Source: an uncultured Ruminococcus sp. (lineage in GTDB: Bacteria > Bacillota > Clostridia > Oscillospirales > Acutalibacteraceae). Taken from it: a stretch of 44,233 bases of DNA. Position 1 is the stretch's first letter. Each line of letters begins with the position of its first letter. Below are positions 1 through 44,233 of this stretch, in pieces. Location of the stretch: the NCBI GenBank assembly GCA_902773635.1, contig CACYFH010000017.1, positions 1 through 44,233 on the forward strand. The letters are read 5' to 3'. Below the pieces are notes generated by a model that was not told where the DNA came from, did no database searches, and was given only the letters and a program-made list of their open reading frames with translations. Position numbers and translations under genes: made by a program.

Positions 1-94
1 TCCGATTCTTCTGTTACCGGCTCCTGTCACGCGCCCTCTGCCTTTTTACATTTGTGACTTTTGCCTATTGACAAACGGTCACTACATAACAGTA

Positions 95-757
95 TTAGCG
101 CATCTTGGCGATGGCGTTCTCCGCCTGACGGAGGACGTTGGATATCTCACTGACGGATTCGGGGTGCTCCTGCGCGACCCTGTCGGGGGAGGCGTCGATC
201 TCGCCGAGCGCCTGCAGATAGCTCTCGCTGTCGGGATTCGTCATGCTCTCGATGTCCGCAAGATTCTTACGCATCGCGGCTTCCGCATATCCGCTGTAGA
301 CCGTCTGCGGGACGGTGAACGGCTCCTGCGGGTTGCTTCCGTTCGCGGAATACAGTCGGCGAAGCACCTGATACAGCGCGAGCATAAAGTAGTTGGAGAC
401 GGTGTGATCCAGCCTGCGGTTCTTGGCGAAGGCGGCAAGCTCGAAGATCGCGTTCAGCGCACTGCCGATCAGTCGGCGGTTGGCGTTCTGCGCGGCGCTC
501 TGTCGACGTGAGGGGATGGCCTCGGGCGCTTCTCCCGCTTCTCCCGAGCGGTCGGCGGATCGCCCGAGCAGATAGTCACAGCTGACGCCGTAGTAATCTG
601 CCGCCTTGACGACGAAGTCGAGCCTGCATTCGCGCAAGCCCTTCTCATAATGGGAGAGTAGCGCCTGAGAGACGCCCAGTTCTTCTGCCGCCTGCTTCTG
701 GCTGAGCTTGCGCTCCTTCCTCAGATAGGTGATCATGCGCGGAAAGTCTTTATTCAT
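95..757 (-). CDS. XRE-family transcriptional regulator
   Basis: A DNA-binding regulator of about 220 residues. The N-terminal helix-turn-helix of the Xre/Cro type spans roughly residues 8-63, with the recognisable segment LSQKQAAEELGVSQALLSHY followed by the typical DYLLGR end of the domain. The C-terminal ~150 residues are mostly helical and charged and I do not recognise them; they could sense a ligand or mediate oligomerisation. The start at 757 is preferred over ATG 763 and GTG 766 because AGGAG at 766-770 then lies about 8 nt upstream. It is transcribed divergently from the phosphatase gene, with a good promoter in the shared gap, so autoregulation is plausible. DNA binding is certain from the fold; targets and signal are unknown. 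Confidence 0.85.
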   Translation of the reverse strand: MNKDFPRMITYLRKERKLSQKQAAEELGVSQALLSHYEKGLRECRLDFVVKAADYYGVSCDYLLGRSADRSGEAGEAPEAIPSRRQSAAQNANRRLIGSALNAIFELAAFAKNRRLDHTVSNYFMLALYQVLRRLYSANGSNPQEPFTVPQTVYSGYAEAAMRKNLADIESMTNPDSESYLQALGEIDASPDRVAQEHPESVSEISNVLRQAENAIAKMR

Positions 758-778
758 GTTCATCACTCCTATACGTTC

Positions 779-807
779 AGTATAACATTCATATTACAAT
801 TTGTAAA
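779..807 (-). promoter_or_regulatory. Sigma-A promoter of the XRE regulator
   Basis: On the minus strand a -35 TTTACA (802-807) and a -10 TATACT (779-784) are separated by exactly 17 nt, about 20 nt upstream of the ribosome binding site of the XRE gene. The gap is AT-rich and shared with the divergent phosphatase gene, so a regulator bound here could affect both. Confidence 0.65.
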
Positions 808-823
808 GAGTCAGGTGATTCTT

Positions 824-1453
824 ATGAAATCTTATTACATCCATTTTATCCGCCACGGCGCCATCAGCCAGACCCTCAAGGGACGCTACATCGGCGTGAC
901 GGACGCTCCGCTCTCCGCGGAGGGCGAGAAGGAGCTCAGAAGGCTCGACCGCGAGCTGGACTATCCTTACGCGAAGGTCGTCTTTACCTCTCCCTTGAAG
1001 CGCTGTACCAAAACCGCCGAGATCCTCTATCCGCATATCAAGCCGCTGGTGATCGACCAGCTCTCGGAGTGTCACTTCGGTGAATGGGAGAACAAGACCG
1101 CCGACGAGTTGAAGAGCGACGATGATTTCAAGAAGTGGCTCGCGGGAGATACGTCCGTGAAGCCGCCGAGAGGGGAGAGCAACGCGGACTTTACCCGCCG
1201 CATCTGCCTGATGTTCGAGAATATCGTGGACGGCTTGATGAAAACCGGCACGACCGACGCGGTGATCGTGACCCACGGCGGCGTGATGAACACCCTGCTC
1301 GCGGTGTACGGTCTCCCGCAGGCGAAGCCCTTCGACTGGGCGTGCGATAACGGCTACGGCTACAGTCTGCGCCTCACGCCCGCGCTCTGGATGCGCGACA
1401 AGGTCGCGGAGGTTTTCGTCCGCATCCCGAAAAAACGGGATGAAGAGGAATGA
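824..1453 (+). CDS. Histidine phosphatase family protein (phosphoglycerate mutase-like)
   Basis: A 209-residue member of the histidine phosphatase superfamily, which transfers phosphate through a phospho-histidine intermediate. The catalytic RHG motif is at residues 10-12 (nucleophile His11), a conserved Arg is in SPLKRC (about residue 60), the acidic residues are in SECHFGEWE (81-89), and the second catalytic His is in VTHGG (His151). The start at 824 is chosen over GTG 815 because AGGTGA (813-818) overlaps that GTG and is correctly spaced for the ATG. Family members include alpha-ribazole phosphatase, broad-specificity phosphatases and cofactor-dependent mutases. No cobalamin genes are nearby, so the substrate cannot be assigned. 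The protein has no signal peptide and should be cytoplasmic. Confidence 0.85.
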   Translation: MKSYYIHFIRHGAISQTLKGRYIGVTDAPLSAEGEKELRRLDRELDYPYAKVVFTSPLKRCTKTAEILYPHIKPLVIDQLSECHFGEWENKTADELKSDDDFKKWLAGDTSVKPPRGESNADFTRRICLMFENIVDGLMKTGTTDAVIVTHGGVMNTLLAVYGLPQAKPFDWACDNGYGYSLRLTPALWMRDKVAEVFVRIPKKRDEEE

Positions 1454-1509
1454 TTTGCAATTACAATAGTAAAATATTTCAAAAACCTCTTTATTTTACG
1501 GAAATATTA

Positions 1510-1538
1510 TTGATATTTGCAGGATAATATGATAAAAT
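1510..1538 (+). promoter_or_regulatory. Sigma-A promoter upstream of the RpiR gene
   Basis: TTGATA (1510-1515) and TAAAAT (1533-1538) are spaced by 17 nt in an AT-rich intergenic stretch. The predicted transcript begins near 1545 and runs directly into the palindromic element at 1585-1681, so the element lies in the 5' end of the rpiR-family message. Confidence 0.6.
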
Positions 1539-1584
1539 GAAAGATACTTTGTTATACTAATTTCAAATAAAAAGCTTAAATAAG

Positions 1585-1681
1585 GTGTTAGCGGAGAATT
1601 TCGTAGAACGCGGCGGAGGACGCAGGCAGGCTGGCGCCTGTCAAGTCCGACAACAAAGTTATACGGAATTCTCCGCAACAC
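1585..1681. repeat. Palindromic repeat element, copy A (fused to RpiR N-terminus)
   Basis: A 97-nt imperfect palindrome. The arms at 1585-1605 and 1662-1681 are reverse complements apart from a one-base bulge and one mismatch. An inner hairpin CAGGC-TGGC-GCCTG is at 1627-1640. The core (AATTTCGTAGAACG, GACGCAG, CAGGCT..GCCTGTCAAG) is shared with copies at 20334-20458 and at the window end from 44138. It lacks the outer TIR of those copies. It encodes no protein of its own, but one frame is open through it and joins the downstream regulator. Confidence 0.85.
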
Positions 1682-2562
1682 TGCTTGTCAGAATTGATTT
1701 ATACCGCAAGGATTTTTCCAAAGGTCAGCGCAGGATCGCGTCCTATATCGAGGAGCACTATGACGCCGCCGCGTTCATGACTGCCGCAAAGCTCGGCAGC
1801 GTGGTGGGCGTGTCGGAGAGCACTGTGGTGCGCTTTGCGACAGAGATCGGCTACAGCGGCTATCCCGCTCTGCAGAAGGCGATGCAGGAGATGATCCGCG
1901 ATAAGCTGAATTCCATCCAGCGCATCGAGGTCACCACCGGGCGCATCGGCGACGGCGACGTGGTGGAAAGCGTGCTGAACCAGGATATCGACAAGATCAA
2001 ACGCACCCTGGAGGAAATCTCCCGCGACGACTTCAAAAAGACCGTCAGCGCGATCATCAACGCCGAGAATATCTACGTTTTCGGCGTCAAGTCCGCGTCC
2101 TATATCGCGAGCTTCTTCGCCTATTATCTCGACCTGATCTTCGGCAACGTGCATATCCTCGACTCGACCTCCAAGACCACGACCTATGAGAAGCTGTTCC
2201 GTATCACGGAAAAGGACGTGATGATCGGGATCAGCTTCCCGCGTTACTCCACGATGGCGGTCGACGCGATGAGCTTCGCGCACGAGAGAGGCGCCGAGGT
2301 CGTCGCGATCACGGACAGCATGATCTCGCCGCTCGTGACCAACGCCGACGAGGTGCTCCTCGCGCGGTCGGATATCGCTTCCGTGGTGGACACGCTGGTC
2401 GCGCCGCTGAGCCTGATCAACGCGCTTCTGGTTGCAATCGTCATTGAGCGCAAGGAGGATATCAAGGAGACCTTCTCGGCGCTCGAGAAGGTTTGGGAGG
2501 AGCAGAACGTCTACGCCTTTGACCGGACAAAGACTGCGGAGGAGAAGCCCGATGGCCGCTAA
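1585..2562 (+). CDS. MurR/RpiR-family transcriptional regulator with repeat-derived N-terminus
   Basis: An RpiR-type regulator: an N-terminal helix-turn-helix (conserved KLGSVVGVSESTVVRFATEI) followed by a SIS sugar-phosphate-binding domain (from about residue 140, around NIYVFGVKSASYI). The family usually begins close to the LLVRID segment, which here starts at 1681. The only canonical start codon in frame is GTG 1585, which is the first base of a palindromic repeat; the first 32 codons are translated repeat. No convincing ribosome binding site precedes GTG 1585, and no ATG, GTG or TTG is in frame between 1588 and the HTH. Either the fused start is used, a non-standard codon (CTG 1681 or ATT nearby) is used, or expression is impaired. 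The 3' end overlaps the next gene by 11 nt. Its sugar-phosphate ligand is unknown. Confidence 0.8.
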   Translation: MLAENFVERGGGRRQAGACQVRQQSYTEFSATLLVRIDLYRKDFSKGQRRIASYIEEHYDAAAFMTAAKLGSVVGVSESTVVRFATEIGYSGYPALQKAMQEMIRDKLNSIQRIEVTTGRIGDGDVVESVLNQDIDKIKRTLEEISRDDFKKTVSAIINAENIYVFGVKSASYIASFFAYYLDLIFGNVHILDSTSKTTTYEKLFRITEKDVMIGISFPRYSTMAVDAMSFAHERGAEVVAITDSMISPLVTNADEVLLARSDIASVVDTLVAPLSLINALLVAIVIERKEDIKETFSALEKVWEEQNVYAFDRTKTAEEKPDGR

Positions 2563-3796
2563 AATCATTGTGATCGGCGCAGGTCCTGCCGGGATGATGG
2601 CGGCGGGCGCCGCCGCTGAGAACGGCGCGCAGGTCGCCCTGCTCGAGAAGAATCAGCGCGTCGGCAGAAAGCTCGCGATCACCGGCAAGGGTCGGTGCAA
2701 CATCACCAATTATTGTGATAATGAGACCTTCATCGCGCATGTGACCGCGAACCCGCGGTTCCTCTACAGCGCGATCAACCGCTTCTCCTGCTATGACACC
2801 GTCGCGTTCTTTGAGGAGCGCGGACTTTCCACCAAGGTCGAGAGAGGAAACCGTGTGTTTCCAGTTTCCGATAAGGCGGCGGACGTCGTCGATACCCTGT
2901 ACGATTATCTGACGGAGCTCGGCGTCGAGATCTACCATAAGACCGTGGAGGGGCTGATCATCGAGGAAGGCGCGGTCAAGGGCGTTCGGCTGGATGATCG
3001 GGAGATGTACGCCGATGCGGTGATCGTCACCACCGGCGGTCTGTCCTATCAGGCGACTGGCTCGACCGGAGACGGCTATCGGTTCGCAAAAGCCGCCGGT
3101 CATACCGTGACCCCGCTTCTGCCTTCGCTCGTGCCGCTGTGCTCGGATGATGCGGATATCCCGCTTTTGCAGGGCTTGTCGCTGAAGAACGTGCGGCTGA
3201 CGGTGCAGGATAACCAAAGTGAGAAAGAGATCTACTCCGATTTCGGCGAGATGCTGTTCACGCATTTCGGCATTTCGGGGCCGATGGTGCTCTCGGCAAG
3301 CGCCCACATGCGCTCCATGTCGCCGCACCGCTATACCATATATATAGATATGAAGCCCGCGCTCGATGAAGAGACGCTCGACAAGCGCCTGCTCAGAGAC
3401 CTCGCGGAGTTCGCCAACAAGGATATGATCAACGCGCTGTCAAAGCTCCTGCCGAAGAAGCTGATCCCGGTCGTGCTCGATCGGGCTGAAATCGCACAGC
3501 ATACCAAGTGCAATGTGCTGACGGCGCAGCAGAGAGGGAAGCTCCTGCACGTCATCAAGCGTTTTTCCGTGCGGATACAGTCCTTCCGACCCGTGAACGA
3601 GGCGGTCGTGACCCACGGCGGCGTGGATGTGAAGGACGTCGATCCGCGCACCATGCAGAGCAAGCTGGTCAAGGGTCTGTACTTTGCGGGCGAGGTGCTC
3701 GACCTCGATGCGTACACCGGCGGCTTCAATCTGCAGATCGCGTACTGCACCGGCAGGCTCGCCGGTGAGAGCGCCGCCAACGTGATCCATCTGTAG
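2552..3796 (+). CDS. NAD(P)/FAD-dependent oxidoreductase, HI0933 (BaiN/RdsA-like) family
   Basis: A 414-residue flavoprotein. The dinucleotide-binding GAGPAG is at residues 9-14. The family signature GRKLAITGKGRCNITN follows near residues 36-51, and the C-terminal FAD-contact segment YTGGFNLQIAYCTGRLAG is present. The start at 2552 is supported by GGAGGAG (2538-2544) and by the Rossmann fold beginning at once; a longer open frame upstream merely overlaps the regulator. Members of this family are putative flavin oxidoreductases of mostly unknown substrate; some have been linked to bile-acid or C=C bond reduction, which is not evidence for this protein. Its position directly before cmk-plsC-ispH is a frequent arrangement in Clostridia as far as I recall. 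It is probably cytoplasmic. Confidence 0.85.
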   Translation: MAAKIIVIGAGPAGMMAAGAAAENGAQVALLEKNQRVGRKLAITGKGRCNITNYCDNETFIAHVTANPRFLYSAINRFSCYDTVAFFEERGLSTKVERGNRVFPVSDKAADVVDTLYDYLTELGVEIYHKTVEGLIIEEGAVKGVRLDDREMYADAVIVTTGGLSYQATGSTGDGYRFAKAAGHTVTPLLPSLVPLCSDDADIPLLQGLSLKNVRLTVQDNQSEKEIYSDFGEMLFTHFGISGPMVLSASAHMRSMSPHRYTIYIDMKPALDEETLDKRLLRDLAEFANKDMINALSKLLPKKLIPVVLDRAEIAQHTKCNVLTAQQRGKLLHVIKRFSVRIQSFRPVNEAVVTHGGVDVKDVDPRTMQSKLVKGLYFAGEVLDLDAYTGGFNLQIAYCTGRLAGESAANVIHL

Positions 3797-3840
3797 GGAC
3801 GGTCATTGACCGTCCGCGGACGAGCAATGCTCGTCCCTAC
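3793..3840. repeat. 48-nt double-hairpin intergenic repeat
   Basis: The sequence begins GTAGGGACG and ends CGTCCCTAC. It contains two back-to-back hairpins, GGACGGTCA-T-TGACCGTCC and GGACGAGCA-A-TGCTCGTCC, so it can form a cruciform or a two-stem RNA. It starts at the stop codon of the flavoprotein gene and ends just before the cmk ribosome binding site. There is no U-run, so it is not a classical terminator. Confidence 0.85.
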
Positions 3841-3864
3841 AATCTATCATACAAGGAGAATACT

Positions 3865-4533
3865 ATGTCTATCGCTATTGCTATTGACGGTCCCGCCGGT
3901 GCGGGAAAGTCCACGATCGCTAAATTAGCCGCAAAGGAGCTCGGCTTCATCTACGTCGACACCGGCGCGCTCTACCGCACGATCGGTCTCGCGGCTACCC
4001 GCAGAGGGTATACCGCAGAGGATAAGGCGGAGATCATCGCGATGCTTGACGGGATCGCCGTGGAGCTTGCGTTCAATGAGAAGAAGGAGCAGATCGTCCT
4101 TCTGGATAAAGAGGACGTGAGCGGCTTGATCCGCACGCCGGAGATCTCCATGATGGCGTCCGCCGTCTCCGCGATCCCCGAGGTACGCGCCTATCTGCTC
4201 GACCTCCAGCGCAACATGGCGCATACCAACAACGTCATCATGGACGGCAGGGATATCGGCACGGTCGTCCTGCCCGACGCGAAGCTGAAGATCTTCCTCT
4301 CCGCTTCCGCCGAGTGCAGAGCACGCCGCCGCTATGACGAGCTGATCGAGAAGGGTATGGACGTGAAGTACGAGGATATCCTCCGCGACGTGGAGACCCG
4401 CGACTATAACGATTCACACCGCGATATCGCGCCGCTCAAGCCCGCCGAGGGCGCTGTGATGGTCGATACCTCCGGCGAGGATCTGGAAACGTCCGTCAAC
4501 AAATTACTCAACATCATGAGGGAGCACATATGA
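3865..4533 (+). CDS. cmk: Cytidylate kinase
   Basis: (d)CMP kinase, which phosphorylates CMP/dCMP to the diphosphate with ATP in pyrimidine nucleotide recycling. The 222 residues match the family length. The P-loop GPAGAGKS is at residues 9-16, followed by the CMP-binding YVDTGALYR segment, and GRDIGTVVLPDA is present in the middle. AAGGAGA (3853-3859) precedes the ATG by a normal distance. The 3' end overlaps plsC by 4 nt (ATGA), indicating translational coupling in a cmk-plsC-ispH/rpsA operon, a classic clostridial order. Confidence 0.95.
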   Translation: MSIAIAIDGPAGAGKSTIAKLAAKELGFIYVDTGALYRTIGLAATRRGYTAEDKAEIIAMLDGIAVELAFNEKKEQIVLLDKEDVSGLIRTPEISMMASAVSAIPEVRAYLLDLQRNMAHTNNVIMDGRDIGTVVLPDAKLKIFLSASAECRARRRYDELIEKGMDVKYEDILRDVETRDYNDSHRDIAPLKPAEGAVMVDTSGEDLETSVNKLLNIMREHI

Positions 4534-5147
4534 AACGCAATCACTTTTACTTTTTCTGGAGAGCGGTCGTCACGCCGATCTTTTTCCTGATGTACCGCAC
4601 CAAATATATCGGCGCGGAGAACGTGCCGAAGGAGGGCGCCTATATCCTCGCGTCCAACCACCGCCGCGCGACCGATCCGATCCTCATGGGCATCGGTCTC
4701 AAGCGCCAGGTGCTGTTCATGGCGAAGGAGGAGCTGTTCCAAAATAAGTTCCTCAACTGGTTCTTTCGTAAGCTCGGCGCGTTCCCGGTCAGCAGAGGCA
4801 AGGCGGACACCGGCGCGATCCGCCATTTTGAGAACGCCGTCAGCAACGGCTGCCTGATGGGCATTTTCATCGAGGGCACCCGCGCGAAGGACGACAACTT
4901 CCTGCCGCCGAAGAACGGCGCGAGCCTGATCGCATGGGACACCAAGACCCCGGTCATCCCCGTCTGTCATACGAAGATCGGCTCCCGCCTGTATTTCCAT
5001 TACGGCAAGCCGCTGAGCCTGGAGGACATGGGCTTTGAGAAGGGCGGCGCAAGAGAGTTCCGTAACGCCAGCCGCACCATCATGGATCATATCAAGGCTC
5101 TGCGTGAAGAGGATCTCGCCGCAGCCGAGGCGAAGAAGAATGGCTGA
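4530..5147 (+). CDS. plsC: 1-acyl-sn-glycerol-3-phosphate acyltransferase (PlsC-like)
   Basis: A membrane-associated lysophosphatidic acid acyltransferase that adds the second acyl chain in phosphatidic acid synthesis. The catalytic NHX4D-type motif is NHRRATD (His44, Asp49) and the substrate-binding EGTR is at residues 115-118. The length of 205 residues is typical of the short clostridial members. A hydrophobic stretch at residues 6-22 probably anchors it to the membrane. The start overlaps the cmk stop by 4 nt and the stop overlaps the ispH start by 8 nt. The acyl donor (acyl-ACP or acyl-CoA) cannot be told from sequence. Confidence 0.9.
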   Translation: MKRNHFYFFWRAVVTPIFFLMYRTKYIGAENVPKEGAYILASNHRRATDPILMGIGLKRQVLFMAKEELFQNKFLNWFFRKLGAFPVSRGKADTGAIRHFENAVSNGCLMGIFIEGTRAKDDNFLPPKNGASLIAWDTKTPVIPVCHTKIGSRLYFHYGKPLSLEDMGFEKGGAREFRNASRTIMDHIKALREEDLAAAEAKKNG

Positions 5148-7191
5148 GATCATCGTCGCACAGTCCGCGGGCTTCTGCTTCGGCGTGAGCCGCGCGGTGA
5201 AGATCGCCTTTGATGTTGCAGAAAAGGGTCAGGGCGGCTGTACCCTCGGCCCGATCATCCATAATAAGGAGCTCGTGAAGGAGCTGAGCGACAAGGGCGT
5301 TGTGTCCGTTAATTCCGTAGAAGAAATAAACGGACGTCAGCCGGTCATCATCCGCTCCCACGGCGTGGAGCACCATGTCTATGATCAGCTCCGTGATCTG
5401 GGGCTCGAATACATCGACGCGACCTGTCCCTTCGTCTCCAAGATCCACCGGATCGTGTACGAGTGGAGCCGCAAGGATTACCTGATTTTGCTCGCGGGGG
5501 ACGCGAACCACCCCGAGGTGCAAGGCATACTCTCCAACTGCGTAGGTAGGTTCTATACCTTTAACAGCGAAGAAGATTTGCATAATCTTGTCGAAATAAT
5601 TCCGAAAGAGAATTATAAGGGCATTTGTGTGGTCGCTCAGACCACTTTCAATAAAAAAATATGGCAAAATTGTTTAAAAATTTTGAAAAAACTATATACA
5701 AATGCCAAAATTTTTGATACAATATGTAATGCTACGTCAAAGAGACAAGCTGAGGCGCATACGCTGTCGGCTCGCTGTGACTGCATGATCGTGATCGGCG
5801 ACCGTTCCAGTTCCAATACGAATAAGCTCTATTCGATATGCAAAAGCAACTGTGAACGCACCTACATGATCGAGACAGCCGCCGAGCTCGAGAGCGCTAT
5901 GTACGCGGACGCAAGGATCATTGGCGTGACAGCCGGCGCTTCTACACCGGAAAGGATTATAAAGGAGGTACTGGATACAATGAGTGAGAACACTACATCC
6001 AGCGTAAACGAAACTGAGAACTTTGAGGAGATGTTAGAAGAATCTCTGAAGAGTTTGAACACTAATGAAAGGGTTATGGGTACTGTTGCCAGCATTACAC
6101 CCAACGAGGTATATGTTGAAGTCGACGGTAGAAAGCAGACTGGCTTTATCCCATTTGACGAGTTATCATCCACTCCGATTCAGAGCGCCGATGAAGTTGT
6201 CAAGGTCGGCGATCGTGTAGAACTGCTGATTATGAAAACCAACGACGTTGAGGGTACCATCATGCTCAGTAAGCGCAGAGTCGACGCCCAGAAGGGCTTC
6301 GAGGAGCTGCAGAAGGCTTACGATGAGAAGACCGTTCTGACCGGTCTTGTTACCGAGGTCGTCTCCGGCGGCGTGATCGTTGTCTCTAACGACATCCGCG
6401 TATTCGTTCCCGCTTCTCAGGCTACTCTTGAGCGCGACGCGAACCTTGAGGAGCTGAAGGGTCAGGAGGTCAAGTTCCGCCTGATCGAGCTGTCTCAGCG
6501 CGGCAGAAGAAGAAAGATCATCGGCTCCATCAAAAGCGTGCTCCGCGACGAGAACGCGGCGAAGCGTGCTGAGTTCTGGGAGAACTGCGAAGTCGGCAAG
6601 ACCTATACCGGCGTTGTCCGCACCCTGACCTCTTACGGCGCATTCGTTGATCTCGGCGGCGTATCCGGCATGATCCACATCTCCGAGCTGTCCTGGCTGA
6701 GAATCAAGCATCCGAGCGAGGTCGTCAACGTAGGCGATACCGTTGAGGTCTACATCAAGGACATCAACCCCGAGACCAAGAAGATCTCTCTGGGCTACAA
6801 GAAGACTGAGGACAATCCGTGGGTTATCCTCGAGAGAGATTATCCTGTCGGCACTGTCGTCAAGGCGAAGGTTGTCGGTCTGACTACGTTCGGCGCGTTC
6901 GCGAACATCATTCCCGGCATCGACGGTCTGATCCACATTTCTCAGATCTCCAACAAGCGCATCGAGAAGCCCGCTGATGAGCTGGCTGTCGGCGATGAGG
7001 TCGAGGCTAAGATCACCGGTATCGACTTTGAGAAGAAGCGCGTCAGCCTGTCCATCCGTGCACTCCTGCCGGAGAACAACGCTGCTCCTGTCGTTGAGGA
7101 CGCTGAGGATGAGGTCGTTGCAGTCGTCGAGCCCGACGCTGAGCCTGTCATCCGCGATCTTGAGGACGAGACCCCCGCAGACGCTGAATAA
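5140..7191 (+). CDS. ispH: Fused IspH (HMBPP reductase) - ribosomal protein S1
   Basis: A 683-residue two-part protein. Residues 1-280 are IspH, the [4Fe-4S] enzyme that makes IPP and DMAPP from HMBPP at the end of the MEP pathway. All three cluster cysteines are present (Cys13, Cys96, Cys196), as are the substrate residues His41, His74, His124, Glu126, the SSSN motif (223-226) and STP (268-270). From about residue 310 there are four S1 RNA-binding OB domains, beginning near [30 protein letters not shown] and [10 protein letters not shown], then an acidic tail. The fusion is known in Clostridia. A strong internal ribosome binding site lies exactly at the junction (Met281), so S1 may also be made alone. 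The start at 5140 overlaps plsC by 8 nt. Codon use changes towards GCT/GTT in the S1 half, as in rpsB and tsf here. Confidence 0.93.
5683..5723 (+). promoter_or_regulatory. Possible internal promoter for the S1 half, inside ispH
   Basis: An AT-rich patch of the otherwise GC-rich ispH reading frame (about 5566-5735) holds two overlapping hexamer pairs with 17-nt spacers: TTGAAA (5683-5688) with CAAAAT (5706-5711), and TATACA (5695-5700) with TACAAT (5718-5723). Transcription from here would give a leader of roughly 250 nt before the internal S1 start at 5980. Promoter-like hexamers are common in AT-rich DNA, so this is suggestive only. Confidence 0.35.
5961..5982 (+). promoter_or_regulatory. 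rpsA: Internal ribosome binding site and ATG for free ribosomal protein S1
   Basis: AAAGGAGGT (5961-5969), a near-perfect anti-16S complement, precedes an in-frame ATG at 5980 by a usable spacing. This ATG encodes Met281 of the fusion, in [10 protein letters not shown], the linker right after the last IspH motif and before the first S1 domain. Initiation here would give a stand-alone 403-residue S1 protein ending at 7191. An in-frame, near-consensus site placed at the domain boundary is unlikely to be chance. Confidence 0.7.
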
Positions 7192-7201
7192 TTGTTTATG
7201 T

Positions 7202-7232
7202 GCGGGCATCCGAGAGGGTGCCCGCTTTTTCT
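7202..7232 (+). terminator. Rho-independent terminator after ispH/rpsA
   Basis: The stem GCGGGCA (7202-7208) pairs with TGCCCGC (7219-7225), followed by TTTTTCTTTT. It closes the flavoprotein-cmk-plsC-ispH/rpsA unit. Confidence 0.9.
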
Positions 7233-7285
7233 TTTATTTATCTGTACAAGAATATTATTTACCGGATAATTTGGTATGATATTGT

Positions 7286-7343
7286 ATATGAGGTTGAATG
7301 CCAACCACCAACCGGCAACCAGCAACTAGCAACTACCAACTAC
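7286..7343. repeat. Degenerate short tandem repeat upstream of the YwlG-like gene
   Basis: A run of degenerate 7-mers built on CAACTAG / CAACCAG / CAACTAC precedes the ribosome binding site of the YwlG-like gene. It resembles in style, but not in exact sequence, the short tandem repeats at 15144-15164, 34156-34294 and 43072-43105. Confidence 0.6.
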
Positions 7344-7360
7344 AGAAGGACTTGATAATC

Positions 7361-7912
7361 ATGTTTGAACAAATCACTCAGGACAGCAACGCTGTTTTCA
7401 CCCAACTGATCGAAGCCGCGAAGCTCCATGAGGGCTCGATCGTCGTGCTCGGCTGTTCGACCAGCGAGGTCGCGGGCGAGCGCATCGGCACCCATTCCAG
7501 TATGGACGTCGCCGCGGCGATCTATGACGGATTTTTTGATCTCCTGAAGGAGAAGGGCATCTATTTTGCCGCCCAGTGCTGTGAGCATCTCAACCGCGCG
7601 CTGGTGATCGAGCGGGAGCTTGCGAATAAGTATAACATCCCGATCGTCAACGCCGTTCCCCAGCCCAAGGCAGGCGGCAGCAGCGCGACGACCGCCTACG
7701 CGCGTTTTTCAGATCCCGTCCTCGTTGAGCACATCAAAGCGGACGCGGGCGTGGATATCGGCGGCACGCTGATCGGCATGCACCTGAAGGAGACGGCCGT
7801 CCCCTTGAGACTGCCGCAGAAGAAGATCGGCGACGCTTTTGTAGCTGCCGCGAGAACCAGAGCGAAGTTCATCGGCGGCGCGCGCGCTGTCTATGATGAA
7901 GAATTATTATGA
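7361..7912 (+). CDS. TIGR01440/DUF436 family protein (YwlG-like)
   Basis: A 183-residue protein of the conserved Firmicute DUF436 family, related to B. subtilis YwlG; the function is not established. Recognisable segments are GSIVVLGCSTSEVAGERIGT near residues 24-43, the AAQCCEHLNRALVIE segment, and the glycine-rich GGTLIGMHLK near the C-terminus. The start at 7361 is supported by AGAAGGA (7344-7350); the longer open frame upstream only reads through a low-complexity intergenic repeat. It is followed after 9 nt by the HD hydrolase, whose ribosome binding site overlaps this stop codon. It is probably cytoplasmic. Family membership is fairly sure; the biochemical role is unknown. Confidence 0.8.
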   Translation: MFEQITQDSNAVFTQLIEAAKLHEGSIVVLGCSTSEVAGERIGTHSSMDVAAAIYDGFFDLLKEKGIYFAAQCCEHLNRALVIERELANKYNIPIVNAVPQPKAGGSSATTAYARFSDPVLVEHIKADAGVDIGGTLIGMHLKETAVPLRLPQKKIGDAFVAAARTRAKFIGGARAVYDEELL

Positions 7913-7921
7913 GGTGCTTTT

Positions 7922-8497
7922 ATGACTGCGAAGGAAGAATTCATCCAGATCTATAATGAGAATATCACCCGCCACGGGGCGAAGGAGCTGCTCGAGTGGA
8001 TCGGGAAAACGGACTTTTTCACCGCGCCCGCGAGCACAAAGTTCCACTGTGCCTGCGAGAACGGTCTCGTGATGCACTCGGTCAGCGTTTATCATACCCT
8101 GATGGAGAAGCACTTTGACGAGGAAACGGACAGCAAGGAGAGCTTCGCGATCTGCGCGCTCCTGCACGATCTGTGCAAGGCGCAGTTCTACAAGGTCTCG
8201 ACCCGCAACGTCAAGAACGACGAGACCGGTCAGTGGGAGAAGGTGCCGTTTTACGCGATTGAGGACAGCTTCCCCTTCGGTCACGGCGAGAAATCCGTCT
8301 TTCTGATCGAGCGCTTCATGCGCCTGAGACTGGATGAAGCCATGGCGATCCGCTGGCACATGGGTGGCTTCGACGACGGCAACGGCATGTACGTCAGCAA
8401 GGCGTACGACCGCTATCCGCTGGCGGTGAAGCTCCATCTGGCGGATCTCGAGAGTACATATCTGAGGGAGAAGGGCACCTCCGCGGTGCGGAATTAA
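7922..8497 (+). CDS. HD-domain phosphohydrolase-like protein
   Basis: A 191-residue protein with the metal-binding pattern of the HD superfamily: His52 (in GLVMHSVSVY), His82-Asp83 (in CALLHDLCKAQFY), further histidines at 121 and 146, and Asp175 near the end (LHLADLEST). HD enzymes hydrolyse phosphate esters or nucleotides using two metal ions; the substrate cannot be inferred here. GAGGTG (7911-7916), overlapping the stop of the preceding gene, serves as ribosome binding site. It is followed 3 nt later by ligA, so the three genes are probably cotranscribed. A role linked to nucleic acids, as in the YhaM family, would suit the ligA context but is conjecture. Confidence 0.75.
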   Translation: MTAKEEFIQIYNENITRHGAKELLEWIGKTDFFTAPASTKFHCACENGLVMHSVSVYHTLMEKHFDEETDSKESFAICALLHDLCKAQFYKVSTRNVKNDETGQWEKVPFYAIEDSFPFGHGEKSVFLIERFMRLRLDEAMAIRWHMGGFDDGNGMYVSKAYDRYPLAVKLHLADLESTYLREKGTSAVRN

Positions 8498-10483
<1,986 letters not shown>

Positions 10484-10499
10484 ATATGATGTGTTTTAT

Positions 10500-10526
10500 C
10501 CCTGTCCGTTCGGGCGGGGATTTTTC
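10500..10526 (+). terminator. Terminator after ligA
   Basis: An eight-pair stem with some G-U pairs (CCCTGTCC at 10500-10507 with GGGCGGGG at 10512-10519) is followed by ATTTTTC. It separates ligA from the spoIIIA operon. Confidence 0.75.
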
Positions 10527-10593
10527 TATGCCTTGTTCTAATCTTGTCCGGGCTTTCATATGCTGTATTACATGAAACAGGAAGGTGAAAGCG

Positions 10594-11520
10594 ATGGAAT
10601 GTAAAGCGATGGACTACATTTTGCAAAAGTTGCCCGAGCGGGTTGCTGCGGCGCTGGAGCGGTGTCAATCCGTTTTTCAGGATAGTGTGACGGAACTGAT
10701 CCTGCGGGCGAATCGCCCCGTGTGTATGCAGGCGGGCGCGCGAAGATGGTACTTGACAAGGGAAGGGAGCCTGACGGATTCCCCAACGGCGCAGGGGCTC
10801 CTGATCACCGACCAAAAGGAGCTGGAAGCGACGGTGCTCAGGCTCTGCGACTACTCCGTTTACGCCTGTCAGGAGCAGGTGAATCGCGGCTTTATCATAA
10901 TCGACGGCGGCGTGCGCGTCGGGCTGTGCGGGCGGGCTGTGCTCAAGCACGGCGAGATCGCCAATGTCGCGGATATCTCCACGCTGAGCTTTCGCGTCGC
11001 GCGGGAGGTCAAGGGCTGTTCCCTGACCCTTCTCGGGATGCTTGAGCCGCGCGACGGCGTGTTCGTCTGCGGCGCTCCGGGGAGCGGGAAAACGACCCTG
11101 ATCCGCGATATGGCGCGGATGCTGTCATACAAGTACCGCGTGAGCCTGCTCGACGAGAGGGGTGAGCTCTCCGCTTATCATCGCGGGGGCTTCTCCTTTG
11201 ATATCGGCTTCTGCGACGTCTATTATGCGTTCCCCAAGGGCGCGGCGGCGGTCTCGGCGGTCAGGAGCATGGCACCCGAGATCATCGTCTGTGACGAGTT
11301 GGGCGACCGCAGGGACGCGGAGATGCTGCGGTATGCCCTGCGGTGCGGCGTGAGCTTCATCGCAACGGCGCACGCTTCTTCTATGGACGAACTGCGCGCG
11401 CGTGAGGTGACCGCGGGGCTTCTCAATACCGGCGCGTTCCGCTATGTCGTTTTCCTCGGCGGGCGAGAGCAGGCGGGGAGGATCACCCGCATCTACGAGT
11501 TGCGCGATGGCGATATTTAG
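10594..11520 (+). CDS. spoIIIAA: Stage III sporulation protein AA
   Basis: The AAA-type ATPase of the SpoIIIA-SpoIIQ feeding-tube complex, related to type II/IV secretion ATPases. It acts on the mother-cell side of the engulfing forespore membrane. The P-loop GAPGSGKTT is at about residues 160-168 and the Walker B segment IIVCDELGDRRDAEML follows. The 308-residue length is normal. The start at 10594 is chosen over GTG 10585 because AGGAAGG (10579-10585) is then about 8 nt away. It is the first gene of an eight-gene operon with overlapping or nearly abutting genes. In B. subtilis this operon depends on sigma-E. Confidence 0.95.
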   Translation: MECKAMDYILQKLPERVAAALERCQSVFQDSVTELILRANRPVCMQAGARRWYLTREGSLTDSPTAQGLLITDQKELEATVLRLCDYSVYACQEQVNRGFIIIDGGVRVGLCGRAVLKHGEIANVADISTLSFRVAREVKGCSLTLLGMLEPRDGVFVCGAPGSGKTTLIRDMARMLSYKYRVSLLDERGELSAYHRGGFSFDIGFCDVYYAFPKGAAAVSAVRSMAPEIIVCDELGDRRDAEMLRYALRCGVSFIATAHASSMDELRAREVTAGLLNTGAFRYVVFLGGREQAGRITRIYELRDGDI

Positions 11521-11980
11521 ACTGATCCTCGCACTCGCTCTCGTGTTCAGCTCCGCGTTCGTCGGACTGCATCTCTCCCGCAGGTTATCGCGGCGGTGTG
11601 AGCTTTTGCGGGAATTCGTGAAGCTGTTGACCTCCGCATCGCTGAGAATCTCCTACACGGGGAGCGATCTCGCGGCGGTGTTCTCCGAGAATTTCGCGGG
11701 CTGTGCCTTCTCGTCCGACCGCCCTTTCTGTGACCAATGGACTGAGTGGATACAGAGCATGCGCGATAGCCTGAAAGCGGACGACCTCGCCCTGCTCACG
11801 CAGTTCGCACAGGGGCTCGGCACATCGGACACCGACGCCCAGCAGAAGCATTTTCGCATGTACACGGAGCTGCTGGAAGGACAGGTCGAGGAGGCGCAGA
11901 AGGAGCTGGAGCAGAAGGGCAGGATCTACCGCATCCTGCCGCTCTCGGCGGGCGTGACTCTCGCGCTGTTCATCATTTGA
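11507..11980 (+). CDS. spoIIIAB: Stage III sporulation protein AB
   Basis: A 157-residue membrane-anchored component of the SpoIIIA complex, structurally related to type II secretion GspF. There is an N-terminal hydrophobic helix (residues 4-22) and another at the very C-terminus (ILPLSAGVTLALFII). The family segment GLGTSDTDAQQKHFRMY is present. It is slightly shorter than B. subtilis SpoIIIAB (about 170). The start lies 14 nt inside the end of spoIIIAA, indicating coupling. The larger open frame upstream is only overlap with spoIIIAA. Confidence 0.9.
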   Translation: MAIFRLILALALVFSSAFVGLHLSRRLSRRCELLREFVKLLTSASLRISYTGSDLAAVFSENFAGCAFSSDRPFCDQWTEWIQSMRDSLKADDLALLTQFAQGLGTSDTDAQQKHFRMYTELLEGQVEEAQKELEQKGRIYRILPLSAGVTLALFII

Positions 11981-11997
11981 TAAAGGATTGAAAAGCT

Positions 11998-12192
11998 ATG
12001 GATGTTGATATGATATTCAAGATCGCGGCGATCGGCATCATCGTTGCGATCCTCAACCAGCTTCTGGTGCGGAGCGGGCGGGAGGAACAGGCGCTATTGA
12101 CGACGATCGCGGGGCTGGTGGTCGCGCTGATGATGATCATTGTGCAGATCAGCGACCTCTTCTCGACCGTCAAGACCACCTTCGGGCTATAG
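11998..12192 (+). CDS. spoIIIAC: Stage III sporulation protein AC
   Basis: A 64-residue protein with two transmembrane helices separated by the conserved charged loop RSGREEQA, the usual size and layout of SpoIIIAC. AAAGGA (about 11982-11987) lies 10 nt upstream of the ATG. It is an integral membrane part of the SpoIIIA channel. The adjacent spoIIIAD follows at once. Confidence 0.93.
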   Translation: MDVDMIFKIAAIGIIVAILNQLLVRSGREEQALLTTIAGLVVALMMIIVQISDLFSTVKTTFGL

Positions 12193-12193
12193 C

Positions 12194-12583
12194 ATGAGTA
12201 TTGCGGCGATCTGCGCGGCGGCTGTGGTGACGGCGGCGCTCGCGCTCCTGCTCAGACAGCAAAGCCCCCAGAGCGCGATGCTGATGTCCCTCGCGGCGGG
12301 CGGGATCATCGTGCTCAGCCTGATCGGGAACCTGCCGACCGTATTCTCGGGCGTCTCCGCGATCCTTACGGACGCGGGCGTCGACAGCGCGGACATCGCG
12401 ATCCTGTTCAAGGTGATGGGCATTTGCTTCGTCACGGAATTCACCTGCGACTGTGTGACGGAGGCGGGGCTGATGTCGCTCTCGACCAACGTCTCCTTCG
12501 CGGGGAAGATCCTCGTCCTGCTGACAGCGCTCCCGCTGTTCAACAACATCCTCGCGGTGATAGAGGAGCTGAGCGGCGGATGA
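12194..12583 (+). CDS. spoIIIAD: Stage III sporulation protein AD
   Basis: A 129-residue integral membrane protein with at least three hydrophobic helices and the conserved segment LFKVMGICFVTEFTCDCVTEA, typical of SpoIIIAD. The ATG is one base after the spoIIIAC stop. Its stop overlaps the spoIIIAE start (ATGA). It is part of the mother-cell side of the SpoIIIA complex. Confidence 0.93.
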   Translation: MSIAAICAAAVVTAALALLLRQQSPQSAMLMSLAAGGIIVLSLIGNLPTVFSGVSAILTDAGVDSADIAILFKVMGICFVTEFTCDCVTEAGLMSLSTNVSFAGKILVLLTALPLFNNILAVIEELSGG

Positions 12584-13698
12584 AGCGGATCGTATGCGTA
12601 GCGGTTCTCCTGCTCGCGGTCGGCTTCTTCCCGCTGAGGGCCTCCGCCCTGGAGGGAGATTTATTCGAGAATGAAGCGCGGCAGATTGAGGACAGCATCC
12701 CCGATGACGTGAAGGGTCGGATGGACGGTCTCGGCGCCTCAAGCGCGGAGGAGATCATCTCGAACGGCGTTGACGGCGAGAAGCTCGCACAGCTCGGGCT
12801 CGACCTGCTGGGTCGGGAGCTGAGCGGTCCGCTGGCGGTGCTGCCGGTATTGCTTGCGGCGGTGATGCTCTGCTCGGTGGTCGAGGGGTACACGGTTTCT
12901 CTGAGGTACACGGAGACGCGGGATATCATGGCGGTAGCGGTGAGCCTGTTCATCGCTTCGGTGACGGTCAGCCCTGTCGCGGAGCTGTTGCGTGCGGCGG
13001 GCGAGGTGATACAGGGCGCGTCCGCGGTGATGCTGTTGTACCTGCCTGTCATGGCGGGGATGCTTGCCTTCTCGGGACACGCCGTGAGCGCGTCGGGCTG
13101 GTACGCGGCGGTGACTGCGGCGGCTCAGGGGCTCTCATGGCTGTCTGCGACCGTCCTGTTGCCGATCCTGCGGCTCTTCCTCACGATCTCCGTCAGCGCC
13201 GGCGTCTGCGGAAGGGTGCGGCTGGGCGGCTTGACAGAGGCGCTCTCCAAAGCCTTCAAATGGGCGCTGACGCTCGCGACGTCCATATTTGTCGCAGTGA
13301 TCGGGCTGAACGGCACGCTGTTCTCCGCAACGGACAGGGTCGCGGACAAGGCGGCGCGCTTCGCGCTGGGGTCGCTGATCCCGCTGATCGGCTCGTCGAT
13401 CTCAGAAGCCTACGGCGCGATCCAAGGGAGCGTCGGCGTCCTGCGCTCGGGGATCGGGGTGTTCGTGATCCTCGCACTGGTTGTCAGCTTTCTGCCGCTC
13501 CTCATACGCGATCTCCTGTGGTCGGCGGCGGTGTATGCCGTCGGGTTGACGGCGGACGCGCTGGGCGTGAACGCGGCGGGCTCTGTACTGCGGGCGATCT
13601 CGTCGTTCCTGTCGGCACTGAGAGCCTTGCTCATAGCGGTCATGACGGCTTTCATCATCTCGTCGTCCGTCATGATGCGGATCGGAGGCGCCTCATGA
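12580..13698 (+). CDS. spoIIIAE: Stage III sporulation protein AE
   Basis: A 372-residue polytopic membrane protein, the largest membrane component of SpoIIIA. It has a cleavable-looking signal sequence at residues 1-23 (ends LRASALEG), an extracellular helical segment with SIPDDVKGRMDGLG, and then about six to seven transmembrane helices. It starts inside the spoIIIAD stop codon and its own stop overlaps spoIIIAF by 4 nt. The length agrees with the family (about 370-400). Confidence 0.93.
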   Translation: MKRIVCVAVLLLAVGFFPLRASALEGDLFENEARQIEDSIPDDVKGRMDGLGASSAEEIISNGVDGEKLAQLGLDLLGRELSGPLAVLPVLLAAVMLCSVVEGYTVSLRYTETRDIMAVAVSLFIASVTVSPVAELLRAAGEVIQGASAVMLLYLPVMAGMLAFSGHAVSASGWYAAVTAAAQGLSWLSATVLLPILRLFLTISVSAGVCGRVRLGGLTEALSKAFKWALTLATSIFVAVIGLNGTLFSATDRVADKAARFALGSLIPLIGSSISEAYGAIQGSVGVLRSGIGVFVILALVVSFLPLLIRDLLWSAAVYAVGLTADALGVNAAGSVLRAISSFLSALRALLIAVMTAFIISSSVMMRIGGAS

Positions 13699-14192
13699 GC
13701 GGGCTCAGCAGTCTCGGTACGGTCATCTGCGTCATCTGTGTTGCGGCGGCGATCCTGTCCTCCCTGATCCCCCAGAAACGCACGCGGCGGGTGCTGACCT
13801 TCGTGATCGGTCTGTTCCTGCTGTCCTCGCTGTTCGGGTGTATCATGGCCTCCGTGAAGGACGCTCAGCAATTGAAGCCCGCGCTTCATGCGGGGGAGAT
13901 ACCGTCCTATTCCGAGAAGGATATGGAGCGGGCGGTCATCCAACGGACGGCGGATAACCTCACGCACACGCTGGATGAACTCCTGCGTAACGAGGGCATC
14001 GAAGCGCGGAATATCGAGCTGACGCTGAAAATATCCGATGACGGCGGCATATATGCCTCCCGCGTCGTCATATATATTGATGAAAAGAACGCGGACCGCG
14101 AGGCGCAGATCGAGCGGATCGTGTATGGGAATCTATCAAAGGAGCCGGAGATCTATGTGGCAGGGGAAGAGCTTCAAGGACTTGCTCAGTGA
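13695..14192 (+). CDS. spoIIIAF: Stage III sporulation protein AF
   Basis: A 165-residue protein with two N-terminal transmembrane helices (about residues 5-23 and 33-51), then a soluble domain of the ring-building type found in SpoIIIAF, AG and AH. The start is ATGA overlapping the spoIIIAE stop; the longer frame starting upstream is overlap only. The 3' end overlaps spoIIIAG by 38 nt. Confidence 0.88.
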   Translation: MSGLSSLGTVICVICVAAAILSSLIPQKRTRRVLTFVIGLFLLSSLFGCIMASVKDAQQLKPALHAGEIPSYSEKDMERAVIQRTADNLTHTLDELLRNEGIEARNIELTLKISDDGGIYASRVVIYIDEKNADREAQIERIVYGNLSKEPEIYVAGEELQGLAQ

Positions 14193-14571
14193 TAAGAAGG
14201 TACTGCGGATCGCGGTCATCATCGGGCTTTGTGCGATCATACTGTTGGCTCTCAGCTCGGTCATCCGTCCGGAGCCTGACAACACCGCGCTGACGCAGGC
14301 GTACGCCGAGAAAACGGAACAGCGCCTGCTCGACATCGTCAGCCGCATCAGCGGAGTAGGGGAGGCGGAGATCTTCCTGACGATGGACAACGCGGGTGAG
14401 AGCGTCTATGTCAAAAACAGTGACAAAAAGACCCTCAGCATCGAGCCGAGGGTCAGGGGCGTGGTGGTGGTGTGCGAGGGCGGCGACGATCCCGTTGTCG
14501 CGTCACATGTGCTCGAAGCGGTAACGAAGGCGCTCGCCATCAGCACGGATAAGGTTTGTATCACAAAATAG
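14155..14571 (+). CDS. spoIIIAG: Stage III sporulation protein AG
   Basis: A 138-residue protein with one transmembrane helix (about residues 18-38) and a periplasm-facing ring-building domain, including the segment RVRGVVVVCEGGDDPVVASH that is characteristic of SpoIIIAG. In B. subtilis SpoIIIAG forms a 30-fold ring in the intermembrane space. The start at 14155 is supported by AAAGGAG (14138-14144). The protein is shorter than the B. subtilis one (about 229), which is common in Clostridia. Confidence 0.92.
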   Translation: MWQGKSFKDLLSDKKVLRIAVIIGLCAIILLALSSVIRPEPDNTALTQAYAEKTEQRLLDIVSRISGVGEAEIFLTMDNAGESVYVKNSDKKTLSIEPRVRGVVVVCEGGDDPVVASHVLEAVTKALAISTDKVCITK

Positions 14572-14581
14572 GAGGACTATT

Positions 14582-15124
14582 ATGAAGATAAAAAAACAGC
14601 ATATTCTGGTATCGGCGCTGATCCTCGCGCTCGGCGCGGCAGTCTATCTCAACTGGCATTTCTCGGGGACGCCGCTCCTGTCGCAGACGTCCAAGGAGCT
14701 CGGCGCGGCGACCTATGTCAGCAAGAATGCGCGTGCGACCGCAGACGAGGTACAGACCACTGCACAGACGGACACCCCGGAGGCGGCGCTCGTAAAAGCC
14801 CGCACAGAGCGCACCCAGGCGCAGGATAAGGCGCTGAGCGAGGCGAAGAACGTGCTGGAGCTCTCCGACACCTCAGAGGAATCCAAGGCGGAGGCGGTGA
14901 GGGCGGCGACGGCGATCGAAGAACGCATCCTCGCCCAGAGCAACGTAGAGGGGATATTGACAGCGAAGGGCTTTACTTCCGTGCTGTGCTACGCGACGGA
15001 TTCCGGCTGTACGGTCAGCGTGCTGAAGAAGGATATGAAGGATGATTCCGCCATGATCATCAAGGACGCCGTGCTCTCCCAGATGAAGGTGGAGTTCAAC
15101 AACATCGTCATCGTGGAGGTTTAG
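14582..15124 (+). CDS. spoIIIAH: Stage III sporulation protein AH
   Basis: A 180-residue protein with a transmembrane helix at residues 8-27 and an alanine/charged helical linker leading to a C-terminal YscJ-type ring domain. In B. subtilis, SpoIIIAH binds forespore SpoIIQ to bridge the two membranes. AGGAGG (14571-14576) precedes the ATG. It is the last gene of the operon and is followed by a repeat and a bidirectional terminator. No spoIIQ is visible in the window. Confidence 0.92.
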   Translation: MKIKKQHILVSALILALGAAVYLNWHFSGTPLLSQTSKELGAATYVSKNARATADEVQTTAQTDTPEAALVKARTERTQAQDKALSEAKNVLELSDTSEESKAEAVRAATAIEERILAQSNVEGILTAKGFTSVLCYATDSGCTVSVLKKDMKDDSAMIIKDAVLSQMKVEFNNIVIVEV

Positions 15125-15282
15125 GGGTATAAGGAATGAGGAGTTAGGAATTAGGAATTAGGAATGAATGGCGGACGCTGTCTGACCTGATTGGCAGATG
15201 ATCGGAAACGTATAGATTCTATCAATAGGAATCCAAAACGCGAAGCGTTTTCCTCAACTCCTCACTTCTCAATCCTAACTGA
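15125..15282. repeat. Low-complexity inverted repeat after spoIIIAH
   Basis: Three tandem TTAGGAA units (15144-15164), preceded by AATGAGGAG, face a degenerate inverse copy (AACTCCTCACTTCTCAATCC, from 15256). Between them is about 90 nt of unique sequence containing a small hairpin AAACGC-GAA-GCGTTT. No gene is visible. The build resembles other tandem-armed elements in this window. Confidence 0.65.
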
Positions 15283-15313
15283 AAAGGGACTGCTTTCGCA
15301 GTCCCTTTGTTGT
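15283..15313. terminator. Bidirectional terminator between spoIIIA and pulA
   Basis: A perfect 11-bp stem, AAAGGGACTGC (15283-15293) with GCAGTCCCTTT (15298-15308), has a TTTC loop. T-rich flanks let it serve spoIIIAH on the plus strand and the convergent pullulanase gene on the minus strand. Confidence 0.85.
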
Positions 15314-15317
15314 GTAG

Positions 15318-17297
15318 TTATTCTTTTGCGGCGCTGAGCTTATCGTAGCTCTCTTTATCGACGATGACCAGCGCGGAGCGCGGGGAGACCTGCATATCGG
15401 GTGAGAAGGTGCCGATCGCCTCGGTGCCCGCTTCATCCTTATCCGCGAGGATGACCCAGCTCTCGGGGAGCTCATACTGCGACTTGATCTGCGGCTGGCA
15501 GGGGTTGTCGCTGTTGTTGATGATCACGCTGAGCATCTTCCACTCGCCCTCGGCGGTGTTCCTGAGGGTCAGGGAGATCGACTGGCCGTTGTAGACGATG
15601 TAGCCGTCGTTGACCGCCTTGGTGGTGTTGTCGCGCAGGGGAGAGAACGCCTTGCGGATCCGGATCAGACCCTTGTAGTAGTCCACCAGCTTCCTGTAGC
15701 GGACGGCGCGCGTCCAGTTGATGGAGTTGATCGAGTCGGGAGACTTGTAGGAGTTGTGGTCGCCCTGCTTGGTTCTGGCAAATTCCTCGCCCGCGAGGAA
15801 GAAGGAGATGCCCAGAGACATCAGCACCAGCACGGCGGAGAGTTCGTTCTGTCTGATATACAGCTCGTCGGTGGTGTCGAAATCGGAGCACCAGTTGGAT
15901 TTGAGGATCTTATCCCAGAGGGTGAGGTTATCGTGTGCGGAGGCGTAGGTCACGCACTGGGAGGGTTCGTTCGCCCAGTTGCCGAAGGTGACGGACGAGG
16001 CGCCCATCATGCCTGCGATCACGTTGTAGGCGCTGTGGGTGGAGCCTTGGATGAAGCCCTTGCTGTCGTCGTCGGAGCCGCCCTTGATGCCGTGGCGCAT
16101 ATCGTCGTTGAACATGCCGATGCGGGAGGAGAGCTTCTTCGCGTTCGCCTTATTACAGCAGTCCTCGCCGGAAATGCCGTTCTCGCCGTCGTTGGCTGTC
16201 CACGGCTCGCCGTAGAGGATGATGCGCTTGTCAATCTTGTCGAGCTCCGCTCTGATCTCGTTCATGGTCTCAATATCGTGACACGCCATGAGGTCGAAGC
16301 GGAAGCCGTCGATGTGGTATTCCTCCGTCCAGTAGCGCAGGGAGTCGATCATGAACTTGCGGAACATGATCTTGTCGGTGGCGGTGACGTTGCCGCAGCC
16401 GGAGGAATTGAGGAACTTGCCGTCCTGCATGCGGAAGTAGTAGCCGGGAACGGTTTTCTCAAAGGGAGAATCCTTGGTGGAGAAAACATGGTTGTATACG
16501 ACGTCCATGATAATGCCGATGCCCTCTTCATGGAGCGCCTTGACCATCTCCTTGAACTCGCGGATCCTGACCTCGCCGTGATAAGGGTCGGTGGAGTAGG
16601 AGCCTTCGGGAACGTTATAATTGACGGGATCATAACCCCAGTTATATTCAACGCCGGTGATCTCATCGACCGAGCCGAAGTCAAAAACCGGGTTCAGTTG
16701 AACGTGGGTCACGCCGAGCTTCTTGAGATAATTGACGCAGGTCGGGAAGCAGGTGAAGGGGATCACGGTGTCCTTCTCCGTGAAGGCGAGGAACTTTCCG
16801 CGGTGCTCTCTGCTGACGCCGGAGGTGTCGGAGGAGGAGAAGTCGCGCACATGCACCTCCCAGACGATCGCGTCGTTGGGCTTGTCGAGCAGGACGTGCC
16901 TGTCGTTCTCCCAGCCTTCGGGATTGGTGGACGCGAGATCGACGATCTCGGAGCGCGCGGAGTTCACGCCGACCGCCTTGGAGTAGACGTCCTGGGTCTC
17001 GTGAGTGCCCTTCTCGGTCTTGATCACATAGGTGTAATAGGTTTTGTGGAGATCGCCGTCGATGGTCGCCGACCATACGCCGGTGGTCGCGTCATAGAGC
17101 ATCTGCTTGATGCCGATGACCTGTGCGCCTTCCTCATAGAAGGAGCCGGTGGTATAGAGCTTCAAAAGAACCTGTTCCGCAGAAGGCGCCCATACCTTGA
17201 AAGTCGTGCTTTCCGGTGTGTAAGTGTATCCTAAGTCGTTGCCCGGATAAGTGATGTACGCCTCGTTTTTGTTTGAATAAAAAGCGTTGGTACTCAT
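15318..17297 (-). CDS. pulA: Type I pullulanase (GH13 alpha-1,6-glucan debranching enzyme)
   Basis: A 659-residue debranching enzyme of the GH13_14 type that hydrolyses alpha-1,6 links in pullulan, glycogen and branched maltodextrins. An N-terminal CBM48-like domain (about 24-110, with FKVWAPSAEQV) precedes the (beta/alpha)8 barrel. The diagnostic YNWGYDP is at residues 218-224. The catalytic residues are Asp335 (GFRFDLM), Glu364 (LYGEPW) and Asp456 (SAHDN). The C-terminal beta domain ends the protein. There is no signal peptide, so the enzyme is cytoplasmic and would act on imported oligosaccharides or stored glycogen. It stands alone, with its own promoter and an upstream direct repeat that may bind an activator. 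Confidence 0.95.
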   Translation of the reverse strand: MSTNAFYSNKNEAYITYPGNDLGYTYTPESTTFKVWAPSAEQVLLKLYTTGSFYEEGAQVIGIKQMLYDATTGVWSATIDGDLHKTYYTYVIKTEKGTHETQDVYSKAVGVNSARSEIVDLASTNPEGWENDRHVLLDKPNDAIVWEVHVRDFSSSDTSGVSREHRGKFLAFTEKDTVIPFTCFPTCVNYLKKLGVTHVQLNPVFDFGSVDEITGVEYNWGYDPVNYNVPEGSYSTDPYHGEVRIREFKEMVKALHEEGIGIIMDVVYNHVFSTKDSPFEKTVPGYYFRMQDGKFLNSSGCGNVTATDKIMFRKFMIDSLRYWTEEYHIDGFRFDLMACHDIETMNEIRAELDKIDKRIILYGEPWTANDGENGISGEDCCNKANAKKLSSRIGMFNDDMRHGIKGGSDDDSKGFIQGSTHSAYNVIAGMMGASSVTFGNWANEPSQCVTYASAHDNLTLWDKILKSNWCSDFDTTDELYIRQNELSAVLVLMSLGISFFLAGEEFARTKQGDHNSYKSPDSINSINWTRAVRYRKLVDYYKGLIRIRKAFSPLRDNTTKAVNDGYIVYNGQSISLTLRNTAEGEWKMLSVIINNSDNPCQPQIKSQYELPESWVILADKDEAGTEAIGTFSPDMQVSPRSALVIVDKESYDKLSAAKE

Positions 17298-17335
17298 TAC
17301 TTAACCTCACTTTGATTTGGTTCACAGTTAAAAAT

Positions 17336-17364
17336 ATTTTAGCATTTTTCGGCGCGATTTTCAA
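17336..17364 (-). promoter_or_regulatory. Sigma-A promoter of pulA
   Basis: On the minus strand TTGAAA (17359-17364) and TAAAAT (17336-17341) are 17 nt apart. The -10 is extended by TGC just upstream. It lies about 40 nt before the pulA start codon. Confidence 0.7.
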
Positions 17365-17378
17365 CCGTTAAATCCATC

Positions 17379-17397
17379 TTCACGCAATTTCACGCAA
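17379..17397 (-). promoter_or_regulatory. Direct repeat upstream of the pulA promoter
   Basis: TTCACGCAA occurs twice (17379-17387 and 17389-17397) with a 10-nt period, one helical turn, starting about 15 nt upstream of the pulA -35. This is where class I/II activators bind, so a carbohydrate-responsive regulator site is a reasonable guess. Confidence 0.4.
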
Positions 17398-17527
17398 ATT
17401 CTGTCCTTTTCTCTAAAATTTGCTGACAAATTTCGTGATTTTTCGATAATATCGTTTTACCTTTTTGTTACAGACTATGCAATTGGTTCCACGGCTGTTA
17501 CTTTTTGCCGGGAGCTCCCCGATCATG

Positions 17528-17556
17528 TTTACAAACTGATTCTGTTGTGCTATAAT
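17528..17556 (+). promoter_or_regulatory. Sigma-A promoter of nusB operon
   Basis: TTTACA (17528-17533) and TATAAT (17551-17556) are separated by 17 nt with an extended -10 (TGC). The nusB start codon lies 38 nt downstream of the -10. Confidence 0.8.
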
Positions 17557-17593
17557 AATAATGTATATCATGAATCGACAGGAGAGGGTCCCT

Positions 17594-18052
17594 ATGTGTG
17601 AGGAAATGAAAACAATGGAAAACGAAGCGCCCGAGACCGGCGCCGGCAGAAACAAGATCTCCCGCTATAAAATGCGCGAGCAGGCGTTCTTCCTCTGCTT
17701 TGAGTCGCTGTTCTCCGACACGGAGATCGACGAGCTGGCGGATAACGCGGGCGACGCGCGGGACGAGCTGATGAGCGACTACGCCATCCTCTGCGCCAAG
17801 GGCGTGAGAGAGCACGGCGAGGAGATCGACAAGAAGATCGCCGACCACCTCAAATCCGGCTGGAAGCTGAGCCGTATCTCCAAGATCTCGCTCGCGATCC
17901 TGCGGCTTGCCGTCTATGAGATGCTCTTCGTGGAGGACGTGCCCGTGTCCGTCTCCATCAATGAAGCGGTGGAGCTCTCCAAGAAGTACACCGTGCAGGA
18001 CGACACCTCCTTCATCAACGGCGTGCTCGGCGCGATCGCGAAAGAACTATGA
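17594..18052 (+). CDS. nusB: Transcription antitermination factor NusB
   Basis: An all-helical RNA-binding protein which, with NusE (S10), promotes antitermination at rRNA operons. The 152 residues contain the family pattern: MREQAFFLCFESLF near the N-terminus, WKLSRISKISLAILRLAVYE in the middle and the C-terminal FINGVLGAI. The start at 17594 fits GGAGAGG (17581-17587); ATG 17561 upstream would leave no ribosome binding site. It overlaps the TsaD paralogue by 4 nt (ATGA). The nusB-TsaD paralogue-xseA order forms one operon. Confidence 0.93.
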   Translation: MCEEMKTMENEAPETGAGRNKISRYKMREQAFFLCFESLFSDTEIDELADNAGDARDELMSDYAILCAKGVREHGEEIDKKIADHLKSGWKLSRISKISLAILRLAVYEMLFVEDVPVSVSINEAVELSKKYTVQDDTSFINGVLGAIAKEL

Positions 18053-18978
18053 GCGTCTATCTCGGCATCGACACCAGTAACTACACGACCTCCGTCTGCC
18101 TCTATGACAGCACGACGAACGAGGTGATCTCGAGGAGGAAGCTCCTGCCTGTCAGGGACGGCGAATTGGGACTCAGGCAGAGCGACGCGGTGTTCCATCA
18201 CGTTCAGCAGTTGCCCGAGCTGTTCGAGAGCGCCTTCGCGGATTTCAAAGATGAGATCAGGGCGATCGGCGTGAGCTATGCTCCGCGCACGGCGGAGGGT
18301 TCCTACATGCCGTGCTTCACCGTCGGTCTGACGGCGGCGAGCATCCTCTCGTCCGTTCTGAAGGTTCCTGTCTATCGCTTCTCGCACCAGCAGGGGCATA
18401 TCGCCGCCGCACTCTACAGCGTCGATCGGCTCGATCTGCTCCATAAAAGGCATATCGCCTTTCACGTCAGCGGCGGTACGACCGAGGCGCTCCTTGTCAA
18501 CGCGGAGGACGGCTTCGTGACCACCTCTATCGCCGCTCAGACGCTCGACCTCAACGCAGGTCAGCTCATCGACCGCATCGGCGTGATGCTGGGTCTGCAT
18601 TTCCCCTGCGGCAAGGAGCTCGAGAAGCTCGCGCTTTCCTGTACCGAGAAGGTCAGAGCGAGAGCGACCCTCAAGGGCATGGACTGCTGTCTCTCAGGCG
18701 GTCAGAATATAGCGGAAAAATATCTGAAAGAAGGGAAGAGCCCGGAGTTTATCGCGCGCTTTGCGATGGAGTTCGTGACCTCTGCGGTCGTCGGCATGAG
18801 CGAGAAGCTCAAAGAGCAGTACGGCGACCTGCCGTTCGTCTACGCGGGCGGCGTGATGTCCGATTCCATCATCCGCGAGAACCTGCAAAGGCGCTTTGAC
18901 TGCGTGTTTGCGAAGCCCGAGTTCTCTTCCGATAACGCGGCGGGTACGGCGGTACTCGCCTTTATAAAGGATCAATGA
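18049..18978 (+). CDS. TsaD/Kae1-like (peptidase M22 family) paralogue
   Basis: A 309-residue ASKHA-fold protein related to TsaD, the tRNA threonylcarbamoyladenosine transferase. It begins GIDTSNYTTSVCLYD instead of the TsaD GIETSCDETA pattern, so it is a paralogue and not the canonical enzyme. The residues matching the TsaD iron ligands are kept: His113 and His117 (SHQQGH) and Asp295 (SSDNAAGTA). SGGTTEALLV is the phosphate-binding loop. This paralogue is common in Clostridia as far as I recall and has no assigned function. It is translationally coupled to nusB (ATGA) and xseA (overlap at 18975-18978). A role in tRNA modification or as a carbamoyltransferase is possible but inferred only from the fold. 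Confidence 0.85.
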   Translation: MSVYLGIDTSNYTTSVCLYDSTTNEVISRRKLLPVRDGELGLRQSDAVFHHVQQLPELFESAFADFKDEIRAIGVSYAPRTAEGSYMPCFTVGLTAASILSSVLKVPVYRFSHQQGHIAAALYSVDRLDLLHKRHIAFHVSGGTTEALLVNAEDGFVTTSIAAQTLDLNAGQLIDRIGVMLGLHFPCGKELEKLALSCTEKVRARATLKGMDCCLSGGQNIAEKYLKEGKSPEFIARFAMEFVTSAVVGMSEKLKEQYGDLPFVYAGGVMSDSIIRENLQRRFDCVFAKPEFSSDNAAGTAVLAFIKDQ

Positions 18979-20174
18979 TGACTGCAACACCAACAGTTTA
19001 TACGGTCTCTCAGCTCAACGCCCGCATCGCGAACCTGATCAATGCCGATCGGGAATTGCAGGCGGTTTTCGTCGAGGGAGAGCTCTCCAACGTCAATATC
19101 AACAGCAAGAGCGGACACATGTACTTCTCCGTGAAGGACAAGACCGGCGTGATCCGCGCGGTGATGTTCGCCTGGGCGATGCGCTCGCTCAGATTCAGAC
19201 CCGTGGACGGGATGAAGGTCATCATGCGCGCGCAGGTGACGGTCTATGAGCCTGCGGGTCAGTACCAGCTCAGGGTCGAGGATATGCAGCCCGACGGCGT
19301 GGGCGCGCTCGCGATGCAGCTCGAACAGCTCAAGAAGAAGCTCTCTGCGGAGGGCTTGTTCGCGCAGGAGCACAAGAAGCCCATCCCCAGATTCCCGAAG
19401 GTCGTGGGCGTGATCACCTCTCCGACCGGCGCGGCGATAAGGGATATCATGAATATCCTCAGGCGGCGTTACCCTTGTGCGCGGATCGTCCTCGCGCCCG
19501 TGTTGGTACAGGGAGAGGAAGCGCCCGCTCAGATTATCAACGCCGTCAGGCTCTTTTCCGATAACAGGGCGGCTGACGTGCTGATCATCGGTCGCGGCGG
19601 CGGCTCGATGGAGGATCTGTGGGCGTTCAACGACGAGGGCTTGGCACGCGCAATCTATGACTGCGAGATCCCCGTGATCTCAGCGGTCGGTCATGAGACG
19701 GACACGACGATCTGCGACTTCGTCAGCGATCTGCGTGCGCCGACTCCATCCGCTGCGGCGGAGCTTGCCGTACCCGACAGGCTCGAGTTGACAGGGGATA
19801 TCAGAGCGACCTTCCGGCGGGGCGCTGCGGCGCTGAACGCAAAGCTGAACCTGATGCAGACGGAATGTGACAGGATGAAGGCGCTTGTGCGCGCGAGAGT
19901 ATCCCTCTCCGCGTTGGAGAGCCGGGCACAGACGGTGGACAGCCTTTCTGTCCGCGCGGAGAACGCGGCTCAGCGTCAGTTGAGCACGGCGGCGTCCGCG
20001 ACGGCGGAGCTTGCCGCAAAGTGCGAGGCGCTCAATCCGATGGCGGTGCTCAACCGCGGCTTCGCCTACATCATGAACGGAGAGAAGAGCATGTATTCCG
20101 CACAGAACGCGAAGAAGGGCGATATCCTCGATATCACCTTAAAGGACGGAAGCATCAAGGCGGAGGTGCTCTGA
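18975..20174 (+). CDS. xseA: Exodeoxyribonuclease VII large subunit
   Basis: The catalytic subunit of ExoVII, a metal-independent nuclease that degrades single-stranded DNA from either end. The 399-residue protein has the N-terminal OB fold (YTVSQLNARIANLI, then VEGELSNVNINSKSGHMYFS), the catalytic core with GVITSPTGAAIRDI, GRGGGSMEDLWAFNDE and SAVGHETDTTICDFVSDLRA, a coiled-coil region and the C-terminal LNRGFAY motif. Start: ATG 18975 or ATG 18978; the latter has better spacing from AAAGGA (18966-18971). The small-subunit gene xseB, usually next, is absent here; repeats and dnaE follow. Confidence 0.95.
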   Translation: MMTATPTVYTVSQLNARIANLINADRELQAVFVEGELSNVNINSKSGHMYFSVKDKTGVIRAVMFAWAMRSLRFRPVDGMKVIMRAQVTVYEPAGQYQLRVEDMQPDGVGALAMQLEQLKKKLSAEGLFAQEHKKPIPRFPKVVGVITSPTGAAIRDIMNILRRRYPCARIVLAPVLVQGEEAPAQIINAVRLFSDNRAADVLIIGRGGGSMEDLWAFNDEGLARAIYDCEIPVISAVGHETDTTICDFVSDLRAPTPSAAAELAVPDRLELTGDIRATFRRGAAALNAKLNLMQTECDRMKALVRARVSLSALESRAQTVDSLSVRAENAAQRQLSTAASATAELAAKCEALNPMAVLNRGFAYIMNGEKSMYSAQNAKKGDILDITLKDGSIKAEVL

Positions 20175-20192
20175 TCGTTTTTGTATACTTTT

Positions 20193-20327
20193 GTAGGGCG
20201 GGGGCTTGCTCCCGCCGTTGCTGATACGACAGGGTTAGTTTTCCGCGGAGCATATTCAAGTTCAATCTGCTTCGCCTGAAGGAATGATACAATTGAAGCG
20301 TTCGGCGGGAGCGAGCCCCCGCCCTAC
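20193..20327. repeat. 135-nt element with 25-nt inverted ends
   Basis: The left arm (20193-20217, begins GTAGGGCGGGGGCTTGCTCC) and right arm (20303-20327, ends CCCCCGCCCTAC) are reverse complements at 24 of 25 positions and enclose about 85 nt of unique non-coding DNA. A single short copy of the arm is at 38223-38250. The arm itself folds as a small hairpin (GGCGGG..CCCGCC). It lies in the xseA-dnaE gap and has no open frame. Confidence 0.85.
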
Positions 20328-20333
20328 GATCTC

Positions 20334-20458
20334 ATACTAAGTTTCCATTAAACGCTTTAACAAATTTATTAACGGAAAATTTCGTAGAACGAGGCGGACG
20401 ACGCAGACAGGCTGTCGCCTGTCAAGGAGGACTAAAGTGTTTTAATGAAACTTAGTAT
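20334..20458. repeat. Palindromic repeat element, copy B
   Basis: A 125-nt element with imperfect terminal inverted repeats of about 26 nt (20334-20359 and 20433-20458, the latter ending GAAACTTAGTAT). It has the shared core AATTTCGTAGAACGAGGCGG and CAGGCTGTCGCCTGTCAAGG. Compared with the copy at the window end, one core arm is shortened by about 40 nt. It ends 30 nt before the dnaE start codon and so lies in the dnaE leader. With the element at 20193 it fills the whole 314-nt gap between xseA and dnaE; I see no clear promoter there. Confidence 0.85.
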
Positions 20459-20488
20459 CACATCTATGATTTGATTCTGAGGAATACG

Positions 20489-23400
20489 ATGGCTTTTACA
20501 CACTTGCATGTTCATAGCGAATACAGTTTATTAGACGGCGCGTGCCGCATCTCCCGCCTTGTCAAAAGGGCGAAGGAGCTGGGACAGACTGCGCTTGCAA
20601 TCACCGATCACGGCGTCATGTACGGCGTGATCGACTTTTATCGGGAATGTAAGAAGCAGGGAGTCAAGCCGATCTTGGGCTGTGAGGTCTACGTCGCGGC
20701 GCGCTCCCGCTTCGATAAAACCTTTGAGCTTGACCGCGAATACTACCATCTGATCCTCCTGTGCGAGAACGAGCAGGGCTACCGCAACCTGATCAAGCTC
20801 GTCTCCGCAGGCTTCATCGACGGCTTCTATAACAAGCCCCGCATCGACCGCGAGCTGATCGAACGGTATCATGAGGGGCTGATCTGCCTGTCCGCGTGTA
20901 TGTCGGGCGAGGTGCCCAAGCGCCTGCTCTCCGGCGACTACGCGGGCGCCGTGGAGGTCGGGCGGTATTATCAGAGCGTTTTCGGCAGGGAGAACTACTT
21001 CATCGAATTGCAGGATCACGATATCCCCGAGCAGAAGTCGCTGAACCCTCAGCTCATCCGCGTCGCGCGGGAGCTGGGCGCGGGTCTTGTCGTGACGAAC
21101 GACTGCCATTATATCCGCAAGGAGGACAGCGCCCTGCATGATATCCTCCTCTGCATCCAGACGAACTCCACCGTCAACGACCGCAAGATGGGCTTTGAGA
21201 CGGAGGAATTCTACCTCAAAAGCGAGGACGAGATGCGCGAGAGGTTTCGCGATCTTGATGAAGCCTTTGAGAACACGATGCGGATCGCTGAGCGCTGTAA
21301 CGTGGAGATCGAATTCGGCAAGCGCAAGCTCCCCGACTTCACCACTCCGAACAACGAGGATCACTATACCTATTTTCGCAGGAAGTGCTACGAGGGACTC
21401 TACCGCAGATACGGTGATGCTCCCGACAGCTCGCTGACAGACAGGCTCGAATACGAGCTCTCCGTCATTCAGCGGATGGGCTTTGTCGACTACTTCCTGA
21501 TCGTCAACGACTTTGTGCAGTACGCGAAGAGCCGCGATATCCCGGTAGGTCCCGGACGTGGCTCGGGCGCGGGGTCGCTCTGCGCCTACTGCATCGGCAT
21601 CACCGGCATCGACCCGATCAAGTACGACCTGCTGTTCGAGCGCTTTCTCAACCCGGAGCGCGTGAGCATGCCGGACTTCGATATCGACTTCTGCAAGGAG
21701 CGCCGGGGCGAGGTCATCGACTATGTCATCCGCAAGTACGGCGCGGATCATGTGGCGCAGATCGTCGCCTTCGGCACGATGCAGGCGCGCGGCGCTGTGC
21801 GTGACGTCGGGCGCGTGATGGACGTCCCCTATGCGACGGTCGATAAGATCGCCAAGATGATCCCTTTCTCGGTCAATATGACCATTGACAAGGCACTGGA
21901 GCTTTCTCCCGACCTTCGCAAGAGCTGTGAGCAGGATGAAACGGTGAAGAAGATCGTCAGCATCGCGCGCGAGCTGGAGGGCGTGCCGCGCAATATCACC
22001 ATGCACGCGGCGGGCGTCGTCATCACCGACCGCCCCGTCAGCGATTATGTGCCCCTTTCAAAGTCCGACGACGCTGTCGTCACCCAGTTCACGATGACCA
22101 CCCTCGAGGAACTTGGCCTTTTGAAGATGGACTTTCTCGGTCTGCGTAACCTCACCGTTATCCATGACGCAGAGACGATGATCCGCGCGAGCGTTCCCGA
22201 TTTCTCGATCGACGATATCAACTATTCCGATAAAGCGGTCTACGACATGATCTCCACCGGGTACACCGACGGCGTGTTTCAGTTTGAGAGCGGCGGGATG
22301 AAGAACGTCCTCGTCCAGCTCAAGCCGGATAAGCTGGAGGATCTGATCGCTGTCCTCTCACTCTACCGTCCCGGCCCGATGGATTCTATCCCGACCTATA
22401 TCCGCAACCGCCATGATCCCACGCGGATCACCTATAAGCACCCGCTCTTAGAGCCGATTTTGAACGTCACGAACGGCTGTATCGTTTATCAGGAGCAGGT
22501 CATGCAGATCTTCCGCACCCTCGCGGGCTATTCCCTCGGACGCGCCGATATCGTGCGCCGCGCCATGAGCAAGAAGAAGCACGACGTGATGGAGAAGGAG
22601 AAGCAGATCTTCATCCACGGTCTTGTCAACGACAGAGGAGAGGTGGAGGTCGAAGGGTGTCTGAGGCGCGGTATCGACGAGCAGACGGCGCTGTCCGTAT
22701 TCGCGCAGATGGAGAGCTTCGCTTCCTATGCCTTCAACAAGAGCCATGCCGCCGCTTATGCCGCCGTGAGCTACCAGACCGCCTACCTCAAATGCCGCTA
22801 TCCGCGCGAGTACATGGCGGCGCTGCTGTCCTCTGTGATCGACAGCCAGAACAAGACCGCCGTGTATATCAGCGAGTGCCACCGACTGGGGATCTCCGTG
22901 CTCCCGCCGAGCGTCAATGAGAGCGACAGCAAGTATACCGTCTCAAACGGTCATATCCGCTTCGGTCTCTCCGCGGTGAAAAATCTCGGGCTTGCCTTCA
23001 TCCACGCAATCATACAGGAGAGAAAGCTCAAGCCCTACGCCTCCTTCTATGATTTTTGCAGAAGGCTCAACGGCAAGGGGCTGAACGCCCGCGCTCTCGA
23101 GAGCCTGATCAAATGCGGCGCGTTGGATCACCTCGGCTACAACCGCCGCCAGATGCTTACCGTCTCCAAAACGGTGCTCGATGACCTCGAGTACGACCGC
23201 AGAAAGGGCGGCGCGGGTCAGATCTCGCTCTTCGATATGGGCGGCGACGTGACGCAGGGCGATGAGATCGCCGTGCCCGAGCTGGAGGACTTCCCGCTGA
23301 TCGAGCGCCTGAACATGGAGAAGGAAATGGCGGGCATGTACCTGAGCGGTCACCCGCTGGACGAGTACGCTCCCTACAGCGAGGCAGTTCACGCCGACCG

Positions 23401-23989
23401 CATCAGTGACATCCTGAATACGGATAACGACCGTTACCATGACCGCGACAAGGTGCGCCTGGTAGCGGCAGTCAATAAGAATAAAACGCAGATCACGCGG
23501 AACAATAAGATGATGGCGTTCGCTGATGTGGAGGATCGCTTCGGCACCTGCGAGATCATCGTGTTCCCGAACGTCCTCGATCAATCGCGCGACGCGCTGT
23601 ATATCGGCGCGGTCGTGGAGATCGAAGGCACGCTGAGCGTGAAGGAGGAAGAGGAGCCGAAGGTGCTCGCCGACAGCATTCGCCTTTTACCGCCCGCTGA
23701 TGAATTAGAGCTCCCGACGCCGCAGAAGCAGGCTGTCAAGCCCGCGCCGCAGCCTCCCGTCAACCGGGAGCAGAAGCTCTATCTGAGGGTGCCGTCCCTG
23801 AACAGCAGAGAGTATCTGAAGGCGAAAAACATCCTCGAGATCTTCCGCGGAAATACCAAGGTCATCTTCTATCTGAGCGAGACCCGCCAACAGGTGCTCG
23901 CGCCCGCGTCACTGTGGACGGCGCTGAACCCGACGATGGTCGGGGAGCTGCGTTATCAACTCGGGGAAGAGAATGTTATTGTGAAATAA
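20489..23989 (+). CDS. dnaE: DNA polymerase III subunit alpha, DnaE type
   Basis: A replicative polymerase subunit of 1166 residues, the full length of DnaE1-type alpha subunits. The N-terminal PHP domain starts with FTHLHVHSEYSLLDG. The catalytic aspartates are in the PDFDIDF motif (Asp396, Asp398, Asp400). The tandem helix-hairpin-helix region follows residue ~800 (GLNARALESLIKCGALD) and the OB fold is near residue 1000 (VAAVNKNKTQITRNNKMMAF). There is no 3'-5' exonuclease domain, so it is not PolC; Clostridia usually have both. The start at 20489 is chosen over TTG 20471 because of TGAGGA (20478-20483). Directly upstream is a palindromic repeat. Confidence 0.97.
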   Translation: MAFTHLHVHSEYSLLDGACRISRLVKRAKELGQTALAITDHGVMYGVIDFYRECKKQGVKPILGCEVYVAARSRFDKTFELDREYYHLILLCENEQGYRNLIKLVSAGFIDGFYNKPRIDRELIERYHEGLICLSACMSGEVPKRLLSGDYAGAVEVGRYYQSVFGRENYFIELQDHDIPEQKSLNPQLIRVARELGAGLVVTNDCHYIRKEDSALHDILLCIQTNSTVNDRKMGFETEEFYLKSEDEMRERFRDLDEAFENTMRIAERCNVEIEFGKRKLPDFTTPNNEDHYTYFRRKCYEGLYRRYGDAPDSSLTDRLEYELSVIQRMGFVDYFLIVNDFVQYAKSRDIPVGPGRGSGAGSLCAYCIGITGIDPIKYDLLFERFLNPERVSMPDFDIDFCKERRGEVIDYVIRKYGADHVAQIVAFGTMQARGAVRDVGRVMDVPYATVDKIAKMIPFSVNMTIDKALELSPDLRKSCEQDETVKKIVSIARELEGVPRNITMHAAGVVITDRPVSDYVPLSKSDDAVVTQFTMTTLEELGLLKMDFLGLRNLTVIHDAETMIRASVPDFSIDDINYSDKAVYDMISTGYTDGVFQFESGGMKNVLVQLKPDKLEDLIAVLSLYRPGPMDSIPTYIRNRHDPTRITYKHPLLEPILNVTNGCIVYQEQVMQIFRTLAGYSLGRADIVRRAMSKKKHDVMEKEKQIFIHGLVNDRGEVEVEGCLRRGIDEQTALSVFAQMESFASYAFNKSHAAAYAAVSYQTAYLKCRYPREYMAALLSSVIDSQNKTAVYISECHRLGISVLPPSVNESDSKYTVSNGHIRFGLSAVKNLGLAFIHAIIQERKLKPYASFYDFCRRLNGKGLNARALESLIKCGALDHLGYNRRQMLTVSKTVLDDLEYDRRKGGAGQISLFDMGGDVTQGDEIAVPELEDFPLIERLNMEKEMAGMYLSGHPLDEYAPYSEAVHADRISDILNTDNDRYHDRDKVRLVAAVNKNKTQITRNNKMMAFADVEDRFGTCEIIVFPNVLDQSRDALYIGAVVEIEGTLSVKEEEEPKVLADSIRLLPPADELELPTPQKQAVKPAPQPPVNREQKLYLRVPSLNSREYLKAKNILEIFRGNTKVIFYLSETRQQVLAPASLWTALNPTMVGELRYQLGEENVIVK

Positions 23990-24012
23990 TTGCAAGAAAT
24001 TTATTGAAATAC

Positions 24013-24042
24013 TTGATTCTTTGTGCAAGTTTGTATTATAAT
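24013..24042 (+). promoter_or_regulatory. Sigma-A promoter of pfkA
   Basis: TTGATT (24013-24018) and TATAAT (24037-24042) have an 18-nt spacer and lie about 70 nt before the pfkA start codon, in an AT-rich gap. Confidence 0.7.
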
Positions 24043-24109
24043 AGTATGCGTAATATTTTATCTTTCCGCAGAGAAAGAAGTTTTCCAGAGGGAAACAGGA
24101 GGTTTTCAT

Positions 24110-25075
24110 ATGGCTAAATCATTGGCAGTTTTAACAAGCGGCGGCGACGCTCCGGGCATGAATGCCGCAGTCAGAGCGGTCGTCAGAGCCGGTATTTACA
24201 ACGGCTTCAAGGTTTACGGCGTTTATAAGGGCTACAACGGTCTTTTGAACGGCGACGTACAGGAAATGAACCTACGTTCCGTTTCCGATATCCTCAGCCG
24301 CGGCGGTACGATCCTGTACACCGCGCGCAGCAAGAAGTTCATGCAGCTCGAGTACCAGGAGCAGGCGGCGGAGTACTGCCGTTCTCTGGATATCGAAGGT
24401 CTGGTCGTGATCGGCGGCGACGGTTCCTTCCGCGGCGCGAGAGCGCTCTCCAACCAGGGTATCCCCTGTGTGGCGCTCCCCGGTACGATCGACAATGATA
24501 TCGCCTGCTCCGATTACACCATTGGCTTCGATACCGCGATGAACACCGCTGTCGAGATGATCGACAAGATCCGTGACACTGCACAGAGCCACGACCGCTG
24601 CTCCGTCGTAGAGGTCATGGGCCGTCACTGCGGCGACATCGCGCTGGAGACCGGTATCGCCGTCGGCGCGACCGCGATCCTCGTTCCCGAGGTCGAGTTC
24701 GATCTTGAGAAGGACGTCATCTCCCGCATCTATGAGCAGAAGGACACCGGCAAGAAGCACTTCATCATCATCGTCGCTGAGGGCGTCGGCGGTTCTCAGG
24801 ATATCTCCCATTACATCCAGCACCGCACCGGCATCGAGACCCGCGCGACCATCCTCGGTCACGTTCAGCGCGGCGGTTCTCCCTCCTTGCGCGACCGCGT
24901 CACGGCGACCAAGATGGGCGTCGCGGCGGTCGAGCTTCTGACCAAGGGCGTCGGCAATCGCGTGATCGCGTCCAGAGACGGCAAGATCGTTGATTTCGAT
25001 ATCACCGAGGCGCTCGATATGCCGCGTGTATTCAACAAGGAACTGTACGAGATTTCGATGAAGGTTTCCATCTGA
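24110..25075 (+). CDS. pfkA: 6-phosphofructokinase
   Basis: The ATP-dependent enzyme converting fructose 6-phosphate to fructose 1,6-bisphosphate, the committed step of glycolysis. The 321 residues match the bacterial short form. ATP-binding LTSGGDAPGMNAAVRA begins the protein, GGDGS is at 102-106, and the catalytic TIDND motif gives Asp128. Gly104 of the E. coli enzyme corresponds to the Gly of GGDG, consistent with ATP and not pyrophosphate use. The start at 24110 has AGGAGG 6 nt upstream. The MORN-repeat gene follows 18 nt later. Confidence 0.96.
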   Translation: MAKSLAVLTSGGDAPGMNAAVRAVVRAGIYNGFKVYGVYKGYNGLLNGDVQEMNLRSVSDILSRGGTILYTARSKKFMQLEYQEQAAEYCRSLDIEGLVVIGGDGSFRGARALSNQGIPCVALPGTIDNDIACSDYTIGFDTAMNTAVEMIDKIRDTAQSHDRCSVVEVMGRHCGDIALETGIAVGATAILVPEVEFDLEKDVISRIYEQKDTGKKHFIIIVAEGVGGSQDISHYIQHRTGIETRATILGHVQRGGSPSLRDRVTATKMGVAAVELLTKGVGNRVIASRDGKIVDFDITEALDMPRVFNKELYEISMKVSI

Positions 25076-25093
25076 GCCGCTTCGATCAGATAA

Positions 25094-26458
25094 ATGGGTA
25101 TCAAGTATTATTATAACTTCTGCGCCGCCGCCCTGGACGACGCCGATATGGGCAGCGACATCCTTTCCGCTGTGCGCAAAAGCTATTTCAACGAATATGA
25201 CAGAATCCGCGACAAGATCACCGTCGACAGCGCGGGCGAATCCCTGTCCTATGAATACGATATCGAGAAGGATAAGCCCCTGCGCTGGATCGTCAGAGAC
25301 GGTGCGGGCAGGATCGTGCAGGAGGTAAAGCCCGCCGAGAGCGGACGGTACTACCTCTGCTGTTACCGCAGAGAAGCGCTCTTTAAGCGCCTCTTGTTCA
25401 GCAAGCTGCACACCCTTCTGCGCGTGGAGTATACCGACGGGACGGGCGCTGTCTGCTGTGCGGTCGAACCGCGCAAGGTCAACGGCGAGGTGCGCCTGCT
25501 CTACACCGCAAAGGAGCTTTCCGAGCCGCTCATTCTGACGCAAATGCCCGAGGTCTCCGGCACAGGCTATGACGTGCGGATCACCGAAATGGTGCAGAGA
25601 GAGTTCCCCGATAACATGGTCGTCGCGTCCACCAACGAGGGAGTCGTGCGCTTTCTCTCGGATGAACAGCTCGCGCGGTATCAGGCGTTTGTCGAGAAAT
25701 GCCGGCTGGAGCTGAGTCAGGAGACTGAGGAGAGCTTCATCGGGGAGGACGCGCCCCTGTACCATAAGATCAACGCGAAGGACTTCAACGTCAAGCGCAA
25801 TCTTTCCTCGTCCCTCGATATCACGAAGGCGCAGGACTTCGACGCGGAGGCGTCGTCTGAGCCTGTCGAACAGACGGAAGAACTGACCGAGACCGTCGAG
25901 ACGGAGAATGAGACTACCCCCGAGATCGCGGAAGCTGTCGAGGAGACAGTCGAAGAGATCAGCGAGGAGACAGAGACCGCCATCAAGCCCGATAAGCTCA
26001 TCATGGCTGACGGCGCGCAGTACAGCTACTACGGCCCGCTGGATGAGAACGGCAGCCGCTCCGGCTTCGGCAGAACGCTGACCGATCTCGGCAGGACTGC
26101 ATATGAGGGCGAGTACGTCAACGACAAGCGCTCCGGCAAGGGCGCGTACTATTACAAGGACGGCTCCCTTTGCTACAGCGGCGAATGGGCGGAGAACGTC
26201 CGCCACGGTATCGGCGTCGGCGTCAGCGCGCGCGACGGTTCGATCCACGTCGGCCGCTTCGTCAACAACAAGCCCGAGGGCAACGGCGTGCGCGTCAGTG
26301 CGGACGGCTCGGTGAAGTTCGTCTGCAAGCAGCTGGAGAACGGCTCCACCGTGCTGATGAATTATCTGCCCGACGACACCGTGCTGATCTCCCGATATGA
26401 CGCGAAGGGCAGGAAGATCGGAGAAAAAACGATCTCGCTCTCCGATTGTTTTTCATAA
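25094..26458 (+). CDS. MORN-repeat protein with unknown N-terminal domain
   Basis: A 454-residue protein that I cannot assign to a named family. Residues 1-240 are a mixed alpha/beta domain rich in Tyr, Arg and Glu (YYYNFCAAALDDADMGSD at the start). Residues ~253-298 are a very acidic Glu/Thr linker. Residues ~309-402 contain about four MORN-type repeats (SGFGRTL, YEGEYVNDKRSGKGAYYY, YSGEWAENVRHGIGVG, HVGRFVNNKPEGNGVRV). There is no signal peptide or membrane segment, so it is likely cytoplasmic. MORN repeats usually serve as protein or lipid interaction surfaces. It is 18 nt after pfkA with no terminator between, so cotranscription is likely, though a glycolytic role is speculation. Confidence 0.7.
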   Translation: MGIKYYYNFCAAALDDADMGSDILSAVRKSYFNEYDRIRDKITVDSAGESLSYEYDIEKDKPLRWIVRDGAGRIVQEVKPAESGRYYLCCYRREALFKRLLFSKLHTLLRVEYTDGTGAVCCAVEPRKVNGEVRLLYTAKELSEPLILTQMPEVSGTGYDVRITEMVQREFPDNMVVASTNEGVVRFLSDEQLARYQAFVEKCRLELSQETEESFIGEDAPLYHKINAKDFNVKRNLSSSLDITKAQDFDAEASSEPVEQTEELTETVETENETTPEIAEAVEETVEEISEETETAIKPDKLIMADGAQYSYYGPLDENGSRSGFGRTLTDLGRTAYEGEYVNDKRSGKGAYYYKDGSLCYSGEWAENVRHGIGVGVSARDGSIHVGRFVNNKPEGNGVRVSADGSVKFVCKQLENGSTVLMNYLPDDTVLISRYDAKGRKIGEKTISLSDCFS

Positions 26459-26480
26459 AATTTATTTTTCTGAGCATACT

Positions 26481-26514
26481 ATTACCGTCGCTTTACGCGG
26501 CGGTAATATTTGTA
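26481..26514 (+). terminator. Terminator after the MORN-repeat gene
   Basis: ATTACCGTCGC (26481-26491) pairs with GCGGCGGTAAT (about 26498-26508, one G-U pair), followed by ATTTGT. It has only a short T-run. Confidence 0.6.
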
Positions 26515-26530
26515 TATAGGAGATAGTTTT

Positions 26531-26923
26531 ATGAAAAGATTGACAGCGCTGCTGATGGCGGCGGTATTGACGGCGGCGCTCCTGTGCGGCTGTATGCAGG
26601 AGGCTAAGAGCGATATGAAGAGCGCGGCTTCCGAGTTCGTGAACAGCCTGCAGGGGAACAGCGCCACCGAGGTGAAGGATCGCGACCTGCCTCTCCCGAC
26701 AGAGTCGGACGCTGAGAACATGAGCCCGACCGAGGATGATTCCGTGATGGATCAGATCGCGACCGAGATGCAGGATATGGTGGAGAACGGAGAGGTCTCC
26801 GACGGCGACGGCAACGTCGGTGAGCTGGAAAACGGCGACGGCGACGCTAATATCGACGAGGAAGCCGCCGAGAACGCGCAGGCGCGTGTCTCCGCGGACA
26901 GCTACCCCGACGATAACGAATAA
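26531..26923 (+). CDS. Small acidic lipoprotein
   Basis: A 130-residue predicted lipoprotein. The signal sequence MKRLTALLMAAVLTAALLCG ends in a lipobox LCGC with Cys21 as the lipidated residue. The mature part is acidic, low in hydrophobic residues and probably disordered, rich in Asp, Glu, Asn and Gly (for example VSDGDGNVGELENGDGDAN). The start at 26531 follows the ribosome binding site around 26516-26523. I recognise no family. It has its own terminator and no obvious functional neighbour. Confidence 0.75.
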   Translation: MKRLTALLMAAVLTAALLCGCMQEAKSDMKSAASEFVNSLQGNSATEVKDRDLPLPTESDAENMSPTEDDSVMDQIATEMQDMVENGEVSDGDGNVGELENGDGDANIDEEAAENAQARVSADSYPDDNE

Positions 26924-26945
26924 GCAGGAACACTTCCTGCTTTTA
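26924..26945 (+). terminator. Terminator after the lipoprotein gene
   Basis: GCAGGAA (26924-26930) and TTCCTGC (26934-26940) enclose a CAC loop and are followed by TTTT. Confidence 0.85.
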
Positions 26946-26980
26946 CATAGGCACGCGTGCCGTTTTCTTTATATGCTCAA

Positions 26981-27009
26981 TAGACAATTTGTGCAGGATA
27001 TGTTATAAT
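26981..27009 (+). promoter_or_regulatory. Sigma-A promoter of the TfoX-N gene
   Basis: TAGACA (26981-26986) and a perfect TATAAT (27004-27009) are separated by 17 nt. The start codon at 27031 gives a leader of only about 15 nt. Confidence 0.75.
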
Positions 27010-27030
27010 GCCGAAAACGGAGGGATACAT

Positions 27031-27345
27031 ATGGCTTCTACAAAGGATTATCTCGATTACATCCTCGAACAGCTCAGCGGGCTTTCCGATATCTCCCATC
27101 GCGCGATGATGGGGGAGTACATCTTGTATTATCAGGGCAAGGTGATCGGCGGTATCTATGACAACCGCTTTCTGATCAAGCCCACGAAGTCGGCGAAGGC
27201 GCTCCTGCCGAACGCGCCGCTGGAGCTCCCTTATGAGGGCGCGAAGGAGATGCTGCTCGTGGAGGATATCGAGGACAGAGAACTGCTCGAAAACCTGCTC
27301 AACGCGATGGTCGACGAGCTCCCCGCACCCAAGAAAAGGAAATGA
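27031..27345 (+). CDS. TfoX N-terminal domain protein
   Basis: A 104-residue protein consisting only of a TfoX-N-type domain (SDISHRAMMGEYILYYQGKV, then GGIYDNRFLIKPT). In Gammaproteobacteria TfoX is a competence regulator with a second C-terminal domain. Stand-alone TfoX-N proteins are widespread in Firmicutes and their role is unknown, so a competence function should not be assumed. The start at 27031 is supported by CGGAGGG (27018-27024). Confidence 0.85.
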   Translation: MASTKDYLDYILEQLSGLSDISHRAMMGEYILYYQGKVIGGIYDNRFLIKPTKSAKALLPNAPLELPYEGAKEMLLVEDIEDRELLENLLNAMVDELPAPKKRK

Positions 27346-27356
27346 TCACACAGAAG

Positions 27357-27387
27357 AACGCACTGCCGCAGACACGACAGTGCGTTT
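27357..27387. terminator. Terminator hairpin, first copy of a 31-bp direct repeat
   Basis: AACGCACTG pairs with CAGTGCGTT; the sequence is identical over 31 nt to 27499-27529. It serves the TfoX-N gene. Confidence 0.8.
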
Positions 27388-27403
27388 CAGTCTGTAGAAA
27401 AAG

Positions 27404-27476
27404 TGTCATCCTGAACGAAGTGAAGGATCTTTAAACTGCATAAAACCTAAGATTCTTCGCTGCGCTCAGAATGACA
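27404..27476. repeat. Paired 28-nt inverted intergenic repeats
   Basis: The unit beginning TGTCATCCTGAACG (27404-27431) and its inverse ending GAATGACA (27449-27476) match at most positions and are separated by 17 nt. I recall close variants of this motif in intergenic DNA of many unrelated bacteria. The pair sits between two identical terminator hairpins. Confidence 0.8.
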
Positions 27477-27498
27477 ATTCACCTTTTCGATACACTAA

Positions 27499-27529
27499 AA
27501 CGCACTGCCGCAGACACGACAGTGCGTTT
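27499..27529. terminator. Terminator hairpin, second copy; ends sigE transcript
   Basis: This is an exact second copy of the 31-nt hairpin at 27357-27387, placed 2 nt beyond the sigE stop codon. On the minus strand the stem is followed by a short T-run from the AAAA at 27497-27500. Confidence 0.8.
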
Positions 27530-27531
27530 TC

Positions 27532-28233
27532 TTATATCACCTTCTCTAAATCGAGCTTGAGCTTGCCGATGATCTTTTTTTCTAATCGAGAAATATAAGA
27601 CTGGGAGATTCCCAGCAGGTCGGCGACTTCCTTCTGCGTATGCTCCTTGTTGCCATTGAGGCCGAAGCGCAGCTCCATGATCATCGCCTCGCGCGTGTTC
27701 AGGCGGCTGACCGCCTCCATGAGCTGGCTGATCTCCACCTCCTGTTCGATGTCTGCGCTGACGGTGTCGCTGTCGGAGCCTAAGATATCGCTGAGAAGGA
27801 GCTCGTTGCCGTCCCAGTCGGTGGAGAGCGGCTCCTCGATCGAGACCTCATACTTGCTCTGGGCGGTCTTTCTCAGGAACATGAGGATCTCGTTCTCGAT
27901 ACAGCGGGAGGCGTAGGTCGCGAGCTTGATGTTGCGGTCGGGCGAGAAGGTGTTGACCGCCTTGATCAGCCCGATCGTCCCGATGGAGATCAGATCTTCG
28001 ATGTTGATGTTGCTGTTCTCGAACTTCTTCGCGATATACACCACCAGCCGCAGGTTGTGGACGATCAGCGGCTCGCGGGCTTTCTCGTCGCCGTCGCGGA
28101 TCTTCTGCATGATGATGGCTTCCTCGTCCTTTGTGAGCGGGGGAGGGAGCGCGCCGGCGCTGTTGATGTAGTAGACGGAGTTTGAGAGCAGGATGAAGCG
28201 GAGCTTGAAGAGGATGTTGCGAAGGAGTTGCAT
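27532..28233 (-). CDS. sigE: RNA polymerase sporulation sigma factor SigE (pro-sigma-E)
   Basis: The early mother-cell sigma factor of sporulation, made as an inactive precursor. The 233 residues begin with a pro-sequence of about 30 hydrophobic and basic residues ([16 protein letters not shown]), then [11 protein letters not shown], where the mature protein is expected to begin. Region 2 includes [15 protein letters not shown] and [17 protein letters not shown]; region 4 has the [31 protein letters not shown], overlapping the spoIIGA stop, is the ribosome binding site, giving coupling to spoIIGA. sigG, often third in this operon, is not here. Confidence 0.95.
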
Positions 28234-28237
28234 ATGA

Positions 28238-29020
28238 TCACCTTACGATTTCTGAATTGATGATAGCTTGAAAATTGCGGTCGTTCACATCGGCTGACGC
28301 GATATAAACGGATTTGGTAACGGGATCCTTGCCGATCGTCACGCTGTCCGCCTTCACGGCATACAGCAGGGACGAGCCGGAGAGCGTAGAGCAGGGGATG
28401 ACCCTTTTCGGCGCGTCCTCCGTGATCGTGAAGATGCTCTTGTCCGCGATGATGACGGGCGAGGAGGAGAACGGCTCGACCACGCTGCACCCGGTGTCGA
28501 TCTTCCCGATACAGGCGTATTCGCGGTTTTCTACCGTGAAGCGGAGATTGACAACGGTATTTTTAATTCTTTCAAAGAATAATTTATGAAGCAGCAGCAG
28601 GAGCGCGTAGATGACCCCCGTGAGCAGGAGCAGCAGGAGCGGGTTGATCTGTAAATAGACGATATCGTTGTAGATCAGCATGTTCGGCGGTCGGACGAGC
28701 TGGTAGAAGAGGATCGTCACGCCGCAGTAGAACGCCGAGACCGCGAGGGTGACGGCGGTCGCTTTGAGGTACTCCTTTCCGGAGTGAAAGCCGAAGGCGA
28801 CCGTCGTGACCGCCGCCGAGGACAGCAGGCGTATCAGGATGGGCAGGAGCGTCCCGCCCCTTCCGATGAAGATGCTCAGCGCGAACAGCGCTCCGACAAA
28901 GGAGCCGAGCAGCAGCCGCCAAAGGCGCACGTCGCGCTTTAAGAGCTTCTGCGCCGTCAAAAGCACGGCATAATCCAGCACGGTATTGATAAAAATAAGA
29001 ACGTCAACATATACTGTCAC
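28238..29020 (-). CDS. spoIIGA: Sigma-E processing peptidase SpoIIGA
   Basis: A membrane aspartic protease that cleaves pro-sigma-E after a signal from the forespore (SpoIIR). The N-terminal half has about five transmembrane helices. The soluble C-terminal half has the protease motif [17 protein letters not shown] (Asp175, counted from the 29020 start). The GTG at 29020 is preferred over GTG 29029 because GGTGGG then lies at a normal distance and the protein begins [15 protein letters not shown], matching the usual SpoIIGA start. The length of about 260 is shorter than in B. subtilis (309). It precedes sigE by 4 nt. Confidence 0.92.
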
Positions 29021-29036
29021 GATACCCACCGCTGTT

Positions 29037-29069
29037 ATTATCGCACAAGCTCTCTGCGCTTCCTGTCAA
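29037..29069 (-). promoter_or_regulatory. Possible spoIIG promoter with long spacer and 0A-like box
   Basis: On the minus strand TTGACA (29064-29069) and GATAAT (29037-29042) are 21 nt apart. The B. subtilis spoIIG promoter, activated by Spo0A~P, is known for an unusually long 22-nt spacer. On the plus strand TGTCAAA (29064-29070) overlaps the -35 and resembles a 0A box. The transcript leader would be very short (about 10 nt), which weakens the call. Confidence 0.4.
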
Positions 29070-29209
29070 AGCGGCTATGCGCTTAATTGTAATAATCGCA
29101 AAGGGGAGGGAGAATTCCCGATTTGCTTCATGGATGCTGTACTTTTTTTGCGGGTGATAACGGAATCGGGGCATTTTTTGACTTTTGCCCAGAATCTTGC
29201 AAAAAACAT

Positions 29210-29238
29210 TTGACTTGGTGTCACTTTAAGGGTATTAT
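29210..29238 (+). promoter_or_regulatory. Sigma-A promoter of the V-ATPase operon
   Basis: TTGACT (29210-29215) and TATTAT (29233-29238) are 17 nt apart, about 43 nt before the first ATPase gene. Confidence 0.75.
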
Positions 29239-29280
29239 GAAGAAGTATTATATCATGATCAACAAGATGGTGGTGATTAG

Positions 29281-29595
29281 ATGGCATTATCCACAATAGA
29301 TAGGGTCAGAGCAGCTGAGACCAAGGCGAGCGAGGACTACGCCGCGGCGCAGGCGCAGGCGCAGCAGATCCTCACCGACGCCGACGCTCAGGCGCAGGAG
29401 CTGATCGCCAAGGCGAAGGCGAAGGCAAAGGCGCTCGACGACCGTGCTGTCGCAGAGGCGCACGTCCGCGCGGATGAGGTCGTCAGCAAGCGCAAGGCGG
29501 AGGCTGAAGCCCAGGCGCAGGCGCTCTCCGAAAAGACGATGAAGCTCAGACAAAACGTGATCAATAAACTGATTCAGGAGACCTTGTTATCTTAG
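29281..29595 (+). CDS. V/A-type ATPase peripheral stalk subunit G/H
   Basis: A 104-residue, almost wholly helical protein rich in Ala, Gln, Glu and Lys (AQAQAQQILTDADAQAQELI), typical of the stalk subunit called H in archaea, G in eukaryotes or NtpF in Enterococcus. It forms a coiled coil with subunit E that links subunit I to the catalytic head. It is the first gene of the operon, as NtpF is in E. hirae. The gap to the next gene (163 nt) holds a repeat element. Confidence 0.85.
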   Translation: MALSTIDRVRAAETKASEDYAAAQAQAQQILTDADAQAQELIAKAKAKAKALDDRAVAEAHVRADEVVSKRKAEAEAQAQALSEKTMKLRQNVINKLIQETLLS

Positions 29596-29740
29596 GCTCC
29601 CTTTGGTAAAGGTGAGATTCTGTCCAAAACTTGTTTTGGCAAACAGAATCCATACACCGGAGAGCTGTCATCGAATCTTTTTGATGACTGAGGGATTGCA
29701 TAGTTGATTGAGCGGACAAAGTCCGTGAGAAACGATTTTC
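29596..29740. repeat. Split intergenic repeat inside the V-ATPase operon
   Basis: The segment has AGGCTCCCTTTGGTAAAGG on the left and GAGCTGTCATCGAATC..GATGACTGAGGGATTG on the right, which together resemble a common clostridial intergenic repeat. Between the halves sits an extra hairpin: GATTCTGT (29616-29623) with ACAGAATC (29643-29650), and CCAAAAC (29624-29630) with GTTTTGG (29633-29639). No gene is visible. Confidence 0.65.
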
Positions 29741-29758
29741 GCAGTAAGGAGGAGCATC

Positions 29759-32270
<2,512 letters not shown>

Positions 32271-32282
32271 TCGGAGAAAAAT

Positions 32283-32867
32283 ATGTCCGGTATTGATAAG
32301 ATCATTGAACAGATCGAGCTGGATTCCCGGCACGTCTGCGACTCCGTGACGGATGAAGCGCGCCGGAAGGCTGACGCGATCCTCTCACAGGCACAGCAGA
32401 AGGCGCAGGATATCGTCGACGAGGGCAAGGCGCAGACTGCCGCCCGCGTGGAGAATATCAAGAAGCGCGGAGATTCCGCCGCCGATCTGGAGGAGAAGCG
32501 TATTCTCCTCAATACGAAACAGCGCATCATTTCCGAGATGCTCCGCACAGGGCTCTCGGAGGCGAAGGCGCTCCCCGATAACGAATATTTCGACCTGATC
32601 GCGGGCATGGTGGAGAAAGCCTCCATGCCGCAGGACGGCGTGATCCGCTTCGGACAGAAGGATCTCAGCCGCATGCCCGCCGACTTCATGGGCAGGCTGA
32701 ATTCCGTCTGCAAGGGCACGCTGGTGCTCGCTAAGGACGCCGCAGATATCGACGCGGGCTTCATCCTCGTCTACGGCGGCATCGAGCAGAACTGTTCCTT
32801 TGACGCGATCTTCACCGGCGAGAGGGAGGAGCTCTCCGACCGCGCCGGCAAGCTGTTGTTCGGATAA
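32283..32867 (+). CDS. atpE: V/A-type ATP synthase subunit E
   Basis: A peripheral stalk subunit of 194 residues. The N-terminal ~90 residues are a charged coiled coil (ARRKADAILSQAQQKAQDIV) and the C-terminal domain is globular and binds subunit B. The length matches the family. The start is 12 nt after subunit K with GGAGAAA as ribosome binding site. Confidence 0.9.
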   Translation: MSGIDKIIEQIELDSRHVCDSVTDEARRKADAILSQAQQKAQDIVDEGKAQTAARVENIKKRGDSAADLEEKRILLNTKQRIISEMLRTGLSEAKALPDNEYFDLIAGMVEKASMPQDGVIRFGQKDLSRMPADFMGRLNSVCKGTLVLAKDAADIDAGFILVYGGIEQNCSFDAIFTGEREELSDRAGKLLFG

Positions 32868-32878
32868 GGAGGATGAAG

Positions 32879-33847
32879 ATGCAGCAGGATTACACATATG
32901 CTGTGGCTCGTATCCGATTTCGTGAGACAAAGCTTCTGTCGGATGCGGATATCGCTTCTCTGAACGCCGCGCCCGATGAAGGCGCCGCGATGCGCCTGCT
33001 CCGCGACAAGGGCTGGGGCGATAATACCGCTGACCTTGATGCAGAGGAGCTGCTCGCTTCTGAGAGAGAGAAGCTCTGGGACTTCATCGGCGAGGTCATC
33101 CCCGAGAAGGAAGCGTTCAGCTTCTTGAACGTCCCGAGCGACTACCATAACCTCAAGGTAGCGGTCAAGTGCGTGATCCGCGATATAAAGCCCGAGGGTC
33201 TGTTCCTCTACAACGCGCCCACCGACCCGGACGCGCTCTATGAAGCGCTCAAAATGCGCGATTATGAAGCGCTCCCGGAGCACCTCAGAGAGCTCGGCAA
33301 GGACGCGACCTCCGTCCTTTTGCAGACCTCCGACGGTCAGCTCTGCGATATCGTGATCGACAAGGCGTGCATGGAGCATATCCGCCGTCTGGGAAAGGAA
33401 GCGGAGAACGAGATCGTGCAAAAGTACTGCGAGCTGTTCGTCGCCTCCGCGGATATCAAGATCGCTGTCAGAAGCGCCAAGACCGGCAAGTCCATCGATT
33501 TCATCCGCCGCGCGATGGCGGAGTGTGATACGCTGGACGCTCAGAAGCTCGCCCAAGCCGCTTCTCTTAGCTACAGCGATATCATCGCCTATCTTTCGAC
33601 GACGGAATACAGCTCTGCGGTCGAGGCGATCTCGACCTCGATGTCCGCGTTTGAAAAATGGTGCGACGATCATCTGACCGCGCTGCTCCGCTCCCAGAAG
33701 TGGGAGCCGTTCGGCTTCGGACCCGTGGTGGCGTATATTCTCGCGCGTGAGAATGAGATCAAGGCGGTGCGCCTGATCCTCTCCGCCAAGCACAACGGCA
33801 TCCCGGAAGAGATCGTCAAGGAAAGACTGAGGAAGATGTATGTCTGA
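32879..33847 (+). CDS. atpC: V/A-type ATP synthase subunit C
   Basis: The central-stalk socket subunit (subunit C or d) of 322 residues that connects the rotor shaft D-F to the membrane ring. It begins with the family pattern YTYAVARIRFRETKLLS. The ATG at 32879 is chosen over ATG 32873 because AAGGAGG (32866-32872) abuts the latter and is well spaced from the former. The 3' end overlaps subunit F by 8 nt. Confidence 0.9.
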   Translation: MQQDYTYAVARIRFRETKLLSDADIASLNAAPDEGAAMRLLRDKGWGDNTADLDAEELLASEREKLWDFIGEVIPEKEAFSFLNVPSDYHNLKVAVKCVIRDIKPEGLFLYNAPTDPDALYEALKMRDYEALPEHLRELGKDATSVLLQTSDGQLCDIVIDKACMEHIRRLGKEAENEIVQKYCELFVASADIKIAVRSAKTGKSIDFIRRAMAECDTLDAQKLAQAASLSYSDIIAYLSTTEYSSAVEAISTSMSAFEKWCDDHLTALLRSQKWEPFGFGPVVAYILARENEIKAVRLILSAKHNGIPEEIVKERLRKMYV

Positions 33848-34160
33848 CAGAATTGCAGCAGTAGGGGATAAGGAGAGCGTGTACGGCTTCGCCGCGCTCG
33901 GCCTTGACACCTACTTCACCGATCCCCGCGAGGACAGCACAGCCATGTTCAAGAGACTGTGCCAGAGCGGGAACTACAGCATTATTTATGTGACCGAGGC
34001 GGCGGCTGTCGCTCTCGAAAAGGAAATAGAGAAGTATCGCTCCGAGCCTTCTCCCGCCATCATCCTGATACCCGGCGTATCGGGCAACACGGGCGAGGGA
34101 CTCAGCGCCGTGCGCGTCTCCGTAGAGAAAGCCGTCGGCAGTGATATCTTTAATGAGTGA
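33840..34160 (+). CDS. atpF: V/A-type ATP synthase subunit F
   Basis: A 106-residue Rossmann-like subunit of the rotor shaft, which binds subunit D. It begins RIAAVGDKESVYGFAALGLD, the usual pattern. Its stop codon TGA (34158-34160) lies inside the left arm of a tandem inverted repeat that fills the gap to subunit A. Confidence 0.9.
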   Translation: MSDRIAAVGDKESVYGFAALGLDTYFTDPREDSTAMFKRLCQSGNYSIIYVTEAAAVALEKEIEKYRSEPSPAIILIPGVSGNTGEGLSAVRVSVEKAVGSDIFNE

Positions 34161-34294
34161 TCAGTGGTCAGTGATCAGTGATCAGATATTTGTGAATGTA
34201 AACAGTAGAAGTGCGAAGTGGTGAGCTATTGAAGAATAAGCTTATCGTAAATGTGGTTTTTCTAATCACTGACCACTGACCACTAACCACTAAT
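34156..34294. repeat. Tandem-armed inverted repeat between subunits F and A
   Basis: The left arm (34156-34185) is a degenerate array of GTGATCA/GTGGTCA units and the right arm (34262-34294) is its inverse (CACTGACCACTGACCACT). They enclose about 76 nt. The whole can form a large stem-loop in the middle of the ATPase transcript. The left arm overlaps the last codons of subunit F. No gene lies in the 150-nt gap. Confidence 0.8.
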
Positions 34295-34310
34295 AAAGGA
34301 TTGATTCGAT

Positions 34311-36080
34311 ATGAGTACAGGTGTTATTAAGAAGGTAGCGGGTCCGCTGGTCGTCGCCGACGGTATGCGCGACTGCAACATGTTCGACGTCGTGCACGTC
34401 TCGAACATGAACCTGATCGGCGAGGTCATCGAAATGCACGGCGACCGCGCGTCCATCCAGGTGTATGAGGAGACCTCGGGTCTCGGACCCGGCGAGCCTG
34501 TCGTATCTACCGGCAGCCAGCTCTCCGTGGAGCTAGGCCCCGGTCTGATCGAGAGTATCTACGACGGCATCCAGCGCCCGCTGGACGATATCATGAAGAT
34601 CAGCGGCAACAACCTCAGCCGCGGCGTCTCCGTACCCGCCTTGAAGCGCGATAAGGTATGGCAGTTCAAGGCGACTGCTTCCGTCGGCGATAAGGTAGAG
34701 GAGGGCGACGTCATCGGTAACGTCCAGGAGACCGATATCGTCCTGCATAAGATCATGGTGCCCAAGGGTATGGGCGGCGTGGTCAGGGAGATCAAAAGCG
34801 GCGAGTACAAGGTCACCGATACCGTCGCCGTCGTCGAGAGCGAGAACGGCGAGCGCCGTGAGCTGACTCTCATGCAGAAGTGGCCTGTGAGAATCGGCAG
34901 ACCCTATAAGCAGAAGCTCTCTCCCGATATGCCGCTGATCACCGGTCAGCGCGTCATCGACACGCTGTTCCCGATCGCGAAGGGCGGCGTCGCGTCCGTT
35001 CCCGGACCGTTCGGCTCGGGCAAGACCGTCGTCCAGCACCAGCTCGCGAAGTGGGCGGAGGCGGATATCGTCGTCTACATCGGCTGCGGCGAGCGCGGCA
35101 ACGAGATGACCGACGTTTTAAACGAGTTCCCGGAGCTGCTTGACCCGAAAACCGGTCACAGCCTGATGGAGCGTACAGTCCTGATCGCAAACACCTCCGA
35201 TATGCCCGTTGCGGCGCGTGAGGCTTCTATCTATACCGGTATCACCATCGCGGAGTACTTCCGCGATATGGGCTATTCCGTCGCGCTGATGGCGGATTCC
35301 ACCTCCCGCTGGGCGGAGGCTCTTCGTGAGATGTCCGGTCGACTGGAGGAGATGCCCGGTGAAGAGGGCTATCCCGCCTACCTCGGCTCGCGTCTGGCGC
35401 AGTTCTATGAGCGCGCGGGTCGCGTCATCACCTTAGGCTCCAAGGAGCAGGAAGGCTCCCTCTCTGTCATCGGCGCGGTATCGCCTCCCGGCGGCGATAT
35501 CTCCGAGCCGGTCTCTCAGGCGACCCTGCGTATCGTCAAGGTGTTCTGGGGTCTGGACGCGGGGCTTGCGTATAAGCGCCATTTCCCGGCGGTCAACTGG
35601 CTGACCTCCTACTCGCTGTACGTCGACACGATGGCGAACTGGTTCAAGGAGAACGTCGCCGAGGACTGGATGGATCTCAGAGCACGCTTGATGGCTCTGT
35701 TGCAGGAGGAAAGCGAGCTCGAGGAGATCGTCAAGCTCGTCGGTATGGACGCTCTGTCCGACACCGACCGCATCAAGCTCGAGGCCGCCCGCTCCATCCG
35801 CGAGGACTTCCTCCATCAGAACGCCTTCCATGAGGTCGACACCTATTCGTCCCTCAAGAAGCAGTATCACATGATGCAGCTCGTCATGGCGTACTTCGAC
35901 AAGAGCACCGAAGCGCTCAAGCAGGGCGCGAACCTCAATTTGCTGATCAACATGCCGATCCGTGAGCGTATCGGTCGTTTCAAGTACGTCCACGAGGATG
36001 AGATCGAGCAGAATTATCAGGATATTCTCTACAATCTCGACGTAGATATCAATAACATCATCAAGAAGGGGGATGAGTAA
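34311..36080 (+). CDS. atpA: V/A-type ATP synthase subunit A (catalytic)
   Basis: The catalytic ATPase subunit, 589 residues. It has a beta-barrel N-terminus ([15 protein letters not shown]), the non-homologous bulge domain typical of V-type A subunits (about 110-190), the P-loop GPFGSGKT at 232-239, the GERGNEM catalytic Glu, and [17 protein letters not shown] at about 34295-34300 lies 10 nt upstream. The 3' end is followed by subunit B with almost no gap. Confidence 0.97.
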
Positions 36081-36081
36081 G

Positions 36082-37455
36082 ATGCCGAAGGAATACAGAA
36101 CTATCGAAGAAGTAGCGGGTCCTCTGATGCTCGTCAAGGGCGTCTCCGACGTCAGCTACAACGACCTCGGCGAGATCGAACTCTCCTCCGGCGAGGTCAG
36201 ACGCTGTAAGGTGCTGGAGATCAACGGCGAGGACGCGCTTGTCCAGCTCTTTGACTCCGCCGCCGGCATCAACCTCTCGAACTCCAAGGTGCGCTTTTTA
36301 GGCAAGTCCATGGAGCTGGGCGTGTCCACCGACATGCTCTCCCGCGTATTCGACGGCATGGGCAAGCCCATCGACGGCGGCCCCGATATCCTGCCCGTCA
36401 AGCGCATGGATATCAACGGTCTGCCGATGAATCCGTACGCGAGAAACTACCCGCAGGAGTTCATCCAGACGGGCGTTTCCGCGATCGACGGACTGAACAC
36501 GCTGGTTCGCGGTCAGAAGCTCCCGATCTTCTCCGCTTCCGGTCTGCCGCATGCACAGCTTGCCGCCCAGATCGCGCGTCAGGCGAGAGTGCGCGGCACC
36601 GACGAGCAGTTTGCCGTCGTGTTCGCCGCTATGGGTATCACCTTTGAAGAATCCAACTACTTCATCGAGAGCTTCAAGGAGACGGGCGCGATCGACCGTA
36701 CCGTCATGTTCGTGAACCTCGCGAACGACCCCGCGATCGAGCGTATCTCCACCCCGCGTATGGCGCTGACCGCCGCGGAGTATCTCGCCTTTGAAGCGGA
36801 TATGCACGTTCTGGTCATCATGACCGATATCACCAACTATGCCGACGCCCTGCGCGAGGTCTCTGCCGCGCGTAAGGAAGTCCCCGGCCGCCGCGGTTAT
36901 CCCGGCTATATGTATACCGACCTTGCGACCCTGTACGAGCGCGCAGGCCGTCAGAAGGGCAAGAAGGGCTCGATCACGCTGATTCCGATCCTCACCATGC
37001 CCGAGGACGACAAGACCCACCCGATCCCTGACCTGACCGGCTACATCACTGAGGGTCAGATCATCCTCTCGCGCGAGCTGTATCGCAAGAATATCGCGCC
37101 GCCGATCGACGTTCTGCCGTCCCTGTCCCGTTTGAAGGATAAGGGTATCGGCGAGGGCAAGACCCGCGCCGACCACGCGAACACCATGAATCAGCTCTTC
37201 TCCGCCTATGCGCGCGGCAAGGATGCGAAGGAGCTCATGGTCATCCTGGGTGAATCCGCCCTGACGGATATCGACAAGCTCTACGCGCAGTTTGCCGACC
37301 GCTTTGAGAAGGAGTACGTCTCCCAGGGCTATGAGACCAACCGCTCGATCGAGGAGACCCTCGACCTCGGCTGGGAGCTGCTGAGGATTCTTCCCAGAAG
37401 CGAACTGAAACGTATCGACGACAAGTTCCTCGATATGTACTACGAAAAGAAGTGA
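36082..37455 (+). CDS. atpB: V/A-type ATP synthase subunit B
   Basis: The non-catalytic nucleotide-binding subunit, 457 residues. It lacks a canonical P-loop ([22 protein letters not shown] in its place) and retains [18 protein letters not shown], a hallmark of B subunits. ATG 36082 is preferred over ATG 36073, since the GGGGG purine tract ends directly at 36072. Translation is probably coupled to subunit A. Confidence 0.95.
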
Positions 37456-37466
37456 ACAGTATACAG

Positions 37467-37546
37467 CGATCAGTGATCAGTGAAGGGCGGGACACCCGCA
37501 CCCGATCTGTTATCACTGACCGCTAAACACTGACCACTGACCACTA
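37467..37546. repeat. Tandem-armed inverted repeat between subunits B and D
   Basis: A left arm CGATCAGTGATCAGTGA (37467-37483) runs into a GC-rich hairpin segment (37480-37504), followed by an inverse arm (37511-37546) made of CACTGACC/CACTGACCA units. The 25-nt hairpin segment is identical to 42147-42171 in the rpsB leader. This is the second such structure inside the ATPase operon. Confidence 0.8.
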
Positions 37547-37562
37547 CTAAAGGACTGATACC

Positions 37563-38210
37563 ATGGCTGTCAAGCAGGTCAACCCGACCCGTATGGAGCT
37601 GACACGGCTCAAGAAAAAACTGAATACGGCTACCCGCGGTCATAAGCTCCTCAAGGATAAACGCGACGAGCTGATGCGGCGCTTCCTCGAGATGGTGCGC
37701 GAGAATCGCACCCTTAGAATGAAGGTCGAGGAGGAGCTCAAGAAGGCAAACGGCAATTTTGTGCTCGCCAAGGCCGCAATGAGTGACGAAACGCTGAAGG
37801 CGGCGCTGCTTGCTCCCAAGCAGGAGGTCTATGTCAGCACCTCGTACCGCAACGTCATGAGCGTGGATATCCCTGTCTTTGACACCACCACCCGCACGCC
37901 CGACCCGAACGACATCTATTCCTACGGCTTCGCGTTCACGTCCTCCGAGCTCGACGACGCGGTGAAGTCCCTCGCGGATATCCTGCCCGATCTGATCAAG
38001 CTCGCCGAGATCGAGAAAAGCTGTCAGCTCATGGCGGACGAGATCGAAAAGACCCGCCGTCGCGTCAACGCGCTCGAGCACGTCATGATTCCCGAGACGC
38101 AGGAGCAGATCCGCTATATCACCCGCAAGCTCGACGAGAACGAACGTTCCACCCAGACCCGCCTGATGAAGGTCAAGGACATGATGCTCAAGGAAGCGCA
38201 CGGGTATTGA
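37563..38210 (+). CDS. atpD: V/A-type ATP synthase subunit D
   Basis: The central rotor shaft, 215 residues, a long antiparallel coiled coil. It starts with the family pattern NPTRMELTRLKKKLNTATRG and ends with a second long helix (YITRKLDENERSTQTRLMKV). AAGGA at 37549-37553 gives the start. It is the last gene of the operon and a strong terminator follows. Confidence 0.94.
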   Translation: MAVKQVNPTRMELTRLKKKLNTATRGHKLLKDKRDELMRRFLEMVRENRTLRMKVEEELKKANGNFVLAKAAMSDETLKAALLAPKQEVYVSTSYRNVMSVDIPVFDTTTRTPDPNDIYSYGFAFTSSELDDAVKSLADILPDLIKLAEIEKSCQLMADEIEKTRRRVNALEHVMIPETQEQIRYITRKLDENERSTQTRLMKVKDMMLKEAHGY

Positions 38211-38222
38211 TGATATCGATTC

Positions 38223-38250
38223 TGTAGGGCGGGGCTTGCTCCCGCCTTAC
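38223..38250. repeat. Single arm of the GTAGGGCGGGG repeat
   Basis: It begins TGTAGGGCGGGGCTTGCTCC and matches the left arm of the element at 20193-20327 apart from one missing G. No inverse partner is seen nearby. Confidence 0.75.
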
Positions 38251-38259
38251 GAAAAAATG

Positions 38260-38295
38260 AAGCCCCCGACGATTGGTTTCGTCGGGGGCTTTTGC
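38260..38295. terminator. Bidirectional terminator between V-ATPase and M56 sensor
   Basis: The perfect 13-bp stem AAGCCCCCGACGA (38260-38272) with TCGTCGGGGGCTT (38279-38291) is followed by a T-run, with A-rich sequence on the other side. It serves both converging units. Confidence 0.92.
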
Positions 38296-38308
38296 ATGTG
38301 ATACGGGT

Positions 38309-40036
38309 TTATGCTTCTGTGTTTGTCTTTTCAAAATACAGCTTTTTTCCGTCCGTTTTGATGGCGTAGATCACCTCGCGCGGGTCTGATTCAGGGGCAT
38401 TGAAATCCTGCTCATAGGTGATTATCACCGCTTGTCCGCCTTTGATGACCGACAGGCAATTATTTGCGGGATAGGAAGAGCCGAGAAAGCTCATATATTC
38501 TGACTTGTACTTTTCCTTGTGCGTATCCTTGTCATACGCGCCGACGGAGAGACTGTAGATGCCCGAGGTCGGGCCGGGGAAGAGGACGAGCATTTCCTCC
38601 ACGCCGTCGCCGTCGATATCATGGTAGAGAATATCGTAGATGAAATCGGGAACGTCGCCGCGCTCCTCTTTGCTCAGGAATCGGAAATTTACCGATATCG
38701 AGCCGAGCGGGTCTTTCCCGACGTTCGGCGGATACTCTCCGTCGATATCCGTTGAGTCGGTCTCCTCAAAGCTGTAGTAATCCATCTCCAGCCGGAAGGT
38801 GCTCCTTGAATCCAACTCGGCTAAGTACGGGTACAAGGAGACCATCGTCGTGTTTGACGTCCCGACTTCATAAAAATCATAACGCTGCGTATCGTCGGTA
38901 TAGGACGGAGTGAGCAGTCTGCCGTCCTTGTATACTCTGACCTTGCCCATGTCAAGGGCGATATACTGATCGGAATAATTGCTGACGCGCAGGTTGACAA
39001 ATGCGTAACCGTCCTGCGGCGAGCCGCTTTCATCAAAGCTCGACCAGATATAACTTGCGCTGACCGGAGCGTCGGCATTGTCGGGTGTGGCGATAACGGA
39101 GTCGCTTTTGCTGACCGGATTCGTCATGAAGCACACCGCGATCACGACGCTCAGGACGATCGCCGTCACGATCACCCAGAAGGCGGGCTTTTTGTAGTTG
39201 AGCACATTTTTGACGCGCGCTTTCACGCCGGTCTCACCGAAGGCGAGAGGACAGGCGGCGACCATTCTCCGCGGGGCGGCGGCGTTGACCAGCGCCGTCG
39301 CGTAGGGCTTTTTGCTCTCAAAGCCCAGCTCTCTGATAACCCTTTCATCACACGCGGATTCTATATCTCTGCACAGGAGGATGTAGGCGACCCACAACAG
39401 CGGATTGAACCAGTAGACCGAGAGCAGGAGAAAGCCCAGCGGCTTCCATAAATGATCATACCGTTTGAGGTGCGCCCGCTCATGCGCGAGGATATAGGGC
39501 TTGTCCGCTTCACTGACGGTGAATGGAAGGATAATTCTCGGACGGAATAATCCGAGGATGAAGGGAGAAGTGATTTTGTCACAGAGCCAGTGGTCGTCCG
39601 CTTTGACCTTCTCCCTTGTGAGCCGGTAAAGCCGAAGGTAGCTGATCAGCGCGTAGACCAGCATGATCAGAACGCCCGCCGCCCAGACATATGCAGCGAT
39701 ATGCGGAAGCTCGTTCCATATCCTGTCGGTATGTTCTTTGACGGCTGAGCTGTCGGAAGATGGGAGAAAGACTTGCGGATTATCGGATACAGCGGTCGTG
39801 ATCCGCTCTGTCGCAAAGCTGCCGACTGCGCGCGCGACGACCTCGGTGTCGGGAACAAGACTGAAAACACTTTGTACGGAGAAGGGGAGAAGCAGCCGCA
39901 CCGCGACAAGCGCCCACAGAGAACAGATCAGGGAGCGCGGCGCTTTTCGCAGAATCAGGCGCAGAACGATCAGCGCGAGCACTATTAGCCCCGCCTGGAT
40001 GCTGAACTGCAATATCTGTTTGAAAACATCCGTCAT
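38309..40036 (-). CDS. BlaR1/MecR1-like M56 metallopeptidase sensor with unusual C-terminal domain
   Basis: A 575-residue membrane sensor. Transmembrane helices are near residues 12-30, 36-52, 112-133, 201-220 and 284-304, with the M56 zinc-protease motif HERAH (His185, Glu186, His189) and the downstream ESACDE (226-231). By analogy with BlaR1 it would cleave, or trigger cleavage of, the partner BlaI-like repressor. The extracytoplasmic part (about 305-575) is not a penicillin-binding domain: I find no SxxK, SxN or KTG set. It has beta-rich segments and a calcium-loop-like DIDGDGVEE followed by MLVLFPG. The sensed ligand is therefore unknown. It is separated from the repressor gene by 3 nt. 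Confidence 0.85.
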   Translation of the reverse strand: MTDVFKQILQFSIQAGLIVLALIVLRLILRKAPRSLICSLWALVAVRLLLPFSVQSVFSLVPDTEVVARAVGSFATERITTAVSDNPQVFLPSSDSSAVKEHTDRIWNELPHIAAYVWAAGVLIMLVYALISYLRLYRLTREKVKADDHWLCDKITSPFILGLFRPRIILPFTVSEADKPYILAHERAHLKRYDHLWKPLGFLLLSVYWFNPLLWVAYILLCRDIESACDERVIRELGFESKKPYATALVNAAAPRRMVAACPLAFGETGVKARVKNVLNYKKPAFWVIVTAIVLSVVIAVCFMTNPVSKSDSVIATPDNADAPVSASYIWSSFDESGSPQDGYAFVNLRVSNYSDQYIALDMGKVRVYKDGRLLTPSYTDDTQRYDFYEVGTSNTTMVSLYPYLAELDSRSTFRLEMDYYSFEETDSTDIDGEYPPNVGKDPLGSISVNFRFLSKEERGDVPDFIYDILYHDIDGDGVEEMLVLFPGPTSGIYSLSVGAYDKDTHKEKYKSEYMSFLGSSYPANNCLSVIKGGQAVIITYEQDFNAPESDPREVIYAIKTDGKKLYFEKTNTEA

Positions 40037-40039
40037 AGC

Positions 40040-40399
40040 TTATTCCTCAAATTCATCAATCAGCCTTTTGAGCGCCGTGACCTCCTCCGCGCTCAGGCTT
40101 TTGTTTTTGGTGAAAGCCGCGATAAACGCGGGCAGAGAGCCGTTGAAGTTCTCCTCCACATACTGCGCGCTCTGTCTTGAATAAAAATCCTCGCGGGAGA
40201 TCAGGGACGTGACCGTGCCCTTCTCATTTTGGAACAGCCCCTTGTTGCACAGACGTTTCAGTACGGTGAAGGAGGTCGTCTTTTTCCAGCCGAGCTGCTG
40301 TTCGCTGAGCTTTGACAGAGCGGATGAGGAGAGCGGCTCGTTCTCCCAGATGATATCGGCGAATTTTGATTCCGCCGCGCCGAGTGTTGTCTCATTCAT
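40040..40399 (-). CDS. BlaI/MecI/CopY-family transcriptional repressor
   Basis: A 119-residue winged-helix repressor (ADIIWENEPLSSSALSKLSE, then KKTTSFTVLKRLCNKGLFQNEKG), with the C-terminal dimerisation helices. In the BlaI system the repressor is inactivated by proteolysis when BlaR1 senses its signal. Two 13-bp palindromes lie over and just after its own promoter, so the operon is very probably autorepressed. AAGGATG precedes the ATG. No beta-lactamase or penicillin-binding protein gene is adjacent. Confidence 0.92.
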   Translation of the reverse strand: MNETTLGAAESKFADIIWENEPLSSSALSKLSEQQLGWKKTTSFTVLKRLCNKGLFQNEKGTVTSLISREDFYSRQSAQYVEENFNGSLPAFIAAFTKNKSLSAEEVTALKRLIDEFEE

Positions 40400-40423
40400 G
40401 GTATCACATCCTTTTTTTGCATT

Positions 40424-40436
40424 CTACACCGTGTAG
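40424..40436. promoter_or_regulatory. BlaI-type operator, promoter-distal copy
   Basis: CTACAC-C-GTGTAG is a perfect 13-nt palindrome of the CTACA..TGTAG type bound by BlaI/MecI. It lies between the -10 and the repressor start codon. Confidence 0.8.
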
Positions 40437-40445
40437 TATGGCTAT

Positions 40446-40474
40446 ATTCTACATGATGTAGAATGATTTGTCAA
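40446..40474 (-). promoter_or_regulatory. Promoter of the BlaI/M56 operon
   Basis: On the minus strand a perfect TTGACA (40469-40474) and TAGAAT (40446-40451) are 17 nt apart. The operator at 40449-40461 covers the -10 and part of the spacer. Confidence 0.8.
40449..40461. promoter_or_regulatory. BlaI-type operator over the -10 region
   Basis: CTACAT-G-ATGTAG is a perfect 13-nt palindrome. Its centre is 25 nt from that of the second operator. Confidence 0.85.
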
Positions 40475-40523
40475 GTGTATTTTGACAATTTACAGCTTGT
40501 TCAAAAAATCCGCCTAGGGATAT

Positions 40524-40552
40524 TCATATTTTCCGTTTAAACTTCATACTAT
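40524..40552 (+). promoter_or_regulatory. Sigma-E-like promoter of the YmxH gene
   Basis: TCATATT (40524-40530) fits the sigma-E -35 consensus KMATATT, and CATACTAT (40545-40552) fits the -10 CATACANT at all but one position. The spacer is 14 nt, the usual value. It is about 30 nt upstream of the gene. Confidence 0.6.
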
Positions 40553-40584
40553 GTTATACAGAGATTGTATAACGAGGTGGGCTT

Positions 40585-40857
40585 ATGCCATGCAGATTAC
40601 AGGAGCTCCGCAAGAAGGAGGTCATCAACGCCAATAATGGGTGTCGGATCGGATATGTGGACGATCTGGAGGTCGATACCCATAACGCCCGGGTCGTGGC
40701 GCTGATCGTTTACGGCAGACCGCGGTTTTTGTTCTTCCTCGGAAGGTCGGACGACTGCTTTATCCCGTGGGATAAAATACGTTTGATAGGGGAGGACGCG
40801 ATTTTGGTCGACTCTTCGGTGCAAAAAAAGGTAAATAGCGCAAGAAATCGTCACTAA
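40585..40857 (+). CDS. YlmC/YmxH family sporulation protein (PRC-barrel)
   Basis: A 90-residue PRC-barrel protein with the family pattern LQELRKKEVINANNGCRIGY, then DDLEVD, and FFLGRSDDCFIPWDKIRLIG. YlmC/YmxH proteins are conserved in spore formers; several are expressed in the mother cell under sigma-E, and the promoter seen here agrees. The molecular function is unknown. GAGGTG (40574-40579) is the ribosome binding site. It has no cotranscribed partner. Confidence 0.9.
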   Translation: MPCRLQELRKKEVINANNGCRIGYVDDLEVDTHNARVVALIVYGRPRFLFFLGRSDDCFIPWDKIRLIGEDAILVDSSVQKKVNSARNRH

Positions 40858-41014
40858 TTTGTAAACTTTTGTCACCAATAAAATTTGTGTATGATAGCAA
40901 ATTGCACTACAGAATATTGTGGAATATGTACAGTTTTGATAAAACAATATGCGAAAACGGAAAATAAACGCAATTATGGTGCTTTTAAAGAATTAAAATG
41001 AAAAAGTAACAAAC

Positions 41015-41043
41015 TTGCAATTCTTGTAATTTTATGGTTTAAT
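41015..41043 (+). promoter_or_regulatory. Sigma-A-like promoter of the cell wall hydrolase gene
   Basis: TTGCAA (41015-41020) and TTTAAT (41038-41043) have a 17-nt spacer, and TGG extends the -10. The leader of about 80 nt has no riboswitch that I recognise. The rest of the 273-nt gap (40858-41130) is AT-rich with no gene. Confidence 0.55.
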
Positions 41044-41130
41044 AAGACACGAAATGAAGCAGATCCTTGGGATAACTGCGACATTTTCTATCGGATTCAC
41101 GATTGACTACTATGTAAAGGAGGCAGAATT

Positions 41131-41982
41131 ATGAGTACAGAAACGATTCGCGTATCACGCAGAGTTGTTGCACTGGGTCTGTGCATTTCTTTGCTTTTGA
41201 CCATCGCTCTGATTCTTGCGCCGGTTGTAGGAGCTGCAAGTGAGACCACTAAAACAGAAACCAAAACGACAGATACTAATATAACTATGGATGATGAAGC
41301 CCTCCTGCTCGCGCAGAGAGCGAACATCATCGACGCGGCGAAGAAGGAAGCGCAGGAGGTCGTCAGCGAACAGCTCGCGATCAAGGCGCAGAAGTCCGAC
41401 GAAGAGAAGGCCACCGAGCCCGCCGAGACGACCGCTCCCCAGAAGAAGTCCGAGTCGACCTCTTCCGCGAGCGAGAGCTACTACACCGCGTCTGAGGACG
41501 ATTCGTCCTACAGCAGCTACTCAACCAGCCAAGAATCCTACAGCGACTCCAGTAGCGCTTCTGCGTCGTACTCCGGCGACTATCTGCTCGACATCGCTAA
41601 CCCCGATCCCAACTATGTGAGCTACTGCGTATCTCTCTCCGACAGCGACAGAGACGCCGTAGAGCATATGCTCATGGGTGAGGCGGGCAGCATGGGCTTC
41701 AACGGTATGGCGCTGGTCGCACAGTGCATCCGCGATACCTATGTCAGCGGCAACTACAGCAGCATGCAGGATCTGTTTTATCAGAACGGCTACTATGGCT
41801 CCATGTCCATCACGCCGTCCTCTACCTGCGCTGAGGTCGTCAACTACATCTTTGACCAGGGCAACTCGGCTGTACAGCATTCCATCCGCGTGTTCTACGC
41901 GAGCGACATTTGCTCCAGCCCCTGGCACGAGGCTCAGGAATTCGTCGTATCTTACGGCTACGTCAGATTCTTCGATTTCTGA
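41131..41982 (+). CDS. Secreted SleB-like cell wall hydrolase
   Basis: A 283-residue exported protein. A signal sequence (residues 10-36, ending PVVGAAS) is followed by a helical charged region, a Ser/Tyr/Thr-rich low-complexity linker (about 108-150), and a C-terminal domain resembling the SleB/CwlJ hydrolase family (PF07486): LSDSDRDAVEHMLMGEAGSM with Glu184 at the position of the catalytic Glu. SleB proteins are lytic transglycosylases acting on spore cortex, but the fold also occurs in vegetative cell-separation enzymes. The match is divergent, and peptidoglycan binding domains are absent. AAAGGAGG (41116-41123) fixes the start. Confidence 0.75.
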   Translation: MSTETIRVSRRVVALGLCISLLLTIALILAPVVGAASETTKTETKTTDTNITMDDEALLLAQRANIIDAAKKEAQEVVSEQLAIKAQKSDEEKATEPAETTAPQKKSESTSSASESYYTASEDDSSYSSYSTSQESYSDSSSASASYSGDYLLDIANPDPNYVSYCVSLSDSDRDAVEHMLMGEAGSMGFNGMALVAQCIRDTYVSGNYSSMQDLFYQNGYYGSMSITPSSTCAEVVNYIFDQGNSAVQHSIRVFYASDICSSPWHEAQEFVVSYGYVRFFDF

Positions 41983-42010
41983 TCCCTCTGAAAACTGAAA
42001 AAAGTTTTGA

Positions 42011-42057
42011 GAAATCAAGCATTTTCCTTGGAAAACGCTTGATTTCTTTTCTTATTT
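42011..42057 (+). terminator. Terminator after the cell wall hydrolase gene
   Basis: The 10-bp stem GAAATCAAGC (42011-42020) with GCTTGATTTC (42037-42046), plus an inner TTTTC/GAAAA pairing, is followed by TTTTCTTATTT. Confidence 0.92.
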
Positions 42058-42067
42058 ATGGTAAAAT
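42039..42067 (+). promoter_or_regulatory. Promoter of rpsB-tsf, overlapping the upstream terminator
   Basis: TTGATT (42039-42044) lies in the 3' arm of the terminator and TAAAAT (42062-42067), 17 nt downstream, is extended by TGG. The leader to rpsB would be about 240 nt. Confidence 0.6.
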
Positions 42068-42316
42068 ACTTAGGCATTACGCACGTTGACGGCTTGACAG
42101 TTGGGTGCCTTTGCAAAAGTGAATAGAGAATAATGAATAATGAATGGTGAAGGGCGGGACACCCGCACCCGTTTTGTATTTGCCGAATGCAGGTTTGTGC
42201 GAATCGAAACGTACCGGCTTCTCTCATTCTCACTTCTGATTCTCGATTTCCGATTGCAGGGCTGTCCTGTCAAAATCTAAAGCCGCAACGGAGGTTTTTA
42301 ACCTAAGGAGGAAAAA
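42068..42316 (+). other. Long rpsB leader with a repeat-type hairpin
   Basis: About 250 nt without a gene. It contains a short degenerate tandem array (GAATAGAGAATAATGAATAA, from 42121), a GC-rich hairpin (42147-42171; GCGGG-ACA-CCCGC) identical to one in the V-ATPase operon, and an inverse-like CT-rich part (CTTCTCTCATTCTCACTTCT). The strong ribosome binding site AAGGAGG is at 42305-42311. I do not recognise a known S2 leader motif. Confidence 0.6.
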
Positions 42317-43054
42317 ATGGCAGTAGTTTCTATGAAACAGCTTCTGGAGGCCGGCGTACACTTCGGTCACCAGACAAGAAGATGGAACCCTAAGATGGCT
42401 CCCTACATCTTCACCGAGCGCAACGGCATCTACATCATCGACCTGCAGAAGACCGTTGTCAAGCTCGAGGAAGCGTACAACTTCATCCGCGAGATCTCTA
42501 TGGAAGGCAAGAACGTGCTCTTCGTCGGCACCAAGAAGCAGGCTATGGAGTCCGTAAAGGATGAGGCTACCCGCGCCGGCGCTTACTATGTAAACGCAAG
42601 ATGGCTCGGCGGTATGCTCACCAACTTCACCACTATCCGCAGAAGAATCGGCCGCTTAAAGCAGCTCCGTACCATGGAGGAGGACGGTACGTTCGATCTC
42701 CTGCCCAAGAAGGAAGTCATCAAGCTCAACCTCGAGATCGAGAAGCTTGAGAAGTTCCTCGGCGGTATCAAGGAAATGACCGAGATGCCCGGTGCCCTCT
42801 TCATCGTTGACCCGAGAAAAGAGAAGATCGCTGTATCTGAGGCGAAGAAGCTCGGTATCCCGATCGTTGCGATCGTCGACACCAACTGCGATCCCGATGA
42901 TGTTGACTACGTTATCCCCGGTAACGACGACGCGATCCGTGCGGTCAAGCTGATCTCCGGCGCGATGGCGAATGCGATCATCGAGGGCAAGGAAGGCCAG
43001 ATGGGCGCTGCTGCTCAGCCCGAAGAGGCAGAGGCAGACATCGTAGAAGAATAA
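42317..43054 (+). CDS. rpsB: 30S ribosomal protein S2
   Basis: Ribosomal protein S2, 245 residues, with the usual start [20 protein letters not shown], the central [20 protein letters not shown], and the end [20 protein letters not shown] and [20 protein letters not shown]. It binds S1 and mRNA at the 30S platform. Codon use is biased to GCT/GTT/CGC, as expected of a highly expressed gene. AAGGAGG is 5 nt from the ATG. tsf follows, the standard order. Confidence 0.98.
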
Positions 43055-43064
43055 TATGCGGCGT

Positions 43065-43120
43065 TGCCGCGGTGAATAGTGAATAGTGAATAGTGAATAG
43101 TGAATGGAGGGCTCCGCCCT
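43065..43120. repeat. GTGAATA tandem repeat and hairpins between rpsB and tsf
   Basis: A small hairpin GCGGC-GTT-GCCGC is followed by four perfect GTGAATA units and a partial fifth (43072-43105), then GAGGGC-TCC-GCCCTC. There is no T-run, so transcription probably continues into tsf. Confidence 0.8.
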
Positions 43121-43197
43121 CACCTGATTCCTAAATGATCTTTTCCTCTCGCTATCATGTGTTAATAAAACATTATATATGGAAGGATTTGATTTAT

Positions 43198-44121
43198 ATG
43201 GCATTTACAGCTCAGGATGTAAAGGCTCTTCGCGAGAAGACCGGCTGCGGTATGATGGACTGCAAGAAGGCTCTTACCGAAGCGAACGGCGACATGGACG
43301 CCGCTATTGACGTATTAAGAAAGCAGGGTCTGGCGAAGCAGGCGAAGAAGGCTGACCGTATCGCCGCCGAGGGTATCGCTCTGGCGATCACCAACGAGAC
43401 CAACACCAAGGGTGTTGTCATCGAGGTCAATGCTGAGACCGACTTCGTTGCGAAGAACGCTGACTTCCAGGCTTTTGTAAACACCTGCGCTCAGACCGTT
43501 ATGGAGACTGCTCCGGCTGACGTTGAGGCGCTGCTGGCTACCAAGGCTGTCGGCTCCGAGATGACCGTTGCAGAGCTGCTGCAGGAGAAGGTTCTGACCA
43601 TCGGCGAGAACATTCAGATTCGCCGCTTTGAGCTGGTTGACGGCGCTTGCGTTGCTTACGTTCACGCGGGCGGCAAGATCGGCGTTCTGGTCAACTTCGA
43701 CACCGACCTCGACGCGGCTAGCCCTGAGTTCGTTGCTTACGGCAAGGACGTCGCGATGCAGATCGCTGCGCTGAATACCCCCTACCTCTGCGAGGCTGAG
43801 GTTCCCGCTGAGGTTATCGAGCATGAGAAGAACATCATGGTCGAGCAGATGAAGAACGATCCCAAGATGGCTAACAAGCCCGAGCAGGTCCTGCACAAGA
43901 TCGTTGAGGGTAAGCTCGGCAAGTACTACAAGGAGAACTGCCTTGTCGATCAGGAATTCGTTAAGGACAACAGCCTGACCGTCGGCAAGTACACCGAGGC
44001 TACCGCGAAGAAGCTCGGCGGCTCCATCGCTATCAAGAAGTTCATCCGCTTTGAGAAGGGCGAGGGCATTGAGAAGCGTCAGGACGATTTCGCTGCTGAA
44101 GTTGCCAGCATGGTAAAATAA
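43198..44121 (+). CDS. tsf: Elongation factor Ts
   Basis: The guanine nucleotide exchange factor for EF-Tu, 307 residues. It has the N-terminal UBA-like domain (VKALREKTGCGMMDCKKALT), the NAETDFVAKN signature at the core, and full-length C-terminal subdomains. The start at 43198 has GGAAGGA (43181-43187) upstream; the frame extending to 43135 has no ribosome binding site. It lies 143 nt after rpsB, cotranscribed across a tandem repeat. Confidence 0.97.
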   Translation: MAFTAQDVKALREKTGCGMMDCKKALTEANGDMDAAIDVLRKQGLAKQAKKADRIAAEGIALAITNETNTKGVVIEVNAETDFVAKNADFQAFVNTCAQTVMETAPADVEALLATKAVGSEMTVAELLQEKVLTIGENIQIRRFELVDGACVAYVHAGGKIGVLVNFDTDLDAASPEFVAYGKDVAMQIAALNTPYLCEAEVPAEVIEHEKNIMVEQMKNDPKMANKPEQVLHKIVEGKLGKYYKENCLVDQEFVKDNSLTVGKYTEATAKKLGGSIAIKKFIRFEKGEGIEKRQDDFAAEVASMVK

Positions 44122-44137
44122 TTCGGATCGTAGGTCT

Positions 44138-44233
44138 GATACTAAGTTTCATTAAAACACTTTAACATTTATTGCGTTAAATTCCGTATAACTTCGTTGT
44201 CCTCCTTGACAGGCGCCAGCCTGTCTGCGTCGT
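44138..44233. repeat. Palindromic repeat element, copy C (cut by window end)
   Basis: It starts with the terminal inverted repeat GATACTAAGTTTCATTAAAA (from 44138) and carries the core in the opposite orientation to copies A and B (AATTCCGTATAACTTCG, then TTGACAGGCGCCAGCCTGTC). It includes the arm that is shortened in copy B. The other end is outside the window. It lies just after tsf and might act as a transcript-end structure. Confidence 0.85.

Follow-up and report, generated by a model that had tools for sequence, protein, structure and literature searches.

A conserved internal start in ispH-rpsA fusion genes points to a nested expression unit for ribosomal protein S1

Introduction

Bacteria are known in which IspH, an isoprenoid enzyme, and ribosomal protein S1 are joined in one polypeptide. 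Most carriers of this fusion, IspH-RPS1, are Firmicutes, Clostridium thermocellum and C. acetobutylicum among them, and some are Gram-negatives such as Fusobacterium (PMC4746011). According to the same paper, the carriers were not found to have any further ispH or rps1 gene, and the fusion is read there as a 'Rosetta stone' protein, one that may recruit IspH to the ribosome (PMC4746011). That work treats a single polypeptide, and in its main text the terms 'Shine-Dalgarno', 'internal', 'start codon', 'start site' and 'promoter' all occur 0 times. The fusion is named once in the accessible text of PMC12605070, and an internal start is not treated in the accessible text of PMC6203783 (C. ljungdahlii multi-omics), PMC6705787 and PMC7247131. 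A preliminary description of the locus studied here had suggested that such a start was undescribed. In agreement with this, no description was found in the open-licence literature; subscription journals and genome-wide start-site tables could hold one.

Genes with two starts in the same frame and a shorter internal product have been described, among them the proteoform pairs of infB, CheA-S and CcmM-S in the accessible text of PMC11005335. The ispH-rpsA gene resembles these pairs, but what it is predicted to make from the inner start is an entire, different housekeeping protein, and in part of its range a nested promoter-like site is added. A further likeness is found in overlapping ispH/rpsA pairs (L059, L163, L164, L206, L207, L320; L and G denote our loci and genomes), in which the ispH C-terminus contains the same Shine-Dalgarno and rpsA starts a few bases further on. 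Unlike in the DNA analysed here, rpsA lies in another frame in these pairs and no fusion is made. Here, we compare the fusion gene of an uncultured Ruminococcus sp. with its relatives and describe a predicted second, internal start in the frame of the known fusion, together with a candidate promoter and a hairpin that lie within the ispH codons.

Methods

The window is the whole stretch of DNA that was analysed, 44,233 nucleotides of contig CACYFH010000017.1 (assembly GCA_902773635.1). Searches with the fusion protein covered the window's own genome together with 58 relatives (59 genomes), and partly overlapping sets of 196 genomes from the class and 199 from the phylum. From these, 212 loci were analysed, comprising 196 fused, 8 split and 8 partial loci. 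The 196 fused loci consist of 28 from the genus (window included), 24 from the order, 66 from the class and 78 from the rest of the phylum; the 8 split loci and the partial loci (L033, L038, L043, L046, L054, L060-L062) stand outside this number. Loci L002-L005, which are other S1-domain proteins, and the repeats L082, L085 and L087 were dropped. The class and phylum loci were hand-picked among long matches, in most cases one for each family, and the share of fused loci is thus no census. All counts treat related sequences equally, with no tree weighting. Loci from named GTDB assemblies, mostly of uncultured Ruminococcus, Oscillospiraceae and Clostridia from animal guts, were read in 78 of 80 cases (not L274 and L292); one of them, L297, was misread by the search pattern.

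For the control with split and unlinked ispH, an IspH-family search was made in 393 genomes of the class, and 30 short-frame ispH loci were picked among the matches listed. Adding the split loci described above and six named records brought the control set to 44 loci, 41 of which were classed by rule. The remaining three are L211 and L341, which have masked runs, and L324, which has no start by the rule and one visible by eye. Stand-alone ispH from viral contigs was also tried as a control and gave 31 pattern matches with 0 relatives among them. The folding profile used 190 loci with a Shine-Dalgarno match of at least 6 nt. The analysis of Shine-Dalgarno openness and the RNAalifold runs used 173 loci with the start at the usual place, and the null model used 49 loci of the genus and the order.

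Results

The fusion gene of the window, its neighbours and the features described below are collected in Table 1. The gene names cmk, plsC, pfkA, atpA, rpsB and tsf are those that we take to be right from the translations in the window.

Table 1 Features of the ispH-rpsA locus in the window.
Feature	Position	Strand	Remarks
cmk	3865-4533		upstream neighbour
plsC	4530-5147		upstream neighbour
ispH-rpsA fusion ORF	5140..7191	+	683 aa; IspH domain, then four S1 domains; from the ORF list
AT-rich, low-GC3 patch in ispH	5572..5751	+	codons 145-204
Candidate -35, TATACA	5695..5700	+	TRTACA with 17 bp spacer in genus and order
Candidate extended -10, TACAAT	5718..5723	+	TTTGA before it; codons GAT ACA ATA (Asp193-Thr-Ile)
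Putative leader (~250 nt) of nested rpsA transcript	5730..5979	+	predicted from the -10 position; within ispH codons
Hairpin	5933..5950	+	codons of Ala265-Gly266-Ala267-Ser268-Thr269-Pro270; wobble covariation in relatives
Internal Shine-Dalgarno, AAAGGAGGT	5961-5969	+	sequence, shuffle test, conservation
Nested rpsA frame	5980..7191	+	in-frame ATG is codon 281; predicted free S1 of 403 aa
Intrinsic-terminator-like hairpin, then T run	7202..7225	+	3' of rpsA

The product of the fusion gene matches NCBIfam NF000907 over its full length and above the curated cut-off (740.9 bits against 624, residues 3-651), and Pfam finds in it a LYTB (LytB/IspH) domain and 4 S1 stretches. It is therefore a member of a known family, as had been supposed, with the same domain order as the IspH-RPS1 protein described by Rao et al. 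2015 (PMC4746011). In the source draft genome, which is 75% complete in 68 contigs, there is one full-length match to the fusion protein, besides which only short S1-domain matches were found, and there is one IspH match. The Shine-Dalgarno match at the ispH start is limited to GAGG. In four draft genomes (G013, G024, G028, G034) the fusion is split across contigs, mostly in or near the AT-rich ispH stretch, so that automatic annotation may miss it.

The near-perfect Shine-Dalgarno and in-frame ATG that had been noticed in the linker between IspH and S1 are present, and the arrangement AAAGGAGGT-N4-12-ATG occurs once in the window, compared with 0.01 occurrences expected from shuffles. Across the phylum sample, a Shine-Dalgarno match of at least 6 nt precedes an in-frame start in the linker in 190 of the 196 fused loci, while 35 of 1279 in-frame ATGs elsewhere in these genes have such a match. 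The best match in the linker is 9 nt long in 54 loci, 8 nt in 51, 7 nt in 69, 6 nt in 16, 5 nt in 5 and 4 nt in 1; the start chosen is ATG in 186, GTG in 7 and TTG in 3. The spacing between Shine-Dalgarno and start is identical in 175/196. Codon choice within the site exceeds what the protein needs: Glu276 is encoded by GAG in 191/192 fused loci, with 69.6 expected from each gene's own usage, and Lys275 by AAG in 110/110, with 50.5 expected. The loci read from named GTDB assemblies have ATG in 77/78 and GAG in 76/78. Set against the candidate ispH starts, the internal Shine-Dalgarno exceeds the longest match at any of them in 173 of the 196 fused loci, equals it in 15 and is shorter in 8, which fits with the minor fusion and major free S1 that the preliminary description had proposed and is no measure of their ratio. 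As a predicted site of initiation, the in-frame internal start is supported about as fully as comparison allows.

There are few exceptions. Fused locus L202 (G399) lacks the internal Shine-Dalgarno at its usual position, with Leu in place of Met. GGG is found where others have GAG in L179, L187, L195 and L213, as well as in L295 of the named GTDB set, and L041 has a 5-nt match only, GGAGG. In fused L188 the Shine-Dalgarno and ATG are shifted 12 codons downstream; a downstream move is also seen in split L208 of the same family (f109), which points to a site that can shift while it keeps its function. Outside the phylum, the linker of the fusion in Fusobacterium vincentii (L304) contains AAGGGGGAT and an in-frame ATG, positioned differently from the usual site, possibly an independent internal start.

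Split and unlinked ispH genes show what becomes of the same codons where S1 is not fused. In split loci such as L059, L163, L164 and L207, ispH stops a few codons past the same Shine-Dalgarno and the ATG or GTG of rpsA lies just behind, in another frame. In the 17 loci where S1 starts before the ispH stop, codon 276 is GAG in 15 and encodes Asn in 1 and Ala in 1, so that all 15 Glu codons are GAG, and in 14/17 the best candidate S1 start uses the Shine-Dalgarno of codons 275-277 in the other frame. In the 24 loci where S1 starts after the ispH stop or is absent from the stretch (L306-L308 are from other phyla, and L301, L302 and L305 are named plasmid-collection records), Glu276 is GAG in 4 and GAA in 13, and the rest are Asp, Lys, Asn or unread. 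The two classes differ in GAG versus GAA with a Fisher p of 7e-6; classing by eye, with L205, L208, L312 and L313 set apart, gave GAG in 15/15 versus 3/13 Glu codons (p 2.2e-5). The signal thus tracks the S1 start and not the enzyme, with few exceptions: L208 has GAG at codon 276 although its S1 start lies elsewhere, and L316, L317 and L329 have GAG with no S1 in the stretch. Together with the fused loci, this contrast bears out conservation of the Shine-Dalgarno beyond the need of the protein, the check that the preliminary description had proposed.

On a 24.6-kb plasmid of Geosporobacter ferrireducens (L301, 1486-2346), an ispH without rpsA keeps AAGGAGG and ATG, with cmk and an acyltransferase gene alongside; this gene may be a relic of a fused copy. 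In Sulfurovum mangrovi (L306) the gene order is ispH-aroA-rpsA, and ispH and rpsA are thus near neighbours outside Bacillota too.

An AT-rich patch with promoter-like hexamer pairs had also been noticed inside ispH. The patch is present, and a consensus scan gave two pairs on its + strand, 5683-5711 and 5695-5723. Over 3.1 kb and both strands, the scan found 5 sites versus 2.0 (sd 1.2) in shuffles, and by itself it is weak evidence for a promoter. The 5695-5723 site, which the scan alone would not have revealed, is convincing because it is conserved in relatives, across the order and in much of the class. At codons 145-204, GC3 drops under the mean of the gene by as much as 0.28 in genus and order loci and as much as 0.10 in class loci, with no dip in the other phylum loci; class loci have a further dip of 0.14 at codons 253-264. 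The GC3 minimum falls on the Asp-Thr-Ile-Cys codons, which read GATACAATATGT.

The TACAAT hexamer is present in every genus locus (28/28), in 19/24 of the order and 43/66 of the class, and in 9/78 loci from the rest of the phylum. TATAAT is found instead in 1 more class locus and 7 more phylum loci, which leaves 62/78 loci of the wider phylum with neither hexamer at this place. In the named GTDB set, 72 of the 78 loci read carry GATACAATATG. A Subdoligranulum variabile record (L303) has the fusion together with GAG and TACAAT at the exact site. The codon of Ile195 is ATA in 28/28 genus loci (5.5 expected), 21/24 order loci (6.2) and 49/63 class loci (17.7). Upstream of TACAAT, TRTACA stands at a 17-bp spacer in 28/28 genus and 16/19 order loci, and in the class there are TTGCAA-like hexamers at an 18 bp spacer, 26/43 of them with 4 or 5 matches to TTGACA. 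Loci that bear TACAAT also have the TG of an extended -10 (28/28 genus, 18/19 order, 39/43 class) and 76-85% AT ahead of the -35. A conserved -35/-10 pair of sigma-70 type with fitting spacing was found only in the order and part of the class, and the -35 is mostly a 4/6 match. Outside the genus, ACAAT follows residue 193 in 60/78 loci with Asp versus 11/72 with Asn (p 1e-14, uncorrected for ancestry), an association that may reflect an influence of the promoter on the protein. Among split and unlinked ispH genes, TACAAT at the exact site occurs in 3/17 loci where S1 starts before the ispH stop versus 5/24 others, and there it has no tie to S1. The candidate promoter is well supported in the window's order and less so beyond it.

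Folding of the mRNA in 40-nt segments over 190 loci places the weakest local structure around the internal start, with means of -2.5 kcal/mol at the start and -2.4 kcal/mol 20 nt after it. The segment centred 40 nt ahead of the start has a mean of -11.3 kcal/mol, and the remaining eighteen range from -4.6 to -6.9 kcal/mol. In the 28 genus loci, a second strong fold (mean -10.7 kcal/mol per 40 nt) is seen about 60 nt after the start, compared with -5.1 in the other 162 loci.

The strong fold ahead of the start corresponds to a small hairpin in which two pairs join wobble position to wobble position and carry no protein constraint. The wobbles of Gly266 and Thr269 pair in 113/195 loci, with 66.0 expected from each locus's own codon usage (z 7.2), and those of Ala265 and Pro270 pair in 128/193, with 75.7 expected (z 7.8); thirteen control wobble pairs range from z -3.1 to 2.3. 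With the genus left out, the hairpin pairs have z 6.1 and 5.8 and the controls -2.4 to 2.8. Composition was considered as the source of this covariation and, with own codon usage as the expectation, was ruled out. A shuffle test was less clear: over all loci the control Ala265:Gly266 was also raised (82 versus 68.9; 65/4000), a few controls were raised in single groups, and the hairpin pairs came out weakly in small groups (Gly266:Thr269 in the genus, 174/4000; Ala265:Pro270 in the order, 326/4000). RNAalifold did not choose the hairpin on the 145-row or the 28-row alignment, so that its support consists of the wobble pairs and the single folds. Considered as a possible autoregulatory ribosomal-protein leader, the region has this small covarying hairpin ahead of the start, and in Rfam no family came near its gathering score (best E 0.44, 21.4 bits versus 120.3). 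The hairpin, which the preliminary description does not mention, is new and, judged by its covariation, probably real as a conserved structure.

Synonymous versions of the sequence upstream fold 2.5 kcal/mol less well than the native one in the 49 loci of the genus and the order, and in 35/49 the native sequence leaves the Shine-Dalgarno more open; together these suggest an insulating role for the hairpin. The two hairpin pairs are formed in 241/388 cases in fusions, 18/30 in overlapping splits and 14/34 in ispH genes that do not overlap rpsA or are unlinked to it (17 loci, assigned by eye). The last value is lower than that of the fusions (p 0.027), which makes a link between hairpin and S1 likely and not firm. 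In the window, the hairpin copy has one C.A mismatch (5937/5946) and the single-sequence fold has the Shine-Dalgarno partly paired, and the hairpin is therefore weaker there than in relatives.

Codon use was said to shift downstream to that of rpsB and tsf. Closeness to these two genes is 0.35 for the IspH part (0.44 without the AT patch) and 0.65 for the S1 part, and the difference between IspH without the patch and S1 codons 305-683 is real (0/5000 permutations). The shift is not sharp at the junction, however, since the rise is near codon 350 and not at 281. Closeness is as high as that of S1 in plsC (0.64), pfkA (0.66) and atpA (0.63), and codon use was for this reason dropped as proof of a greater S1 output. 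As support for a nested unit it is weak.

Discussion

Comparison strongly supports the nested rpsA expression unit that the preliminary description had proposed. The internal start, its Shine-Dalgarno and their spacing are kept at synonymous sites, as are the hairpin and, in the order and much of the class, the promoter-like site. From this conservation we infer initiation, transcription, the relative amounts of the products and the role of the hairpin. We consider it very probable that there is one frame with two starts, in which IspH is made as IspH-S1 and free S1 comes from the nested start, a nested promoter helping in the window's order. Translation from 5140 would give IspH-S1, and as there is no stop after the IspH domain, IspH should be made only with S1 attached, unless it is cut. 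Ribosomes would also initiate at ATG 5980, using a Shine-Dalgarno encoded within the last IspH-domain codons, and would make free S1. In the genus, the order and much of the class, a promoter in ispH formed by the extended -10 TACAAT and the AT-rich sequence upstream would add a shorter rpsA mRNA without IspH, and the small hairpin probably keeps the Shine-Dalgarno unpaired.

Three other explanations of the internal site deny it a present use as a start. The Shine-Dalgarno could be forced by the C-terminal protein sequence of IspH (Lys/Glu-Glu-Val) and have no meaning for translation. These residues are indeed common in IspH, S1-less copies included, and 4/17 Glu codons are GAG where S1 starts later or is absent from the stretch. 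Yet GAA is used in the other 13/17, as opposed to GAG in 191/192 fused loci and all 15 overlapping splits, and one start spacing in 175/196 fused loci also speaks against it; the GAG/GAA contrast largely refutes this explanation, which we find scarcely credible. The site could also be a relic of a two-gene operon, left from a recent fusion of which only the fusion protein now matters. Fused and split forms do occur within the same class, and L301 is a case of the signal persisting without S1, but the fusion spans the phylum and unused synonymous sites should have decayed, while the site is intact in 190/196 loci, and a relic is very improbable. An elongation pause between the IspH and S1 domains, for which the position at the domain boundary would be suitable, is no less improbable: the spacing to a start codon, the low structure around that codon and the use of the same site ahead of the best candidate S1 start in 14/17 overlapping split genes speak against it.

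It is a different question whether the internal start is real and the AT patch no promoter, with free S1 coming solely from the long operon mRNA. The start is kept in 190/196 fused loci while TACAAT and TATAAT are both missing in 62/78 loci of the wider phylum, and consensus scans are weak alone. We gave this explanation more weight because TACAAT at the exact site is not tied to S1 in split loci. Against it stand the synonymous fixation of GAT-ACA-ATA in the genus and the order, the 17-18 bp spacing to a -35-like hexamer and the extended -10 TG that accompanies nearly all TACAAT-bearing loci of the genus, order and class, and we regard it as unlikely though not negligible.

Beyond the frame with two starts, a more tentative idea, which we think has somewhat less than an even chance, is that the last ~100 codons of the ispH domain are of dual use, encoding the enzyme while also forming the promoter, the covarying hairpin and the ribosome binding site of rpsA, and that these signals have shaped the choice of codons and even Asp193. 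The hairpin would then act as a switch or an insulator and determine how much free S1 is made relative to IspH-S1, possibly via S1.

If free S1 is made from the nested start, annotation hides a second gene product at such loci, and the second start would make it understandable that a phylum can carry a ribosomal protein fused to an enzyme of metabolism. Moreover, many ribosomes need not then carry IspH, and the functional link between IspH and the ribosome would need rethinking.
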